Assembly: GCF_000731095.1 (NCBI RefSeq)
Contig: NZ_JMTZ01000032.1
Span: 1 to 64,000, forward strand
Length of the DNA stretch: 64,000 nucleotides
Origin: Lysobacter antibioticus
Lineage (GTDB): Bacteria; Pseudomonadota; Gammaproteobacteria; Xanthomonadales; Xanthomonadaceae
Reading direction: 5' to 3'
Shown: positions 1 through 64,000 of the stretch, piece after piece
Layout of the letters: each line of letters starts with the position of its first letter
How positions within the stretch are numbered: position 1 is the stretch's first letter
Notes under the pieces: model-generated
The model's database searches: none
Told to the model about the DNA's origin: nothing
The model's input: only the letters and a program-made list of their open reading frames with translations
Position numbers and translations under genes: made by a program

Positions 1-1
1 G

Positions 2-26
2 AAAACGGCGCACGTCCTGTGCGCCG
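2..26 (-). terminator. Putative rho-independent terminator downstream of priA
   Basis: Read on the minus strand, a perfect 8-bp stem (CGGCGCAC/GTGCGCCG, loop of 5) is followed by TTTT. It lies about 110 bases past the priA stop. A second stem-loop (GCCCCTTT/AAAGGGG, 108-126) sits directly after the stop but lacks a T-run. Nothing else is visible in 1-137. Confidence 0.5.
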
Positions 27-137
27 CCCTCCGGGTCTCCACTTGACCGGTAAAGCCGCAAAGCAGATCAAAATCACGGCAACGGCAACGGTAACGGCAA
101 CTCCACAGCCCCTTTTCAAAGGGGGCACACGCGCGGC

Positions 138-2390
138 TCAGTACAAATCGATCGGATCGACGTCCAAAGACCAGCGCACCTTGCGCGCTTCCGGGCAGGC
201 GTAGATCGCCGGCAGGGCGGCGTCGAGCGCGGCGTGCAGATGGCGCCGCTCCAGCGCGGTCAGGATCAGCTGCGCGCGTTGGTAACCGGCGCGGCGCGGC
301 ATCGGCGCCGGCAAGGGGCCGTTGATCTCCAGGGCGGGGCGCTGTCCCGGTGCGGGGCGCCGGCGCGGGTCGGCGAAGGCATCGATCTCGCGCCGTGCCT
401 TGCCCAGGAACGCATTGGCGACGTCGACCTCCTGCGCTTCGGCGCGCAGCAGGGCCATGTGCGCGAACGGCGGAAAATCGGCGGCTTCGCGTTGCGCGAG
501 CTCGGTTTCGGCGAACGCGGCATAGCCGCCGGTCAACAGCGTATGCAGCAGCGGATGCTCGGGATGGTGAGTCTGCAACAGCACTTGCCCGAGTTTGTCG
601 GCGCGGCCGGCGCGGCCGGCCACCTGGATCAATAGTTGGGCGAGTTTTTCCGGCGCGCGGAAGTCGGCGCTGAACAAGCCTTCGTCGATGCCGACCACCG
701 CGACCAGGGTCAGGTTCGGCAGGTCGTGGCCCTTGGCGAGCATCTGCGTGCCGACCAGGATGCCGGGCGCGGTGCCGAACTCGGCCAAATGCTGTTCGAG
801 CGCGTCGCGGCGCTGAGTGGTGCCGCGGTCGATGCGGCGCACGGGGTAATCGGGGAAGCGCGCGCTCAGGGACTCTTCGATGCGTTCGGTGCCGGCGCCC
901 TGCGATTGCAGGGCCAGGCCGCCGCAGTCGGGGCAGGCGTTCGGTGCGGGCCGGCGCGTACCGCAGTGGTGGCATTGCAGGCGCCGGCCGCCGCCGTGCA
1001 CGGTCATCGGCGTGCCTTTGAGCGGGGTGCTGCAACGCGGGCAGTGCGCGGTCCAACCGCAGTCGTGGCACAACAGCACCGGCGCATAGCCGCGCCGGTT
1101 CTTGAACACCAACACCTGGCCGCCGGCGTGGAGCGCTTGGGCGATGGCGTCGACCAATTCCGGCGACAGGCCGGCCTCGATCGGGCGCTTGCGCACGTCG
1201 ACCACCCGCACCTGCGGCGCCTGCGCCTGGCCGGCGCGGCGTTGCAGGCGCAGATGGCCGTAGCGCCCGGCCTGGACGTTGCGCAGCGACTCCAGCGAGG
1301 GCGTGGCGCTGCCGAGCAGGATCGGTATGTTCAGGGCCTTGGCCCGGACCAGGGCGAAGTCGCGGGCGTGATAACGGATGCCGTCCTGCTGCTTGAAGCT
1401 GCCGTCGTGTTCCTCGTCGATCACGATCAGGCCCGGCTGCAGCAGCGGCAGGAACACCGCCGAGCGGGTGCCGACCGCGACCCGCGCTTCGCCGCGCGCG
1501 AACGCGGCCCAGGTGCGGGCGCGTTCGCCGTCGGACAGGCCCGAGTGCAGGGCGTGGATCGGCACGCCGAGGCGGGCGCGGAACCGCGCCAGGGTCTGCG
1601 GGGTCAGGCCGATCTCCGGCACCAGCACCAGGGCCTGCTTGCCGCGCGCCAGGCAGTCGGCGATCGCGTGCAGGTAGACCTCGGTCTTGCCGCTGCCGGT
1701 GACGCCGTCGAGCAGGAAGGGCACGAAGCCGTCGGCGGCCAACACCGTGTCGACGGCGTCCTGCTGTTCCTCGTTGAGCGCCGGCCCCGGGCGCGGCGCC
1801 GGCGCACGCGCGCTGGCCGGGACGGCGATGCGCTCGGCCAGATCGCGCTTGGCCAGGGCGCGCGCGGCGCTGCGCCACTCGTCCAGGGCCTCGTCGAGAC
1901 GGTCTTCGTCCTGGGGGCCGTCCTGCAGCAGGTCGGCGAGGCGGCGCGGGCGGCCGGCGCGCAGGCCTTCGCGGCCGGTGCGGCCGGCCTCGGTCAGACA
2001 CCAGGCCCAGGCATGGGTGTCGGGCAGCGGCTCGCCATGGCGCAGCGGCCCGGGCAGGGCGGTCGCCAGGACCTCGCCGAGCGGGGCATGGGTGTAGCGG
2101 GCCAGCCAGCGCAGCGAGTCGAACAGCTCGCCGTGCAGCAGCGGGTCGGCATCGATCCGGCCCAGGGCGGTCTTGAGCGCGGCCGGGTCGGTCTCGTACT
2201 CGGGCGCGCCGACTTCGGCGACCACCCCGACCAACTCGCGGCGGCCGAACGGTACCCGCACCCGGTGGCCGACCGCGGCGTCGCCGTCGGCCTGGCTCGC
2301 AGGCGGCAGATAGTCGAACAGCCGCGGCAACGGCAGCGGCAGGGCGACGCGCCAGACAGTCGACGGCGGTGGAAACAGGGCCTCGGGCAT
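138..2390 (-). CDS. priA: Primosomal replication restart helicase PriA
   Basis: Cytoplasmic 3'-5' superfamily 2 helicase that reloads the replisome at stalled forks. The 750-residue product is close to the usual PriA length. The N-terminal DNA-binding domain begins with VALPLPLPRLFDY as in other PriA proteins. Walker A GVTGSGKT lies at 229-236 and the Walker B/DEAH-type box DEEHD at 325-329. Eight cysteines (441, 444, 450, 453, 473, 476, 486, 489) form the two zinc sites characteristic of the family. The ATG at 2390 places that N-terminal motif correctly. The gene stands alone; its upstream region holds DnaA boxes and a CRP-like palindrome, which may tie its expression to replication status (inference). 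Confidence 0.97.
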   Translation of the reverse strand: MPEALFPPPSTVWRVALPLPLPRLFDYLPPASQADGDAAVGHRVRVPFGRRELVGVVAEVGAPEYETDPAALKTALGRIDADPLLHGELFDSLRWLARYTHAPLGEVLATALPGPLRHGEPLPDTHAWAWCLTEAGRTGREGLRAGRPRRLADLLQDGPQDEDRLDEALDEWRSAARALAKRDLAERIAVPASARAPAPRPGPALNEEQQDAVDTVLAADGFVPFLLDGVTGSGKTEVYLHAIADCLARGKQALVLVPEIGLTPQTLARFRARLGVPIHALHSGLSDGERARTWAAFARGEARVAVGTRSAVFLPLLQPGLIVIDEEHDGSFKQQDGIRYHARDFALVRAKALNIPILLGSATPSLESLRNVQAGRYGHLRLQRRAGQAQAPQVRVVDVRKRPIEAGLSPELVDAIAQALHAGGQVLVFKNRRGYAPVLLCHDCGWTAHCPRCSTPLKGTPMTVHGGGRRLQCHHCGTRRPAPNACPDCGGLALQSQGAGTERIEESLSARFPDYPVRRIDRGTTQRRDALEQHLAEFGTAPGILVGTQMLAKGHDLPNLTLVAVVGIDEGLFSADFRAPEKLAQLLIQVAGRAGRADKLGQVLLQTHHPEHPLLHTLLTGGYAAFAETELAQREAADFPPFAHMALLRAEAQEVDVANAFLGKARREIDAFADPRRRPAPGQRPALEINGPLPAPMPRRAGYQRAQLILTALERRHLHAALDAALPAIYACPEARKVRWSLDVDPIDLY

Positions 2391-2455
2391 GACGCCAGTC
2401 TAGCGACCGGGAACGATCGGCGGCAGCCGAAGGAGTTGCAGGCCATAGCTCGCTA

Positions 2456-2477
2456 TTACGTGACATTAATCACGTAA
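2456..2477. promoter_or_regulatory. 8-6-8 palindrome resembling a CRP/Clp-family site
   Basis: Perfect inverted repeat TTACGTGA-N6-TCACGTAA, 66 bases before the priA start. The inner half-sites CGTGA-N6-TCACG match the CRP/Clp consensus TGTGA-N6-TCACA except for the first base of each arm. A TetR- or GntR-type operator is equally possible on sequence alone. Confidence 0.5.
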
Positions 2478-2504
2478 CTTGCGGTATACCAAGGGAAATC
2501 CCCC

Positions 2505-2527
2505 TTATCCACACGGGCTGTGGATAA
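2505..2527. promoter_or_regulatory. Inverted pair of perfect DnaA boxes
   Basis: TTATCCACA at 2505-2513 and its exact reverse complement TGTGGATAA at 2519-2527, separated by 5 bases. Both match the strong DnaA-box consensus with no mismatch. A run of 16 consecutive A/T bases lies at 2613-2628, about 85 bases away, which stands out in this GC-rich genome. The site lies between priA (minus) and the plus-strand gene at 2834. No dnaA, dnaN or gidA gene is nearby, so this is not obviously oriC; a DnaA-titrating or reactivating site, or DnaA control of priA, is more likely. The rest of 2391-2833 shows nothing coding. Confidence 0.7.
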
Positions 2528-2803
2528 ATCTGTGCATGGCGGGTCGGCAGCGATGCGCGAGAGCGTTGAAATAAGCCCTCGGGTTAGGTTGGTGAAAAAA
2601 GTGCCAACGCGGTTATTTATATATTTATCAGAGCCTTAGCCGTGAAACATGGCTGTCATGCGGTTCTCGCCGCCGGCAAACCGAGGCTTGATGACGTTTC
2701 CATTACTGCTGTGCACAACCACTTTTGATCGCAGGCCGCGTCCTGCTTCGCGCTGGCGCGCGTCGGCGCTTTGTCAAGCGGTTTTGCACGCCGCCAGCCT
2801 CGC

Positions 2804-2809
2804 TATGAT
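2804..2809 (+). promoter_or_regulatory. Putative -10 element (TATGAT) for the gene at 2834
   Basis: TATGAT matches the sigma-70 -10 consensus in 5 of 6 positions and would start transcription about 20 bases before the ATG at 2834. No good -35 at 17 bases is visible. It supports the ATG at 2834 over an upstream TTG. Confidence 0.4.
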
Positions 2810-2833
2810 GGAGCGTATGGTGAAGTCGTTCCG

Positions 2834-3865
2834 ATGAGTTCCAGACCCCCGTCCCCCAGCTCTACCGCCCCCCGGCAAAACGCTCCGGCAGCCCTCTCGG
2901 CCTTCCTTCGGGGCGTCGAACGGCGCGGCGCCGTGCTGGCCGAATTGCAGGCAGGCGATGCCGCCGCCGGCGACGCCGCGCTGGCTTCGGCGATGGCCGG
3001 TTTCCGCCAGGTCGCTGCCGACGCCTCGCTCAGCGACTGGCCGACCCGGTTCTGGGCGCTGCTGCTGACCCAGCCCGGCCTGCGCCACCGCACCCCGGTC
3101 GCGATCGCGGTCGAGGCCACCGACCGTCTCGCCGACCTCGGCAGCGGCCCGCGTGCCGCCCTGTTGCTGCGTCTGGCCGCCGGGCTCGGCGAGGGCGAGG
3201 CCGCCGCGGTGCTCGGCGTCGCCCCGGCGACCTATCGCCTGGCCCTGCAACGCGCCCTGCCGCGTCATGCCGACGGCCGCGCCGATCCGCAGGCCTGGCA
3301 GCAACTGCGCGAGCAGGTGCACCGCCGCATCAAGACCCTGCCGGCCGAGCGCCTGGCCCGTCTCGGTCAGGTACGCGAAGCGGCCCTGCAGGGTGTGGCG
3401 GTAACCGCCACCGTCGGGGCCCGTGCCGAGGCCGCGCCGCGCTCGCGTCCGCGCTGGCTGATGCCGCTGTTGTGGAGCCTGCTGGTGCTGTGCGTGCTGG
3501 CGTTCGCGGCGACCTTCTGGCCGTTCGGCGGGTTCGCCGGCGGCTGGCTCGGCGGCCCCGACGGGGTGCGGGTCAGCCCCTTGCCGGAGGCCGCCGCGCC
3601 CGCCCAGCGCTACAGCCACGAGGCCGGGCTGATCGCTCACCGCGATTTCGCCTTGCTCGCCGACCCGGACGGCCAGGCCGCCGCGGCCGAGGTCGACTTC
3701 CACAGCTGGCTCGCCGCGCGCGACGCCGGCACCATCCCGCTGCTGGCGCCGGCTCCGGCCGACGCGCCGGTGGCCAGCGACGCCCCCGCCGGCGCGCCGG
3801 CGCCGGGTTCGGAAACCGACGCCCCCGAAAGCGAAGGCCTGGAGAGCAGCGATGCGCCGCAGTGA
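2834..3865 (+). CDS. Membrane-anchored protein with sigma-70 region 4-like HTH
   Basis: 343 residues. Residues 107-142 read like sigma-70 region 4 (an arginine-started helix, then EAAAVLGVAPATYRLALQRAL), but there is no recognisable region 2, so it should not act as a complete sigma factor. A single hydrophobic segment at about 208-229 predicts one membrane span, followed by a Pro/Ala-rich tail of about 110 residues outside the membrane. The gene overlaps the following DUF3106 gene by 14 bases, so they are probably co-translated. I recall sigma factor/DUF3619/DUF3106 clusters in related bacteria; this gene could be a degenerate or fused version. An in-frame TTG at 2771 is a weaker start because it would lie upstream of the predicted -10. 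Function unproven. Confidence 0.7.
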   Translation: MSSRPPSPSSTAPRQNAPAALSAFLRGVERRGAVLAELQAGDAAAGDAALASAMAGFRQVAADASLSDWPTRFWALLLTQPGLRHRTPVAIAVEATDRLADLGSGPRAALLLRLAAGLGEGEAAAVLGVAPATYRLALQRALPRHADGRADPQAWQQLREQVHRRIKTLPAERLARLGQVREAALQGVAVTATVGARAEAAPRSRPRWLMPLLWSLLVLCVLAFAATFWPFGGFAGGWLGGPDGVRVSPLPEAAAPAQRYSHEAGLIAHRDFALLADPDGQAAAAEVDFHSWLAARDAGTIPLLAPAPADAPVASDAPAGAPAPGSETDAPESEGLESSDAPQ

Positions 3866-4496
3866 TTCCCCGCGCCGTTGGGTATGCGGCCTGGCCCTGG
3901 CTGCGGTTGCGGCGCTGACCCCGGCCGCGGCCCTGCCGCCCGATCTCGGCGAGATCCTGCAGCGCCTGCCGCCGTCGGTACAGGCGCGGCTGCAGGAAAA
4001 CGCCAAGCGCTGGGCCGGCTGGAGCCCGGATCAACGCCGCGACTTCAACCATCGTGCGGCGCAGTGGGATGCCCTGAGCGTGCAGCAACGCGGCGAGCGC
4101 CGCGAACGCTATCTGGCCTGGCAGGTCTTGAGCGCCGAGGAACGCGCCCAGACCCAGGCCGCGGCGGCACGCTACGCGGCCCTGCCGCCCGACCAGCAGC
4201 AGGCCTTGCGCGCGCAGTTCGACGCCATCGACCGCAGCGATCGCCGCGGTTGGTTGCTCGGGCCTGCGCTCGGCGCCGACTACCCGGCCCTGCAGCCCTT
4301 GCTGGCGCAGATGCCCGAAGCCCAGCACGGCGCCATGCGCGAGGCCTTGCGCGCGATGACGCCGATGCAACGCAAGGACCTGGCGGTGCTGGTCCAGCGC
4401 ACGCCGCCGCACGACCGCCAACGCCTGCGCAGCGGGCTGCTCGCGACCCCGGCGCCGAACCGCGGCGCGTGGCTCAGCGAAGAACTGCAGCGCTGA
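3852..4496 (+). CDS. DUF3106 domain protein, exported
   Basis: 214 residues with an N-terminal signal peptide (basic start, hydrophobic core at about 11-22, AAA before the mature part). The mature part carries repeated short helical motifs such as WAGWSPDQRRDF, WDALSVQQRGERRERY and ALPPDQQQALRAQF, the pattern of DUF3106. Family function is unknown; its amphipathic, Arg/Gln-rich helices suggest a periplasmic binding or sensing role. It overlaps the upstream membrane-anchored HTH gene by 14 bases, which points to a signalling pair. Confidence 0.8.
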   Translation: MRRSDSPRRWVCGLALAAVAALTPAAALPPDLGEILQRLPPSVQARLQENAKRWAGWSPDQRRDFNHRAAQWDALSVQQRGERRERYLAWQVLSAEERAQTQAAAARYAALPPDQQQALRAQFDAIDRSDRRGWLLGPALGADYPALQPLLAQMPEAQHGAMREALRAMTPMQRKDLAVLVQRTPPHDRQRLRSGLLATPAPNRGAWLSEELQR

Positions 4497-4590
4497 GCCT
4501 TGTGACGGCGGTGGCGGTGGCAAGCCTTGTTACATCCGCCGTCGCCGCGGCCTGCTAGCGTCGGCGCGACCCTCCGCCAGGCCTGCACGC

Positions 4591-4908
4591 ATGATCGTCG
4601 AATACATCCGCTACACCCTCGAACCCGACGCCTGCGCGGCCTTCGAGCGCGATTACGCGCGCGCCGCTCTCGTGCTGGACGCATCAAAGCATTGCCTGGC
4701 CTACGAGCTCTCGCGTTGCCTCGACGAACCGCATCGTTATCTGCTGCGGATCGAGTGGGACAGCGCCGAGGGCCATCTGCAGGGCTTCCGCGGCAGTCCG
4801 GAGTTCCGCGACTTTCTCGCCGCGATCCGCGGCTACATCGGCGCGATCGAGGAAATGCGGCATTACGCGCCGACGGCGGTGGTCGGGGCGAAGACGGCGA
4901 TGGCCTGA
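4591..4908 (+). CDS. ABM-fold (antibiotic biosynthesis monooxygenase-like) protein
   Basis: 105 residues, the usual size of the dimeric alpha/beta ferredoxin-like ABM family (quinol monooxygenases and relatives). The N-terminal strand MIVEYIRYTLEPD, the helix FERDYARAA, and the segment YLLRIEWDSAEGHLQGFRGSPEF followed by a C-terminal helix match the family pattern. The substrate cannot be told from sequence, and some members are not enzymes. It is monocistronic and convergent with the DUF4286 gene. Confidence 0.75.
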   Translation: MIVEYIRYTLEPDACAAFERDYARAALVLDASKHCLAYELSRCLDEPHRYLLRIEWDSAEGHLQGFRGSPEFRDFLAAIRGYIGAIEEMRHYAPTAVVGAKTAMA

Positions 4909-4962
4909 GCGTCGCGCCGTCGTCGCCGCAACATCAGTGCTACCGCGCAAGCCGCCCGCGAG

Positions 4963-5292
4963 TCAGCGCTGCAGCGTCCGCAGCACTCGGCGCGAGGCGT
5001 TGAAGCGGCCGCCGAAGCGCGCCATGCCGTCGGCGCGCAGCCGTGGCGCATGTTCGCGCAGGTAGTCTTCGAGCGCGGCCCGGTCGCGCAGGCGGTACTG
5101 CACGCACAAGCCGACGCGGCCGTCCGGCGCAGAGGGTTCCAGGGTTTCGTGCAAGTCGGCGCCGAGAAAGCCGGGCAGGGCGCAGATCTCGGCGATGTGC
5201 GCGCGCAGCCACTGCAGATACTCGTCGGCGATGGCGCCGTCGAGGTCGAGCGTGACCTCGTAGACCACCTCGCCGGCGGAATGCGCGCTCAC
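4963..5292 (-). CDS. DUF4286 domain protein
   Basis: 109 residues beginning with GTG at 5292 (MSAHSAGEVVYEVTLDLDG). The pattern Y-E-V-x-L-D...W-L-R-x-H...LPGF...VQYRLRDRAALEDYL...RLRADGMARFG is that of DUF4286, a small ABM-like fold of unknown function. The GTG overlaps the TGA of the upstream DUF3667 gene (GTGA), so the two are translationally coupled. The open frame continues upstream but only antisense-like sequence lies there, so the GTG is the best start. Confidence 0.8.
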   Translation of the reverse strand: MSAHSAGEVVYEVTLDLDGAIADEYLQWLRAHIAEICALPGFLGADLHETLEPSAPDGRVGLCVQYRLRDRAALEDYLREHAPRLRADGMARFGGRFNASRRVLRTLQR

Positions 5293-6767
5293 ATCCGCAC
5301 CACGGCGGCCACCGCCAGGATCATCGCGGCGAAGGTCAGCAGGAAGAAATACAGCGTGCCGATCACGCTGTAGCGCAGCAGGGTCACCAGCCAACCGTTG
5401 CCGTATACGCGCTTTTGCATGATCAGCAGATAGATCGGCATCCACGCCCACAGCAGGCCGATGCCCCAGCCGCCGATCCAGACGAAGCCCGGCCAGTGCG
5501 GAGTAATCGCGCCGCCGAGCAGCATCAAGACGAACATCGCCAGGATCGACAGGCACAGGTAGACGTGGCTGTAGAGCGCGACCGCCAGGTGTTCGAGATA
5601 GCCGCGCCCCGAGCCCAGGTAGGCGATCTTCAGCAACAGCGCGAACAGCGGCACCATCAGGAACAGGGCGGTCGGCACCGCGCTGATCAGCGTGTGCACA
5701 TAGCGCCAGGGTTCCTTGCGCAGGCGCTTGATGTTGGCTTCGCCGCGGCCGACCTGTTTGTTGAGCCAGTCGTTGGCGGCCTTCGGCCACCAGCTCACGA
5801 TCAGCGGATTGGTCTGCGCGTTCCAGGCCTTGCCGTTGAACGACAGCGGGTCGCCGATGTCTTCGCAATCGGTCTCGCCGTAGCGCTCCGGATCGGACTT
5901 GCGCGCGACCGGGCCTTCGCTGGCCAGCGCATGCAGTTGTTGCAACTGGGCGGCGCGGCAGCCGGCTTCGGCGTTGACCAGGCGGATCTTGTTGGCCTGC
6001 TCGATCGCCGCGGTGGATTTCGGCGCCAGCTTGGCCAGTCCGGCCTGCAGCGGCGCGATGCGCTCGTCGCGCACCCGTTCGACCTCGGCCAGGGTCTTGG
6101 CCGCTTCGAGGGTGCCGCTCTTGGGCACGAACGCGTCGCGCACGCCGGCCGCTTTCTGCTCGGCGACCTGCTTCGCGTCCAGGCCCTGGTCGATGCGCAG
6201 CTTTTCGATGCGCTTGTCGGCCTGGCGGTTGATCGTGTTGATCGAAGTGTCGATAGCGTTGCGCGCCTCGGCCGGCACCGCCTGGCTGGCCGCCTGCAGT
6301 TCCTTGACCGTGCGCGCGCGCAGCGCTTCGACCTCGACGATGCTGTCGGCGTTCTTGATCTGCTTCTTGCTGTTGCCCAGGCGCACCGTGGTGTTCTGCA
6401 TGGTGTGCACGTCGAAGCCCTGGGTGCCCTCGTCGATGTGGATCGCGAACTGGGCGACGAAGAAGGTCAGCACCGAGACGATCACGAACAGGCGCAGCGG
6501 CGCGACATAGCGAACGCGATGGCCGCCGATGTAGTTGCGGGCGACCCGGCCCGGAGACAGCAGATCGCGCAAAGTGCGGAAAATGCGCCCGTCGAGGTGC
6601 CAGAACGACTCGAACACCTCTTCCAGGGCGTGGCCGGCGTGGCGGATCGGGTTGACCACCGACTGGCTGCAGACATGGCAGTAATGCCCCTGCAACAAGG
6701 TCTGGCAGTTCTCGCAATGAGTCAGGTCGCCATGGCCGCCGGCGGCCGAAGATGAAGAGTCGGTCAT
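5289..6767 (-). CDS. DUF3667 membrane protein with N-terminal zinc ribbon
   Basis: 492 residues. Cysteines 18, 21, 30 and 33 form a zinc ribbon; the segment after it (HALEEVFESFWHLDGRIFRTL, LLSPGRVARNYIGGHRVRY) is the DUF3667 signature that leads into the first membrane helix. A long Lys/Ala/Glu-rich region of about 200 residues follows, probably coiled coil on one side of the membrane, then about four C-terminal membrane segments. The start is the ATG at 6767; the longer open frame upstream runs into the divergent promoter of the MATE gene. Function of the family is unknown. Confidence 0.82.
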   Translation of the reverse strand: MTDSSSSAAGGHGDLTHCENCQTLLQGHYCHVCSQSVVNPIRHAGHALEEVFESFWHLDGRIFRTLRDLLSPGRVARNYIGGHRVRYVAPLRLFVIVSVLTFFVAQFAIHIDEGTQGFDVHTMQNTTVRLGNSKKQIKNADSIVEVEALRARTVKELQAASQAVPAEARNAIDTSINTINRQADKRIEKLRIDQGLDAKQVAEQKAAGVRDAFVPKSGTLEAAKTLAEVERVRDERIAPLQAGLAKLAPKSTAAIEQANKIRLVNAEAGCRAAQLQQLHALASEGPVARKSDPERYGETDCEDIGDPLSFNGKAWNAQTNPLIVSWWPKAANDWLNKQVGRGEANIKRLRKEPWRYVHTLISAVPTALFLMVPLFALLLKIAYLGSGRGYLEHLAVALYSHVYLCLSILAMFVLMLLGGAITPHWPGFVWIGGWGIGLLWAWMPIYLLIMQKRVYGNGWLVTLLRYSVIGTLYFFLLTFAAMILAVAAVVRM

Positions 6768-6888
6768 CTGGAATCGATCAGGCTCCCCGGCCTTCACTTT
6801 CGAGCGGGTAAGATAGCCGTCCGCCGCGACCCGGCGCCAGCGCCCTAGACCGGATGCGCGGCCGCAGTCGTGCTGTTGGTCCTCTCCC

Positions 6889-8319
6889 ATGTCTGCGTCA
6901 TCTCCTTCCATCTCCCGCGCCGGTCTGGCCGGGGAGATCCGTACTACCGTCGTCCTGGCCGCGCCGCTCGTCGCCGGCCACGTTTCCACCGGCCTGATCG
7001 GCTTCGTCGACAACACCCTCGCCGGCCACCACAGCACCACCACCCTGGCCTCGGTCACCATCGGCACCGCCTTGTGGTGGCTGCCGATGATGGTGCCGAT
7101 CGGCACCCTGCTGTCGGTGCCGCCCTCGGTATCGCAGCTCGAAGGCGCCGGCCGCCGCGGCGAAATCGGTGGCTTGTTCCGCCAGGCATTGTGGATGGCG
7201 GTGCTGTTGAGCGTGTTTTTGTTTGCGTTCCTGACCCTGATCCCGCACGCGCTGGCGGCGATGGGGATCGCGGCGGAGATCATTCCCGGCGCGCGCGACT
7301 TCCTGCACGGCATCCGCTGGGGCGTGCCGGCGCTGACCCTGTTCTTCTGCATGCGCTATCTCAGCGAGGGCCTGCACTGGACTCTGCCGACGATGTTGCT
7401 CAGCGCCGGCGGCCTGTTGATCCTGCTGCCGCTGGGCTACGTGCTGACCTTCGGCAAGTTCGGCCTGCCGGAAATGGGCGCGGGCGGGCTCGGCATCGCC
7501 TCGGCGGCGATGCTGTGGGTGCAGGCGATCGGCTTCTTCCTGGTGCTGCGCAAGGCCAGGCGCTTCGCCGACCTGCGCCTGTTCGAGCGCTTCGACCCGC
7601 CGCATTGGCCGACCATCCGCGGCCTGCTCGCGACCGGCCTGCCGATCGGGGTGACGGTGTTGATGGAGGGCAGTCTGTTCATCGTCACCGCCCTGTTGAT
7701 CGGCCGCCTCGGCGAAGTGCCGGCGTCGGCGCATCAGATCGCGATCAACCTGTCGGCGCTGTGCTTCATGGTGCCGATGGGCCTGGCCGAGGCGACCACG
7801 GTGCGGGTCGGCCATTCCCTGGGCCGGCGCGACTACCACGGCGTGCGCAACGCGGCGTTCGCCGGCTATGCGATCGTGGTCGGCACCCAGTTGCTTTCGG
7901 GCATCCTGCTGCTGACCGCCAACGATCTGCTGGTGAGCTTCTACACCGCCGACGCCGCGGTCGCGACCCTGGCCGCCTCGCTGCTGCTGTACGCCGCCGC
8001 GTTCCAGTTCCCCGACGGCATCCAGGTGCTGTCGGCCGGCGCGCTGCGCGGGCTCAAGGACACCCGCAGGCCGATGATCCTGGCCGCGCTGGCCTATTGG
8101 GGCGTCGGCATGCCGGTCGGCGCCGGCCTCGGCCTGGGCCTGGGCTGGGGCCCGAAGGGCATGTGGATCGGCCTGATCGCCGGCCTGACCGTGGCCTCGG
8201 TGCTGCTGTGCACGCGCTTCATGCGCTCGAGCGAGCCCGAGCGCCTGGCCCGGCGCATGGCCGAGGAGTCGCCGCACGAGGTCGATCCGCGCGAGACCGG
8301 TTGCACCCGCGAAGCCTGA
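6889..8319 (+). CDS. MATE-family multidrug/sodium efflux transporter (NorM/MdtK-like)
   Basis: 476 residues, the normal MATE length, with about twelve hydrophobic helices in two homologous halves. Family signatures include PLVAGHVSTGLIGFVDNTLAG near the N-terminus and MEGSLFIVTALLIGRLGE / AHQIAINLSALCFMVPMGLA in the second half. MATE proteins export cationic drugs and dyes in exchange for Na+ or H+. It is divergent from the DUF3667 gene, with 121 bases of shared upstream region. Confidence 0.92.
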   Translation: MSASSPSISRAGLAGEIRTTVVLAAPLVAGHVSTGLIGFVDNTLAGHHSTTTLASVTIGTALWWLPMMVPIGTLLSVPPSVSQLEGAGRRGEIGGLFRQALWMAVLLSVFLFAFLTLIPHALAAMGIAAEIIPGARDFLHGIRWGVPALTLFFCMRYLSEGLHWTLPTMLLSAGGLLILLPLGYVLTFGKFGLPEMGAGGLGIASAAMLWVQAIGFFLVLRKARRFADLRLFERFDPPHWPTIRGLLATGLPIGVTVLMEGSLFIVTALLIGRLGEVPASAHQIAINLSALCFMVPMGLAEATTVRVGHSLGRRDYHGVRNAAFAGYAIVVGTQLLSGILLLTANDLLVSFYTADAAVATLAASLLLYAAAFQFPDGIQVLSAGALRGLKDTRRPMILAALAYWGVGMPVGAGLGLGLGWGPKGMWIGLIAGLTVASVLLCTRFMRSSEPERLARRMAEESPHEVDPRETGCTREA

Positions 8320-8379
8320 ACGACGGCTGCGCTAAAAGCCCATTACCGCTTGAAAATCTGCGTTACGAATGGCGGATGA

Positions 8380-8400
8380 AACCCGGCACCGCGCCGGGTT
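8380..8400. other. Stem-loop between the MATE gene and sppA
   Basis: Perfect 8-bp stem AACCCGGC/GCCGGGTT with a 5-base loop, 60 bases after the MATE stop. There is no T-run, so it may be a weak terminator or an mRNA-stabilising hairpin. Confidence 0.4.
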
Positions 8401-8431
8401 AGTCTGCGCCTGTACACATGGAGCCTGTGCA

Positions 8432-10318
8432 ATGAACGATACCGCCCCGCGTCGCGGCCCCTTGGCCCGTTTCTTCGTCGGCGCCTGGGACACGATGAAC
8501 TTCACCCGCCGGTTGATCTTCAACCTGGCGTTCTTCGGTTTCCTGTTCTTCTTTCTGCTGGCCGTGGTCTTCGGCGGTCGGGCACAGCCTCTGCTGGATC
8601 GCACCACCCTGGTGATCGCGCCGGAAGGCGCGCTGGTCGAGCAATACAGCAGCGACCCGGCCTCGCGCGCGCTCGGCCGCATCTTCGGCGACAAGAACGA
8701 GGAAGTGCAGCTGCGCGACCTGTTGCGCGCGCTGGACGCGGCCAAGGACGACAAGCGCATCGAGCGCGTCGTGCTGCGCCTGGACAAGCTGCAGACCTCG
8801 GGCATGGCCTCGATGCGCGAGCTGTCCGAAGCGGTCGCGCGCCTGAAGGCGAGCAAGAAGGAAGTCATCGCCTTCTCCGAGAGCATGGACCAGAAGCAGT
8901 ACCTGATCGCGGCGCAGGCCAACGAGGTCTTCCTCGACCCGATGGGCGGGCTGCTGATCGAAGGTCTCGGCCGCTATCGCCAGTACTACCGCGAAGGCCT
9001 GCAGGACAAGCTCGGCGTCGACGTGCACCTGTTCCGCGTCGGCGAGTTCAAGTCGGCCGCCGAACCCTACATCCTCGACGCCGCCTCGGAAGAGTCCAAG
9101 ACCGCCGACCTGTTCTGGATGAACGATCTGTGGTCGCGCTACCTCGGCGACGTCGCCAAGGCGCGCAAGCTCGATCCGGCCCAGCTCGCCGCCGGCATCG
9201 ACGAATTGCCGCAGCGCCTGGCCGCGGTCAAGGGCGACCTGGGCAAGTACGCGGTGCAGCAGAAGCTGGTCGACGGCCTGAAGACGCGCGAGGAAGTCGA
9301 CACCCTGCTGACCAAGCGCGGCGTCGCCGACGAAGACGCCGACGGCGGCTTCCGTCAGATTTCGTTCGAGGCCTATGTCGCCGGCCTCGACCGCGTGGTC
9401 AATCCGGCCGACACCCGTCCGCAGGTCGCCATCGTCGTCGCCGAAGGCGAGATCTCCGGCGGCGAGCAGCCGCCGGGCACGATCGGCGGCGTCTCCACCG
9501 CGGCCCTGCTGCGCGAGGCGCGCGACGACGATCACGTCAAGGCGCTGGTGCTGCGGGTGGATTCGCCCGGCGGCGAGGTGTTCGCCTCCGAGCAGATCCG
9601 CCGCGAGATCGTCGCCCTCAAGGCGGCCGGCAAGCCGGTGGTGGTGTCGATGGGCGACCTGGCCGCTTCCGGCGGTTACTGGATCTCGATGAACGCCGAC
9701 AAGATCTACGCCGATCCCTCGACCATCACCGGTTCGATCGGCATCTTCGGCATGATCCCGACCGTGCCGCGCGCGCTCGAGAAGATCGGCGTGCACACCG
9801 ACGGCGTCGGCACCACCCGCCTGGCCGGCGCCTTCGACATCACCCGTCCGCTGTCGCCGGAAGTCGGCGCGGTGATCCAGAACGTCATCGACAAGGGCTA
9901 TGCCGATTTCACCGGTCGCGTCGCCACGGCGCGCAAGCGCCCGGTCGCCGACATCGATGCGGTTGCGCGCGGCCGCGTCTGGAGCGGCGCGCAAGCCAAG
10001 GAGCGCGGTTTGGTCGATGCCCTCGGCGGCCTGCCCGAAGCGATCGCCGACGTCGCCGCCCGCGCCAAGCTCGGCAAGGTCGAGGACTACCGCGTGCGTT
10101 ACGTCGAGAAGATGCCGACCCCATTCGAGCGTTTCTTCGCCGGCTTCGCCCAGAGCCGCGCCGGTGCGGCGTTGCTCGGCCAGTCCGATTTCGCCCGTGG
10201 TCTGCTGAGCGAGGCGATGCCGCAGGCGGCCGCCGACCTGCGCTTCCTGCAAAGCTCGGTCAAGCCGACCAGCGGCGTGCCGATCAAGGCGCTGGCCTAC
10301 TGCTTCTGCGAGCTCTGA
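8432..10318 (+). CDS. sppA: Signal peptide peptidase SppA (67K type)
   Basis: Membrane-bound serine protease that degrades cleaved signal peptides. 628 residues, the size of the long proteobacterial form with tandem S49 domains. A single membrane anchor spans about 28-47. The catalytic pair is visible: general base Lys207 in VGEFKSAAEP and nucleophile Ser413 in MGDLAASGGY, as in the E. coli enzyme. The second domain shows LRVDSPGG and TGSIGIFG. The ATG at 8432 has GGAG nine bases upstream. A strong terminator follows the gene. Confidence 0.97.
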   Translation: MNDTAPRRGPLARFFVGAWDTMNFTRRLIFNLAFFGFLFFFLLAVVFGGRAQPLLDRTTLVIAPEGALVEQYSSDPASRALGRIFGDKNEEVQLRDLLRALDAAKDDKRIERVVLRLDKLQTSGMASMRELSEAVARLKASKKEVIAFSESMDQKQYLIAAQANEVFLDPMGGLLIEGLGRYRQYYREGLQDKLGVDVHLFRVGEFKSAAEPYILDAASEESKTADLFWMNDLWSRYLGDVAKARKLDPAQLAAGIDELPQRLAAVKGDLGKYAVQQKLVDGLKTREEVDTLLTKRGVADEDADGGFRQISFEAYVAGLDRVVNPADTRPQVAIVVAEGEISGGEQPPGTIGGVSTAALLREARDDDHVKALVLRVDSPGGEVFASEQIRREIVALKAAGKPVVVSMGDLAASGGYWISMNADKIYADPSTITGSIGIFGMIPTVPRALEKIGVHTDGVGTTRLAGAFDITRPLSPEVGAVIQNVIDKGYADFTGRVATARKRPVADIDAVARGRVWSGAQAKERGLVDALGGLPEAIADVAARAKLGKVEDYRVRYVEKMPTPFERFFAGFAQSRAGAALLGQSDFARGLLSEAMPQAAADLRFLQSSVKPTSGVPIKALAYCFCEL

Positions 10319-10351
10319 GCCGGGTTCGCCCCGCTCGCCGAGTCAACCAAA

Positions 10352-10378
10352 CGGGCCGCATCGCGGCCCGTTTTTTTT
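10352..10378 (+). terminator. Rho-independent terminator of sppA
   Basis: Stem CGGGCCGC/GCGGCCCG with loop ATC followed directly by eight T residues. Confidence 0.93.
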
Positions 10379-10393
10379 GCGCCCGGCGCCGGC

Positions 10394-10630
10394 TCAGCCG
10401 CCGGCGGCTTCGATCGCCGCGCGCTGCTGCTGCGCGGCTTCGTCGACCGCGGCCTCGGTCGACTTCGCCTGTTCGATCGGTTGCTGGATCGCATCGCGCA
10501 GCTGCGTCGCCTGCGGTTCGACCGGACGCTCCTTGTCCGGCGGTTGCGGCTTGGAGCAGGCCGCCAGCGCGCACAGCAGCGCGGCGGTCGCCAGGGATAA
10601 GGCTATCGGTACGATCCGGTGAGGCGTCAT
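10394..10630 (-). CDS. Small lipoprotein, unknown function
   Basis: 78 residues. A hydrophobic signal segment ends in a lipobox (CALAAC, Cys at residue 25), so the mature form of about 54 residues should be lipid-anchored. The rest is Gln/Ala/Glu-rich and predicted helical. It faces sppA across that gene's terminator. No family recognised. Confidence 0.7.
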   Translation of the reverse strand: MTPHRIVPIALSLATAALLCALAACSKPQPPDKERPVEPQATQLRDAIQQPIEQAKSTEAAVDEAAQQQRAAIEAAGG

Positions 10631-10715
10631 GGCGGGCGTCCTGGGTCGGCGAACGCCGTTATGCTACGCCCGTCGCGCAGCTCGCGCGTCGATCCGAGAC
10701 TGGTTGGAGGACGGC

Positions 10716-11492
10716 ATGGACCCGAAACGTTGGCGATTGGACGGACAGCTCGCGCTGGTGACCGGCGGCAGCGCCGGGATCGGCCGCGCGATCGCCCGCG
10801 AACTGCTCGGTTTCGGCGCCGACGTGCTGCTGGCGGCGCGCGACGCCGCGGCGCTGGAATCGGCGCGGGCCGAGCTGCTCGAGGACTTTCCCGAACGCGA
10901 GGTGCAAGGCTTCGTCGCCGACGTCGCCGACGACGAGCAGCGTCGCGAGCTGCTCGACTGGGTCGAGGATTTCGGCGAAGGCCTGCACATCCTGGTCAAC
11001 AACGCCGGCGGCAACCGCAGCAAGCCGACCAACGACTACACCGAGGACGAGTGGCGGCAGATCTTCGAGATCAACCTGTTCTCGGCCTTCGAGCTGTCGC
11101 GCTATGCGCACGCCCTGCTGACCCGCCACGCCTCGTCGAGCATCGTCAACATCGGCAGCGTGTCGGGCAACCTGCACGTGCGCACCGGCGCGCCCTACGG
11201 CATGAGCAAGGCGGCGATGCACCAGATGACCCGCAACCTCGCGGTCGAATGGGCCGAGGACGGCATCCGCGTCAACGCGGTCGCGCCGTGGTACATCCGC
11301 ACCCGCCGCACCTCCGACAAGCTCGCCGATCCGGATTATCTCGACGAGGTGCTGCTGCGCACGCCGCTGGGCCGGATCGGCGAAGCCGAGGAAGTGGCCG
11401 CCGCGGTCGCCTTCCTGTGCCTGCCGGCGGCGGGCTACATCACCGGCGAATGCATCGCGGTGGACGGCGGCTTCCAGCGTTACGGTTTCTGA
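10716..11492 (+). CDS. SDR-family NAD(P)-dependent oxidoreductase (tropinone reductase-like)
   Basis: 258 residues, a classical short-chain dehydrogenase/reductase. Cofactor motif TGGSAGIG at 16-23, NNAG at 95-98, and the catalytic Ser (148 or 150), Tyr161 and Lys165 in SVSGNLHVRTGAPYGMSKAA. The C-terminal ITGECIAVDGGF is a standard SDR ending. Overall it reads like plant-type tropinone reductases and their bacterial relatives; the substrate is unknown. The ATG at 10716 has TTGGAGG upstream. Confidence 0.92.
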   Translation: MDPKRWRLDGQLALVTGGSAGIGRAIARELLGFGADVLLAARDAAALESARAELLEDFPEREVQGFVADVADDEQRRELLDWVEDFGEGLHILVNNAGGNRSKPTNDYTEDEWRQIFEINLFSAFELSRYAHALLTRHASSSIVNIGSVSGNLHVRTGAPYGMSKAAMHQMTRNLAVEWAEDGIRVNAVAPWYIRTRRTSDKLADPDYLDEVLLRTPLGRIGEAEEVAAAVAFLCLPAAGYITGECIAVDGGFQRYGF

Positions 11493-11539
11493 ACCCGGCG
11501 GCGCCGGTCGCGCCGAAAGATGCGGCCGGGCGAGCCTGC

Positions 11540-11562
11540 CCGCGCCCCGTTGCTGGGCGCGG
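11540..11562 (+). terminator. Weak terminator-like stem-loop after the SDR gene
   Basis: 8-bp stem CCGCGCCC/GGGCGCGG with a 7-base loop followed by TTTGG; the T-run is short. Confidence 0.4.
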
Positions 11563-11602
11563 TTTGGCAGTTGCGCATGAGCGGCGGGCGTATACTTCGG
11601 GC

Positions 11603-11926
11603 ATGCGCGTTTCGCTGACCATCGTCGCTGCCGACGGGGCCGAACTTCCGGCCGGCAGCCCCGTGCGGGTGCAGTTGCGCGACACCTCGTTCGAGGACGC
11701 ACCGGCGCGCACCCTGCAGGAATGGCAGGCGGTCGTGCCCGAGCACGCCAAGGCCGTGCCGCTGAGCATCGAGATCGATACCAGCGCCGACGAAGCCACC
11801 TTTTGGGTCCACGTCGATCGCGACGGCGACCGCCGAGTCACCGTCGGCGACTACATCACCACCCGTGCCTACCCGCTGCGCACCGCCTCCGCCGAGATGA
11901 CCCTGGTCGTCAGCCGCATCGACTGA
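11603..11926 (+). CDS. Small beta-rich protein resembling the YbaY/T3SS-chaperone lipoprotein domain
   Basis: 107 residues with no signal peptide. The pattern VRVQLRDTSFEDAPARTL ... VPLSIEIDTSADEATFWVHVDRDGDRRVTVGDYITTRAYPL is that of the YbaY-type beta-sandwich domain (PF09619), which is usually found in lipoproteins; here no lipobox is present. Its 3' end overlaps the 3' end of the convergent ATP-grasp gene by 58 bases. Whether it works with that gene is unknown. Confidence 0.7.
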   Translation: MRVSLTIVAADGAELPAGSPVRVQLRDTSFEDAPARTLQEWQAVVPEHAKAVPLSIEIDTSADEATFWVHVDRDGDRRVTVGDYITTRAYPLRTASAEMTLVVSRID

Positions 11927-12867
11927 GCTCCGGCCAGCCATTCGGCCACCGCGCGCCCGATCGGCTGCCCGGTGCGCTGTTCGATGAAGAGGAATTCGCC
12001 GGCGGTGTTGATCTCGAAGAAGTAGTACTCGCCCTGCGGGGTGAGGCGCAGGTCGATCGCGCCGTACTCCAGGCCCAGCCGTTGCATCAGCGCCAGCAGC
12101 CGTTGCCGCAGCGGCAACGGCAGCGCGTGCTCGCGCACCGTCGCCGCGCCGAGGTTGGGACGGAAATCGATCGAACCCGGCACCGGGTCGAGCTTGATCT
12201 CGGCCGGGAACAAGCGCCCGCCGACCGCGGTGACGCGGATGTCGGCCGCGGCCGGCACGAACTCCTGGAAGATCACCGGCGCCAGCCTGACCGTGTCCAG
12301 GTGGGCGAGGTCGTCCTCGCCGAGCAGGCGCGTCTCGCGCCACACCGCATGGGTGCACGAGAAGGTCTTGTGCACGGTCGCGCCGGGCCCCAGCGCGTGC
12401 ACGAACTCGCGCACGCGCTGCGGGTCGGAACTGATCAGGGTGCGCGGCACCTTGAAGCCGAGTTCGGCGGCGATGCGCAACTGCGCGGCCTTGCGCGAGG
12501 CGGCATCGTCGCGGCCGGGCTCGTTCATCCAGCGCGCGTCGCCGAGCAGACGCCACAGGCCGTTGAGCGCCTCGTTCCATTCGTTGGCGGTGAACAGGTG
12601 CGCCTGCGCATCGGTGACCGAAGACAGGTCGGGCGCCTGCGGCCGGCGCCACCACACCGAGCCCACCTCGTCGAGCGCATGGCGTTCGCCGCCGGCGCGC
12701 GCATAGTCGATGCGCGGACGCGCGCCGTCGGCGTAATCGATCGAGAGCGTGGCGCGATCCGGAAACTCGGCCAGATCGAACAGCAATGCCGGTCGCTCCA
12801 TCGCCTGCAGATGGTCGAGCACGCAACGGGCATGGGCATCGGCTTGGTGCGAAATCAGCAGGATCAC
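11869..12867 (-). CDS. ATP-grasp ligase of the graspetide macrocyclase (MvdC/MvdD-like) type
   Basis: 332 residues. N-terminal pre-ATP-grasp domain (MILLISHQADAHA) with VWWRRP at 71-76, an element typical of MvdC/MvdD-type enzymes. The ATP-grasp core has QEFVPAAADIRVTAVG from 201, metal-binding AIDLRL at 270-275 and FFEINTAGEFLFIE from 283, with Glu285 and Asn287 as metal ligands. Family members form omega-ester or omega-amide links between side chains of a ribosomal peptide. It lies 15 bases downstream of the metallopeptidase gene in the same direction, and no separate short precursor peptide is seen. I infer that the Thr/Glu repeats of that peptidase are the substrate. A simple carboxylate-amine ligase role cannot be excluded. 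Confidence 0.85.
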   Translation of the reverse strand: MILLISHQADAHARCVLDHLQAMERPALLFDLAEFPDRATLSIDYADGARPRIDYARAGGERHALDEVGSVWWRRPQAPDLSSVTDAQAHLFTANEWNEALNGLWRLLGDARWMNEPGRDDAASRKAAQLRIAAELGFKVPRTLISSDPQRVREFVHALGPGATVHKTFSCTHAVWRETRLLGEDDLAHLDTVRLAPVIFQEFVPAAADIRVTAVGGRLFPAEIKLDPVPGSIDFRPNLGAATVREHALPLPLRQRLLALMQRLGLEYGAIDLRLTPQGEYYFFEINTAGEFLFIEQRTGQPIGRAVAEWLAGAQSMRLTTRVISAEAVRSG

Positions 12868-12882
12868 GGCACGCTCTCCCGG

Positions 12883-14142
12883 TCAGCCGTTGCCGCCGCC
12901 GGCGCCGGATTGGGCCAGTTGGGCGAGTACCGCGGCGGTTTCGTCGTATTGCGACTGCAGCGCGGCCCGGGCCATGTCGGCGCGGGCGAGTTCTTCGGCG
13001 AGCTGCTGCAACTGGGCATCGAGCGCGGCCACGGTGTCGGCGTTCTCGTCGCCGACGTCGCCGGCCGAGGTCGCCATCGCGAACGGCAAGGCGCCGCGCG
13101 CGGCCGGATTGACCAGCAGCGGCGGACGTCCCGGCAGGGTCAGGTTTTCGGCGATGGTCGGCCCCGGGTCGAAGATGCCTTCCTTGCGCGTGTCGGTGAC
13201 CTGCTCCTTGATCGTGTCGGTGATGATGTCCTTGCGGATTTCCTTGAGGGTGTCGCTGAGCTTGTCGCGCACCGCTTCCTTGATGCGTTCCTTGAGCGTG
13301 TCGGTGGGCGATTCCTTGATCGTGGTCAGCGGGCAGAACGAATTGACCGCGGCGATGTCGCCGGCCGACAGGCTGCTGCGCTGGCCGATCACCGTGCCCG
13401 GCGGCACCGCGCCGATCGGCACGATGGTGTCCTTGCCGTTGGACGAGAACGCGTTGCGCGGGTAATGCATGATCGAGCCGTAGTCGTAGCTGCCGATGTC
13501 GTCGCCGTCGCTGATGTGCTGGTTGAAATTGTGCTCGTAGCCGGCGGTGATGTTGGCCCACTGGATGCTCACGAACGAATCGCGGTCCTCGCGGCTCTGC
13601 TCGTGCCACAGGCCGACGACGTGGCCGATCTCGTGGATGGTGTTGCCGAGGCTGCAACTGCTGGCGAGGTTGACGAATTGCTGGCCGCCGCGCCGGCCGA
13701 CCTGGGCCGAGCAGCCGCTGCCGGGGCGGAAGGTCACGTAATCGGCTTCGGTGGTGCGCAGGATGAAGCGGAAGCGCGTCTTGGCTTCCCAATGCGCGAT
13801 CGCATCGGTGACGCGAGCCGTGTTGGGCAACGCCGGGTCGATGGTGTAGGGGATCCTGCAGCCGGGCCAGCGGAACTGCGAGCCGCTGATCGCCACGGCC
13901 ATCGCCACGCCCGAAGTGGATTCGGAGCGCAGCATGTCCGAGATGCGTTCGACCTCCTCGACCGTGCCGAGCACGATGTCGCCTTCGAACATCGCCATGC
14001 CGTCGATTTCGACGTACTGCACGGCCTTCGCGCGGAAGGTCTCGCCGCGGATCAACGCGGTGCGCACGGTGCCGCCGCCGCGGAATTCGCCTTGTTTGGC
14101 CGGCTTGGCTTTATCGCCGGCGGTGCCTTTCCTGGTTGCCAT
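12883..14142 (-). CDS. Astacin-type (M12A) metallopeptidase with C-terminal TxKE repeats
   Basis: 419 residues. Zinc motif HEIGHVVGLWHE at 170-181 (ligands His170, His174, His180; base Glu171) and Met-turn SIMHYP at 223-228 identify an astacin-family protease. There is no signal peptide; residues 1-25 are Lys/Gly-rich. After the catalytic domain come five copies of [T/D]-T-x-K-E, starting at residues 273, 281, 297, 309 and 317, spaced by multiples of four, within a charged helical region. Residues 366-412 look like coiled coil and the end is Gly-rich. The ATG at 14142 has GGAG upstream. The gene is followed 15 bases later by an ATP-grasp ligase, which suggests that the protease itself carries the modified core (inference). 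Confidence 0.88.
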   Translation of the reverse strand: MATRKGTAGDKAKPAKQGEFRGGGTVRTALIRGETFRAKAVQYVEIDGMAMFEGDIVLGTVEEVERISDMLRSESTSGVAMAVAISGSQFRWPGCRIPYTIDPALPNTARVTDAIAHWEAKTRFRFILRTTEADYVTFRPGSGCSAQVGRRGGQQFVNLASSCSLGNTIHEIGHVVGLWHEQSREDRDSFVSIQWANITAGYEHNFNQHISDGDDIGSYDYGSIMHYPRNAFSSNGKDTIVPIGAVPPGTVIGQRSSLSAGDIAAVNSFCPLTTIKESPTDTLKERIKEAVRDKLSDTLKEIRKDIITDTIKEQVTDTRKEGIFDPGPTIAENLTLPGRPPLLVNPAARGALPFAMATSAGDVGDENADTVAALDAQLQQLAEELARADMARAALQSQYDETAAVLAQLAQSGAGGGNG

Positions 14143-14642
14143 CTGCCGTCTCCTGTCGCCGTCGCGGTGACACGGGCGCGGGCCCGTGCCGGCGAAGGCG
14201 CAGGACGCCGCGTGTCCGTCGCCGCGGCGGCGGGCTTCGGGCCGTGGGTGGCGCGCGATGGCGCGCCGATGCCTCGGCGATTGCTGATGTGGACTAGCGG
14301 CATGCGTGCGGCGGCCAGGGCCTGGCCGCGGCGGGCGATCGCGTACGACGCTTGCGCCAAAGAGGCTGCGATCGACGCGTGGGTGCGCTCGGCGCACTCG
14401 GCGTGTCGATGGCCGAGCGCGCGAACGAGTTCGCATGTCCGTTCGAGTGGGATGCCGGCCCGTGCTTGGCGTCGTCCACCGTGGTCCAGCGCGTCGTGTC
14501 CCTCGACGAGGCGGGGCCGTCCTCGCTGCGGCGGCTCCAGCTATAGGAACGCGCCTGCGGTGCGCGGCCGGACAGATCCGATCGCGTTTATGTGCGCTGT
14601 GTCGGCGATCGGGCGATGCCGGCGCAGCTCGGCCGGCGCGGC
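14143..14642. other. 500-bp intergenic region upstream of the metallopeptidase
   Basis: No convincing gene: the open frames here have no ribosome-binding site and no recognisable composition. A 7-bp stem-loop CACGGGC/GCCCGTG with loop GCGG lies at 14171-14188, just upstream of the metallopeptidase start. The promoter of the metallopeptidase/ATP-grasp unit must lie here but I cannot place it. Confidence 0.5.
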
Positions 14643-15299
14643 TCAGCGGCCGCAGGTGCTCTCGGTGACGATGCGCTGGATGCGCGCGACTTCGGCGGCG
14701 GAGGCGTCGCGGCTGTCGCTGCGACCGAAACGCAAAGCCGATTCGGCTTCGCGCAGGCGCTGCTTCCAGTTTTCGCACAGCGCTTCGTCGGGCAGGCGCT
14801 GGCATTGGTCGTCGACCATCTGGCAGGCCACGCCGGCGCCGGAGGCGGTGGTGCCCAGGCCGGTGGTCTGTAGCGCCGCACAGCGCTGCGGCGGACGGCC
14901 GTCGTCGCTGAGGTAGCGGCCGTTATCGTAGGTGCGGCATTCGAACAGCACCGGCGGCGGCAGGCGGTCGCCGTCGGCGATTTTGGGGGCGGCCGGCTTG
15001 GCCGGCGGCGGCCGGCTGACCGAAGGCAGTTGCGAGGACACCGGCGGGTGCGGCGGCGGGGCGTTGGCCGGTGCGATCGGCGGCACCGGCGAGGTGATGA
15101 ACAACGGCGGCGCCGCGCTCGACGGCGCCGAATCGATCACGCGCTTGTCCTGCGTGCTGCCTTTCGGGCACGGCGTGTTGTTCTGCACGGTCAACTGGCC
15201 GAGGGCGTCGGTGCAGCGGTAGATCACGACCTTGCCGGGCTGGGCGGAAACGCCGGCGCAGGCCAGCAACAGGACGGACAAGCACCACCACACACGCAT
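14643..15299 (-). CDS. DUF4124 domain protein, exported
   Basis: 218 residues with a signal peptide (MRVWWCLSVLLLACAGVSA). DUF4124 follows at once: VVIYRCTDALGQLTVQNNTPCP, a short beta domain with two Cys. A Pro-rich linker leads to a Cys-containing helical C-terminus (CQMVDDQCQRLPDEALCENW). Function unknown. Its ATG overlaps the stop of the upstream DUF4124 gene (TGATG), so the two are translated together. Confidence 0.82.
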   Translation of the reverse strand: MRVWWCLSVLLLACAGVSAQPGKVVIYRCTDALGQLTVQNNTPCPKGSTQDKRVIDSAPSSAAPPLFITSPVPPIAPANAPPPHPPVSSQLPSVSRPPPAKPAAPKIADGDRLPPPVLFECRTYDNGRYLSDDGRPPQRCAALQTTGLGTTASGAGVACQMVDDQCQRLPDEALCENWKQRLREAESALRFGRSDSRDASAAEVARIQRIVTESTCGR

Positions 15300-16075
15300 C
15301 AGTAAGCTCCGCAATCGGCGTTCAGGCGCGCATCGATGCCGCGCTGTTCTTGGGTGATCTGGGCGCGCTCGCTCTGCAGCGCGCTGTTGTAGCGGCGGTC
15401 GCCTTCGTAACGACGGTCGCGCAGACGGCTGCAGACTTCTTGCTGCGGCAGTTGCTGGCATTCGTCGCGCACCAGCTGGCTGCCGTAGTAGACGCCGTAA
15501 CCGTAATCGTAGCCGCCGGAATAATACCCGCCGGAGCGCGCGGTGCCGGCGTAGGCGACGTTGCCGTGGCGGCCGGCGATGGCGATGCGCGCGCTCGGAT
15601 CGCCCAGGCGCGGGGTCGGCGCACCGATGCGGCCGCCGAGCGAGGTGCGGTTGTTATAGACCGGCACGCCGTAGCCCAGGTCGACGATCGGCATCATGCG
15701 CGGATTGCCGTCGCCGTTGTTGCTGGTGTAGCTGCTGCCGTCCGGGCGGACGCATTCGTACATCGGCTGCGGCGTGTGCACGATCAAGCGCTGCGGCCGG
15801 CGTTCGGAGGCGACCGGCGCCGGTGCGGCGACGGCGGTGTCGAGCGGGCGCGGCGGCGGGTCGACCGGCCGCATCATGGTCATCGTCTGCTGACGCTGGC
15901 CGCCGGTGCACGGCGTATCGCGCAGGCTGATGTGGCCGCGCTCGTCGGTGCAGCGGTAGATCAATACCTCGGCGGCATGGGCGCTGCCGGACAGCGCGCC
16001 GCCGCACAGCCAGGCGGCGAGCACGCTGGACAAGAGCGCGGCCGGTACGAGGCGGAGGCGGCGGGCACGGGACAT
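15299..16075 (-). CDS. DUF4124 domain protein, exported (paralogue)
   Basis: 258 residues from the ATG at 16075 (MSRARRLRLVPAALL), giving a signal peptide that ends near SAHA. DUF4124 core VLIYRCTDERGHISLRDTPC, then a Gly/Tyr-rich stretch (YSGGYDYGYGVYYG) and a Cys-containing C-terminus with CQQLPQQEVCSRLRDRR, which parallels the downstream paralogue. The open frame extends upstream without a ribosome-binding site. Probably a local duplication. Confidence 0.82.
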   Translation of the reverse strand: MSRARRLRLVPAALLSSVLAAWLCGGALSGSAHAAEVLIYRCTDERGHISLRDTPCTGGQRQQTMTMMRPVDPPPRPLDTAVAAPAPVASERRPQRLIVHTPQPMYECVRPDGSSYTSNNGDGNPRMMPIVDLGYGVPVYNNRTSLGGRIGAPTPRLGDPSARIAIAGRHGNVAYAGTARSGGYYSGGYDYGYGVYYGSQLVRDECQQLPQQEVCSRLRDRRYEGDRRYNSALQSERAQITQEQRGIDARLNADCGAY

Positions 16076-16234
16076 GCGCGCATCTTGCGCTTCCGCTGCG
16101 TTACGGGAAAGTCGAATCCGCGGCCGAGCTGGCGTGTGGTGAGTACCCGATGGCGAGGCGTTCGGCAGCGGAGCGGGACGCGGCCGGGGCACGGGCCGGT
16201 GCCAGTTCAGCCGTGCACGGTCAGCTGCGCATGT

Positions 16235-16801
16235 TCAGCCCCGCACGACCTCGCCGCTGAGCGCCACCCGGATCGCGGTCGGCGCGGCCAGGCCGCCGGT
16301 CTCGCCCTCGCAGACGCCGTCGCTGAGCGCGAGCAGGGCCGGGTCGAGTTCGCCGCGGCGGAACGCCGGCGGATGGCCGGCGAGGTTGGCGCTGGTCGAG
16401 ACCAGGGCGTGGCCGAAGGCCTCGCACAGGGCACGCGCCTGCGGGTGCGCGGTCACCCGCACCGCGACGCTGCGATGGGCTCCGCTGATCCACGACGGCA
16501 GCGCCGCGGTCGCCGGCACCGCCCAGGTATGCGGCCCCGGCCAACTGGCGAGCACGGCTTCGCGGCGCGGCGCCGGCAGGGCGTCCCAGTCGACCCAGGC
16601 ATCGAGTTGGGCGATCGACGCGGCGATCAGGATCACCCCCTTGTCGACCGGCCGCCGCTTGATCGTCAGCAGGCGATGCACCGCGGCTTCGTCGCGCGGA
16701 TCGCAACCGATGCCCCAGACCGCTTCGGTCGGGTACACCACGACGCCACCGCGTGCGAGCGCGGCGGCGGCATCGGCGATGGACAGGGCAGGGGCGGGCA
16801 T
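16235..16801 (-). CDS. tsaC: Threonylcarbamoyl-AMP synthase (Sua5/YciO/YrdC family)
   Basis: 188 residues, the size of the short TsaC form. It makes threonylcarbamoyl-AMP from Thr, bicarbonate and ATP for the t6A37 modification of ANN-decoding tRNAs. Visible signatures: GGVVVYPTEAVWGIGCDP, the basic KRRPVDKGVILI segment, the central PGPHTW and SVAVRV, and VSTSANLAGHPP near the C-terminus. The ATG at 16801 gives the expected N-terminus. Confidence 0.94.
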   Translation of the reverse strand: MPAPALSIADAAAALARGGVVVYPTEAVWGIGCDPRDEAAVHRLLTIKRRPVDKGVILIAASIAQLDAWVDWDALPAPRREAVLASWPGPHTWAVPATAALPSWISGAHRSVAVRVTAHPQARALCEAFGHALVSTSANLAGHPPAFRRGELDPALLALSDGVCEGETGGLAAPTAIRVALSGEVVRG

Positions 16802-16843
16802 GACGGCTCCGGGCGGTGGCAACCGCGAGTGTCGCATGCACGC

Positions 16844-16932
16844 GCGAGGCCGCTCCAGGGAGCGGCCTCGCAGCCGGCCGGGCCGTTCAAGCCACGACGA
16901 CCGCAAAGCTTCCGTCCGTTCGAGCGGACGGA
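16844..16932. other. Two strong stem-loops between the LPMO gene and tsaC
   Basis: A perfect 13-bp stem GCGAGGCCGCTCC/GGAGCGGCCTCGC with a 2-base spacer at 16844-16871, and an 8-bp stem TCCGTCCG/CGGACGGA at 16911-16932 directly after the LPMO stop. Neither has a T-run of more than three. They probably stop or stabilise the LPMO transcript. Confidence 0.5.
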
Positions 16933-17934
16933 TCAGTGGCCGTGGTGGGCGTGTTCGTCGGCGTAGGGTTGGGCCGACTCGGGCAGGCGCACGTCGAAGG
17001 CGTAAGAGCGGTTGCCGGTCAGCCAGACGTGGTTGCCGGCGCTGCCGGACTTGGCCTGGATCAGCTCGGCGCCGCGCTTCTCGCCGATGCGGGCGAAACG
17101 CGAACGCGCGTTGACCTCGTCGCCGACCCGGCGCGGCCAGTCGATCACCGAGGTCTCGCCGGCGCGCAGCACGGTCTCGACCTTCTCGGCGTCGGAACCG
17201 TCGGCGTTGAACACGCGCAAGGTGACCGTGGTGCCGACCGGATAGTCGTTGGCGACGTTGAGGTTGCCGGCATCGCGCCAGGCCGAGTTGCGCTCGGCCA
17301 GCGCGTTGCTGAAGTTGACGTCCATGCAGGTGTAGAAAGCTTCGGTCGAGTCCGAGCGCTGCCAGGTGTTGTAGATCACGTGGCGGCCGGTGCGGTTCGG
17401 CAGGGTGCAGGTGATGTGGTAGTTGTTGCCGCTCGACAGCGGCACCTTCGCGCTCTTGCAGAACTGCTGCATGCTGCTCCACTGCAGCGCGGTGCTCGGG
17501 TTCCAGCCCTGCGGCGTGACATAGAACGTCCATTCCTTGGTCGCGTGCGGTGCGGTCGCATAGAAGGTGAAGGTGTGGCTGGCGCCGGAACGCAGCGTGG
17601 TGGTCTGCCAGTCGCTGCGCAGCACGTCGAGGCCGCGGAAGGTCGGGTTGCCGCCGCTGCACAGCTTGCCGTTGGGCACCACCGCCTGGTGGTTGCTGTT
17701 GGCGTTGGCCTGGTTGATGCCGTTCCAGTCGTAGAACAGCTGCGGTCCGGCGACCGCCCAGGCGGCGCGGCAGGCCGGGTCGGCCGGGTTCTCTTTATTG
17801 CCGAGATAGCACTTGTAGATCCGGCTTTGCGGATTGACGAAGGTGCCGTGCGCCCAGACGGCGGACACGGGCGACAGCGCTGCGCACAAGGCGGCGCCGG
17901 ATACGAGGAGAGAGGTGCGGGCAATGCGGTTCAT
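16933..17934 (-). CDS. AA10 lytic polysaccharide monooxygenase (chitin/cellulose-active)
   Basis: 333 residues; secreted copper enzyme that oxidatively cleaves crystalline polysaccharide. The signal peptide ends at Ala28, leaving His29 as the mature N-terminus (AHGTFVNP). By alignment from memory with CBP21/GbpA, the second histidine-brace residue is His130 (APHATKEWTFYVT) and the axial Phe is Phe200 (STEAFYTCMDVNF). RTGRHVIYNTWQRSDS is the usual conserved core segment. A second beta domain of about 110 residues follows, ending in the His-rich tail YADEHAHHGH, which is unusual. It is expected in a predatory, chitin-degrading bacterium; the preferred substrate cannot be told from sequence. Confidence 0.93.
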   Translation of the reverse strand: MNRIARTSLLVSGAALCAALSPVSAVWAHGTFVNPQSRIYKCYLGNKENPADPACRAAWAVAGPQLFYDWNGINQANANSNHQAVVPNGKLCSGGNPTFRGLDVLRSDWQTTTLRSGASHTFTFYATAPHATKEWTFYVTPQGWNPSTALQWSSMQQFCKSAKVPLSSGNNYHITCTLPNRTGRHVIYNTWQRSDSTEAFYTCMDVNFSNALAERNSAWRDAGNLNVANDYPVGTTVTLRVFNADGSDAEKVETVLRAGETSVIDWPRRVGDEVNARSRFARIGEKRGAELIQAKSGSAGNHVWLTGNRSYAFDVRLPESAQPYADEHAHHGH

Positions 17935-18105
17935 GGCGACTCCTGTCGTCGGGATAGGTGAAAGACACCCCCCAACAACTTCGGTCGTCCATCGATCAGC
18001 GCGATTTCGATCGCGTCTTGAATGCGCACGATCCTAGACGGCGCTTCGGCGCGAATCTGTGCGTGCGGTCGCCATGCGAGGAGACGCCGGCGCATGGAAC
18101 GGCGG

Positions 18106-18161
18106 CGGAAAGCCCGAAAGCGAGCTTTCCGTCACGCCGTGCGGTCGCCTCAGGCGACCGC
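18106..18161 (-). other. Stem-loops at the 3' end of topA
   Basis: Stem GCGGTCGCC/GGCGACCGC (18141-18161) has the topA stop codon as its 3-base loop. A second stem CGGAAAGC/GCTTTCCG follows at 18106-18131. No T-run is present. Probably transcript-end structures. Confidence 0.4.
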
Positions 18162-20678
18162 TTTCTTCACGACTTTCTTGGCCGCCTTCTTGGTCGCGGT
18201 CTTCTTGGCGACCTTCTTGACGGCTTTCTTCGCCGCTTTCTTGGCCGGCGCTTTCTTGGTCGCGGCCTTCTTCACGGCTTTCTCGGCCGGCGCCTTCTCG
18301 GCGACCGCTTTCTTGGCCGCGGCGGTCTTCTTGGCCGCCTTCTTGGCCGGTTCCTTCTTCGCCGCGCCCTTCTTGCCGAAGCGGCCGCGCATCGGCTTGC
18401 CGGTTTCTTCCATCAGCTTGACCACTTCCTCCAGGGTCAGCGAGGCCGGCTCGCGATCCTTCGGGATGCGGCCGTTGAGCTTGCCGTCGCTGATGTAGGG
18501 GCCGAAGCGGCCGTTGAGGACCTGGATGTCGCTGCCCTCGAACTCCTTGATGATGCGGTTGCGGGCGATCTCTTCCTTCTCTTCGATCAGGAACACCGCG
18601 CGCGCCAGGTCGATCGTGTAGGGGTCGTCTTCCTTCTTCAGCGAGGCGTACACGCTGCCGCGCTTGGCGAAGGGGCCGAAGCGGCCGACGCCGACGCTGA
18701 CTTCCTCGTCCTTGTCCAGGCCGAGCTTGCGCGGCAGCTTGAACAGTTCGAGCGATTCCTCCAGCGAGATCGTGTGCATGCTCTGGCCGGGACGCAGGGA
18801 CGCGAAGGTCGGCTTGTCCTCGTCCTCGGCGGTGCCGATCTGCGCGTACGGCCCGTAACGGCCCAGGCGCACGCTGACCGGTTTGCCGCTCTTGGGGTCG
18901 GTGCCGAGTTCGCGCGCGCCGGTGGCTTCGCTGCGGTCGACCGATTCCTTCTTCTCTTCGACGAGCTTCTTGAACGGCCCCCAGAAGCGCTCCATCAACG
19001 GCACCCACTCTTCCTCGCCGCGCGACACCGCATCGAGCTCGTCCTCGAGCTTGGCGGTGAAGTCGTAGTCGACGTACTGAGTGAAGTGGCCGGACAGGAA
19101 CTTCGACACCGCGCGGCCGACGTCGGTCGGACGGAAGCGGCGGCTGTCGAGTTCGACGTACTTGCGGAACAGCAGGGTCTGGATGATCGAGGCGTAGGTC
19201 GAGGGGCGGCCGATGCCGTATTCCTCGAGCGTCTTGACCAGCGAGGCTTCCGAGAAGCGCGGCGGCGGCTCGGTGAAGTGCTGGTCGGCGTGGATGCGGT
19301 CGAGCGGGATGCGGTCGCCGGTCTTCATCAGCGGCAGCTTGCGGCCTTCGTCCTCGTCCTCGGCGGCCTTGGCGTCCTTGCCTTCCTCGTACACGGCGAG
19401 GAAGCCCGGATCGATCACGGTCGTGCCGGAGGCGCGGAAGCTGTGCTCGGAGCCGGCGGCGAGATCGACGCTGACCGTGTTGAGCGTGGCCGGTACCATC
19501 TGCGAGGCCACGGCGCGCTTCCAGATCAGTTCGTACAGGCGGCGGCCGTCGTCGTCGAGGAAGCGCGAGACCTGCGATGGCGTGCGCAGCGCCGAGGTCG
19601 GGCGGATCGCTTCGTGCGCTTCCTGCGCGTTCTTGGACTTGGTCTGGTAGGTGTTCGGCTTGTCCGGCAGGGCCTTGGTGCCGAAGTCGCGGGCGATCAC
19701 GTCGCGGATCTCGGCGACGGCCTCCTGCGACAGGCTGACCGAGTCGGTACGCATGTAGCTGATCAGGCCGACCGTGCCCTCGTCGCCGAGCGCCATGCCC
19801 TCGTACAGCTTCTGCGCCACGCGCATGGTGCGCGAGGTGGTGAAGCCGAGCTTGCGCGAGGCTTCCTGCTGCAGGGTCGAGGTGGTGAACGGCGCGGCCG
19901 GGCGGCGCTTGCGTTCCTTGCTGGTGACGTCGGTGACGTGCAGGGCGCCGTTGGCGGCGGCGACGATCCGCTTACGCGCGCTTTCGGCGGTTTCGCCATC
20001 GGTGATGGTGAACTGCTCGAACTTCTTGCCGTCGAATTTATTGAGCTTGGCGGTGAACGACTGCTGCGGATGCGCGCACTCGGCCTCGATGCTCCAGTAC
20101 TCGCGGGCGACGAAGGCTTCGATCTCTTCCTCGCGCTCGACGATCATGCGCAGCGCCGGCGATTGCACGCGGCCGGCCGACAGCCCGCGCTGGACCTTAC
20201 GCCACAGCACCGGCGAGAGGTTGAAGCCGACCAGATAGTCGAGCGCGCGACGCGCCTGCTGCGCATCGACCAGGTCGCTGGCGATGGCGCGCGGGTGGCT
20301 CATCGCCTCCTTGATCGCGCGCGGAGTGATTTCGGTGAACACCACGCGCTGCAGCGGCTTGCCTTCGAGCAGGCCGCGCTCGCGCAGGATCTCGCCGATG
20401 TGCCAGCTGATCGCCTCGCCCTCGCGATCCGGGTCGGTCGCCAGGAACAGGTTGTCGGCGCTCTTGGCGGCCTTGGCGATCGCGTCTACGTGTTTCTCGT
20501 TCTTCTCGATGACGGCGTAGTCCATCGCGAAGTGGTTGTCGGGATCGACCGCGCCCTCTTTGGGCACCAGGTCGCGGACATGGCCGTAGGAGGCCAGGAC
20601 GGTGAAGTCCTTGCCGAGGTACTTGTTGATCGTCTTGGCCTTGGCGGGCGACTCGACGATGAGGAGGTTCTTGGCCAT
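18150..20678 (-). CDS. topA: DNA topoisomerase I
   Basis: 842 residues; relaxes negative supercoils. Toprim domain with [12 protein letters not shown] at the N-terminus and [10 protein letters not shown] at 81-90; the catalytic tyrosine is Tyr308 in [10 protein letters not shown]. The C-terminal half has repeated Toprim_C units ([19 protein letters not shown]) and no Cys zinc fingers, unlike E. coli TopA. The last 75 or so residues are an Ala/Lys-rich tail of AKK repeats resembling histone H1, which should bind DNA non-specifically. The ATG at 20678 gives the canonical [10 protein letters not shown] start. Confidence 0.97.
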
Positions 20679-20748
20679 GGGTACTCCGCAGGCCCGGTGC
20701 GGGCGCTGCACGGCAGCGGTGCCTCGTGAGGCAGGGGTTAAGAAGGCG

Positions 20749-20790
20749 ACGCCCGCAGCGTTCGGCTGCGGGCGTTCAGGTTTCCTTTTT
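20749..20790 (+). terminator. Terminator-like stem-loop with T-rich tail upstream of topA
   Basis: 11-bp stem ACGCCCGCAGC/GCTGCGGGCGT with loop GTTCG, followed on the plus strand by TTTCCTTTTT. The flanking genes run on the minus strand, so it may serve the GYF-RDD gene in reverse or block antisense transcription. A 6-2-6 palindrome GCCAATAAATTGGC lies nearby at 20842-20855. Confidence 0.5.
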
Positions 20791-20917
20791 CTAGTGGAAT
20801 CATGAGCCGGCCGCAGCTGTCAAGCGCGGCCTGCCGGAAACGCCAATAAATTGGCACTGAAACACTTGAAGAGGGCGTGATGGCGTACAGCCTGTTCAGC
20901 TTACAGAGCGTTGCGGC

Positions 20918-21958
20918 TCAGTTCCCGAACATCGGTAGCAACGCCATCGCGAGCACGACGCCGACATAGAGTAGCCATAGCAGGCCGCCCAGTACGAGCA
21001 CCACGATCGCGACCGGCCCCAGATCGCGGCGCTGCATCTCCGGACGCCCGGTGTAGGCCCAGCGATCGACCACCTGGGTCTTGGCCAGGATGTCGTGCAG
21101 GCCGCGCTTGCGGTCGGTGAAGGCGATCATCAGGAAGCCGACGCACAGGCTCAGGTAGGACAGCAGGCTCGACGCCCAGCGGCCGAGCGCGCGCATCCGG
21201 GTCAGGCGGCGGCCTTCGGCATCGACGACCTTGATCCCGACCGCGAGCTTGCCGAGCGTGGCCTGCATCGACGAGGACTCGAAGCCGACGTAATAGGCCG
21301 CGCTGATCAGGCCGATGCAGGTGTAGACCACGCCCATCAGCACCGCGATGGCGACGCCGGGGTTCTCCAGCCAGGTCGCCGAGGACAGCCCCGAGGCCGA
21401 CGACATGCCGAACCCGATCAAACCGACGGTCAGGACCATGCTGACCGCGTAGTAGGCGATGCCGACCAGCAGCGAGTCGATCATGTAGGCGGCCAGGCGC
21501 TTCCAGAAGCCGACATGGACGACCTCGAAGCCGTGGACGACGGTGGTGTCGTCGGCGACGCCGGCGCGCGGCGCGGCATAGGGCGAATCGGATTCGGCCG
21601 CTGCGCCGCTGCCGTCGTAGGCCGGTGCGGCAGGCGCCGCAGGGGCGGTCGCGGCCGTCGCCGGCGCGGCGCTCACGCTGGCCGCGGCGTGGGCCTGGGG
21701 ATCGGCGACTGGGCTGTCGGCTGTAACCGCCGCTGCGCCGGGTTGGGCTTGCTGCGGCCGCTCGGGCTCGGCCGCGAAGCCGGGCTCGGCGACCAGTTCA
21801 TGGGCGAGTTCGCGCCAGGGACGCCACTGCGCCAAGCCGTCGCGCCAGACCAGGGTGTCGGGGCCCAGCTCGCCGCTGCGGTGACGTGCGGCCATGTCGG
21901 CGCCGTCGAGCGGCCCGTGCTGGTTGCGCTCGTTGTCGCTGTAGTACCACTGGCTCAT
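20918..21958 (-). CDS. GYF_2 domain plus RDD-family membrane protein
   Basis: 346 residues. Residues 1-50 form a GYF_2 domain (WYYSDNERNQHGPLDGADMA ... LVWRDGLAQWRPWREL). A low-complexity Ala/Pro linker of about 80 residues leads to a C-terminal RDD domain with several membrane helices (FWKRLAAYMIDSLLVGIAYY, RKRGLHDILAKTQVVDR). GYF_2 is thought to bind Pro-rich peptides in the cytoplasm; RDD proteins are of mixed or unknown transport function. The neighbouring gene also starts with GYF_2. Confidence 0.85.
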   Translation of the reverse strand: MSQWYYSDNERNQHGPLDGADMAARHRSGELGPDTLVWRDGLAQWRPWRELAHELVAEPGFAAEPERPQQAQPGAAAVTADSPVADPQAHAAASVSAAPATAATAPAAPAAPAYDGSGAAAESDSPYAAPRAGVADDTTVVHGFEVVHVGFWKRLAAYMIDSLLVGIAYYAVSMVLTVGLIGFGMSSASGLSSATWLENPGVAIAVLMGVVYTCIGLISAAYYVGFESSSMQATLGKLAVGIKVVDAEGRRLTRMRALGRWASSLLSYLSLCVGFLMIAFTDRKRGLHDILAKTQVVDRWAYTGRPEMQRRDLGPVAIVVLVLGGLLWLLYVGVVLAMALLPMFGN

Positions 21959-22031
21959 CGCGAATCTTGGTCCTGTCTAGGGGCGGTTCTACTGGGTCGG
22001 GCGGCGATGCCGGCATCGCCGCCCGGGTGCT

Positions 22032-22799
22032 TCAGCCGCGGCAGCTCTGCGGCAGCAGGCGGTCTTCGATCTCCGAGCTGCAGGTCCACTCGCCGCTGGA
22101 GGGGTCGAGTTCCAGCCAGATCTTCTGGCCGTCGGCCTTGCTGCCGATGCCGCGTAGCTCGATTTCGATGCCGCAGCCCTCGAGTTCGCCGAACTTGACC
22201 GAAGCCACGCGCGGGCCGGCGTAAGCGACCGCGGGCTGGAAACCCTTGCTGTCGTTGCCCGGGCATTCCTCGTTGGCGGCCACGTACTCGGCGACCTGGA
22301 GCTTGTACTGGCCCGAGCCGTTGATGGCTTCGGTGACCTTGGCCCGCACCGTGTAGTCCTGATACGCCGGCAAGGCGATCGCGGCGAGGATGCCGACCAT
22401 CGGGATCGCGACCACGGCCAGCACGATCGCGACGATCGCGCAGCCCGACAGGCCGCGCCGCGGCGGCGGCGCCTGGCGCTGGTTGAAGTGCGCGGCGGCG
22501 GCGTCGGCCGGGTTGGCCGAGTGTGCCGAGCGCGTGGAGTACGGCGGCGGACCCGACGCGGTCGGGGTCTGCGGCGGTAATGGCGGCGGCGCTACCGGAC
22601 GCGGCGCCGAAGACAGCAGGTCATCGTCCAGGCCGAGTTCGCCCGACAGGCGCTCGAGCGGCTGCCATTCGCGCAGGCCTTCGCGCCACAGCAAGGTGTC
22701 GCGATGGATGCGGCCCTCGCGGTAGTGGCCGCGCACGGCGTCGGCGTCGATCGGACCGACACGGCCCTGGGCTGCGTCGTGGTAATACCAATTGGTCAT
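22032..22799 (-). CDS. GYF_2 domain fused to a pilin-like membrane domain
   Basis: 255 residues. GYF_2 at 1-50 (WYYHDAAQGRVGPIDADAVR), a Pro-rich linker to about 115, then a hydrophobic helix (121-146) with VGILAAIALPAYQDYTVRAK, nearly identical to the alpha1 helix of type IV pilins. The prepilin peptidase site (Gly followed by FTLIE) is missing, so it should stay a membrane protein rather than be processed into a pilus. The C-terminal domain of about 90 residues has Cys pairs. The start is the ATG at 22799. The 261 bases to the smg stop (22800-23060) show nothing else. Confidence 0.85.
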   Translation of the reverse strand: MTNWYYHDAAQGRVGPIDADAVRGHYREGRIHRDTLLWREGLREWQPLERLSGELGLDDDLLSSAPRPVAPPPLPPQTPTASGPPPYSTRSAHSANPADAAAAHFNQRQAPPPRRGLSGCAIVAIVLAVVAIPMVGILAAIALPAYQDYTVRAKVTEAINGSGQYKLQVAEYVAANEECPGNDSKGFQPAVAYAGPRVASVKFGELEGCGIEIELRGIGSKADGQKIWLELDPSSGEWTCSSEIEDRLLPQSCRG

Positions 22800-23060
22800 G
22801 CTGTCCCCCTGATCTCGCGATCGTCCTTGTGAGTGAGCCGCCGGCGCAGTCGGGCTCCGCAAGGGTGCCGTCGGCCGGACATGGCTATGCCCCCGCGGCC
22901 GCCCCAGGCGCGCGGTGGACGCAAGAAACTAGCATGCCGGCCGGCTTATCGGCCTGGCGATCGGCGATAGCGATCGGGAGTCGCGAGCGGCGATGCCGGC
23001 TCGCGCCGCAGCAGGGCCGCGGCTTGGGGGCGTCGCCGGTGCGGCGACGCGATGCCGGTG

Positions 23061-23549
23061 TCAGTGCACCGGCTCGGGTTCGTCGGCGAACATCTGGGTT
23101 TCCATCCAGGCGTAGGCCGCCTCGGAGCCGGGCTGGTTGAACAGAACCATCAGCACGACCCATTTCAGGTCGTCCAGGTCGAGTTCGTCCTGGTCCAGCG
23201 CCATGGCGCGGTCGAGCACGAGCTCGCGCTGGCCGGCGTCGAGGATGCCGTGCTGTTCCAGGAACAGCAGGAAGCCGCGGCATTCGACGTCGAGCTTGTC
23301 GAGTTCGGGACCGAAATAGACCCGGGTCGGACCGCCGGTGCGCGGCGGGCTGACGGCCGGCCGCTGCAAGGCCAGCGCATCGAGCCACTCGAAGGCTTTG
23401 TTGATTTCGGCGGGGCTGAACCCGGCCTGGCCCAATTCGTCGAACAAAGGGCCGCTGCGGAGCGAATCGCGGTCGCGGACAAGGTCCGCATCGTCGGTGA
23501 AGTAATGCTCGAAAAGGTACAGCAGGACGTCCAGGATGCTCTCTTTCAT
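23061..23549 (-). CDS. smg: Smg/DUF494 family protein
   Basis: 162 residues, the usual Smg length, with the conserved opening [17 protein letters not shown] and acidic helices thereafter ([25 protein letters not shown]). Smg lies beside dprA in many gammaproteobacteria, as here (102-base gap, same strand). The role is not established. The ATG at 23549 is chosen over an upstream in-frame start because the family begins with MKE. Confidence 0.92.
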
Positions 23550-23650
23550 TTCCCTCGGCCTGCGCCGCATGCGGCGCGGTGAGTAGGAGTTGCTGATTGA
23601 CCGTCGGACGGCCGACTTGCCTCAGTCGGACCGCTCGGCGATGGCGTGGT

Positions 23651-24841
23651 TCAGCGGTTGCGGAAGTAACGGCCGTGCTGCGCCGCGACGCGACCCTCAA
23701 GCTCCATGACCAGCAGCATGGAGGACAGTTCCGCGGTCGTCAATCCAGTCCGTTCGACGAGTTGATCCATACCGGTTGGGTCGTGGCCCAGGGCGTCCCA
23801 CAAGGACTGGTAGTCGGGATCTGCGAAATCCGGGCGGCCGTTAACTCCGTAAGCCGGGTCGTCGCCATCGTGATCGCCCTCCATGACGGCCGCGTGGCTG
23901 GCAGAGATGGGGATGCCCAGGCGACGGCGCAAGTCGTCGGCCAACTCGGCCGCGAGCGGGGCCAGGGCGGCGGCGACTTCACCCGCGCTCTCGACCAGGC
24001 CGGCGCCCTCGCGGATTAGGCGATGGCAGCCGCGCGCGAGCGGGTTGTGGATCGATCCGGGCACGGCGAACACGTCGCGCCCGCATTCGCTGGCCAGGCG
24101 CGCGGTGATCAGGGCGCCGGAGCGTTCGGCCGCCTCGATCACCAGGGTGCCGAGGCTGAGCCCGGCGAGGATGCGGTTGCGGCTCGGGAAGTGTTCGGGC
24201 TTGGCCTGGGTGCCCGGCAGGTGCTCGCTGATCAACGCGCCTTCGGCGGCGATGCGCGCATGCAGGTCGGCGTTGTTGCGCGGATAGGCGATGTCGGGGC
24301 CGGTGCCGAGCACGGCCAGGGTGACCCCGCCGGCGTCGAGTGCGGCGCGGTGGGCGGCGGTGTCGACCCCGGCCGCCAGGCCGCTGGCGACTGCGAGCCC
24401 CGAGCGCGCCAGGGCGCGGGCGAAGTCGGTGGCGTTGTCGCGCCCGGCCGGAGTCGGCGAGCGGCTGCCGACCACGGCCACGGCCGGATGCCAGAGCAGG
24501 GCGGGTTCGCCGGCGACGAACAGCGCCAGCGGCGGATTCGGCGCGCGCCGCAGCAGGCCGGGGTAGTCGGGGTCGTGCCAGCCGACCAGGTGATGGCGCG
24601 GGGCGTGCAGCCAGTCGAGCGCCCGCGTCAGGGCTTCCTCGTCCGGGGCGCGCAGGGCGTCGATCTGTTTGGGGGTGAGCCCGGCGGCCTGCCACTGGCC
24701 GGTCCCCGCCGCCAGGGCGGCAGCCGGACTGGGGTGGAGCTCGAGCAGTTGCCGCCGGGAGGCGCTGGCGCCGCCTGCGGCGATGAGGGTCAACAGGGCG
24801 TGGAGGTCGTCGTCGGACAACTGGATCTGGGGCGAAGGCAT
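23651..24841 (-). CDS. dprA: DNA-processing protein DprA
   Basis: 396 residues. It loads RecA on incoming single-stranded DNA in natural transformation. The Rossmann-type DprA domain shows AVVGSRSPTPAGRDNA, ASGLAAGVDTAAHRAAL, LGTGPDIAYPRNN, SEHLPGTQAKPEHFPSRNRI and AGLSLGTLVIEAAERSGAL, all family signatures. The C-terminus carries a DprA winged helix (GMDQLVERTGLTTAELSSML). It lies in the classical order lysM-dprA-smg. Confidence 0.96.
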   Translation of the reverse strand: MPSPQIQLSDDDLHALLTLIAAGGASASRRQLLELHPSPAAALAAGTGQWQAAGLTPKQIDALRAPDEEALTRALDWLHAPRHHLVGWHDPDYPGLLRRAPNPPLALFVAGEPALLWHPAVAVVGSRSPTPAGRDNATDFARALARSGLAVASGLAAGVDTAAHRAALDAGGVTLAVLGTGPDIAYPRNNADLHARIAAEGALISEHLPGTQAKPEHFPSRNRILAGLSLGTLVIEAAERSGALITARLASECGRDVFAVPGSIHNPLARGCHRLIREGAGLVESAGEVAAALAPLAAELADDLRRRLGIPISASHAAVMEGDHDGDDPAYGVNGRPDFADPDYQSLWDALGHDPTGMDQLVERTGLTTAELSSMLLVMELEGRVAAQHGRYFRNR

Positions 24842-24863
24842 GCACCAGCCTAGCCTGCAAACG

Positions 24864-24889
24864 ACGACGGCGCCCGAAGGCGCCGTCGT
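24864..24889. terminator. Strong stem-loop after the LysM gene
   Basis: Perfect 11-bp stem ACGACGGCGCC/GGCGCCGTCGT with tetraloop CGAA, between the LysM stop and the dprA start. On the minus strand only TTTG follows, so termination may be partial. Confidence 0.5.
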
Positions 24890-24942
24890 GGATCGCTGTA
24901 GGAAAAGCCCGCAGGCCTTTCCTCAGTGATTAAACAAACCGA

Positions 24943-26103
24943 TCAATAGGCCGAGTCGGGATGCTTGAGCTCGTAGCCGACCTTGGTCTGGCGCACGCCG
25001 TCCATGATCAGGCCGTAGCTGACCTTGTCGAAGGTGCGGAAGACCATCACGTGACCGGAGAACTCGTCCGGCAGGCGCACGCGCGAGGCCTTGCCGACCA
25101 GGGTCGGATCGCGGTCCGGACCGACCTTGACCCGGTCGACGGCGCGGGTGCCGACCCGCCAGGTCGAGAACACCGTGCCGTTGTCGACGCCGTCGCGGGC
25201 ACCGACCGACAGGGCGATCACGTCGCGCGGGCCGCCGTGCTTGACCAGGTCGGCCACGGCCAGGACCTGGGCGCGACCGTAGTCGAACTGGGCCTTGGGC
25301 GGGTGCGGGAAGAACTGCAGGTCGTAAGGCTGGGCTTCGACCGGGATCAGACGGTCGCCGACGCGGATCTCGCGGCCGGTGTCGTCGATGACCAGGGTGC
25401 TGGCCTCCATCCCGTTCTCGGCGCCGCGGCTGACGGTGCCGGTCGAGACCTGCATCAGCTCGTAGCCGAGCAGCTCGCGGCCCTTGTCCGGCACGACCAC
25501 GTCGGTCCAGATGGCCTCGAAGTCGACCGTGCGGCGACCGCGGAAGTCCAGGTCGGCGGCGCGCATGATGTCGCAGCAGGCCACGCGATCCAGGCGGGTA
25601 TAGCGCTGGGTCGGGCGGACCACGGCGTAACGCGTGCCCGGGGTCTGGTTCGGCAGGTTCTTGATGTAGGCGACCTGGCCCTGGGTGACGCGCAGGCGGT
25701 CTTCTTCAAGACCGACCACGTAGGGCATCTGCTCGAACTCGTCGACGACCCGAAGGTTCTTCAGGAACGGCTCGATGTCCGACAGCGGGATGCCGCTGAT
25801 CGGGGCCTCCTGGCGCGGACCCGGCTTGACCTGGGCCGCGACGCGGTCGAGGTAGGCCAGCGAGATCACGTCGCCCGGATAGATCAGGTGCGGGTTCTTG
25901 ATCTGCGGGTTGGCCTGCCAGATTTCCGGCCACAGCCACGGCCGCTTCAGGAAGCGAGCCGAGATGTCCCACAGGGTGTCGCCCCGTTTCACCACGTAGG
26001 TGTCGGGGTGGTCGCCACGCAGTTCCGCCGCAATGGCGTACGTGGCAACAGTCAGCAACGCGGCGGCGAGAACCGCGCGGATCGGTTTAAACATGGCGGC
26101 CAT
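24943..26103 (-). CDS. LysM peptidoglycan-binding domain protein, exported
   Basis: 386 residues. Signal peptide in 1-26 (VLAAALLTVATYAIAA). One LysM domain at 35-84 (TYVVKRGDTLWDISARFL ... PHLIYPGDVISL) should bind peptidoglycan in the periplasm. The remaining 300 residues form a conserved beta-rich region seen in the LysM proteins that sit upstream of dprA in many gammaproteobacteria; its role is unknown. ATG codons at 26103 and 26094 are both possible. It is divergent from def. Confidence 0.9.
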   Translation of the reverse strand: MAAMFKPIRAVLAAALLTVATYAIAAELRGDHPDTYVVKRGDTLWDISARFLKRPWLWPEIWQANPQIKNPHLIYPGDVISLAYLDRVAAQVKPGPRQEAPISGIPLSDIEPFLKNLRVVDEFEQMPYVVGLEEDRLRVTQGQVAYIKNLPNQTPGTRYAVVRPTQRYTRLDRVACCDIMRAADLDFRGRRTVDFEAIWTDVVVPDKGRELLGYELMQVSTGTVSRGAENGMEASTLVIDDTGREIRVGDRLIPVEAQPYDLQFFPHPPKAQFDYGRAQVLAVADLVKHGGPRDVIALSVGARDGVDNGTVFSTWRVGTRAVDRVKVGPDRDPTLVGKASRVRLPDEFSGHVMVFRTFDKVSYGLIMDGVRQTKVGYELKHPDSAY

Positions 26104-26252
26104 CTACCTGATTCCCCTTCCAGGTTTGCCCTCTGCGGGCACCCGGACTATAGCCCAGAAGGTGCGAACGTTAGCAGGCCTTTGCAGCCTATAACGGGGT
26201 TACAATGCAACCAAAGCTTGCGTATGTGACCCACGCCCCCATTTTCGACGCC

Positions 26253-26765
26253 ATGCCCCTGCTCCCAATCCTCGAATTCCCCGATCCCCGTCTGCGGACG
26301 AAGGCCGTGCCGGTCGAAGCCGCGCACGTGACCTCGCCGCAGTTCCAGAAGCTGCTCGACGACATGTTCGAGACCATGTACGAATGCCCCGGCATCGGCC
26401 TGGCCGCGAGCCAGGTCGACGTGCACCAGCGCTTCATGGTCATCGACGTATCGGAAGAAAAGAATCAGCCGCTGGTGTTCGTCAACCCGGAGATCGTCGC
26501 CAAATCCGGCGAGCAGGTCTACCAGGAAGGCTGCCTGTCGGTGCCCGGCATCTTCGCCGACGTGACCCGCGCCAACGAGATCACCGTCAAGGCGATCGGC
26601 CGCGACGGCGCGGTGTTCGAACTCAGCACCGACGGCCTGCTCGCGGTCTGCATCCAGCACGAGATGGATCACCTCGACGGCAAGCTGTTCGTCGACTACC
26701 TCTCGCCGCTCAAGCGCGAGATGGTGCGCAAGAAGCTCGCCAAGCAGCGCCGCCAGTCGGCCTGA
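26253..26765 (+). CDS. def: Peptide deformylase
   Basis: 170 residues; removes the N-formyl group from nascent proteins, using an Fe2+ or Zn2+ centre. The three family motifs are present: GIGLAASQ (47-54), EGCLS (92-96, metal ligand Cys94) and HEMDH (136-140, ligands His136 and His140, catalytic Glu137). The ATG at 26253 ([14 protein letters not shown]) aligns with the E. coli start; an in-frame ATG at 26205 would begin inside a probable promoter (TACAAT at 26201-26206). First gene of def-fmt-rsmB. Confidence 0.97.
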
Positions 26766-26924
26766 GGCCGGCTCTCGCGACGGGAGCGGGGAATCGGCGC
26801 GGCGCCGTGTGGCGCGCGCGGGTTTCCGGCTCCCGTTGTTCGTTTCTGTAGGCTTGTGCTTGCAGCGTTGGTCCAGGCGCGATGATGCGCGCCGACGCCC
26901 CCACTCGATCTCATTCCCGAACCT

Positions 26925-27848
26925 ATGCGCATCGTATTCGCCGGTACCCCCGACTTCGCCGTACCGAGCCTGCGCGCCGCCGCGCAGCGCAACGAGGTCG
27001 TCGCCGTCTACACCCAGCCCGATCGTCCTGCCGGGCGCGGACGCGAGCTGGCGCTGTCGCCGGTCAAGCGCGAAGCCTTGTTGCGCGGCCTGCCGGTGAT
27101 GCAGCCCGAGAATTTCAAGAACGCCGCTGCGCGCGAGGCGCTGCGCGAACTGCAGCCCGACCTGATGGTGGTGGTGGCCTACGGCCTGATCCTGCCGCAG
27201 TCGGTGCTCGACATCCCGACCTACGGTTGCTGGAACGTGCATGCCTCGTTGTTGCCGCGCTGGCGCGGCGCCGCGCCGATCCAGCGCGCGATCGAGGCCG
27301 GCGACCGCGACAGCGGCGTGTGCCTGATGCAGATGGAAAAGGGCCTGGACACCGGCCCGGTGCTGCTGTCGCAATCGCTGGCGATCGGCGAGGCCGAGAC
27401 CGGCGGGCAGTTGCACGATCGCCTGGCCGCGCTCGGCGCGCAGGTGCTGGCCGACGGTCTGGGCCTGTTGCGCGCCGGCATGCGCCCGGTCGCGCAGCCG
27501 CAGCCGCAACAAGGCGTGAGCTATGCGCACAAGCTCGACAAGGCCGAGGCGCGCCTGGATTGGGCGCAGCCGGCGCCGGCCTTGGCGAACAAGGTGCGCG
27601 CCTTCAATCCCTGGCCGATGGCCGATGCGACGATCGCCGGCGAACGCGTGCGCGTGCACGGCGCGATCGCGCTGCCGTTGGCGCATGACGCCGAGCCCGG
27701 CACGGTCTTGCTGGCCGGGCGCGAGGGCATCGACATCGCTTGCGGCGAAGGCGCCTTGCGCATCCGCGTGCTGCAACGCGACGGCGGCAAGGCGATCACC
27801 GCCGCGGATTATTTGAACGGCCGGCGCGACCTCGCCGTCGCCCGCTGA
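26925..27848 (+). CDS. fmt: Methionyl-tRNA formyltransferase
   Basis: 307 residues; formylates initiator Met-tRNA using 10-formyl-tetrahydrofolate. The N-terminal Rossmann domain opens with [16 protein letters not shown]; the catalytic segment [17 protein letters not shown] lies at 104-120 with Asn104 and His106. The C-terminal OB-like domain includes [14 protein letters not shown] and RAFNPWP. It lies 159 bases after def and is followed two bases later by rsmB. Confidence 0.97.
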
Positions 27849-27850
27849 GC

Positions 27851-29206
27851 ATGTCCGACCGGCGCACCGGTTCCGACGGCCCGCATGGCGGCATGCACAA
27901 CGCCAGCCTGCACGGCGGCAGCCGGCCGCGCGCGATCGCCGCGCGCGTGCTCGACGCGGTGATGCACCGCGGGCGTTCGCTCAAGGCCGAGCTCGCGACT
28001 GCGCTGCCGGGCTTGCCCGACCCGCGCGACCGCGCCCTGGTCGAGGCGATCTGCTTCGCCGTGTTGCGCCAGCCGCTGCGCTACGAGGGCGCGCTCGCCG
28101 CCTGGATGGCGCGGCCGCTGACCCGTCGCGACGGTGAATTGCGCGCGCTGCTGTACGTCGGCCTGGCCCAGCTCGATCCGTTGCAACTGCCGGCGCACGC
28201 CGCACTCGATTCCACCGTCGAGGCCGCGCGCGGCCTCGGCTATCCGCACCAGGCCGGCATGGTCAATGCGCTGCTGCGTCGCGCCCAGCGCGAAGGCCTG
28301 CCGGCGGTCGACCCCAGGCATTCGCACTGGCCGAGTTGGTTGCGCGGGCGTCTGCGCCGCGACTGGCCCGAACACTACGACGCGATCCTGGCCGAAAGCG
28401 CGGTGCCGGCGTCGATGTGGTTGCGCGTCAATGCGCGCCGCGGCACCCGCGAGGCTTATCGCGAACGGCTCGTCGAGGCCGGTATCGAAGCCGAGGTGGT
28501 CGACGGACTGCCCGATGCGCTGCGTCTGCAAGGCTCGGCGGCGATCGCCTCGCTGCCCGGGTTCGCCGACGGCGCGGTGTCGATCCAGGATGCTTCCGCG
28601 CAATTGGTCGCCGATGCGATCGCGGCCGCACCCGGTACGCGCGTGCTCGATGCCTGTGCCGCGCCCGGCGGCAAGAGCGCGCATCTGCTCGAACGCGACG
28701 CAGCCCTGCGCCTGACCGCGCTCGACGTCGATGCGGCGCGCCTGCAACGGGTGCGCAGCGGCCTGGTCCGTCTGGGCCTGGCCGAGCGCGCCGAACTGCG
28801 CGTGGCCGACGCCGCCGACCTGCAGGCCTGGTGGGACGGCACGCCCTTCGATGCGGTGCTGCTGGATGCGCCGTGTTCGGCGACCGGCATCGTCCGCCGC
28901 CAGCCCGACGTGGTCCTGCACCGGCGCGAATCCGACATCGCCGCCTTGATGCTGCTGCAGGCGCGCCTGCTCGATGCGCTTTGGCAGACCGTCGCCCCGG
29001 GCGGCGTGCTGTTGTATGCGACCTGCTCGATCCTGACCGAAGAGAACGAGCGCCAAGTGCGCGAGTTCCTGGCGCGCACCGCCGATGCGCGCGCCGAGGC
29101 CTTGCCGGCGCAGTTCGGCCACGACCGCGAGGTCGGCCGCCAGCGGCTGCCGGGCGAGGGCGGCGGCGACGGCTTCTTCTACGCCCGTCTGCGCCGCGAG
29201 GCTTGA
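27851..29206 (+). CDS. rsmB: 16S rRNA (cytosine-967-C5)-methyltransferase
   Basis: 451 residues. An N-terminal NusB-like RNA-binding domain (about 25-150) precedes the methyltransferase domain. SAM-binding [13 protein letters not shown] starts at 269; Cys342 (DAPCSATG) and the catalytic nucleophile Cys392 (ATCS) are the paired motif IV/VI cysteines of RNA m5C methyltransferases. The ATG is two bases after the fmt stop, the standard fmt-rsmB arrangement. Confidence 0.96.
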
Positions 29207-29210
29207 GCCC

Positions 29211-29243
29211 AAGAGTGAGGGCGCAAGAGTGAGGGCAAGGGTG
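29211..29243 (+). repeat. Short GAGTGAG-rich direct repeat
   Basis: The unit AAGAGTGAGGGC occurs at 29211-29222 and again at 29225-29236, followed by a diverged third copy (AAGGGTGAGCGC). It lies just after rsmB. Similar GAGTGAG sequence recurs in the inverted repeat at 33252-33332. Confidence 0.6.
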
Positions 29244-29326
29244 AGCGCAGGCCCAGATTCAAGGGCCGGCCTTTCCACCCGATGCGGGCCGCCGCTTATG
29301 ATCTGCGCACGTTCAAAGGCCCGCGC

Positions 29327-31081
29327 ATGTTCAAAAGCGCCCGTTCCCACCCTGCCTGGTTGTTCTGGATAGTCGCCTGGCTGGTGCTTGGGGCCGGTCT
29401 GGGCCTGCGCGATCCCTGGCCCGCCGACGAACCGCGTTTCGCCCTGGTCGCCATGCAGATGGTCGAGAGCGGCCAATGGCTGTTCCCGCATCGCGGCGGC
29501 GAGTTGTATTCGGACAAGCCGCCGTTTTTCATGTGGATGCAGGCGCTGGCCTATCTGGCCACCGGCCAGTGGCGCGTCGCCTTCCTGCTGCCTTCGCTGC
29601 TCGCCGCGCTGGGCACCTTGTGGTGCGTGGTCGATCTCGGCCGGCGCCTGTGGACGCCGCGGGTCGGTTATTACGCCGGCTGGGCGCTGCTGCTGACCGT
29701 GCACTTCGTCTATCAGTCGAAGAAGGCGCAGATCGATCCGCTGGTGGTGTTCTGGATCACCTTGGCCAACTACGGTCTGTTGCGGCATCTGCTGACCGGC
29801 CCGTCCTGGCGCTGGTGGGTGCTGGGGTGGTTCGCCGCCGGCATGGGCACCATCACCAAGGGCGTCGGCGCGCTCGCCCTGTTGATGCTGGCGCCGCTGG
29901 CGCTCGCGGCGGCGCTGCGGCCGTTGCGTGCCGCGCTGGCGCCGGGCGGTGCGGCGCATCGCGCCCTGGCCTGGGTCGAGATGCCGGTGCGCGCCGGCAT
30001 CGGCCGCGGCTACTTCTGGCTCGGGCCGCTCGCGTTCGCGTTCGCGGTCGCGTTGTGGATCGCGCCGATGGCGGCGGTGGTCTTGACCCATCCCGATCCC
30101 GCCTACCGCGGTTATCTCGACGACTTGCTGCTGCGCCAGACCGCGGTGCGCTACTCCAGATCCTGGGACCACCACAAACCGGTCGGGTATCACTTCGGGG
30201 TGATGTTCTCGATGTGGCTGCCGTTGATGTTCGCCTTGCCCTGGGCGTTGCCGGCGTGGCGCCGGCGCCTGGCCCGGCTCGATCCACGCTATGTGCTGCC
30301 GCTGGTCTGGTGGCTGCTGGTGATCGTGTTCTTCTCGATCCCGCAGGGCAAACGCGACGTCTACATCCTGCCGGCGTTGCCGATGGCCTGCCTGATGTTC
30401 GCGCCGCTGTTGCCGGGCATCCTGCGCCGGGCCTGGCCGCGCCGGATCGGCTTCGCCTTCGCCGCGCTGATCGTCCTGGCCTTGCTCGGCGTGGGCTTGT
30501 CGATGTGGTTCGGCAACCCGGGTTTCGAGCGCAAGCTGATCGCCGAGCGCGATTTCACCGACGGCGCGCGCGGACTCGCCGCGGGTGTGTTGGCGATCGC
30601 TTGCTGGGGCCTGGCCGCCCTGCTGTGGGCCGGGCCGCGCCGGCCCATCCTCGGCATGGCCGCGACCCTGTGCGGGCTGTGGGTATTGAACGGCGTGCTG
30701 GTCGCGCCGGTGCTCAACGATTCCTCGTCGGCGCGCGGGGTGATGAGCAAGGTCGCCGCGCGCATCGGCCCCGAGGCCGAGCTCGGCCTGGTCGCCTGGA
30801 AAGAGCAGAATCTGTTGCAGGCGCAGTCGCGCACCACGACCTTCGGCTTCAAGATGCGGTGGCCGGAACAATTGAAACAAGGCCTGGCCTGGCAAGCCCA
30901 GGCGCCGCGGACGCGCTGGTTGTTGGTGCAGGATCCGGCGCTGCCGGCCTGCGTGGACCGCAACCGCGCCGAAATAGGCGGACGCTCCAATCGCCGCATC
31001 TGGTGGCTGGTGCCGTACGCTGCGCGCGAAACCTGTCCCGCCGCACCGCCGCTGCGGCCACATGAAGACGATACGGACTGA
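29327..31081 (+). CDS. ArnT-like GT-C glycosyltransferase, integral membrane
   Basis: 584 residues with about 12 membrane helices. The first periplasmic loop has DPWPADEPRFALVAMQMVES, the acidic motif of the PMT/ArnT superfamily, and LYSDKPPFFMWMQAL follows as in ArnT. These enzymes move a sugar from a polyprenyl-phosphate donor to lipid A or another acceptor on the periplasmic side. The sugar and acceptor are not determinable. The ATG at 29327 follows a TATGAT -10-like element (29297-29302), so the earlier in-frame ATG at 29282 is unlikely. It sits three bases from the O-antigen-ligase-like gene. Confidence 0.88.
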   Translation: MFKSARSHPAWLFWIVAWLVLGAGLGLRDPWPADEPRFALVAMQMVESGQWLFPHRGGELYSDKPPFFMWMQALAYLATGQWRVAFLLPSLLAALGTLWCVVDLGRRLWTPRVGYYAGWALLLTVHFVYQSKKAQIDPLVVFWITLANYGLLRHLLTGPSWRWWVLGWFAAGMGTITKGVGALALLMLAPLALAAALRPLRAALAPGGAAHRALAWVEMPVRAGIGRGYFWLGPLAFAFAVALWIAPMAAVVLTHPDPAYRGYLDDLLLRQTAVRYSRSWDHHKPVGYHFGVMFSMWLPLMFALPWALPAWRRRLARLDPRYVLPLVWWLLVIVFFSIPQGKRDVYILPALPMACLMFAPLLPGILRRAWPRRIGFAFAALIVLALLGVGLSMWFGNPGFERKLIAERDFTDGARGLAAGVLAIACWGLAALLWAGPRRPILGMAATLCGLWVLNGVLVAPVLNDSSSARGVMSKVAARIGPEAELGLVAWKEQNLLQAQSRTTTFGFKMRWPEQLKQGLAWQAQAPRTRWLLVQDPALPACVDRNRAEIGGRSNRRIWWLVPYAARETCPAAPPLRPHEDDTD

Positions 31082-31084
31082 TCC

Positions 31085-32365
31085 GTGCCCCAACCGCAAG
31101 TACCCGACGTTTCTTTCCGCCCCGAGGCCCTCGCGGGCGAACCGCGCCGCTTGGCCCTGGCCCGCCGCACGTTCGAGATCGCCCTGTTCTGCCTGCCGGC
31201 GCTGTTGATCTCCACGCCGTGGGGGCTGCTGCCGTTCACCGCGCTGGCGCTGGCCGCGTTCCTGATGGCGCCGGGCCGGATCGCCCAGGGTTACCGCGAG
31301 ATCGGCGGCGCGTTGCGCCCGCTGCTGCTGATGGCGGTCGCGGTGGCGGTGATCGTGGCGGTTTCGACCTTTCTCCACGACGTGCGCTGGCGCGAGGCCG
31401 ACAACCGCCTGCGCCTGCTGACCCTGCCATTCTTCGCCCTGATGGCCTATGCCTACCGGCCGTCGCGGCGCTGGCTGTGGGCCGGCGCCCTGGTCGGCCT
31501 GGCCGGCGCCTTCGCGGTGGCGGTCTATCAGGTCGGCACCGGCATGGACCGCGCCGCCGGCTGGACCGCGAACGCCATCGTCTACGCCGAAGCGGTGATC
31601 GCCCTGATCGTGCTGGCGGTGTTCTGCCGGCCTTCCGGCGAGTTGCTGTGGACCACCACGGCCTGCGCGCTCGGCGTGGTGACCGTCGCCCTGAGCGGCA
31701 GCCGCGGCACCTGGCCGGGCGTGTTGATCGTGCTGTTGATCGGTTTGCTGGTCAGCGGCGGCCGCGCGCGCCGGGTCTCGTGGGCGGTGCTGGCGACCTT
31801 GGCGTTGGGCGCGGTCGCGGCGTTGTGGATCGGCCCGCTGGCCGAGCAGACCCGCATCGAGGAACTGCGCTCGGACGTCCACCGGCTCCGCGAGGGCGAC
31901 AGCGCCTCCTCGCTCGGCGCGCGCCTGAGTCTGTTGTCCCTGGCCGGGCAGACCTTCGTCGAGCATCCGCTCGACGGCATCGGCGTCGGCAGTTTCGGCC
32001 GCGCCGTGAGCGCCTTGCCGGAATGCCGTCCGCCGGCGGCACGGGTCGGTTTCTGCCGGCTCAGCCATGCCCACAGCGACGTGCCCGAGTGGGCCGCGAC
32101 CATGGGCCTGCCGGGCCTGCTCGCGATCCTGGCGGTGTATCTATTGCCCCTGGTGCTGTTCGCCCGGCGGTTGCGCGCGCTGCCGGCCGGGCGCTCGCGC
32201 AGCAGCGCGCTCGGCGGATTCGTGCTGGTGCTGGTCTACATCGCCAGCGGCCTGACCCAGTCGATGTTCGCGCACCAACTGGTCGCGTCGTTCTATGCGG
32301 TGGCGGTCGGCCTGTTGTACGGCTTCAGCCTGCGCGAGGCGCGCAGCGACGACGGCGGACCGTAA
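31085..32365 (+). CDS. O-antigen ligase (WaaL/Wzy_C) family membrane protein
   Basis: 426 residues, starting with GTG three bases after the preceding stop. About 11 membrane helices; the large periplasmic loop and SGSRGTWPG, PLDGIGVGSFG and SHAHSDVPEWAATMG fit the Wzy_C fold. Members ligate or polymerise O-antigen and related glycans from undecaprenyl-diphosphate. Together with the ArnT-like gene it suggests a two-gene unit for lipopolysaccharide decoration. Confidence 0.87.
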   Translation: MPQPQVPDVSFRPEALAGEPRRLALARRTFEIALFCLPALLISTPWGLLPFTALALAAFLMAPGRIAQGYREIGGALRPLLLMAVAVAVIVAVSTFLHDVRWREADNRLRLLTLPFFALMAYAYRPSRRWLWAGALVGLAGAFAVAVYQVGTGMDRAAGWTANAIVYAEAVIALIVLAVFCRPSGELLWTTTACALGVVTVALSGSRGTWPGVLIVLLIGLLVSGGRARRVSWAVLATLALGAVAALWIGPLAEQTRIEELRSDVHRLREGDSASSLGARLSLLSLAGQTFVEHPLDGIGVGSFGRAVSALPECRPPAARVGFCRLSHAHSDVPEWAATMGLPGLLAILAVYLLPLVLFARRLRALPAGRSRSSALGGFVLVLVYIASGLTQSMFAHQLVASFYAVAVGLLYGFSLREARSDDGGP

Positions 32366-32376
32366 GCGAGCCGCGC

Positions 32377-33201
32377 TCAGGCGCGCGGCGTGCCGTCGTC
32401 GTCCTGGCGCGGCGGCGTGGTCAGCGCTTGGCCGCGTTCGAGCATCCACAGCATGATGGTCTTCTGGCGTACGTAATTGGCGCGCACATAGGCGTAGACC
32501 AGGCCGTGCCAGCCGTCGAGGAAGCCGGCGCGCAGCACGTAGCCGCGCCAGAACCGCCATGCCGGCGCCAGCACCAGTTTGCTCAGGCTCGCGCGCTTGC
32601 CGCGCGCATGCTCGTGCTCGGCCATCATCCGCGCATAGCGCTCGGTCTTGCTGAGTTGCTGTTCGAGCGAGCGGTAGGGGTAGTGGATCAGGTCGCCGGC
32701 GAGCGTCGCCACGGCGCCGTCGACGCTGGCCGCTTCGTGGATCTCGCGCTGGCCGCGCCAGCCGCCGCGGCGGCGGTCGAACAGGCGCAGGACCCGGTCC
32801 GGATAGGCGTTGCCGTGGCGCAGGAACTTGCCGAAATACTCCGACAGGCGCGCGAAGCGGTAGCCGGCGGCGTCGTCGAAACCGCGCGCGCGCGCCGCCT
32901 CGATCGAAGCGCGCAGCCGCGCGTCGACGCGCTCGTCGGCGTCCAGGCACAGCACCCAGTCGTGCGCGGCCTGTTCCACCGCGTAATGCTTCTGGCTGCG
33001 GAAACCGTCGAAGGCGCGTTGCAGCACGCGCGCGCCGGCGGCCTGCGCGATCGCCGCGGTGGCGTCGGTGGAATAGGAATCGACCACGACGATTTCGTCG
33101 CAGAACGCCAGCGAGGCGATGCAGTCGCCGATACGGTCGGCTTCGTTGAACGCGATGATGCAGGCCGACAGGCGCGGTCGTTCGGCGACGGGCGAGTGCA
33201 T
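32377..33201 (-). CDS. Family 2 glycosyltransferase (WaaE/LpsA-like)
   Basis: 274 residues, cytoplasmic GT-A fold. The N-terminus LSACIIAFNEADRIGDCIASL and VVDSYSTDATAA are GT2 motifs; LDADER (86-91) holds the DxD metal site. The second half (GKFLRHGNAYPDRVLRLFDRR, IHYPYRSLEQQLSKTERYA) matches lipopolysaccharide core beta-1,4-glucosyltransferases of the WaaE/KdtX group. The ATG at 33201 gives this N-terminus; upstream sequence runs into an inverted repeat. Confidence 0.9.
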   Translation of the reverse strand: MHSPVAERPRLSACIIAFNEADRIGDCIASLAFCDEIVVVDSYSTDATAAIAQAAGARVLQRAFDGFRSQKHYAVEQAAHDWVLCLDADERVDARLRASIEAARARGFDDAAGYRFARLSEYFGKFLRHGNAYPDRVLRLFDRRRGGWRGQREIHEAASVDGAVATLAGDLIHYPYRSLEQQLSKTERYARMMAEHEHARGKRASLSKLVLAPAWRFWRGYVLRAGFLDGWHGLVYAYVRANYVRQKTIMLWMLERGQALTTPPRQDDDGTPRA

Positions 33202-33251
33202 GTCGATGGCGGCGGTCCGGGCGGCTGGATCGACAGCATAGAGCCAGTAGC

Positions 33252-33332
33252 GAGTTTGGAGGAGTGAGGAGCGAGTGAAAGCGGGAGCCGCGGCGGCTGG
33301 GGCTCTCACTCACTGCTCACTCCTCTAAACTC
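33252..33332. repeat. Imperfect inverted repeat with GAGTGAG core
   Basis: Arms 33252-33278 and 33306-33332 pair over 24 of 27 positions, with a 27-base loop rich in GC. The arms are made of GAGTGAG-like units, so the same motif is read in opposite senses. It occupies the divergent promoter region between the GT2 gene and the CDP-glycerol-type transferase. Confidence 0.75.
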
Positions 33333-33368
33333 ACTTCTCGCCCCGCCCCCCGCCCCGACTCCACCGCC

Positions 33369-34439
33369 ATGTCCGATTACCTGCTGTTCGCGACCGAGCG
33401 TTACGCCTTGCCGATCCTGCGGCCGCTGGCCGATGCGCTGCATGCGGCCGGGCACACCGCCTACGCCTGGTTCGCCGACGGCGCCGCGGCTTCGACGCTG
33501 CCGGCGCCGGTGCGCATGCTCGCGCCCGGGCGCGAAGGCCTGCGCGCCGCGGTCGCGCTGAAGCCGCGCGCGGTGTTCAGCGCCGCGAACTGGGTGCCGC
33601 CGTTCGTCGCCGGCGCCAAGGTGCAGTTGTTCCATGGCTTCAACGTCGAGAAACGCGAAGACGCGCGCGGCCATTTCCGCGTGCGCGGCCTGTTCGACCT
33701 GTATTGCACGCAAGGCCCGGCGACGACCGCGCCGTTCCGCGCCCTGGCCGCGCAAGCCGGGCATTTCGCCGTGGTCGAGACCGGCTGGCCCAAGCTCGAT
33801 CCCTTGTTCGGCGACGACGACGGCGGCGCGGCGAAATGGCGCCGTCTCGCCGGCCGCCGCCAGACCGTGTTGTTCGCCTCGACCTTCACCGAGCGCCTCA
33901 GCGCCGCGCCGCACCTGCTGGAGGCGATCGCCGCGCAGATCGCCACGGGCGAGCGCTATTGGCTGTTGACCCTGCATCCCAAGTGCGCGCCGGAGCTGTT
34001 CGAGCGTTATCGCGCGCTGGCCGGCGCGAACGCGACCTTCGTCGAGACCGAAGACCTGATCTCGGCGCAACGCGCGGCCGACGTGCTGGTCGCCGACACG
34101 ACCTCGGTGGTGTCGGAGTTCGTCGTCCAGCGCAAGCCGGTGGTGACCTTCCGCAACCGCGCGCCGAAGCCGCACATGATCGATTTCGACGATCCGGCGG
34201 CGCTGGCGGCGAAACTCGAGCAGGCGTTCGCGCCGAGCCCGGAGTTGCAGGCGGCGATCGACGCCTATGCCGATGCGATCCATCCCTATCGCGACGGGCG
34301 CTCCTCGCAGCGCGTGATCGCCGCGACCGAGGACCTGCTCGCCGGCCGTCTCGGCCGTCTGCAGCGCAAGCCGTGGTCGTCGCTGCTGCGCGGCCTGCAG
34401 ATCCGCCGCGAACTGGGTTACTGGGGGCGCGGCGCCTGA
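33369..34439 (+). CDS. CDP-glycerol glycerophosphotransferase-family protein
   Basis: 356 residues with the GT-B-like layout of the TagB/TagF family: KVQLFHGFNVEKRE (the HG-x5-K type motif), TGWPKLDPLF, FASTFTERLS, LLTLHPK and VLVADTTSVVSEFVVQRKPVVTF. In Gram-negatives such proteins add glycerol-phosphate or related groups to surface glycans. Neighbouring glycosyltransferases support an envelope role; the substrate is unknown. Confidence 0.82.
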   Translation: MSDYLLFATERYALPILRPLADALHAAGHTAYAWFADGAAASTLPAPVRMLAPGREGLRAAVALKPRAVFSAANWVPPFVAGAKVQLFHGFNVEKREDARGHFRVRGLFDLYCTQGPATTAPFRALAAQAGHFAVVETGWPKLDPLFGDDDGGAAKWRRLAGRRQTVLFASTFTERLSAAPHLLEAIAAQIATGERYWLLTLHPKCAPELFERYRALAGANATFVETEDLISAQRAADVLVADTTSVVSEFVVQRKPVVTFRNRAPKPHMIDFDDPAALAAKLEQAFAPSPELQAAIDAYADAIHPYRDGRSSQRVIAATEDLLAGRLGRLQRKPWSSLLRGLQIRRELGYWGRGA

Positions 34440-34449
34440 GCGCTGCGCC

Positions 34450-35961
34450 TCACCAGCGCAGCGGGCGTTGCGAAAGGATCGCCGCGAGCCGGGCGTAAAT
34501 TTGCCGGGCCTCGTCTTCGGGCAGGAAGCGGATCCGCAGCGGCGGCGCCAGGGCGCCGGCGCCGGCGGTGTCGAGCCACAGGGTCGCGGTGCCGCAGCTG
34601 CGGTCCAGCGGCGAACGGGTGAGCTGCAAGGCCTGCAGCTTGTCGAGTTCGGCGAAGCGCCAGGAACGCCGCCACCAGCCTTCGCGCACCGCGATCAAGA
34701 CCTCGCCGAACGCGTAACCGATGCGTCGGGTGCGCCGCTGCGCCTTGAACGCCGCCCACGGCAGCCACAGCAGGGCGAGTGCGCTCCAGGCGCCGACCTG
34801 CCAATACAGCGAGAACACCGCGAGCAAGGTCCACGGCACGTCGGGCAGAAACAGCCGCCACCAGGCCGCATCCGGCAGGGCGCGCCATTCCAGGCGATCC
34901 CAGTCGGCGCGCGGCAGCAAGCGTTCGATCAAGGCATCGCAAGCCTGCGGCGTCGCGATCGGCGCGAGCTCCTTCAGCGAACGGCCGTCTTCGTTGGCTT
35001 CGGCGCCGACCGTGTCCACGCTCAGGCCACGGCGCTTGAGCAAGCGGTGCATCAGGCCTTCCTCGAGCGTCCAGGCCTGGATGCGCCGGCGCGGCACGGT
35101 GGTGCGCCAGCGCCCGAGCAGGCCGCGTTCGGCGGTCAGGCGGCGGCCGTGTTCGCTGAGTTCGAAGCCGTAGTAGCGCAGCAGCGCCAGCACGATCGAC
35201 AGCAGCTTGAGCAGGCCGGCGATCAGCGCGATCAGGGCCATCGCGATCAGAGCCACGCCGATCGCGTCGAGGTGATAGGCCTCGACATGGCCGGACAGCC
35301 AGCGCGTCGCCTGGCTGCCGATGCGTCCGGGAACGCGCGCGTTGAAATCGGGGGTGTACTGCGACAGGCCGGCCAGGGCGGCGCCGATCAGGACCAGGCC
35401 GCCGTTGGAGACCAGGCCCAGGCGCAGCACTTCGGCCGGCGGCAGCCGCAGCAGCACGTCGGCGCTGTCCTCGGCCTGGCCTTCGGCGACGGCCGCGCCG
35501 CGCCGGCGCACCAGGGCTTCCAGCGCCAGCGCGTCGTCGAGCTTGAGCACGCGCATCTGCGCTTCCGGCTCCTTGCTGCCGGCCGATTCCATGCGCACTT
35601 CGGCGACGCCGAACAATCGGTGCAACACGGTCTGGTGCAGGGCCACATTCTGGATCCGCACGAACGGGATCACCCGCAGGCTGCGGTTGAACAGACCGCT
35701 TCGCACCACCACGGCATTGCTGCCGATGCCGTAGCGGTAGGTGAAATAACGCCACAGCGCCACCACCACCAGCGCGCCGACGCCGATCAGCGGCCACAGC
35801 TCGTTGCGGTCGCCGCGACCGAAGAACACCAGCGCGGCCAGCGGCACGATGAATTGCTTGAGCTGCTGGATCAGCACGAACAACCACGACATCGGATGCA
35901 GGCGGCGGTCGGCCCGCGTGCTTTCGTCGTCCGGCGATACGGTCGAACCCGGCGCGCTCAT
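34450..35961 (-). CDS. Bacterial PH domain (bPH2/DUF304) membrane protein, YdbT-like
   Basis: 503 residues with several membrane helices and tandem bPH2 domains (NAVVVRSGLFNRSLRVIPFVRIQNVALHQTV and the later TVPRRRIQAWTLEEGLMHRLL). This is the larger partner of a widespread YdbS/YdbT-like pair. Its ATG overlaps the stop of the upstream bPH2 gene (TGATG). Function unknown; in some bacteria such pairs affect export or envelope stress. Confidence 0.85.
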   Translation of the reverse strand: MSAPGSTVSPDDESTRADRRLHPMSWLFVLIQQLKQFIVPLAALVFFGRGDRNELWPLIGVGALVVVALWRYFTYRYGIGSNAVVVRSGLFNRSLRVIPFVRIQNVALHQTVLHRLFGVAEVRMESAGSKEPEAQMRVLKLDDALALEALVRRRGAAVAEGQAEDSADVLLRLPPAEVLRLGLVSNGGLVLIGAALAGLSQYTPDFNARVPGRIGSQATRWLSGHVEAYHLDAIGVALIAMALIALIAGLLKLLSIVLALLRYYGFELSEHGRRLTAERGLLGRWRTTVPRRRIQAWTLEEGLMHRLLKRRGLSVDTVGAEANEDGRSLKELAPIATPQACDALIERLLPRADWDRLEWRALPDAAWWRLFLPDVPWTLLAVFSLYWQVGAWSALALLWLPWAAFKAQRRTRRIGYAFGEVLIAVREGWWRRSWRFAELDKLQALQLTRSPLDRSCGTATLWLDTAGAGALAPPLRIRFLPEDEARQIYARLAAILSQRPLRW

Positions 35962-36527
35962 CAGGCGTCTTCGTCGTGGTCGAGCTGGCGGCCGAGGCGC
36001 TCGCGCAGGCGCTCGGCGTCCTGCGCGTCGAGGTGATCGATCGAGACCGCGTTGTGGCGGGTGCCGGCGGTGTGCACGACCAGGGTCGCCAGGCCGCGCA
36101 AGCGTTGCAACGGGCCGTGCTTGAGGTCGAGGTGCTGCACCCGGGTCAGCGGCACCAGGGTTTCGCGTTGCCAGGCGACGCCGCGGCGCACCGCGAAGCC
36201 GTGCGCGTCGAGCCGCCACAAGGTATTGCGGTAGCGGCGCAGGCCGATCCAGGTGCCGATGCCGGCGCCGAGCAGGGCGCCGCTGAGGCCACTGGCGATG
36301 CCGACCCAGGAGCCGACGGTGAGCACGCCGAGGACCACCCCGGCGATCGCGAACACGACCGCCAGCGACAGGCTGACGTCGATCGTGCACAACAGCACCG
36401 CACGCGAGGGCAGTTTCTGCCAGCCGGTCGAGCCGGTATCGGCCGTCGTCGCGGCGACTGCGGGCGGGGTCGGGCCCGGCTCGATGGAGGTCGGTTCGGC
36501 AGCGGTGGGGTCGGGCGTATCCGTCAT
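35961..36527 (-). CDS. Small bPH2-domain membrane protein, YdbS-like
   Basis: 188 residues. Two membrane helices (about 45-90) are followed by a single bPH2 domain (RLDAHGFAVRRGVAWQRETLVPLTRVQHLDLKHGPLQRLRGLATL). It is the usual small partner of the following YdbT-like gene. Stop/start overlaps of the TGATG type on both sides show a three-gene translationally coupled operon with the Sel1 gene. Confidence 0.87.
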   Translation of the reverse strand: MTDTPDPTAAEPTSIEPGPTPPAVAATTADTGSTGWQKLPSRAVLLCTIDVSLSLAVVFAIAGVVLGVLTVGSWVGIASGLSGALLGAGIGTWIGLRRYRNTLWRLDAHGFAVRRGVAWQRETLVPLTRVQHLDLKHGPLQRLRGLATLVVHTAGTRHNAVSIDHLDAQDAERLRERLGRQLDHDEDA

Positions 36528-37966
36528 CAGGGTTCTTTGGCGTACAGCGGTTCGGTTTCGGTGTAGTCGCGGCCCTGACGATACAGCGCGAGACGGCCCT
36601 GCATGCGCTCGCGCGACTTCGGGTCGAGCTCGCCGTCCTTGAGCCGGGCCAGGGCATCGGTCTGGAACGCGATCGCCTGGGCGAAGTCGCCGTTGGCGGC
36701 GAGCGCGGCGGCGACGGTGTCGAGTTCGGCGGCGCGCAGTTGCTCGCGCCGGGCGATCATGTGCTGGCTCAGGGCCAACGATTGCTTGGCGTCGCGCTGG
36801 CCCGCGATCGGGCAGGTGGCCAGGATCCAGACCCGGTCGTTGCGTGCCTGCGCCATGCCGGCGTCTTCGGCCTTGCGCAGCCATTCGATGGCTTGGCTGC
36901 AGTCGCTGGCCAGGCCGGCGGCGCCGGCGCGGATGAAATCGGCGTAGCCCATCATCGCCTGCGGGTTGCCGCTTTCGGCGCTGCGGCGCAGATGCGGCAG
37001 GGCGCGGCGCAGGGTTTGCGGGCTCAACGACAGGCGGTCGTTGGTCGACAGCAGGATGTTCGCCACCGCCAACGCCGATTCGGCATGGCCGCTGTCGCTG
37101 GCGCGTTCGAGCACCGCCAGGGCGGCGTCGCGGTCGGCGGCAATGCGGCGCGACTCCAGCCCGGTGTAGAGCAGGCGTCCGTACAAGTACTGCGCCAGCG
37201 CTTCGCCGGCATCGGCCTTGCGCTTGATCGCGGCGATCTGGGTGTCGACGTGGGCCTGGTAATCCGGCCAACGCTCGTTGAGGCGATTGCGCTGCGCGGC
37301 GTCGTCGCGCGGCGCCAGTTCCAGCGCGCTGAGGTTCGACGGCGCCTGGCCGTCGCCGAGGAAATCGCCGAGCAGGTGCTGCAACAGCGCGGTCTCGCCG
37401 CCCGATTGCGCGGCCACCGCGGTCATGAACTTCGACAGCTCTTCGGTCTGGCGTTCCGGACGGGTCTTCCAGCCCCCGCCTTCGCGCACGAATTCGGGGC
37501 CGAACACGTAGCGCTCGCCGGTCGGCGGCTGCACTTCGCCGAGCGCGCTATCGGCATCGATCATGGCGACGTGGCTCAGCGACGGAAAGTTGCCGTCGGC
37601 GTGGCGCATCACCACATGGCAAAGCTTGTGCTGTACGCAATGGCGATACGTCGCGCGGCCGTCCCATCCGGCCAGCGCCGGCGCTTCGTACTTCGCGCGC
37701 AGGCCGTACACGGTCAGGCGGTCGGCGAGCGGCAGGCGGCGGACTTGTTCGGTCGAGGCGTACAAGGCGACGTCGCGCAGGAAGGCGTAATGCTGCGCGG
37801 TCGATGCGGCGATCAGCTCGGCGCTCGCGCCGTCGTCCTTGGCGGCGAGCCGGGTGTAGCGGTTCCAGGCCGCATCGACGGCGTTGACCTCGGCCTGGTC
37901 GTCGCCCTGCGAGGCGGCCGTGGCCGGGCCGCACAGCAGGGCAAGCAGCAATAGCGCATAACGCAT
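36527..37966 (-). CDS. Exported Sel1/TPR-repeat protein
   Basis: 479 residues with a signal peptide (MRYALLLLALLCGPATAAS). The middle and C-terminal parts carry Sel1-like helical repeats (AQYLYGRLLYTGLES, AESALAVANILLSTNDR, PQAMMGYADFIRAGAAG). The N-terminal 180 residues are not recognised. It is first in an operon with two bPH2 membrane proteins, so a scaffold role in the same envelope process is likely (inference). Confidence 0.8.
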   Translation of the reverse strand: MRYALLLLALLCGPATAASQGDDQAEVNAVDAAWNRYTRLAAKDDGASAELIAASTAQHYAFLRDVALYASTEQVRRLPLADRLTVYGLRAKYEAPALAGWDGRATYRHCVQHKLCHVVMRHADGNFPSLSHVAMIDADSALGEVQPPTGERYVFGPEFVREGGGWKTRPERQTEELSKFMTAVAAQSGGETALLQHLLGDFLGDGQAPSNLSALELAPRDDAAQRNRLNERWPDYQAHVDTQIAAIKRKADAGEALAQYLYGRLLYTGLESRRIAADRDAALAVLERASDSGHAESALAVANILLSTNDRLSLSPQTLRRALPHLRRSAESGNPQAMMGYADFIRAGAAGLASDCSQAIEWLRKAEDAGMAQARNDRVWILATCPIAGQRDAKQSLALSQHMIARREQLRAAELDTVAAALAANGDFAQAIAFQTDALARLKDGELDPKSRERMQGRLALYRQGRDYTETEPLYAKEP

Positions 37967-37999
37967 GAGGCGTCCTTGTCGAGCCGACGGACCGGCGTC

Positions 38000-38920
38000 C
38001 TATCTCGAACGATAGGGGTTGTCGTCGCCATTGCCGGATGGGCGCAGCGTATAGCGTTTATAGGTCCACTGGTATTGGGCCGGATCGCGGCGCGCAATAC
38101 GTTCTACCGCCGCGTTGAGGGCGATGCAGGCGCGTTGCGGATCGGGATCGGCGATGCCGTCCGGCGCGGCTTCGATGCGCAAGGCGAACGCCGGATGATC
38201 CGGATGCGTGTCGATGCGTTCGCAGTACGCGAACAACACCGTCGCGCCGGTGCGTTCGGCCAGGCGTCCGAGCAGGGTCATGGTCAGCGCGGGCACGCCG
38301 AAGAACGGCGCGAACTCGCCGTCGCCGGCCTTGGGCTGCTGGTCGGGCAGGATGCCGACCACGCCGCCGGCGTTGAGGCGCTTCCACAACTGGCGCACCG
38401 CCGAGCCTTCGGCGCGGACCTGGGTCACACGTTCGGCTTCGGTGTGGGCGCGCACCAGGTTGAGGAAGGCCTCGCCGATCGGCGACTCCGGCGGGCGATA
38501 CAGGATCGCCAGCGGGGTGCGGAAGGCCAGCCACTGGTTCAGCAGCTCCCAGTTGCCGTAATGCGGCGCCGCCACGATCAGGCCGCGTCCGGAAGCGAGC
38601 GCGGCGTCGAACAGCTCGGTGCCGTGCTGCTCGCGCAGCAGTCCGAGATTTTCGGCATGGGGCCGGGTCCACAGGCGCAGGGTCTCGACCGCCTGGCGCG
38701 AGGTGGTGCGCACGATCGCGCGCTGCCACTGCTCGCGTTCGGCCGGCAGCAGTTCCGGGTAGGCCAGCTCCAGGTTGACCCGGGCGACCCGGCTCTCGCG
38801 GGCGTTACGGCGCTGCCACAGCGCGGCGATGGCGTCGCCCAGGCGCATCTGCCAGGACCAGGGCAGGCGGCCGAGCGCGCTGGCGAAGACATACAGCAGG
38901 CGGGCGACGAATCGGGTCAT
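38000..38920 (-). CDS. Lipid A biosynthesis acyltransferase (LpxL/HtrB family)
   Basis: 306 residues. An N-terminal membrane anchor precedes the acyltransferase domain; the catalytic HX4E motif is His120-Glu125 in APHYGNWELLNQW. Further signatures: ILYRPPESPIGEAFL, VGILPDQQPKAGDGEFAPFFG and YQWTYKRY at the C-terminus. It transfers a secondary acyl chain to lipid A at the inner membrane. Whether it is LpxL, LpxM or a paralogue cannot be decided. Confidence 0.92.
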   Translation of the reverse strand: MTRFVARLLYVFASALGRLPWSWQMRLGDAIAALWQRRNARESRVARVNLELAYPELLPAEREQWQRAIVRTTSRQAVETLRLWTRPHAENLGLLREQHGTELFDAALASGRGLIVAAPHYGNWELLNQWLAFRTPLAILYRPPESPIGEAFLNLVRAHTEAERVTQVRAEGSAVRQLWKRLNAGGVVGILPDQQPKAGDGEFAPFFGVPALTMTLLGRLAERTGATVLFAYCERIDTHPDHPAFALRIEAAPDGIADPDPQRACIALNAAVERIARRDPAQYQWTYKRYTLRPSGNGDDNPYRSR

Positions 38921-39074
38921 CGCGCGAGTGTAGCCGCTGGCCTGTGCGCGACCGTGGCGGCCGGACCGTCCGATACGTGCCGGATGCGGCGCAGATCGGG
39001 CCCGGCACGGCGCCGATGCCGGCACGATGCAGGCTTTACACTCGCGTCCGACTTTCCAGATCGTACGAGCCCGC

Positions 39075-39515
39075 ATGCTGAGTCTGATCCAGCGCGTCAC
39101 CCAGGCCTCGGTCGTCGTCGACGGCGAAACCGTCGGCGCGATCGGCCCCGGCCTGCTGGCCCTCGTCGGGCTTGAACCCGGCGACGGCGAACCCCAGATC
39201 GCCCGCATGGCCGAACGCCTGCTCGGGTACCGGGTCTTCGCCGACAAGGCCGGCCGCATGAACCGCGGCCTGGCCGACACCGGCGGCGGCCTGCTGTTGG
39301 TCAGCCAGTTCACCCTGGCCGCCGACACCAGCAGCGGCATGCGTCCGGGCTTCAGCACGGCCGCCGCCCCGGGCCTGGCTGAACCGTTATTCAACCGTCT
39401 GGTCGAAACCTGCCGGCAACGTCATGCCGGAGGGGTGGAAACCGGCCGCTTCGGCGCCCATATGGTCGTCAACCTGGTCAACGACGGCCCGGTCACCTTT
39501 CTCCTCCGGTCCTAA
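39075..39515 (+). CDS. dtd: D-aminoacyl-tRNA deacylase
   Basis: 146 residues, the normal Dtd length. Hydrolyses D-aminoacyl-tRNA to recycle mischarged tRNAs. Family motifs: MLSLIQRVTQASVVVDGE at the start, LVSQFTLAADTSSGMRPGFS and NLVNDGPVTFLL at the end with its GP motif. It is separated from rpoD by a short hairpin. Confidence 0.96.
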   Translation: MLSLIQRVTQASVVVDGETVGAIGPGLLALVGLEPGDGEPQIARMAERLLGYRVFADKAGRMNRGLADTGGGLLLVSQFTLAADTSSGMRPGFSTAAAPGLAEPLFNRLVETCRQRHAGGVETGRFGAHMVVNLVNDGPVTFLLRS

Positions 39516-39518
39516 GAC

Positions 39519-39547
39519 CCGGCCTCCCAGGCCGGACCTGATATACT
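39519..39547 (+). promoter_or_regulatory. Stem-loop and -10 element ahead of rpoD
   Basis: Stem CCGGCCT/AGGCCGG with loop CCC (39519-39535) follows dtd, and TATACT at 39542-39547 is a good -10 box about 40 bases before the rpoD ATG. The stem would overlap the -35 region, so it may act in both termination and promoter architecture. No consensus -35 seen. Confidence 0.45.
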
Positions 39548-39586
39548 GGAGCGTTCCCTACCCTCAATAGCGCGGTGGCGCAGCCC

Positions 39587-41452
<1,866 letters not shown>

Positions 41453-41477
41453 TCGGCGTCGCTTCGGTTGCGTAAGG

Positions 41478-41505
41478 AAACAGGCCCCGCTCGCGGGGCC
41501 TGTTT
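41478..41505 (+). terminator. Rho-independent terminator of rpoD
   Basis: 12-bp stem AAACAGGCCCCG/CGGGGCCTGTTT with loop CTCG, ending in TTT CG TTT. The following 41506-41732 shows no gene. Confidence 0.88.
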
Positions 41506-41732
41506 CGTTTGCGGGGTCGGTTTCTATACGGTGCCTCGCGGCGCGCGGTTTAGAGTGCGGATGACGGCATCAGGTCGTCGTTGCCGATGTCGCGGGCGTT
41601 GCGCTGAGGTATGGGGCGCGGAATCCTCTCAGCGCATCACATCTCATCGCACAACAAAGCACTGCGCTGTATCGCGCCATGCCGGGCCGAGCGAATGAGC
41701 CGCGTCGCTGGGTGCCGGTTCCGGTGCCGCGC

Positions 41733-42098
41733 TCAGCCGTAGAAGAACTGCTCGTGCACGATCTTGCCGTCGCGCACCTTGTACACCGCGACCTCGGCCA
41801 TCGGCATGCGGCCCATGCTCTTGTAGGTCGCGTCGATGCTCATGGCCAGGCTGAACCAGTCGCCGCCGACGGCCGGGTCGCTGCACCAACTGTCGTGGAT
41901 CTCGATCACATCGGCCATGAAGTCGCGGCCTTTCTGGCGGATCGCCGCCAGGCCTTCGACGTTGCCGAGCGGGCCGCCCTGATTGCCGGGCGCCTCGATG
42001 CTGACGGCATCGTCGGCGTAGAGCTCGTCCTGGATCTGTTCGTGCTTGCCTGCGCGGCACAGCTCGACATAGCGGTTGGCGATTTGCTGGGTATCCAT
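41733..42098 (-). CDS. SnoaL-like (NTF2-fold) domain protein
   Basis: 121 residues. The pattern IANRYVELCRAGKHEQIQDELYADDAVSIEAP ... MAEVAVYKVRDGKIVHEQFFYG is the SnoaL/NTF2-like cone fold, used by small isomerases, hydrolases and binding proteins. No catalytic assignment is possible. It stands alone between rpoD and a repeat-rich gap. Confidence 0.8.
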   Translation of the reverse strand: MDTQQIANRYVELCRAGKHEQIQDELYADDAVSIEAPGNQGGPLGNVEGLAAIRQKGRDFMADVIEIHDSWCSDPAVGGDWFSLAMSIDATYKSMGRMPMAEVAVYKVRDGKIVHEQFFYG

Positions 42099-42273
42099 GG
42101 CGGGCGATCCTTGGGGGTGGGGGGCTCAGGATAGGGCCGGGCTCGCCTGCTAGTGGCGGGGAGCGACGCGATTGCAGGCCCTCTCCCGACGAGCGGGAGA
42201 TGAATGCGTCGTGCCGGCCGGCGTCGGCCTGTTGCGATTCGCATCGGGCCTACAGAAAACGACGCAACCAAGG

Positions 42274-42356
42274 GTAGGAGCGGCGCAAGCCGCGACCGCG
42301 ATCTTTCGGTTGCGGCGTAACCATCGGTTCGCGGTCGCGACTCGCGTCGCTCCTAC
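42274..42356. repeat. REPIN: inverted pair of GTAG-type REP sequences
   Basis: One REP begins GTAGGAGCGGC at 42274 and runs to 42300; a second, inverted copy ends GTCGCTCCTAC at 42356. Together they can fold into a long hairpin. This is the GTAG REP type I know from Stenotrophomonas (SMAG) and relatives, mobilised in trans by RayT/TnpA-REP transposases. No such gene is in the window. Confidence 0.8.
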
Positions 42357-42578
42357 TCAGAGGCAGGGTGCCGGTGCTCTGCATCTGCAGCCGCCGTTGC
42401 CGTAAGAATCTTGTAGTTGCTGTGCGCCGCCTCGCGCTAGCGAAGGCAATAGAAGACCCAAAGGGCGGCGCGCAGGGATGCGCGCCGTTTTTCATCGGGA
42501 CAGGGATGTCCCGTATGTAGATCCCTGTGGAGCCATCGCTCGTGCCGGCCTTTGACTCAAAGAGAAGCATTTTTCTTT

Positions 42579-42619
42579 GGTTACCTTTCTTTTGTTGCTT
42601 ATGACAAAAGAAAGTAACC
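42579..42619. repeat. Hairpin repeat GGTTAC...GTAACC
   Basis: Arms GGTTACCTTTCTTTTGT (42579-42595) and ACAAAAGAAAGTAACC (42604-42619) pair perfectly except for one extra C, around an 8-base loop. The T/A-rich arms could terminate transcription in both directions. It looks like a dispersed intergenic element. Confidence 0.7.
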
Positions 42620-42651
42620 CGACGCTTCAGCGGCGGAAGCTCTTAGCGTTT

Positions 42652-42690
42652 GATCCCGATCCCGATCCCGATCCCGATCCCGATCCCGAT
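42652..42690 (+). repeat. Hexanucleotide tandem repeat (GATCCC)6
   Basis: Six perfect GATCCC units plus a final GAT. A likely variable-number repeat in non-coding sequence between the SnoaL-like gene and the AGE-family gene. Confidence 0.95.
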
Positions 42691-42725
42691 CTTGCTTGAG
42701 CGATACGCCGCGAAACCGAAGCAGC

Positions 42726-42751
42726 GCGGTCGCGACTCGCGTCGCTCCTAC
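42726..42751. repeat. Single GTAG-type REP copy
   Basis: A 26-base copy ending GTCGCTCCTAC, identical to the right arm of the REPIN at 42331-42356. The rest of 42099-42827 holds no gene that I can support. Confidence 0.8.
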
Positions 42752-42827
42752 CCCGAAGCAAAGGCCACGTCGCAACGCAAACGGGGCGCAATGCGCCCCG
42801 TTTCGATCCCGCGATAACGCCACGCGG

Positions 42828-44042
42828 TCAACCCTGACGCAACAGCCGCATCACTTCGTAGCACGCGCCCATGGTGTGGTAATCGGTCTTGCCGGCTGGG
42901 CTCTTCTCGTCGCTGTACTTGCGGTTCTCGCGATCGAGGATGCGGTACCAGGCGCCGTAGCGGTGATCGACCATGTGCTGCCAGGCGTAAGCCCACAGCT
43001 TGTCGTACCACTGCCAGTACAGGTCGTCGCCGGTGCGCGCCGCGAGCAGCGCCGCGGTCGCCAGCGATTCGGCCTGGACCCAGAAATACTTGTCGTCGTC
43101 GCAGACCGAACCGTCCGGGGCGAAGCCGTAGAACAGGCCGCCGTGTTCGCTGTCCCAGGAACGCGCCACCGCGAGGTCGAACAGATGCCGTGCGGTCGGC
43201 AGCAGCCACGCCGGTGCCTCGCCACTCGGCGTCAGATGACGGTCGAGGATCAGCAACAGCTTAGCCCACTCGGTCTGGTGGCCGGGCTGGAAACCCCAGG
43301 GACGGAACAGGTGCTTGGGGTCGTCGCGGTGGTAATCCCAGTCGATGTTCCAGTCGCGGTCGTAGTGCTCCCACACCAGGCCTTCGGACTTCGCCGCCTG
43401 GCGCTGGGTCATGTTCTGCGCCAAGGTCAGCGCGCGGTCGAGGTAACGGCGCTGGCCGCTGGCCTCGTAGGCCGCCAGCATCGCCTCGCACATGTGCATG
43501 TTGGCGTTCTGGCCGCGGTAGTCGCTGAAGTTCCAGTCGGCGTCGGCTTCGTCGCGGTACAGGCCGTGCTGCGCCTCCCAGAAGCGCTGCTCCAGCAAGT
43601 CCCAGGTCTCGTCCATCCACGCCGCGGCTTCGTCGATGCCGGCCTTGAGCGCGGTCGAGTAGGCGAGCAGCACGAAGGCGCCGCCGTAGCAGTGGTTCAT
43701 CCGGTCTTCGGGCTGGCCGTCGCGGAGGGTCCAGGCGTAGCCGCCGGTCTCGGCGTTGCGATGCTTTTCGCGCAGATAGCGCAGGCCGTGACGGGCGAGC
43801 TCGCGATAGTCCTCGCGCTCGAATTCGATCGCGGCCATCGCGTAGTTGAAGACGAAACGCGTGCTGCTGACCAGGTGCCGGTGCGAAGCGTCGTAGACCG
43901 AGCCGTCGTCGCGGAAATAGTGGAAGAAGCCGCCGTCCGGGTCGCGCGCGACCGGGTCGTAGAACGCCATCGTGTCGGCGATGTGCGCGCGCAAGGTGTC
44001 GGCCTTGCGGAAATCGGGAAGCGGGTGCAGCGGAAGATTCAT
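42828..44042 (-). CDS. AGE-family epimerase/isomerase, probable mannose isomerase
   Basis: 404 residues, an (alpha/alpha)6 barrel of the N-acylglucosamine 2-epimerase superfamily. Signatures: DPDGGFFHYFRDDGSV, HLVSSTRFVFNYAMA, NANMHMCEAMLAAYEA, PWGFQPGHQTEWAKLLLIL and GGLFYGFAPDGSV. The conserved His residues in these segments catalyse mannose-fructose or glucose-mannose interconversion. Placement behind fructokinase (4-base ATGA overlap) and a GH92 mannosidase supports conversion of free mannose to fructose. Confidence 0.9.
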   Translation of the reverse strand: MNLPLHPLPDFRKADTLRAHIADTMAFYDPVARDPDGGFFHYFRDDGSVYDASHRHLVSSTRFVFNYAMAAIEFEREDYRELARHGLRYLREKHRNAETGGYAWTLRDGQPEDRMNHCYGGAFVLLAYSTALKAGIDEAAAWMDETWDLLEQRFWEAQHGLYRDEADADWNFSDYRGQNANMHMCEAMLAAYEASGQRRYLDRALTLAQNMTQRQAAKSEGLVWEHYDRDWNIDWDYHRDDPKHLFRPWGFQPGHQTEWAKLLLILDRHLTPSGEAPAWLLPTARHLFDLAVARSWDSEHGGLFYGFAPDGSVCDDDKYFWVQAESLATAALLAARTGDDLYWQWYDKLWAYAWQHMVDHRYGAWYRILDRENRKYSDEKSPAGKTDYHTMGACYEVMRLLRQG

Positions 44043-45049
44043 GACTGTTCCTGCATCAGGCGTTCGACATCGGCCGCGCTCGGCATCGCCGCGAAGGCGC
44101 CGTGTCGGGTGGTGGCGAGGGCGCCGGCGGCCGCGGCATAGCGCAGCGCGCCGATGAAGTCGGCTTCGCGTTCGAGGAAATCGGTGAAGCCGGCGGCGTT
44201 CACGCCCAGGGTCGACAGCCGGTGCAGTAAACCGCCGACGAAGGCGTCGCCGGCGCCGGTGGTGTCGGAGGGGGCGACGCGGAAAGTCGGCACTTCGCCC
44301 TGGCGCGTGCGCGTGTGCCAGCGGATCGGCGTGGCGCCGTCGGTGATCAGCACGCAGGTGGCGTAACCGTGCCACAAGCGTTGCAATGCGGCTTCTTCGC
44401 CGCCGAGGTGGCGGGCCAGGAATTCGAACTCGCTGCCGCACAGTTTGATCAGGTCGGCTTCGAGCAGCGCCGCCAGCAGGCGCGGCGCCGGGTCGAAGCC
44501 GGCCGGCCACAGCGACGGCCGCAGGTTCATGTCCATGCTGACCAAGGCGCCGGCCATGCGCGCGCGGCGCATCCCGGCCAGCGTGGTCGCAGCGATCGAT
44601 TCCTCGGTCAGGCTGTTGGAGCAGACGTGGAACACGCCGGCCTCGGCGAAGCTGTCGCCGCTGAAGTCCGAGTCGCGGAACAGCAGGTCGGCGGCCGGCG
44701 GCCGGTAGAAGCTGAAGCTGCGTTCGCCGTCGCCGTCGAGCGAGACGAAAGCCAGCGCGGTCTTGGCCTCGGCGGTGCGCAGCAGGTGGCGGGTGTCGAC
44801 GCCGTAGTCCTGCAACTGCGCGGCGATGAAGTCGCCGAACATGTCTTCGCCCAGCATGCCGACGAAGCGCGCGTTGCCGCCCAGGCGGGCCGCGGCGACG
44901 GCGACGTTGGCCGGCGCGCCGCCGGCGTATTCGACGAAATGACGCGGCTCGCCGGCGACCGACGAGGGACGCGCGAGAAAGTCGATCAGGGCCTCACCAA
45001 AGCAGACGATTGCGCCGTTGCGCGGTTCTGCGGATAGCACAACGGACAT
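44039..45049 (-). CDS. Fructokinase (PfkB family)
   Basis: 336 residues. GGAPANVAVAAARLG at 43-57 and the anion-hole motif DTTGAGDAF at 262-270 with catalytic base Asp268 define a PfkB sugar kinase; the overall pattern fits fructokinases. It would phosphorylate the fructose made by the AGE-family isomerase to fructose 6-phosphate. Its ATG overlaps the transporter stop (TGATG) and its stop overlaps the isomerase start. Confidence 0.9.
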   Translation of the reverse strand: MSVVLSAEPRNGAIVCFGEALIDFLARPSSVAGEPRHFVEYAGGAPANVAVAAARLGGNARFVGMLGEDMFGDFIAAQLQDYGVDTRHLLRTAEAKTALAFVSLDGDGERSFSFYRPPAADLLFRDSDFSGDSFAEAGVFHVCSNSLTEESIAATTLAGMRRARMAGALVSMDMNLRPSLWPAGFDPAPRLLAALLEADLIKLCGSEFEFLARHLGGEEAALQRLWHGYATCVLITDGATPIRWHTRTRQGEVPTFRVAPSDTTGAGDAFVGGLLHRLSTLGVNAAGFTDFLEREADFIGALRYAAAAGALATTRHGAFAAMPSAADVERLMQEQS

Positions 45050-46347
45050 CAATGCATCACTCCCGAAGCCTGGGCGGTGACGTGCTGGCCCTGGCCGGCG
45101 AGCACGCGCGAACCGCGCCAGCCGTACCAGACGATGAAGGCGTAGCACACCACCGGAATTACGAACGAAGGTTGGATACCGATCCGGTCGGACAACACGC
45201 CCTGCAACCACGGAATGACCGCGCCGCCGACGATGCCCATGATCAGCAGGCTCGAAGCCTTGCTGGTCATCGGCCCGAGGCGCTCGATGGCGATGGTGAA
45301 GATGGTCGGGAACATGATCGAATTGAACAGGCCGATCGACAGCACCGCCCACATCGCGACCGAACCCTTCGTGCTCATGGTCAGCGCCAGCAGCGCGATC
45401 GCGGCGACCGCGAACAGCGCCAGCAGGCGGCGCGCATCGAAGCGGCGCAGCAAGGCCGCGCCGATGAAGCGGCCGACCATAGCGCCGCCCCAGTAATAGG
45501 CGAGGTATTCGCTGGCCTGGGCGTGGTCGATGTTGCCGATTTCCGGTGCCGAGATGTAGTTGATCAGGAAGCTGCCGATCGAGACCTCGGCGCCGACGTA
45601 GACGAAGATCGCGACCACCCCAAAGAACAGATGCCGCTGGCCCAGTACCTCGGCGAAGCTGTGGTGCACCGGGTCGGCGCTCTCGGTGGCTTCGGCCAGC
45701 GAGGGGATGCGCATCTGGTACACGAACACCGCGAGCAGCAGCAGGCAGCCGGCGATGATCATGTACGGCATCTGCACCGAAGCCGCTTCATGCGCGCGAT
45801 ACGCGGCTTGTTCGGCGACCGACATCGCCGCGAGTTCGGCGGTGCCGAGCACCGCGGTCGACAGGATCAGCGGGCCGATCACGTACGGGAACAAGGTGGT
45901 GCCGAGCGAGTTCAGCGCTTGCGCAAGGTTGAGGCGGCTCGGCGCGCCGGCCGGGTCGCCGAGCAGGCTGATGTAGGGGTTCGCCGAGACCTGCAGCAGG
46001 GTGATGCCGCTGGCGAGCACGAACAACGCACCCAGGAACAAGGGATACGACGGTATGCGCGCGGCCGGGAAGAACAGCGCCGCGCCGGCCGCGGCCACGA
46101 TCAGGCCGATCACGATGCTGTTCTTGTAGCCGACCTTCGCCACCACCTTGCTCGCCGGCAGCGACATCAGGAAGTAGGCGCCGAAGAAAGTCGACTGGAT
46201 CAGCATCGACTGCGCGTAGTTCATCTGGAACACGGCTTTCAGATGCGGGATCAGCACATCGTTGAGGCTGGTCAGGCCGCCCCAGGTGAAGAAGATCGTG
46301 GTCACCACCGCGAGCGCGGCGGTGTAGGACATGTCGCGACGGGTCAT
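45049..46347 (-). CDS. FucP-type MFS sugar/H+ symporter
   Basis: 432 residues, 12 membrane helices. The opening VVTTIFFTWGGLTSLNDVLIPHLK and FFGAYFLMSLPASKVVAKVGYKNSI are hallmarks of the FucP/NagP/GluP family. Together with the GH92 enzyme, isomerase and kinase it most likely imports mannose (inference). It is linked to lacI by a 4-base overlap (ATGA) and to the kinase by TGATG. Confidence 0.92.
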   Translation of the reverse strand: MTRRDMSYTAALAVVTTIFFTWGGLTSLNDVLIPHLKAVFQMNYAQSMLIQSTFFGAYFLMSLPASKVVAKVGYKNSIVIGLIVAAAGAALFFPAARIPSYPLFLGALFVLASGITLLQVSANPYISLLGDPAGAPSRLNLAQALNSLGTTLFPYVIGPLILSTAVLGTAELAAMSVAEQAAYRAHEAASVQMPYMIIAGCLLLLAVFVYQMRIPSLAEATESADPVHHSFAEVLGQRHLFFGVVAIFVYVGAEVSIGSFLINYISAPEIGNIDHAQASEYLAYYWGGAMVGRFIGAALLRRFDARRLLALFAVAAIALLALTMSTKGSVAMWAVLSIGLFNSIMFPTIFTIAIERLGPMTSKASSLLIMGIVGGAVIPWLQGVLSDRIGIQPSFVIPVVCYAFIVWYGWRGSRVLAGQGQHVTAQASGVMH

Positions 46348-47396
46348 GCGGACTCTCCGGGCGGCGGAACGAGCACCTCGCTGCTGCTGCGTGCCTGCAG
46401 CCGGACGGGGGCGACGGTATGGGCGGGCGGCATGTCGGGGTCGCGCAGGCGCTTGAGGATCAGCTCCGCGGCCTGGCGGCCGCGTGCGCGCGGGTCGACC
46501 GCGATCGTGGTCAGGGTGGGCGAGGCGACCGAGGCTTCGGGAATATCGTCGAAGCCGATGACGGCGAAATCGCCGCCCGGGCGGCGCCCGCGTGCGACCA
46601 GGCCGGCCATCAGGCCCAGTGCGACCGCGTCGTTGTAGCAGACCGCCGCGGTCGGGGCCGGGTCGCGCACGAACAGCGCGCCGGTCTGCTGCGCCGCTTC
46701 CAGGCGGGTCGGCGCGCATTCCACCAGCCACTGTGGCTCGGGATCGACGCCGGCCTCGGCCAAGGCTTCGCGATAGCCCTGGCGGCGTTGCCGGCACGAG
46801 CTCGAATCGCGGTGGCCGCCGAAGAAGGCGATGCGGCGGTGGCCGCGTTCGAGCAAATGCCGCGTCGCCAGGCGCGCGCCGTGGGTGTTGTCGAGGGCGA
46901 GGAAATCCCAGTCGGTGGAATCCAGCTCGCGGTTGAACACCAGCACCGGCGTGCGTTCGCCGACCTGGGCGCGCACGCGCGCGCCGTCGCTGCCTTCGGC
47001 GGGCGACAGGATGATGCCGGCCGGGTCGTGCTCCATCAGCGAAGTCAGCACCGCCTGCTGGCGTTCGACCGATTCGTTGGTGCTGCCGAGCAGGGTGACG
47101 AAGCCGGCCGTGGCCAGCCATTCGTCCACGCCCGCGGCGAATTCGGCGAAGAAGGGGTTGGACAGGTCGTTGATGACCAGGGCCACGCCGGTCGAGACCT
47201 TGCGCCGCAGATTAGCCGCGCCGCGGTGGTAGACGTAGCCTTGGCGCTTGAGTTCGGCCTCGACCCGGGCGCGGGTGTCGGCATGGACCAGCGGGCTGCC
47301 GCGCAGGACCAGCGAGACCGTCGCACGCGACAGACCGCAGGCACGGGCGATGTCGGCCAGGGTGACCCGGCCGCGGGGAGCGGGCGCGTCGTTCAT
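46344..47396 (-). CDS. LacI-family transcriptional regulator of the mannose cluster
   Basis: 350 residues from the ATG at 47396, which has GAGG eight bases upstream; an in-frame GTG at 47405 overlaps that site and is less likely. N-terminal HTH VTLADIARACGLSRATVSLVL at 11-31, hinge AAANLRR-like segment, then a periplasmic-binding-protein-type effector domain (VALVINDLSNPFFAEF, VIGFDDIPEA, LTTIAVDPRARGR). It is the first gene of a four-gene operon and is divergent from GH92. Two matching palindromes between the two starts are the probable operators. Confidence 0.93.
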   Translation of the reverse strand: MNDAPAPRGRVTLADIARACGLSRATVSLVLRGSPLVHADTRARVEAELKRQGYVYHRGAANLRRKVSTGVALVINDLSNPFFAEFAAGVDEWLATAGFVTLLGSTNESVERQQAVLTSLMEHDPAGIILSPAEGSDGARVRAQVGERTPVLVFNRELDSTDWDFLALDNTHGARLATRHLLERGHRRIAFFGGHRDSSSCRQRRQGYREALAEAGVDPEPQWLVECAPTRLEAAQQTGALFVRDPAPTAAVCYNDAVALGLMAGLVARGRRPGGDFAVIGFDDIPEASVASPTLTTIAVDPRARGRQAAELILKRLRDPDMPPAHTVAPVRLQARSSSEVLVPPPGESA

Positions 47397-47448
47397 CGTT
47401 GACACCTCACAAGGGGTGGTCGGTCGGCAATCATGGCTCTCGGCGGCT

Positions 47449-47464
47449 TTTGGATCGTTCTAAA
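47449..47464. promoter_or_regulatory. Putative LacI-family operator, lacI side
   Basis: TTTGGATCGTTCTAAA. In reverse complement it equals the second operator (47550-47565) except for one base. It lies 53 bases upstream of the regulator ATG, so it should give autoregulation of the operon. Confidence 0.75.
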
Positions 47465-47549
47465 TGCCGTCATCCTGCGGCCTCAGGCCCGTCCCTGCAT
47501 TCTGCATTGCAGCATGAAGGGGCCTGGGTCGCGTGTTAGCTTGCCCGCA

Positions 47550-47565
47550 TTTAGAACGATCTAAA
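47550..47565. promoter_or_regulatory. Putative LacI-family operator, GH92 side
   Basis: TTTAGAACGATCTAAA: perfect half-sites TTTAGA and TCTAAA around ACGA, the typical even-spaced LacI-family palindrome. It lies 71 bases upstream of the GH92 ATG and 101 bases (centre to centre) from the first operator, close to ten helical turns, so looping between the two sites is possible. Confidence 0.8.
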
Positions 47566-47635
47566 AGTGGCCGCCGGGATTTTTGCCGGTCCGGCCGTGT
47601 CCGGGCCCCTGTGCCCTATAGACGGAGTGCCCCGG

Positions 47636-50017
47636 ATGACCCGGCCGACCCAGCCTCTCACCTCCCGCCGCGCCTGTCCCGCCCTGCGCTGGCTGGCCGC
47701 CGCCGCCCTGGCCGCCTGCGCCCTCGGCGCGAGTGCTGGTCCGGCTGACGAAGCCGGCCGCCGGGCCTACGCATCGGTTGACCCCTTCATCGGCACCGGC
47801 GGCGAGGGCCACACCTTCCCCGGCGCGGTGGTGCCCTTCGGCATGATCCAGCTCAGCCCCGACACTGAGATCCAGCCGCGCAAGCAGGCCTACGGCTGGG
47901 CCGCCGGCTACCGCTACAGCGACAGCAGCATCGTCGGCTTCTCCCACACTCACTTCTCCGGCACCGGGCATTCCGACCTCGGCGACGTGCTGCTGATGCC
48001 GATCGCCGGCGAGGTCAAGCTCGAACGCGGTGACTCTAAAGTGGCGCGCAGCGGCTACCGCTCGCGCTTCCGCCACGACGACGAAGTCGCGCAGCCGGGC
48101 TATTACGCGGTCACCCTCGACGACTACAAGATCCGCGCCGAACTCACCGCCACCGAGCGCGTCGGCGTGCATCGCTACCGCTTCCCGAAAGGGCAGCCCG
48201 CGCACGTGCTGGTCGACCTGCGCACCAGCCTGTACGACTACCCCGGCAAGGTCCTGTGGTCGCGCCTGCGCCTGCGTGCCGACGGCACCGTCACCGGCTA
48301 CCGCGAAACCCGCGGCTGGGCGCCGGGCCGTCAGCTGTATTTCGCGATGCGCTTCTCGCGCCCGGTGAGCGGTCACGGCTTCCACGACACCGAAGCCGAC
48401 GTTGCCTACAAAGGCTTCCCGCCGCCGGGCGAAAAAGACCCGACGAAACGCGCGCAGATCGAAGGCCGCCAGGTGGTCGGCAGCCTCGATTTCGCCGAGG
48501 CCGAAGGTAAAGACCTGATCGTCAAAGTATCGATTTCGCCGGTCAGCGAAGACAGCGCCATCGCCAACCTCGACGCCGAAGTGCCCGGCTGGGATTTCGA
48601 CGGCGTGCGCGCGCAGGCGCGCGCGATCTGGACCGAAGCGCTGTCGGCGATCGAGACCGACGCGCCCGAGCCGATGCGCAAGAGTTTCTACACCGCGCTG
48701 TATCACACGCTGATGGGGCCGAGTCTGTTCATGGACAGCGATGGCCGTTATCGCGGCCCCGACAATGCCGTGCACCAGGCCAAGGGTTTCCGCTACCACT
48801 CGACGTTCTCGCTGTGGGACACCTACCGCGCGCTGCATCCGCTGCTGACCCTGGTGCAACCCGAGCGACGCAACAACGACTTCGTCAATTCGCTGCTCGC
48901 CTCGCGCCGCCACAGCCCCTACGGCATCCTGCCGGTCTGGTCCTTCCACGGCCAGGAAACCTGGTGCATGGTCGGCTACCACGCCGTGCCGGTGATCGCC
49001 GACGCCTACATGAAAGGCATCCGCGGTTACGACACCGGCGAAGCGCTCGACGCGATGGTCGCCAGCGCCAGCTACGGCCCCTACGACGGCATCGCCCAAT
49101 ACATGGAGCTCGGCTACGTGCCGATCGACGAAGAAGGCGAGGCCGCCTCGAAGACCCTCGAATACGCCTTCGACGACTGGACCATCGCGCGCATGGCCGG
49201 CGACATGGGCCGCCAGGACATCGCGGCGAAGTTCGAAAAACGCGCCGGCAACTGGAAGCACGCGTTCGACCCGAACAGCGGCTTCATGCGCGCACGCAAG
49301 CGCGACGGCGCCTTCCGCGAACCCTTCGACCCCACCGCCAGCGGCTACGGCACCGACTACACCGAGGGCAACGCCTGGCAGTACTCCTGGTATGTGCCGC
49401 AGGACGTCGCCGGCCTGATCGACGCCCACGGCGGCGACGCCAAGCTCGTCGCCAAACTCGACCAGGTCTTCGACGCCAAGGTCGACCCGAAAGTGTTCGA
49501 ACACATGGAAGACATCACCGGCCTGATCGGCTGGTACGCCCACGGCAACGAACCCAGCCACCACGTCGCCTACCTGTACGGCTACGCCGGCCAACCCTGG
49601 CGCACCCAGGAGCGCCTCAAGCAGATCATGGCCAGCCAATACGCCCCGCGCCCCGACGGCCTGGCCGGCAACGACGACCTCGGCCAGATGTCGGCCTGGT
49701 ACGTCTTCACCGCGCTCGGCTTCTACCCGGTGGCCCCGGCCAGCAACGAATACGCCATCGGCCGCCCCTTCCTGCCCAAGGCCACCCTCAAGCTGCCCAA
49801 CGGCAAACGCTTCACCGTCGTCGCCGACGGCCTGGACGACGCCCACACCTACATCGGCGCCGCCACCCTCAACGGCCAACCGCTGGACCGCAGCTTTCTG
49901 CGCCACGAAGAGATCATGGCCGGCGGGGAACTTCGGTTTACGATGCAGGGGGCGCCGAATAAGGCTTGGGCTAGCGATCCGAAGCAGCGGCCGTATTCGA
50001 TGAGTGTGAGGCGCTGA
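47636..50017 (+). CDS. GH92 alpha-mannosidase, exported
   Basis: 793 residues, the usual GH92 size (Ca2+-dependent exo-alpha-1,2-mannosidases and relatives). Signal region to about residue 36; LAAC at 25-28 could be a lipobox, so the enzyme may be a lipoprotein. Signatures: VDPFIGTGGEGHTFPGAVVP, FSHTHFSGTGHSDLGDVLLMP, FSLWDTYRALHPLL, TEGNAWQYSWYVPQD and GNDDLGQMSAWYVFTALGFYPV. It should release mannose from alpha-mannans for import by the divergent operon. The ATG at 47636 has GGAG 10 bases upstream. Confidence 0.95.
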   Translation: MTRPTQPLTSRRACPALRWLAAAALAACALGASAGPADEAGRRAYASVDPFIGTGGEGHTFPGAVVPFGMIQLSPDTEIQPRKQAYGWAAGYRYSDSSIVGFSHTHFSGTGHSDLGDVLLMPIAGEVKLERGDSKVARSGYRSRFRHDDEVAQPGYYAVTLDDYKIRAELTATERVGVHRYRFPKGQPAHVLVDLRTSLYDYPGKVLWSRLRLRADGTVTGYRETRGWAPGRQLYFAMRFSRPVSGHGFHDTEADVAYKGFPPPGEKDPTKRAQIEGRQVVGSLDFAEAEGKDLIVKVSISPVSEDSAIANLDAEVPGWDFDGVRAQARAIWTEALSAIETDAPEPMRKSFYTALYHTLMGPSLFMDSDGRYRGPDNAVHQAKGFRYHSTFSLWDTYRALHPLLTLVQPERRNNDFVNSLLASRRHSPYGILPVWSFHGQETWCMVGYHAVPVIADAYMKGIRGYDTGEALDAMVASASYGPYDGIAQYMELGYVPIDEEGEAASKTLEYAFDDWTIARMAGDMGRQDIAAKFEKRAGNWKHAFDPNSGFMRARKRDGAFREPFDPTASGYGTDYTEGNAWQYSWYVPQDVAGLIDAHGGDAKLVAKLDQVFDAKVDPKVFEHMEDITGLIGWYAHGNEPSHHVAYLYGYAGQPWRTQERLKQIMASQYAPRPDGLAGNDDLGQMSAWYVFTALGFYPVAPASNEYAIGRPFLPKATLKLPNGKRFTVVADGLDDAHTYIGAATLNGQPLDRSFLRHEEIMAGGELRFTMQGAPNKAWASDPKQRPYSMSVRR

Positions 50018-50220
50018 GGGGGGGCGGTCGTCGCCTATCTCTGTCCCTGCACCGATGAGCGCTGTTTGGTAAGGCGCTTCGGCTGGTGAGGCGCCTCGAT
50101 TGCGCCTGGGGTCCATCGATTGGCAGGAATCGACGAGACAGGCCACACCGCTGCCTCGCGCTGTACCAGCGTTGGGGCTTGGCCTCGCCATGCGGCGGCG
50201 CTGGCACATAGCCGCGCCGC

Positions 50221-50249
50221 TTACGCCTGCCCCGCCCAACCATTAGAAT
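50221..50249 (+). promoter_or_regulatory. Putative tRNA promoter
   Basis: TTACGC (50221-50226) and TAGAAT (50244-50249) are spaced by 17 bases and followed by a GC-rich discriminator up to the tRNA start at 50262, as is usual for stable-RNA promoters. The -35 match is weak. Nothing else is seen in 50018-50261. Confidence 0.5.
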
Positions 50250-50261
50250 CCCTGCTCGCGC

Positions 50262-50337
50262 GGGCCTATAGCTCAACGGTTAGAGCAGAGGACTCATAAT
50301 CCTTTGGTTCCAGGTTCGAATCCTGGTGGGCCCACCA
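50262..50337 (+). tRNA. tRNA with CAT anticodon (Ile2/lysidine type or Met)
   Basis: 76 bases with encoded CCA. Acceptor GGGCCTA pairs with TGGGCCC (one wobble), the D-loop region is AGCTCAACGGTTAGAGC, the anticodon loop CTCATAA (anticodon 50295-50297) and the T-arm CCAGGTTCGAATCCTGG. The overall sequence resembles E. coli tRNA-Ile2 (lysidine-modified CAU) more than elongator Met tRNA, but sequence alone is not decisive. It marks the change from core genome to accessory DNA. Confidence 0.95.
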
Positions 50338-50735
50338 CCCCTTTCGGAAGGGCGTTTATCTCCCCCTCCGCACGTTGAGAAACCCCCCTTATTTTCGAGG
50401 GTTTCCGCGAAGGCCGTGGTTTCAGAGAACCGGCGAAAAACGCCGTTTGGCGAAATTTTCGCCAGTCAGTCCTCTCTCTTCTCCCTACCTGTGGTCTCGG
50501 AACCAAAGGCCCGAAAACTCGACCCTTGTAAATCAATGGGTTAGCCGTGGACCTTGTTGCGAGTTTTTCGGCGATCAACAGGTCAACTAGGACGGCAAAC
50601 CCGCTCTCCCGGACCAAAGGAAGAGAGAGCGGAGATCTGCGTGAGCAGCCCACCCAAACGTGACCGCCGGCCAAGCCAGCTCACTCAGCGCTAGCGGCAA
50701 AATCCTGGCTTTCGACAAAGCCTAAGGAGGGCGGG
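50338..50735. other. Non-coding stretch beside the tRNA
   Basis: No supportable gene. The minus-strand frame reading PPGFEPGTKGL is the well-known spurious translation of a tRNA. Several short inverted repeats occur (for example GAAACCC/GGGTTTC, 50379-50405), possibly remnants of attachment or terminator sequence. Confidence 0.4.
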
Positions 50736-50861
50736 ATGATCGCAGTGGACTTGCGGATATCGATGGTTCTTGCCATGCGAATGCTCGCAACCAGGGTGGC
50801 GGCCACCGCTACGGAGTGGTCCGCCCCCATCGTCCCCGCCGGTAGCTCGCCACCCCGCTAG
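50736..50861 (+). CDS. Possible 41-residue small protein
   Basis: A short frame (MIAVDLRISMVLAMRMLATR...) with a very good ribosome-binding site AAGGAGG seven bases before the ATG. It is mildly hydrophobic and has no known relatives that I recognise. The ribosome-binding site is the only support; it could be a leader peptide or chance. Confidence 0.3.
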   Translation: MIAVDLRISMVLAMRMLATRVAATATEWSAPIVPAGSSPPR

Positions 50862-50898
50862 ACCGAGTAGAGCTGTAACTCTTATCTAGAACAGCCCC

Positions 50899-51285
50899 TT
50901 ACTTAAAGCCACGAAAGTACAGAGAGTTGCGCATGATTTCGTCGAGGAAGTTCGAGCGGGACCTTTGATGCTGTTCGGCTTCCCATCTCTTCTTGTTTTC
51001 TTCATATGCCTTTTCGCGCGCGGCCTGCCTTGCAGCGCAATCAATAACTTCACAAACAGGAGTTCCTTTGGGGTGATCCCATTCAGTTGTAAAGATATTC
51101 AATCCCCGAATGATGCTGGTGTTTGCATCTACTCCACGGAGCCTGTCTGCGAATGCTTGCGTTGGCACAACCAGGATGGCAAGCAGTAGTACTGCAACAT
51201 GACGTTTCTCAGAAACCAGATCAGTGAGGAAGCCTGTCGCGGCTCTCTGATGGTTCGAGTGTAGCGACTGCGCCGATGGGTTCAT
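50899..51285 (-). CDS. Hypothetical protein with N-terminal signal/anchor
   Basis: 128 residues. A hydrophobic stretch (VAVLLLAILVVPTQAFA, about 30-46) would be a signal peptide or anchor; a start further in would give a more usual signal length. The C-terminal half is charged and helical (AARQAAREKAYEENKKRWEAE). GC content and codon use differ from the core genome. It lies downstream of the HAF-repeat gene on the same strand. Not recognised. Confidence 0.5.
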   Translation of the reverse strand: MNPSAQSLHSNHQRAATGFLTDLVSEKRHVAVLLLAILVVPTQAFADRLRGVDANTSIIRGLNIFTTEWDHPKGTPVCEVIDCAARQAAREKAYEENKKRWEAEQHQRSRSNFLDEIMRNSLYFRGFK

Positions 51286-51360
51286 GCCTGTTCTCCGGCT
51301 AATGGGACGGCTTACTTGAAGGCTTCTGCGAGATTTGAGAACACTACGACGCTCTTACCC

Positions 51361-52674
51361 TTAAAGTTTGCGCGAGAGGCCCGGTCGCACGACCGCTTTG
51401 AAATCTTCACGAGGCTTGGCCCCTCTAAGTGTCCTGCGCTGAATCTGGCTGCAGAGCTCAATTTCAGTTGCGTGATGCTCGTGTCCGACTACTTCGCTCT
51501 CGCCCGCTCCATGGCAACCGTTCTTCGAGATATTGGTAGCACTGGAGTTGTCTCCGCCGGATATTGGGGGCAGGTCAACGGTGCCGGTTTGATAAGTCCA
51601 CATCGCGGAATGAAGGTTGCCTTCTTCAGTCTCGCTATTGATTAGCACCAGACCATTGTTGCCGATAGCAACACCAGAAGCGGAAAAGCCTCCTGGTAAT
51701 GGCGCGATGACTGTGAAGTTGTTGTTGCGTGTATCCCAGACGAACGGCAGGGCCGGTTCATCACGAAGTTGAACTTGGCCAAGTACTTGCCCCGAGGCAT
51801 TCATATCGATGCCGCTGTTGCGCAGGGTGCGGCCGGCACCGTCTGTAATGGTCAAGACAAGAGGCGTGGCGGGGTTCTGCCAATACGTCGTTCGAGCACC
51901 TGACAGACCGAAGCCACAAGTACCAAGAGATCCGCCTGTACTGATTTGCTGAAATACAGCGCAGCGGTCACTGCCCTCAGGATGTGCATAGAGTGCAGCA
52001 ACATAAGCACCAAGCAGCCCGGTTGGTGACCAGTACATCGGCCTGCTCTTTCCTCTGCCATCTGGACACATGCCGACCACTGTGGGGCCGGTTCCGCTGC
52101 CAGCAACTACATCGGTTGGGCTGCAGTTTGAGCTGGACAAACCCAGTAATCCAACAGGCAATGCGATCGCATTAGTCGTGCCAGCTTTCCAGAGCACCGG
52201 TCGAGAGGTGCCTACACCGCTTATGCTGACGCCCGCGATGGCGCCATCTTGGTTAAAGGCGGTCGCTACTGTCTTTACGTCTCCTCCGAGAGGCCGCAAC
52301 TGTTGCACGGTTGGCGTTCCCGCTAGGTCCGTCCATTTGACGGCCTGGGAAACACTATCGACGTCATTGCAACTGCCAACGACTAAGCCATTGTTGCTGA
52401 TCGCGCCGGCATCACAGCTTCTTCCGATAGCCAGATGAGGTAGCTCAACGCTAGTGCCCGGGCTTAACGATGCGAATCCAGCCGTAATTCCTTCCGTCTT
52501 TGTGCAAGATCCAACAACGACTGCAAAGTCATTCACGGCAGAGCCGACGCAATCCTGCCCTACACCGATGCCTTCGTCGATTACCTGTGCTAGCGCGCTT
52601 CGCGGGGTTGCTATGCAGCAACAGAGAAATGCGAAGGAAAGCAAGCGATCACCGAGTTGCAAACCTGATGCCAT
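51361..52674 (-). CDS. Secreted HAF-repeat (beta-propeller-like) protein
   Basis: 437 residues from the ATG at 52674, which has GGAGAG upstream. Signal peptide LLSFAFLCCCIATPRSALAQ. Repeats of the extracellular HAF type recur through the chain: AISNNGLVVGSC, AFNQDGAIAGVSI, DMNASGQVLGQV, AIGNNGLVLINS, NISKNG. The last 45 residues after NISKNG lose the repeat pattern and are rich in His, Arg and Cys, so a frameshift near 51510 may have altered the end. Function unknown; lower GC than the core. Confidence 0.6.
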   Translation of the reverse strand: MASGLQLGDRLLSFAFLCCCIATPRSALAQVIDEGIGVGQDCVGSAVNDFAVVVGSCTKTEGITAGFASLSPGTSVELPHLAIGRSCDAGAISNNGLVVGSCNDVDSVSQAVKWTDLAGTPTVQQLRPLGGDVKTVATAFNQDGAIAGVSISGVGTSRPVLWKAGTTNAIALPVGLLGLSSSNCSPTDVVAGSGTGPTVVGMCPDGRGKSRPMYWSPTGLLGAYVAALYAHPEGSDRCAVFQQISTGGSLGTCGFGLSGARTTYWQNPATPLVLTITDGAGRTLRNSGIDMNASGQVLGQVQLRDEPALPFVWDTRNNNFTVIAPLPGGFSASGVAIGNNGLVLINSETEEGNLHSAMWTYQTGTVDLPPISGGDNSSATNISKNGCHGAGESEVVGHEHHATEIELCSQIQRRTLRGAKPREDFKAVVRPGLSRKL

Positions 52675-53267
52675 TGATGTCTCTCCGCGGTACATGTGAC
52701 AAAGATAAGGGGGCAGCCGAGGAGCAAGAAATGTCGTTTCCTAGCACTCGATGACATCGAATGTGTCCCTAACTCAAGGTGCGAGCAATCCTATGCTCAG
52801 AGCTTTTGGCAAAAGCGGTCGCTAGGTCACGGCGAAGCCATCATCTGTTGTGATGGCCGTCATTTTATCGAAGGGGCTTCCATTCGATGTGTTCGTTGAT
52901 TTCAATTGAGAAATGCAACGGGTCTTCGCCACCTTCGTTTGAAAGGACGATTCGAGGACGTGTATTTCGCCACTTGGCGAAACAGGCCGTGCGCCAGCAC
53001 AAGGGCGCCAGAATGTCCGGGTATATGGTTTGGCTGTCAACTCGAAGTGAAGCGGCCCGGGTAGGCTCGTATCGGACCGGCAGTACTCAGCTTCGAGATG
53101 CCGTGTGAAGCCACTGGCTACGAGCGTGCGCCAACAACAGTCAAGTCGAAGATAGGGCCGCCAAGTTCAACGCGAACCCTCGTTGCAGTGCGAGCATGCA
53201 CTCCAGAGTCGTCGCCACAACTCAGGTGGAGATCGAGGGGGCTTGCCCCTCGATTTTGTGGCCCCAG
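52675..53267. other. 593-bp gap without supportable genes
   Basis: Only short frames without ribosome-binding sites. Composition is close to 50-55% GC by eye. The promoter of the HAF-repeat gene should lie near 52680-52760. Confidence 0.4.
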
Positions 53268-53597
53268 TTACGTTTGGTCGTCCACGGCTGCAGTCGGCCC
53301 GTTCGCCTTCACCGAGGCAATGCCGCCATCGCGAGCCGATTCACTCGAATAGAGCTCGCTGGTCCCGATCACTTGGCCATTCGAGGCTTTGAGGCTGAAC
53401 ATCGGCTTGCCGTTACTTGAGTCCTTGCGCTCGTAGCGTTCATCGAGCGCCGAATTCTTCTTTACCGATTCGATGCCATCCTCCGCGCTGCCCTTCGCGT
53501 TGTAGAGCTCACTCGTAAGGATCGTCTCGTGATTTCCTGCCTTCAGGACAAACCGGAACTGCGAGCCGGAACGGCTAAGTACATAACGTGCTGCCAT
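53268..53597 (-). CDS. YegP-like DUF1508 protein
   Basis: 109 residues with two DUF1508 repeats: FRFVLKAGNHETILTSELYN with GIESVKKN, and FSLKASNGQVIGTSELYS with GIASVKAN. YegP proteins are small, widely distributed and of unknown role, sometimes stress-induced. The ATG at 53597 has GGAGCA upstream. It is a lone gene in the island; 53598-53836 shows nothing. Confidence 0.88.
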   Translation of the reverse strand: MAARYVLSRSGSQFRFVLKAGNHETILTSELYNAKGSAEDGIESVKKNSALDERYERKDSSNGKPMFSLKASNGQVIGTSELYSSESARDGGIASVKANGPTAAVDDQT

Positions 53598-53836
53598 GGA
53601 CTGCTCCTTTGATCGAAGAGGACCGAATGCAACCAGGAACCTGCCGCGGACAAGGCTATGAAGCCGGCGCGTGCGGATCACACTGGGCAATCGATACTGG
53701 CATGCGGGCAACCCGCGAAACAACGGGAAGAGCCGTCTGTAGGGCGAGTTGGTAAATGTGCTTTGTCCTAGATTCAGGGACGGCCCAGACGGGTTCCACT
53801 CGCCATGCCGGTAGAGGCCTAAAGCAGAGCGGCGTG

Positions 53837-54544
53837 TTAGTGAGTCACTCCATCATTCACGTTCTCATCACCGTAATAGCCTTCGCCGTGGAGCTTTTCC
53901 GTTCGCCAGTATTCGATTTCTTCATCCATGGTTGCGACATCGCGGACCTCGATATCGTAGGTGTCTATATCGATCCAATGGTCGAAGGTCCGTTCTTGCA
54001 TGATTCGGACGACTTCCGACGCTGGCAACGAGTGGTCGATGATGCTCCTGAAGCCCAAGCCGAACCAATCGCCCATGTCCGTTTGGTCAGGCAAGTTCTC
54101 GATGATCCACTCTCCTGTATAGCGATCCGGGGAGTACTCCAGATGGTCGACCTCGTCCTGTAAAGTCCAGTCGCCCTCGGCTATCCGACGCTCTCGGCGG
54201 GCCTCGAAGTCGTGGAAGAACTTCTCATGGCTGACGACAGCGTTTGTGTCGTCTTTCCAGTCGTACCAACGCACGCTGATGCCGATTTGGTCCCAGCGCG
54301 TAAACGCGGCCACCAACGCTGCCTTCGTCGGCGCAAACACCCACTCGTACTCATTCAAAAAGCGCTGGCCGGCAGAGCAGCCGACGCCTTTCGCTGCAAA
54401 CGGTCGCATGTCGCGCTGCGTGGCCCAGAACTGCTCAAGCGCAGCCAGTGTGGGAAGGCGAACGAAGACGGCATTCTCAGCCAAAGGCAGATTCTCGGGC
54501 AGTGGAATTTGAACGGGTAGTAACGATTTAGTAGGCGTACGCAC
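53837..54544 (-). CDS. Hypothetical acidic protein
   Basis: 235 residues from a GTG at 54544 preceded by GAGGGG; the open frame continues upstream but with low-complexity, antisense-like sequence. The protein is Asp/Glu/Trp-rich (RWYDWKDDTNAV, WIDIDTYDIEVRDVATMDEEIEYW) with no membrane segment or motif that I know. Acidic, Trp-rich small proteins are common among immunity and anti-phage accessory proteins, but nothing specific supports that here. Confidence 0.55.
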   Translation of the reverse strand: MRTPTKSLLPVQIPLPENLPLAENAVFVRLPTLAALEQFWATQRDMRPFAAKGVGCSAGQRFLNEYEWVFAPTKAALVAAFTRWDQIGISVRWYDWKDDTNAVVSHEKFFHDFEARRERRIAEGDWTLQDEVDHLEYSPDRYTGEWIIENLPDQTDMGDWFGLGFRSIIDHSLPASEVVRIMQERTFDHWIDIDTYDIEVRDVATMDEEIEYWRTEKLHGEGYYGDENVNDGVTH

Positions 54545-54692
54545 GCATGCCCCTCTGGTGGATGTCGGTGGATAGTACCGATATCGCCGCGAGGGCTGAA
54601 CCACCCTTCGCTCTCTTAGATCTATGTAGGAAAACGGCTTTAGCCTCGCAGCGCGCGTTGGCTTGCCGGGCTTGTGACGCCGAGCAGACGAC

Positions 54693-54968
54693 TCACTCTT
54701 CGGCAGGGCTGGCCCAGTTGAGACCGCCGATCCGGGGACCAAGTTCCAAGCGCCACGAAGAATGCCGAGAGCGATGATGATCGGCCCACGTTCTGCCGAA
54801 CGGGCCCTCGACATAGAGGAGCTTTCGGCGCACTAAGCGCCCCGGCTCACCCCATTCGTCGGGCTCGCGCTCTTCTTCGGTCACTGCGACGGAAGTCTCC
54901 GGGTCGTACTGCGGAGGGTCGCTCCGGGTACGCAGCCAGCAGGGATAGCGGGAAACGCAGACCGACAT
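54693..54968 (-). CDS. Hypothetical protein, 91 residues
   Basis: ATG at 54968 (MSVCVSRYP). A charged middle part (VTEEEREPDEWGEPGRLVRRKLL) looks like real protein, whereas the N-terminal extension of the same open frame does not. No family recognised; no clear ribosome-binding site. Confidence 0.35.
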   Translation of the reverse strand: MSVCVSRYPCWLRTRSDPPQYDPETSVAVTEEEREPDEWGEPGRLVRRKLLYVEGPFGRTWADHHRSRHSSWRLELGPRIGGLNWASPAEE

Positions 54969-55039
54969 GAGCGGATGCTTCGATATAGGGCCGGACGGCC
55001 GGTTCTGCTCAGGCGGAACACGGCCAAACTCAGGGGGCA

Positions 55040-55366
55040 TCATGCCGCAATGGCTGGCTCGGACGAACAGTCGCGGCGAAGTTCGGCGCGTACAGAACCT
55101 CCCTGGCTGGAGAGCCAGCGTGCGACCCACCCTAGAGCGGCAGCGTCGGTGCAGAAGGGACGGCTGACGTGATCCTTTACGCCCAAGTGGCGCAGGATGG
55201 TTGCGACGGCGGCCTTCTTGTCTTGGACTGGCGCAATGGTTGCAAGCCAGGCCTCTGAATCCTCATCGGGCACCGCTACGAGATGTGGCGGAAAGATGAA
55301 GCCGGAAAAAGGCGCCTCCCAGGGAAAACCGGGAGGCAGATCTTGTAAAGGCCGGGGAGCGTCCAT
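55040..55366 (-). CDS. Hypothetical protein, 108 residues
   Basis: ATG at 55366. The sequence (LPPGFPWEAPFSGFIFPPHLVAVPDEDSEAWLATIAPVQ...) has normal amino-acid balance, and the middle (KKAAVATILRHLGVKDHV) is likely helical. The Cys-containing end is less convincing. Same strand as its neighbours in the island. Function unknown. Confidence 0.42.
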   Translation of the reverse strand: MDAPRPLQDLPPGFPWEAPFSGFIFPPHLVAVPDEDSEAWLATIAPVQDKKAAVATILRHLGVKDHVSRPFCTDAAALGWVARWLSSQGGSVRAELRRDCSSEPAIAA

Positions 55367-55427
55367 GGTCAGACACTAGTAGGGCGCTGTCTCGCTGGCC
55401 GAGACGCTCCAACCCGAGGCGGCCGTA

Positions 55428-56006
55428 TCAGTCCGCCTTATCCGCTTTGCCTGGCGAAACAGAATTCCTATCCGGCTTCGCACGGGGTGCAGTCTTCTTT
55501 GCGATCTTCTTTGCGATCTTCTTGGCGGTCTTCTTTGCTGCTCGCGCCGGCTTCGGCTTGGGCGATTTGGGTGCGTGCTGTTCCAGTACCGTCAGAACCT
55601 GCCGCTTGGTCATGCCACGCAGTATCGCGATCTTCTCGATGACCACTGGACGGGGTCGGGTGCCGCCCCGTTCCCAGCTATAGATCGACTGGTGGCTCGC
55701 ACCGAGCAAGGGGGCGAAGGCTTCTCGTGACAGGCCGAACTTCTCCCGCAATTTGCGCAAACCACTGGCCGAGAATCGTGCCCGCGTGGTGGGCGCCGTG
55801 GGGTCGCCGACCGCTTGCCCGTTCTTGCGCGGACCCTTGGAAAGTACCTTGATACCCCGCTGGAGCTTATCGATATCGCCCTTGAGTGAAGTGATGGTCT
55901 TGCGCTGCGCGAGCACCTGTTTGCGCAGGGATTCTACCTGCTGCCGGAACTCCTTTCTCGTCAATCGGACAATTTCATCTTTCAGTACAGAAGTAATGTT
56001 CGGCAT
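55428..56006 (-). CDS. XRE-type HTH protein with coiled coil and histone-like Lys tail
   Basis: 192 residues. N-terminal coiled coil (about 10-55, LRKQVLAQRKTITSLKGDID), central XRE HTH at 82-115 (LRKLREKFGLSREAFAPLLG, SIYSWERG), and a Lys/Ala-rich tail at 149-178 (AKKTAKKIAKKIAKK). The HTH should read a specific operator while the tail binds DNA non-specifically. It lies just downstream of the recombinase operon on the same strand and is a candidate regulator or accessory DNA-bending factor. Confidence 0.8.
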   Translation of the reverse strand: MPNITSVLKDEIVRLTRKEFRQQVESLRKQVLAQRKTITSLKGDIDKLQRGIKVLSKGPRKNGQAVGDPTAPTTRARFSASGLRKLREKFGLSREAFAPLLGASHQSIYSWERGGTRPRPVVIEKIAILRGMTKRQVLTVLEQHAPKSPKPKPARAAKKTAKKIAKKIAKKTAPRAKPDRNSVSPGKADKAD

Positions 56007-56073
56007 GAAGCGCCCCTAGTTTCTTTAAGTGGAAGGATGAAGTTCGATAGGTCGCGCTTTCGTATGACCGAAA

Positions 56074-56490
56074 TCACAACCCAACGTGCTTGAGTTGATC
56101 CGGCCAAAGTGATGGCGGACTTACTGCCAAGCGCGTAAGGCGGACATCGGGCAGTGTGTCGTCAAGGATCGCCTCGATGATCTGTGGAGCCAGCAGGGTC
56201 ATATTGATCATGCGGGCGATATAGCTGTTGTCTGTCTTCTCTCTGGCGGCGATCTCCTTCATGGATGCCACCTCGCCCGAGTCGAGCATCTCCCTCCAGC
56301 GAAGGCCACGGACCAGGGCCTGCTGCATGGCGGTCAGGTCGGGTGTAGCGCCCGGATTTCCGACAACGGCGGGTTGCAGCTTCCTTTGCCCTGATCGCCG
56401 CCGCAGGCGAATGGGCAGTGTCACCGTCGCTGCCCCATCGCTGGTATAGAAGATGCTGGCTTCGCCGTCCGGATGAATGACCTCGGGCAT
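56074..56490 (-). CDS. Recombinase-associated HTH protein
   Basis: 138 residues. Residues 75-112 (ASMKEIAAREKTDNSYIARM, LLAPQIIEAILD) form a ParB/sigma-like HTH of the kind that recurs directly downstream of large serine recombinases in Proteobacteria. The ATG overlaps the recombinase stop by one base (TAATG). It may act as a directionality factor or regulator (inference). Confidence 0.72.
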   Translation of the reverse strand: MPEVIHPDGEASIFYTSDGAATVTLPIRLRRRSGQRKLQPAVVGNPGATPDLTAMQQALVRGLRWREMLDSGEVASMKEIAAREKTDNSYIARMINMTLLAPQIIEAILDDTLPDVRLTRLAVSPPSLWPDQLKHVGL

Positions 56491-57821
56491 TATGCGGCTT
56501 TCCTCTGGAGGTCGTCCGCCAGCAACTGAATGCCCAAGGGATGAAATCGGATTTCTAAGCGTTCAGGTGCAACGGTAATCTTCTCGATCAGTTGTTGGGC
56601 GATGACCTGCTGCTCGCTGGGAAACAGCGAGTCCCAGATCCGGTCGACGTTTCGCATGGCCACCGTGACTTGCGCTTCGTCTAAGGCCGTGTCGTGGGAT
56701 CTCCCAGCAGCTAACGTGGCTTGGATCATCTCAGGCGACTGGATAATCCGCCTGAACTGTTTCACTACGATGGACTCCAACTCATCAGCCGGTAGGCGCG
56801 GCAATGGGGACTGCGCGAGCTTGCCACGGTTTAAAAGTTCCTTGCTCAGGTAATAGCGATAAAGTTGTCCGCTACGCTTAGTAGTGTGCCAAGGGGACAT
56901 CGCGGCCCCATCCTGATCGAAGAGCAGGCCCTTAAGTAGGAAGATCACGTTGGCTCGCGAGTGGTTGGCCCGTGTATGGGCATTGACGCTGAGAATCTCG
57001 CGCGTCTGCTCCCACAGCGCGGGATCAATGATGGGCGGATGGGTATTCTCGAACTCGGTGTCCCGATGCTTAAGATGTCCAAGGTAGGTCCGGTTGTGGA
57101 GGATCTTGTGAATCGCTCCTTTATCGAGCGCCTTGCCGGGCGTATACCGGCCCTCCGCGCTGGTCCAGTCCTTATTCCGGTAGTTCGCCAGTCGTGCGCG
57201 CTCGGCCACCTTCTGGAGTGATCTGTCCTCCGCAAAGCGCTGGAAGACCCAGCGTACGACTGCGGCTTCCTCAGCATTGATAGAGAGCCTTCGCTCCTTG
57301 ACGTCGTAGCCCAGCGGTGGGACGCCATGCATCCACAGTCCTTTGCGCTTACTGGCGATGAACTTGTCGCGGATGCGCTCGGCGGTTAGTTCTCGCTCGA
57401 ACTGTGCGAAGGTCAACATGATGTTGAGCACCATGCGCCCCATCGCATCCGTGGTATTGAAGTGCTGCGTTACGGCGACGAACGTAACGTTATGTTCTTC
57501 CAGGGTTTTGAAAAGCTCAGCGAAATCGAACAGTGACCGGGTGAGGCGGTCGATCTTATAGGTGACGACGATGTCGATCTTTCCGGCGCGAATATCGTCC
57601 AGCAGTCGTCTGAGGGCCGGTCGCTCCAGATTGCCGCCGGAGTATCCACCGTCGTCATAGTAGTCACCAACCGGAATCCAGCCCTCGGAGCGCCGGCTGG
57701 CGATGTACGCTTCGCCGGAGTCTCGCTGGGCATCGATGGAGGTATAGGCCTGTCCGAGGCCTTCCTCGGTCGATACACGGGTATAGACTGCGCAACGCAG
57801 GCGCTTGAGTGGGTCGCTCAT
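56490..57821 (-). CDS. Large serine recombinase
   Basis: 443 residues. Resolvase-type catalytic domain: nucleophile Ser17 in AVYTRVSTEEG, DDGGYSGGNLERPALRRLL, and catalytic DRLTR at 91-95. The recombinase domain (PLGYDVKERRLSINAEEAAVVRWVF, GAIHKILHNRTYLG) and a C-terminal region follow; a zinc-ribbon is not obvious. Such enzymes integrate or excise mobile DNA. The ATG at 57821 overlaps the stop of the upstream resolvase-like gene (ATGA). It is the only member of the trio with intact catalytic residues. Confidence 0.93.
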   Translation of the reverse strand: MSDPLKRLRCAVYTRVSTEEGLGQAYTSIDAQRDSGEAYIASRRSEGWIPVGDYYDDGGYSGGNLERPALRRLLDDIRAGKIDIVVTYKIDRLTRSLFDFAELFKTLEEHNVTFVAVTQHFNTTDAMGRMVLNIMLTFAQFERELTAERIRDKFIASKRKGLWMHGVPPLGYDVKERRLSINAEEAAVVRWVFQRFAEDRSLQKVAERARLANYRNKDWTSAEGRYTPGKALDKGAIHKILHNRTYLGHLKHRDTEFENTHPPIIDPALWEQTREILSVNAHTRANHSRANVIFLLKGLLFDQDGAAMSPWHTTKRSGQLYRYYLSKELLNRGKLAQSPLPRLPADELESIVVKQFRRIIQSPEMIQATLAAGRSHDTALDEAQVTVAMRNVDRIWDSLFPSEQQVIAQQLIEKITVAPERLEIRFHPLGIQLLADDLQRKAA

Positions 57822-58186
57822 GCGGCAATTCTCACAAGGACTGCGGGCGGAAGCTGGCACTCGATGATGTGCGCTCCATGCTGCGCGAAGAATCGACGGA
57901 GCAGTGCGGTGTCTCTTTCACCGCTAGCCAAATGACTCCAGTCGAGAACCGCAAGGCAATCGATGCGCCGAGCGGCCACGTCTTGAAGCAGGCGCTGGAA
58001 TCCGGGGCGGGACTGGGTATTCGGGCAGATGCCATCGTCTACGTAGTAGCTGATCTGGGGCGCGCGGTCGCAACATAGATTCATCGCCCGGGTCACAACG
58101 GCTTTCTGGAAGGCGATGTCGTCCGGATCGGGCTCCAGCGTATGGCAGTAGACGGCGACGCGTAGAGCTTCCTGTGTGTCAAACAT
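57818..58186 (-). CDS. Catalytically degenerate resolvase-fold protein A
   Basis: 122 residues covering only the serine-recombinase catalytic domain fold (VAVYCHTLEPD, YYVDDGICPNTQSRPGFQRLLQDVAARRID). At the Ser position stands Leu17, and the DRLTR motif is replaced by SHLAS (84-88), so both catalytic arginines are lost. It cannot cleave DNA by the known mechanism but may still dimerise with, or regulate, the large recombinase whose start it overlaps. Confidence 0.78.
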   Translation of the reverse strand: MFDTQEALRVAVYCHTLEPDPDDIAFQKAVVTRAMNLCCDRAPQISYYVDDGICPNTQSRPGFQRLLQDVAARRIDCLAVLDWSHLASGERDTALLRRFFAQHGAHIIECQLPPAVLVRIAA

Positions 58187-58195
58187 GGCGGGGTC

Positions 58196-58648
58196 TCAAG
58201 TCTGGGCAGGTGGCGTAGGCACCGGGTCAGTGCATTGGGGGCTTCCAGCGGCTGCGATAGCAGCAGCCAGTGTGGTCGCTACTTCGGCGAGTGCATCGGC
58301 TGCCGTCAGGGTTGCCCGACGGACCTCATGGACTGCAATGCCAGCAAGTTCAAAGCGCAGCTGCAACCGCAGGTAGTCGACATACGATCCGGACAGGCGG
58401 TCGCTAGAGGTGACGACGATGGCTCGGATATTTCCCGCGTCCACATCCCGGAGCATCGCTTTTAGCCCAGGGCGGTGGAGGGTCGTGCCCTCGTAGCCAT
58501 CATCGGAGTACGTTACCGTTGATGTCGCGCCGAACTTCTCTTTCGCGGCAGCATGGGCCGCCGCGTACTGCTTAAGGTGGGCTGCCGCATCTGGCACGTT
58601 GGATCGCGTATAGATCGCAATCGATGTTTGACGAGCGGACATGGTCAT
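58196..58648 (-). CDS. Catalytically degenerate resolvase-fold protein B
   Basis: 150 residues with a resolvase-like domain (IAIYTRSNVPDA, YSDDGYEGTTLHRPGLKAML, VVTSSDRLSGSYVDYLRLQ). At the Ser position stands Asn17 (Ser16 is adjacent), and DRLTR reads DRLSG, losing the second arginine. It is probably inactive or impaired. It lies nine bases upstream of protein A and overlaps the DUF2924 stop (ATGA). Confidence 0.78.
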   Translation of the reverse strand: MTMSARQTSIAIYTRSNVPDAAAHLKQYAAAHAAAKEKFGATSTVTYSDDGYEGTTLHRPGLKAMLRDVDAGNIRAIVVTSSDRLSGSYVDYLRLQLRFELAGIAVHEVRRATLTAADALAEVATTLAAAIAAAGSPQCTDPVPTPPAQT

Positions 58649-59118
58649 TTGGGAAGTTCCTTCTTTTGATTAGGCTGGTGTAGTCCAAAGAACGCCGGGC
58701 CGGACCAGCGTGTGCCGGTAATCTCGCGGGCGATCACCGAGAGGCTGCGGTACTGCCTTCCGCCATACTCGAAGCGACCGTCATCCAGTGCGCGAACGGA
58801 GTGCAGCACGCCTCGATAGCTTCGAGTCAGCACCGCGCCGCTACGTAGGGCCTTGCCCTTGTTAGGCTGGATAGTTCCGGTTTGCAGGAGGTGTCGAATC
58901 CGCCGATCATTGGATTGAAGCAGGTCGGCGTGGTGCTCCTGGGCTGCCAACTCTTGTAGCCGGTGAGTCAAGCGACGCTCGACGTACCGTCGATTGTTGA
59001 TGCTAGGCTCTCGCCCGAACAAATCTTTCCACAGCGCTTTTAGCTCGTTCCATTTGAGATCTTGGAGCGCAGCGATTCTTTGGCACACCTTGCTAGGCGG
59101 GCTGGTGGAACGTTTCAA
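58645..59118 (-). CDS. DUF2924 domain protein
   Basis: 157 residues starting with TTG at 59118 after GGAGAG. Matches DUF2924: ELKALWKDLFGREPSINNRR, a central Gly-Thr segment, GVLHSVRALDDGRFEYGG and the diagnostic ending YRSLSVIAREITGTRWSGPA, FFGL. DUF2924 proteins are regularly encoded next to serine recombinases in Proteobacteria; their role is unknown. Overlaps with both neighbours. Confidence 0.85.
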   Translation of the reverse strand: MKRSTSPPSKVCQRIAALQDLKWNELKALWKDLFGREPSINNRRYVERRLTHRLQELAAQEHHADLLQSNDRRIRHLLQTGTIQPNKGKALRSGAVLTRSYRGVLHSVRALDDGRFEYGGRQYRSLSVIAREITGTRWSGPAFFGLHQPNQKKELPK

Positions 59119-59312
59119 GTGTCTCTCCGGGGTGGTTTGAAGGTGCGGTCATACACCCTCGGTTCGGAGGTGTTTGCAAGTCCACGGGTTTTGTCATTGG
59201 AAGCATCGCTGCCTGATCGCAAGCGAACCAGGGCGAGTGCGATTAAGTTCGCCACCGCATCCAGCCGAGCACGGGCTGAGGCCTGCTTATAGTCGTCTTC
59301 GATGCTGATCAT
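59115..59312 (-). CDS. Small protein of the recombinase operon
   Basis: 65 residues (MISIEDDYKQASARARLDAV...). Helical N-terminal half and basic C-terminal half (RTFKPPRRDT). Overlaps at both ends, by one base upstream and four downstream, support a real gene. Not recognised. Confidence 0.6.
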   Translation of the reverse strand: MISIEDDYKQASARARLDAVANLIALALVRLRSGSDASNDKTRGLANTSEPRVYDRTFKPPRRDT

Positions 59313-60226
59313 TAACTTGCCTTGGAAGTGAGGGCCGGGCCCGCGCGCGAGAGTGGCAAGGCTTGCTTTCTGATCCAGACCTCACCCTTCGCGGTATCGA
59401 TGAAGCGAAAGACTTCGGGCGGGAGCGCTTGAGTCAACGCCGTGTAATGGGCGTCGTACTTCGATTGGCGCAGTAGATTCTTCCAATTGACGGCGGTATG
59501 GCCGGCTTCATGCGCCGCTGCGAGCAGACGCATGAATTCCTTTTGGTTGCGTCGGAGCACCAGAACGGCATCGCCAATCGTTAGCCGGTCACCAGACGGG
59601 TCCAGGTCGAACCAGATCGGATAGGGCGCGGTTACCTCATGCCCCATCCGTCTAACATCGAGCCAAAGTCCTTCGGTCTCTACGCGCGCAACATCATCGA
59701 TAGCAAGGATGACGCGATTGGCATCGTCAAGCTGCCCATTGATCAAGGGCGACGAGGACAAGAGGATCTGTCGGCCACTCGATTCCTGCTGAAGCCGCGA
59801 GAGGATAGGCGGGAAATCGACGTACCAGCCGGCGCGTAGCAAGTAGATCGGGATGTTTCCCGCTACGGTGCTAGCGCTCGCGACTCGCCAAAGCCTGTTC
59901 TCAACCAGCATCTCCGGCACGGCATCGGGTCCTGCGAGGCGGCGTGCCAGAGCATTCGGCAGCCAGTCGAGCTTGACCTGCGTCGACATGTATTCCGAAG
60001 TCATTTCGACTTGCGCTGCACAGACGACGCATCTGACGTCTATCTCTTGGAAAGAATGCAGTTGGAGTGCGAACTCGTGGCCGCACTGCCGGCAATGGAT
60101 CTTGCGGGTGCGCCGGACTTTCGTCAGCGCACCAAGCGTAACGAAATCGCTCATCGCATCGCCGTCGTAAGGCAACAGGGCATCAACCGGTTCGGACTCG
60201 AACCAGCTCAGGTATCGGTAGAGCAC
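59312..60226 (-). CDS. Zinc-ribbon protein heading the recombinase operon
   Basis: 304 residues from a GTG at 60226 with AAGGA upstream. A zinc ribbon CRQCGH ... CVVC lies at about 45-68; the rest is a mixed alpha/beta sequence without known motifs (IWFDLDPSGDRLTIGDAVLVL, HEAGHTAVNWKNLLRQ; the HEAGH resembles a zinc-protease motif but lacks a third ligand pattern). It is the first gene of a tightly overlapping operon that ends at 56074. Not recognised; a DNA-binding accessory factor is possible. Confidence 0.65.
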   Translation of the reverse strand: MLYRYLSWFESEPVDALLPYDGDAMSDFVTLGALTKVRRTRKIHCRQCGHEFALQLHSFQEIDVRCVVCAAQVEMTSEYMSTQVKLDWLPNALARRLAGPDAVPEMLVENRLWRVASASTVAGNIPIYLLRAGWYVDFPPILSRLQQESSGRQILLSSSPLINGQLDDANRVILAIDDVARVETEGLWLDVRRMGHEVTAPYPIWFDLDPSGDRLTIGDAVLVLRRNQKEFMRLLAAAHEAGHTAVNWKNLLRQSKYDAHYTALTQALPPEVFRFIDTAKGEVWIRKQALPLSRAGPALTSKAS

Positions 60227-60673
60227 GATGTGTCCTTCAAGAAATCGTGGGCAATAGTTGCCCGTCAGGCCGAGGGGGCCTGGATATAGGTGTAGCGGGT
60301 AAGGCGACTTAGCGGATCAGCGAATCGTTAGATTCGGAATGAGGCGAAGTACCTGTCCATCGCAATGTCGATCGCGTAGAGCGACAAGGTCGAGGTTGCC
60401 CCGTAGTACGGGAGCGGAGTGAGGTTGAGAAGGCCGAGCTGCGTCCGTCGAGAACTTCGCCGCCTTGGCAGTTTGAAACAGTCCGTTGTGCATAAGTCTG
60501 GGCCCCTGGTGGAAAGCCACTTCTAGTTGGTGCTGTGTTGCTGAACCAGAGCCTAGCCTTTCGCCGAAGCTGTGCGCAATATCACTTGCGCGTCCGTTGA
60601 CACGAGACTAGCGATCCAATCGATTCGGTTCATGCTTCGTTTGGATTGAGGGGAACTTTTGCTCGAAGGAGTT

Positions 60674-60693
60674 AGGAATCGACTTCGATTCCT
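60674..60693. promoter_or_regulatory. 9-2-9 palindrome, putative operator
   Basis: AGGAATCGA-CT-TCGATTCCT, a perfect inverted repeat about 180 bases before the excisionase-like gene. Confidence 0.6.
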
Positions 60694-60737
60694 CACTGCG
60701 GCCGTCGGGCTTCGACCAGTCCGCGAGGTGAGCGGCA

Positions 60738-60768
60738 GCATGAGCAATCAACCTTCGATTGCTCATGC
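60738..60768. promoter_or_regulatory. 12-7-12 inverted repeat, putative operator or hairpin
   Basis: GCATGAGCAATC and GATTGCTCATGC are perfect complements around AACCTTC. It shares the AATC/GATT core with the palindrome 45 bases upstream, so one regulator could bind both. As RNA it would fold into a stable stem-loop. Confidence 0.65.
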
Positions 60769-60869
60769 ATTTCTCACCGATTCCTCCTTCGTTCCCCCCT
60801 TTCATTCCTCACTGGGCATATCCGACGCTTCTTGCGCGGCACGTCACGCCGAAGACAAGGAGCACTATC

Positions 60870-61079
60870 GTGAGCAGTACCAATCTCTCTCCCGAGGAGT
60901 TGTCGGCACATTGGAGCGTGCCGGCGAAGACCTTGGAGCGCTGGCGTTGCGAAGGCATCGGACCGCGATTCTTCAAGATGGCAGGCCACGTGCGGTATCG
61001 CCGCGAAGACGTCGAGCAGTTCGAGTCCGCTTCGATGCGTTCGTCCACCACCGAGCGCGTGGCACAGGTGCGGCTGTGA
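60870..61079 (+). CDS. Excisionase/MerR-like HTH protein
   Basis: 69 residues from a GTG at 60870 with AAGGAG upstream. The chain LSPEELSAHWSVPAKTLERW ... GPRFFKMAGHVRYRREDVEQF is a winged HTH of the excisionase/MerR type (helix_turn_helix_17), typical of recombination directionality factors. Its stop overlaps the start of the next gene (GTGA). First gene of the plus-strand cassette. Confidence 0.85.
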   Translation: MSSTNLSPEELSAHWSVPAKTLERWRCEGIGPRFFKMAGHVRYRREDVEQFESASMRSSTTERVAQVRL

Positions 61080-61546
61080 CGTTGCTCGAACGTTGCGTCG
61101 GCCGCCCGGCCTCCGAGCTGGCCGAGTTCACGCCAGAGCAGTTGCTCGAACTGACCAAGCAAGCCTCGGATGCGCTGGCTACCGCCAAGGCCAATGCCGA
61201 CTTGGTCGATCGGGCCGTTGATCTTCGCTACGGCCGCCAGGCCGCATCGGCTCGGCTGGCCGCCGGGAAGGACACCGGTACCGTCCGCCTGACCGATGGC
61301 GTGGTTCGCATCAGCGTCGAGTTGCCGAAGAAGGTCGAGTGGGACCAGGCCCGCCTCGGTCGGATCGTTGAGCGCATCCGCGCCGCGGGCGAGGACCCGG
61401 CTGAGTTCGTGGAGACCACTTACCGCATCAGCGAGACCCGTTATGGCGCTTGGTCGGCAGCCATGCGGTCGTCGTTTGATCCGGCCCGAACGCTGAAGGC
61501 TGGCAAGCAGATCTACCGTCTGTCCGTGATGGAGGATGAATCGTGA
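61076..61546 (+). CDS. Phage-type hypothetical protein
   Basis: 156 residues starting with GTG that overlaps the HTH stop. N-terminal helices (FTPEQLLELTKQASDALATA), then a beta segment (TVRLTDGVVRISVELPKKVEW) and a C-terminal part with ETTYRISETRYGAW. I recognise the pattern from genes that precede the recombination ATPase in prophages but no function is known to me. Confidence 0.7.
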   Translation: MTLLERCVGRPASELAEFTPEQLLELTKQASDALATAKANADLVDRAVDLRYGRQAASARLAAGKDTGTVRLTDGVVRISVELPKKVEWDQARLGRIVERIRAAGEDPAEFVETTYRISETRYGAWSAAMRSSFDPARTLKAGKQIYRLSVMEDES

Positions 61547-61577
61547 CCAAAATCACAATTTCAGGTTGGGGGCAGTA

Positions 61578-62402
61578 ATGCTGCCCATCATCACGGCCGA
61601 CCAGCGTTTGGCTGAGAATCGCGGCGTCAAAGGGGTATTGATCGGCCGCTGGGGTCTGGGCAAGACCTACCAGCTATGGACCCTCGACCCCGCCACGACG
61701 TTGTTCGTCGACATCGAGGCCGGCGATCTGGCGGTGAAGGACTGGCCTGGCGACAGCCTGCGCCCGCGGACCTGGGAAGACTGCCGGGACATCGCCGTGC
61801 TGCTCGGTGGCCCCAATCCCGCGCTCCGCGACGGCCAGTCGTTCAGCGAGTCCCACTACGCGCAAGCCTGCAGTCGCTACGGTGATCCCGGGCAGTTGGT
61901 GAAGTACCGCACTCTGTTTATTGACTCGATCACGGTAGCCGGTCGGCTCTGCTTGCAGTGGTGCAAGGGGCAGCCGCAGGCGTTCTCCGAAAAGACCGGC
62001 AAGCCGGACACGCGGGGCGCTTACGGACTGATGGGGCAGGAGATGGTGGGCTGGCTCACCCATATCCAGCACACCCGCGGAAAGCACATTTGGTTCGTCG
62101 GCATCCTCGACGAGCGCATCGACGACTTCAACAAGAAGGTCTACGAGTTGCAGATCGATGGCTCGAAGACGGGCCTGGAACTGCCCGGCATCGTCGACGA
62201 GGTGATCACCCTGGCCGAGCTGACGCCGACGGACGGTCCTTCGTATCGGGCGTTCATCTGTCACACCGCCAACCCCTGGGGCTTCCCCGCGAAAGACCGG
62301 TCCGGTCGCCTCGAACTGGTCGAGCCTCCGGACTTGGGCCAGCTCATGCGCAAGCTCGGCGCCCCCGAGGCCGCGGCGCCCAACTCGACCTCCATCCACT
62401 AA
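61578..62402 (+). CDS. Phage RecA-fold ATPase (AAA_24/Sak4-like)
   Basis: 274 residues from the ATG at 61578 (in-frame ATG at 61536 also possible). Walker A GRWGLGKT at 23-30 and Walker B TLFID at 112-116, with NPWGFPAKDR near the C-terminus, fit the AAA_24 family of phage nucleotide-binding proteins, which includes Sak4-type single-strand annealing proteins. It would promote homologous recombination of element DNA. The next gene (possible ssDNA-binding protein) and a downstream nuclease complete a recombination module. Confidence 0.82.
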   Translation: MLPIITADQRLAENRGVKGVLIGRWGLGKTYQLWTLDPATTLFVDIEAGDLAVKDWPGDSLRPRTWEDCRDIAVLLGGPNPALRDGQSFSESHYAQACSRYGDPGQLVKYRTLFIDSITVAGRLCLQWCKGQPQAFSEKTGKPDTRGAYGLMGQEMVGWLTHIQHTRGKHIWFVGILDERIDDFNKKVYELQIDGSKTGLELPGIVDEVITLAELTPTDGPSYRAFICHTANPWGFPAKDRSGRLELVEPPDLGQLMRKLGAPEAAAPNSTSIH

Positions 62403-62417
62403 TTCGCAGGAGACCCC

Positions 62418-63038
62418 ATGTCGGTCTGGAACAACTTCAACGACGCCGAGAGTCCTTCGTTCTCTCTTATCCCGAAGGGCACGCTGGTCAAGGTACGCAT
62501 GACCATCAAGCCCGGCGGCTACAACGATCCCAACCAGGGTTGGCTGCACGGATGGGCCACGCGTGGGGACAGCGGCTCGGTGTACCTCAATGGCGAGTTC
62601 GTCGTGATCGAAGGCAAGTACGCACGCCGCAAGCTGTGGTCGCTGATCGGCTTGTACAGCGCCAAGGGTCCAACGTGGGGCCAGATGGGTCGCAGCTTCA
62701 TCAAAGGCGCGTTGAACTCGGCGTTCGGTCTGCATCCCGACGATATCAGCGCTGCCGCGCAGGCGGGTCGTTGCATCGAAAGCTTCGGCGATCTCGATGG
62801 TCTGGTCTTCGCCGGCAAGGTGGACTGGGAGAAGGACGGCTACGGTGAGGACAAGGCCGTGATCAAGATCCCGATCATGCCCGACCATCCTAACTACAAG
62901 GAGGTCATGGGGGCGGTGGTCGCGCCGACGAGCAGGCATGCCGCGCCGCCGGCACACGTGCCGTCGCACCTAGTTGAGGCTGCGCAGACTGCGGCGGTAT
63001 CCGCGCCGGCCGCCGGTCGCCCGGCATGGGCTCAGTGA
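62418..63038 (+). CDS. Putative ssDNA-binding/recombination accessory protein
   Basis: 206 residues with GGAG before the ATG. The pattern FSLIPKGTLVKVRMTIKPGG ... GSVYLNGEFVVIEGKYARRK, LWSLIGLYS, GRSFIKGALNSA and VIKIPIMPDH recalls DUF669-like proteins encoded next to AAA_24 ATPases. These are thought to bind single-stranded DNA through an OB-like fold. The tail is Ala/Pro-rich. Assignment rests on pattern and context. Confidence 0.7.
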   Translation: MSVWNNFNDAESPSFSLIPKGTLVKVRMTIKPGGYNDPNQGWLHGWATRGDSGSVYLNGEFVVIEGKYARRKLWSLIGLYSAKGPTWGQMGRSFIKGALNSAFGLHPDDISAAAQAGRCIESFGDLDGLVFAGKVDWEKDGYGEDKAVIKIPIMPDHPNYKEVMGAVVAPTSRHAAPPAHVPSHLVEAAQTAAVSAPAAGRPAWAQ

Positions 63039-63051
63039 GGCGCGACGGGCC

Positions 63052-63246
63052 ATGACGCGTACCCGGTTGCAAGATCGATACCCAAATCGCGACGGGATCT
63101 ATACGGACCTGCGGAAACTCGGCCGTACCGAACTCGAACTGCAGATCCAATATCTATTGCGGTCGGCTCAGCAATTTCAGGAGCACGCGAAGGCGCTAAT
63201 GGACTACCGAGACCAAATGGTTGAGCGGTCCCGACTGGGTCGATGA
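63052..63246 (+). CDS. Small coiled-coil phage-type protein
   Basis: 64 residues (MTRTRLQDRYPNRDGIYTDL...). The C-terminal half is a long amphipathic helix (ELELQIQYLLRSAQQFQEHA). ATG at 63052; its stop overlaps the next start by four bases (ATGA). Not recognised. Confidence 0.6.
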   Translation: MTRTRLQDRYPNRDGIYTDLRKLGRTELELQIQYLLRSAQQFQEHAKALMDYRDQMVERSRLGR

Positions 63247-63671
63247 CGTGCTGTTGGGCGTGTGGAAAACCTGCACGCGGCTTCGGCCACTTGGACCTGC
63301 GCCGCAGGATCGGTGATCCGCGGCGCGCGCCCTACCGATGGGCGTTCTGTTCGACCACTTGCCAGAACGCCTTCCACCAACTCTACGACACGCGACGCCG
63401 GAGCGATTCCGCGTCGCTGGAGGAGCTATTGCCTGTGACCCACCCACTCTCCCCCGAAGCCCAGCGCGCGTGCCTGAGGGCGCTTGCATCCGTCGCCGGC
63501 CGGATCGGCTTCGACATGCCGCTTGGTCACTACAACCAGGCGCAAGCCACCGAGGCCATTGAAGCCATCACCCAAGCCTATGAAGCGTCGGTACGGGCAC
63601 AGTCCAATCCGGTCGGCTACAAGGTGGCGCCGCCGCTCGACGGATTTGAGAACGACACGATTCCATTCTGA
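63243..63671 (+). CDS. Phage-type zinc-finger protein (probably DUF6511)
   Basis: 142 residues. N-terminal Cys residues CCWACGKPARGFGHLDLR ... WAFCSTTCQNAFHQLY form a zinc finger; this arrangement is what I recall for DUF6511 of prophages. The C-terminal half has helices and an NDTIPF ending, which resembles the C-terminal tip motif of SSB proteins (acidic residues then PF); that similarity is only suggestive. Confidence 0.72.
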   Translation: MTCCWACGKPARGFGHLDLRRRIGDPRRAPYRWAFCSTTCQNAFHQLYDTRRRSDSASLEELLPVTHPLSPEAQRACLRALASVAGRIGFDMPLGHYNQAQATEAIEAITQAYEASVRAQSNPVGYKVAPPLDGFENDTIPF

Positions 63672-63724
63672 GTTTTGGCATTGCCATTTTCTTTTTGGAA
63701 TTTGCCACTTTCGACGTCGAACTT

Positions 63725-64000
63725 ATGCTTGATTTCAACACGCACGACCTGTCCAAGCATGTCGGAACTCTGGTCGACAGAGCAATGGAGCGCGAGGCGG
63801 CTTTGCTGCCGCTTCGTGCCTATCTCGGAGCGTCCAGCCTCGGTGAAGACTGCGCCCGTCGCCTGCAGTTCCAATACTTCAACACACCGAAAGATGCAGG
63901 TCGGCACTTTCCCGGTCGCGTGCTGCGCGTGTTCGCCCGGGGTCATCGGGTCGAAGACTGGATGGCGGACTGGTTGCGCCTAGCCGGCTTCGATCTGCGT
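63725..64000 (+). CDS. PD-(D/E)XK phage exonuclease, N-terminal part (cut by window end)
   Basis: An ATG at 63725 opens a frame of 92 codons that is still open at the last base. GASSLGEDCARRLQFQYF (35-52) and RVLRVFARGHRVEDWMADWL (65-84) are the N-terminal motifs of Cas4/YqaJ-like phage nucleases; Glu77 would be an active-site metal ligand and Cys43 may bind a metal cluster. The D-x(n)-(D/E)XK part should lie beyond the window. It belongs with the upstream RecA-fold ATPase and putative SSB. Confidence 0.8.
   Translation, partial: MLDFNTHDLSKHVGTLVDRAMEREAALLPLRAYLGASSLGEDCARRLQFQYFNTPKDAGRHFPGRVLRVFARGHRVEDWMADWLRLAGFDLR

What the first reader, a model, noticed from the sequence alone, without database searches (positions are those of the whole stretch)
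11869..14142. Metallopeptidase that may itself be a graspetide precursor, with a dedicated ATP-grasp enzyme
An astacin-type protease without signal peptide carries five [T/D]TxKE motifs (residues 273, 281, 297, 309, 317; spacing 8, 16, 12, 8) between its catalytic domain and a C-terminal coiled coil. An ATP-grasp gene with MvdC/MvdD-like features (VWWRRP, QEFV, EIN) follows 15 bases later. Known graspetide enzymes join Thr/Ser or Lys side chains to Glu/Asp side chains in small repeated cores. Here Thr, Lys and Glu recur in each unit, and no separate small precursor is seen. The system would attach cross-linked loops to an active protease, perhaps to control or target it.
Basis: partly seen in the sequence, partly recalled or inferred. 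Interest (0 to 1): 0.9.

Follow-up and report, generated by a model that had tools for sequence, protein, structure and literature searches.

The report
Proteases with graspetide-ligase-linked tails
Some soil bacteria encode protein-cutting enzymes whose repetitive tail looks like the substrate of a neighbouring enzyme family that stitches peptide side chains together, which would make a whole working protein, rather than a small peptide, the thing being stitched.

Summary
They belong to a four-residue repeat with an acid at every fourth position. The ligase's six PDB matches are graspetide-type ATP-grasp ligases (some identities recalled).

In all 14 complete ones, the gene directly upstream encodes a protein whose tail ends with PF[VAS][LVMI]x[TA] after a Thr/Lys/Asp/Glu region; the motif resembles the graspetide leader signature but lies C-terminal to the repeats. 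The N-terminal part differs: M12A protease, M43 protease, or a small non-peptidase. Homologous proteases without the ligase beside them lack the tail (motif in 0 of 11 M12A, 0 of 5 M43). Lys followed five residues later by Asp/Glu is enriched in all three carrier types.

Best reading: a carrier-independent, C-terminally guided graspetide system acting on whole proteins, probably explaining the "peptidase, no precursor" loci of Makarova 2022. No chemistry has been shown.

The parts
12883..14142 (-). M12A (astacin/LegP-like) metalloprotease, 419 aa, proposed carrier and ligase substrate
   Evidence: PF01400 162 bits; NF045530 LegP 301.9 bits against a cut-off of 300
13339..13872 (-). astacin catalytic domain (HEIGHVVGLWHEQ)
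13177..13326 (-). proposed core: tetrad repeat x-h-[KTR]-[DE] with five [TD]TxKE motifs (residues 273-322)
13069..13086 (-). PFAMAT (residues 353-358), proposed C-terminal ligase-recognition motif; counterpart of PFVLSTPHH, PFAVVTPHQ and PFSLAAPHQ in other carriers
12904..13044 (-). C-terminal long helix / coiled coil (about residues 367-413)
   Evidence: helix in an otherwise poor model; block pLDDT 68-77 for residues 381-410
11869..12867 (-). ATP-grasp graspetide-type ligase, 332 aa, GTG start
   Evidence: PF21068 44.9 bits (cut-off 27); TIGR04187 222 bits, below its cut-off of 350; six PDB matches
11603..11926 (+). YscW-family small protein, convergent with and overlapping the 3' end of the ligase gene
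   Evidence: PF09619 25.5 bits (cut-off 22.6); homologues in the other M12A-type loci, not found in the M43 or small-carrier loci

Best explanation
The locus is a protein-level graspetide system. The ATP-grasp ligase docks on the PF[AVS][LMVI]x[TA] motif in the C-terminal tail of the protein encoded just upstream. It then joins Lys (and perhaps Thr) side chains to Asp/Glu side chains in the repeat lying N-terminal to that motif, giving a row of small loops between the protease domain and the C-terminal helix. The module does not depend on what it is attached to: M12A protease here, M43 protease or a small non-peptidase elsewhere. Shown: sequence anatomy, co-occurrence, carrier exchange, and absence of the tail from the homologous proteases examined that have no such ligase beside them. 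Inferred: docking on the PF motif (analogy with the leader signature 'Phhx(1,2)h' and with the engineered C-terminal leader that still guides the ligase ThfB), the cross-links, and the favoured spacing Lys to Asp/Glu at i+5. Speculative: the stapled tail is a stable latch or built-in inhibitor for a protease made without an evident signal peptide.
For: (1) 15 loci carry close ligase relatives; in 14 of 14 complete ones the gene directly upstream on the same strand carries the tail with PF[VAS][LVMI]x[TA], 37-87 aa from its C-terminus. The 15th (L080) is cut by its contig end. In 48 loci with other graspetide-type ligases, 2 of 438 nearby same-strand ORFs have the motif. (2) Three carrier types share the tail: M12A (PF01400), M43 (PF05572) and a small protein with no Pfam match over cut-off; M12A and M43 carriers show no significant BLASTP similarity (E 0.079, around the zinc site). 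(3) Homologous proteases without this ligase in the fetched flanks: 0 of 11 M12A have the motif or a tetrad score of 10; 0 of 5 M43 have the motif, and they have 100-142 residues after HExGH against 238-302 in the 4 linked ones. (4) Ligase: invariant WWRRPQ, DxR and ExNxAG in 9 sequences; PDB matches 5ig8, 5ig9, 9bou, 7m4s, 7mgv, 7drm. Ligase subclades correspond to carrier type. (5) Lys to D/E at i+5 is enriched in M12A (32 vs 6.2 shuffled mean, 0 of 1000), M43 (13 vs 3.3, 0 of 1000) and small carriers (5 vs 1.4, 6 of 1000) (10 of 14 substrates). (6) In print: Phhx(1,2)h leader signature (PMC8939145); ThfB accepts a C-terminally moved leader (PMC13003496); KxxxD isopeptides in a five-repeat graspetide, corallotide (PMC13097080).
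Against: No mass or structure data. The PF regex and the i+5 offset were chosen after seeing the sequences; other offsets are enriched too (1 and 9 in the periodic M12A array, 3 and 4 in M43, 4 in the small carriers). TIGR04187 scores of the 6 ligases tested (222-268 bits) are below its cut-off of 350. The score gap (393-524 vs 262 or less) is partly circular, because the profile was built from 9 clade members. One long-branch ligase without a PF-tail protein beside it (L059) falls inside the clade in the tree; only a 107-aa ORF about 2.7 kb upstream has the motif there. Rhizobium M43 controls L109 and L113 end with 'PFARAT', close to the motif, with no ligase in +-4 kb. Cores of L082, L083 and L104 are not richer in T/S/K/D/E than their own N-terminal parts (0.23 vs 0.26, 0.28 vs 0.31, 0.30 vs 0.42), and L082 has only 3 Thr/Ser. 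A tetrad K/E array also occurs in an unlinked Thermoanaerobacterium protein without motif or ligase. YscW was not found in the M43 and small-carrier loci. AlphaFold models were too poor to use (pLDDT 42 and 31).
Confidence: 0.68

Rival explanations
1. The protease is fused to its precursor as a self-processing maturation enzyme: the ligase cross-links the tail and the protease then cuts it off, releasing a small graspetide.
For: Makarova 2022 proposed that peptidases of such loci supply the peptide, although from other proteins (PMC8939145, section 6). Two protease families occupy the same place.
Against: The small carriers in L083 and L104 have the same tail and ligase but no recognised peptidase domain. 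By eye no conserved cleavage motif lies between domain and repeat.
Confidence: 0.14
2. The ligase acts on another, unlinked small precursor; the repeat and helix of the protease are only a structural or adhesive tail.
For: Many graspetide ligases act on small peptides. Carter 2026 mentions a group (32) with diverse neighbouring proteases and RODEO-predicted precursors (PMC13097080, section 7). ORFs below 100 aa were not listed, so small genes could be missed in some loci.
Against: The tail goes with the ligase across three carrier types. Small conserved neighbours that were seen do not fit: YscW is limited to M12A-type loci; the small protein upstream of the M43 carriers also occurs beside M43 proteases without ligase (L109, L112, L113); conserved small ORFs near 14.5-15.2 kb of the window overlap a conserved 272-aa gene on the minus strand.
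Confidence: 0.1
3. The ligase adds amino acids (RimK-like glutamylation) to the tail instead of closing loops.
For: The RimK family is related (TIGR00768 35 bits against a cut-off of 143).
Against: MvdC/MvdD/TIGR04187 models score far higher (171-222 bits), and the six PDB matches are graspetide-type ligases (identities partly recalled).
Confidence: 0.04
4. The cross-links are between chains: the C-terminal helices assemble protease molecules, and the ligase welds neighbouring tails into a covalent polymer.
For: Coiled-coil-like C-termini; ThfB can cross-link assembled protein chains (PMC12291112, abstract).
Against: Acceptor-to-acid spacing is regular and enriched at short offsets, as expected for local loops.
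Confidence: 0.04

Closest known systems
Graspetides of the microviridin and TgmB/ThfB (TIGR04187) type
   Same: Ligase family; Thr/Lys acceptors and Asp/Glu donors, often repeated; P-h-h type recognition motif
   Different: Proposed substrate is a folded enzyme or other protein instead of a small peptide; recognition motif lies after the core; no graspetide exporter or leader peptidase recognised among the 8 neighbouring window ORFs searched (one search shows a MatE transporter and an S49 peptidase on the other strand, and other genes)
Corallotide (CorA/CorB, group 15; PMC13097080)
   Same: Large precursor with several Lys-Asp isopeptide repeats; TIGR04187 synthetase
   Different: KxxxD (i+4) rather than the favoured i+5 here; no enzyme domain described in the precursor in the sections read; extra oxygenase
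Makarova 2022 ATP-grasp branch 7 (peptidases of unrelated families, often YscW, no precursor found; PMC8939145)
   Same: Peptidase, ATP-grasp and YscW homologue side by side in the M12A-type loci; probably the same kind of locus
   Different: Those authors proposed that the peptidase supplies peptides from other proteins; here the peptidase tail itself is the proposed substrate
Engineered C-terminal leader ('follower') of fuscimiditide, ThfA1 (PMC13003496)
   Same: Core before recognition sequence, guided ligation
   Different: Engineered there; here the arrangement appears natural

Membership tests
Graspetide ATP-grasp ligase (MvdC/MvdD/TIGR04187) | MvdD-type pre-ATP-grasp domain and ATP-grasp fold | tested here: met
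   PF21068 44.9 bits over its cut-off of 27; PDB matches 5ig8, 5ig9, 9bou, 7m4s, 7mgv, 7drm by sequence
Graspetide ATP-grasp ligase (MvdC/MvdD/TIGR04187) | score above the curated cut-off of a named subfamily | tested here: not met
   TIGR04187 222 bits against 350; MvdC 179 against 425; MvdD 171 against 475. Not filed in any named subfamily
Graspetide precursor | Ser/Thr/Lys acceptors and Asp/Glu donors in a repeated core | tested here: met
   Met for the window and the other M12A and most M43 carriers; weak by composition for L082, L083 and L104
Graspetide precursor | Phhx(1,2)h-like recognition motif | tested here: met
   PF[VAS][LVMI]x[TA] in 14 of 14 complete loci, but located after the core; its docking role is inferred
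Graspetide precursor | Macrolactone/macrolactam linkages | not testable with these tools
   Needs mass spectrometry or NMR
Graspetide precursor | Small precursor with N-terminal leader | tested here: not met
   211-522 aa proteins, motif C-terminal to the repeat
M12A astacin / LegP | HExxHxxGxxHE zinc site and astacin domain | tested here: met
   the LegP equivalog cut-off is passed by under 2 bits
Makarova branch 7 | Peptidase + ATP-grasp + YscW homologue | tested here: met
   Gene content of the window; placement in their tree was not done

The most novel reading that the evidence does not exclude
A mobile protein-stapling module: a ligase plus a portable C-terminal tail (repeat core + PFxxxTPH docking motif + helix) that has been attached to at least three kinds of protein in two phyla, turning the tail of a whole enzyme into a chain of isopeptide or ester loops. 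It would be a natural graspetide system with C-terminal guidance and folded-protein substrates, and the missing substrate of a previously precursor-less ligase branch.
Probability: 0.55. Interest if true: 0.9.

Novelty: new variant of a known kind. Interest (0 to 1): 0.82.

Why it matters
It offers a testable substrate for a kind of graspetide-ligase locus in which none could be predicted (Makarova 2022). It would extend graspetide chemistry from small peptides to whole proteins, and it suggests that nature already uses the C-terminal guidance that was engineered in 2026. A portable tail that a ligase staples would also be a useful tool for protein engineering, and its role on proteases could reveal a new way to control proteolysis.

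Tried and rejected
Tried without gain: AlphaFold of the window protease and of the Paraburkholderia M43 carrier, with only 4 and 2 sequences in the alignment, gave unusable models, so no fold search was run. The repeat query against plasmids gave 4 weak records, best E 3e-4; the best (Thermoanaerobacterium, H60) proved to be a K/E tetrad array in a 495-aa ORF beside pilus-assembly genes, with no motif and no ligase. The M43-tail query found one strong record, the already known Burkholderia locus. Other clade ligases against plasmids gave only that locus above 40% identity among the rows listed. The viral scan gave two distant ligases. PADLOC: no match at E up to 0.001 for five proteins. The small carriers of L083/L104 and the small precursors of L093/L094 looked alike by eye but hhalign found no similarity. 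A first Pfam and BLAST test of the YscW gene used coordinates one base out of frame and was redone. A first script failed on file names.

Rejected: RimK-like amino-acid addition (family scores). Xanthomonadales T4SS effector: no such domain among the Pfam matches of the protease. The conserved small ORFs at 14.5-15.2 kb as precursors: they overlap a 272-aa minus-strand ORF that is 76-97% identical in congeners.

Counting notes: L005 and L006 encode identical substrates from two genomes; L077 is the same contig as L005 and was not counted again. L006 was left out (its ligase scores 516.6 bits). For L004 and L108 the tetrad listing failed; their cores are printed. One search used 10 of 14 substrates, leaving out near-duplicates L003, L004, L006 and L108. 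Tree: 65 ligases of 250 aa or more from 62 loci. Controls: M12A plasmid records fetched were 7 of 18 (4 kb flanks), plus 4 weaker hits (1.5 kb flanks; one of them, L013, is a second M12A of a genome that has the ligase elsewhere); M43 5 of 8 records other than Burkholderia. A general count of the motif, 4 of 456 distinct ORFs of 200 aa or more, has the substrates in its denominator and includes the L104 ligase among the 4. In genome searches only the best candidates per genome were scored.
Full report
Observation. The window protease is an M12A astacin (PF01400 162 bits) that NCBIfam would call LegP by under two bits. The five [TD]TxKE motifs belong to a tetrad array: residues 272-323 have an acid at every fourth position, a periodicity not reached in 100,000 shuffles. 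In three congeners the array is longer and made of a 12-residue super-repeat.

Ligase. P0002 has the MvdD pre-ATP-grasp domain. It scores best with TIGR04187 but below that model's cut-off. Its PDB sequence matches are six distinct chains: 5ig8, 5ig9, 9bou, 7m4s, 7mgv and 7drm, recorded as ATP grasp ligase (two), MvdD-like pre-ATP grasp domain-containing protein, AMdnB, CdnC and ATP-grasp domain-containing protein. That 5ig8/5ig9 are MdnB/MdnC, 9bou is ThfB and 7drm is PsnB is recalled, not from the table.

Search for relatives. Of 149 genomes searched (the window's own included), the own genome and four congeners (G005, G008, G010, G019) have close homologues of the protease, each with the ligase beside it; none of the 149 has one without the other at that level. 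A scan of one genome per species (84,980 species, strict patterns) gave seven loci, one of them a congener already seen. Profile searches gave G622, G905 and G1520; searches gave nothing new at that level. The genome searches counted 1,958 genomes, with overlaps. A plasmid search gave Burkholderia stagnalis. The system is therefore rare and scattered.

Neighbours. Fifteen loci hold a ligase scoring 393-524 bits with the clade profile; every other ligase listed scored 262 or less. In the 14 complete loci the upstream gene carries the tail. M12A carriers: window, L003, L004, L005, L006, L108, L078 and the Acidimicrobiia MAG L079. M43 carriers: L071, L081, L082, L092. Small carriers without a recognised peptidase: L083, L104. 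The motif region reads PFAMAT, PFAIAT, PFAVATPHE, PFAVVTPHQ, PFAVRTPHR, PFVLSTPHHS, PFVLATPHHS, PFSLAAPHQ and PFSLAAARQ. The repeat differs by carrier: [DE]TxKE tetrads or 8-mers in M12A, TxxTxD units in Burkholderiaceae M43, GTxxKFRDDP units in the G622 M43 carrier. M12A and M43 are different Pfam families without significant BLASTP similarity here; both belong to the metzincins (recalled), so they are not proven unrelated in the deepest sense.

Controls. Eleven M12A homologues without this ligase in their fetched flanks have neither motif nor tetrad score of 10. Five M43 homologues, 55-59% identical over the aligned catalytic part, stop 100-142 residues after HExGH, whereas the four linked ones run 238-302. 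Two of these controls (Rhizobium) end with PFARAT, outside the regex but close; this is an unexplained near-exception. In 48 loci with other graspetide-type ligases, 2 of 438 nearby same-strand ORFs have the motif. The regex was defined after seeing the sequences. K/E tetrad arrays alone are not diagnostic: an unlinked Thermoanaerobacterium protein scores about as high as the window protein (14.2 vs 14.4).

Small neighbours. A small protein upstream of the M43 carriers (L071, L081, L082, L092) also occurs beside M43 proteases without ligase (L109, L112, L113), so it is a companion of the M43 protease, not of the ligase. In the window, conserved small ORFs at 14.5-15.2 kb overlap a 272-aa minus-strand gene conserved in congeners. 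Other neighbours of the window locus look like ordinary genes, among them MatE, Peptidase_S49, a short-chain dehydrogenase, an LPMO_10 protein and a topoisomerase.

Tree. In a 65-row tree the 14 clade rows fall on one side of a branch against the three labelled rows mvdC, mvdD and tgmB (98/94), together with 7 unlabelled rows (L059, L089-L091, L093-L095). Subclades follow carrier type: M43 (4 rows, 100/98), M12A (8 rows, one of them the truncated L080, 100/98), small (2 rows, 98/79). L059, a long-branch ligase at 241 bits with no PF-tail protein beside it, lies next to the small-carrier rows, so the clade is not perfectly exclusive.

Spacing. Lys followed by D/E at i+5 is enriched in the three carrier types separately (32 vs 6.2; 13 vs 3.3; 5 vs 1.4). 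M43 is also enriched at i+3 and i+4 (11 vs 3.4 each) and the small carriers at i+4 (5 vs 1.5); the periodic M12A array also at i+1 and i+9. Thr to D/E is enriched at i+5 in M43 (19 vs 5.4) and at i+3 and i+7 in M12A. i+5 is the one offset shared by all three; corallotide's confirmed isopeptide is i+4. The favoured prediction, Lys to Asp/Glu lactams five residues apart, is inference.

YscW. The plus-strand ORF 11603-11926 is a YscW-family protein, with homologues facing the ligase gene in the four congeners, L078, L108, L079 and L080; none was found in the M43 and small-carrier loci. Makarova 2022 reports for branch 7 peptidases of several unrelated families, often YscW, and no precursor. The match is by gene content; I did not place P0002 in their tree.

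Literature. Seen: passages and section 6 parts 2-3 of PMC8939145; outline plus sections 7 and 10 of PMC13097080; outline, section 5, section 7 part 2 and passages of PMC13003496; outline and abstract of PMC12291112. The listings of searches (titles and abstract starts; several listings capped) showed no paper proposing that the peptidase is the precursor. Supplements could not be read and most subscription journals are not held, so this is not proof that it is unpublished; Carter's group 32 may contain these loci.

Mechanism and its limits. Shown: anatomy, linkage and carrier exchange. Inferred: docking at the PF motif, since it fits the Phhx(1,2)h signature and since ThfB works with a C-terminal leader; cross-linking by homology of the ligase. 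Speculative: the tail as latch or inhibitor, the only support being the statement in PMC8939145 that graspetides characterized by then were protease inhibitors. AlphaFold gave no usable model.

Noticed in passing
L044:3519-8771 (Pararhizobium gei plasmid): YscW-family protein, LegP-like M12A protease without tail, a caspase-like protein (by eye) and a phospholipase D-like protein lie in a row: a possible enzyme cluster without the ligase.
   Followed up: partly
L109 and L113, M43 protease C-termini (Rhizobium plasmids): M43 proteases end with a short 'APFARATLG' or 'TPFARATLG' stretch resembling the docking motif, with no ligase within 4 kb.
   Followed up: partly
L071:5090-5398, L081:5088-5396, also L082, L092, L109, L112, L113: A small protein without Pfam match (L081 tested) accompanies M43 proteases with and without the ligase.
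   Followed up: partly
L093:5498-5962 and L094:5471-5965 (reverse-complement coordinates): The neighbouring ligases (261 and 249 bits) follow about 150-aa small proteins ending in a conserved QT[KR]SHx[SG]xDDG[IV]xCDSLD tail, probably conventional graspetide precursors.
   Followed up: partly
L100-L103: Conventional-looking small precursors begin with PF[AT]LNYARP, similar to the tail motif discussed here but N-terminal.
   Followed up: no
G000:C41:320-1099 (own genome, outside window; L063): A second, distant graspetide-type ligase of the same genome that groups with other ligases of its genus, family and order.
   Followed up: no
window 12883-14142: NCBIfam's LegP equivalog model (a secretion-system effector name) passes its cut-off for soil-bacterial proteins such as this one, L078 and L079; the name is probably over-broad.
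   Followed up: no
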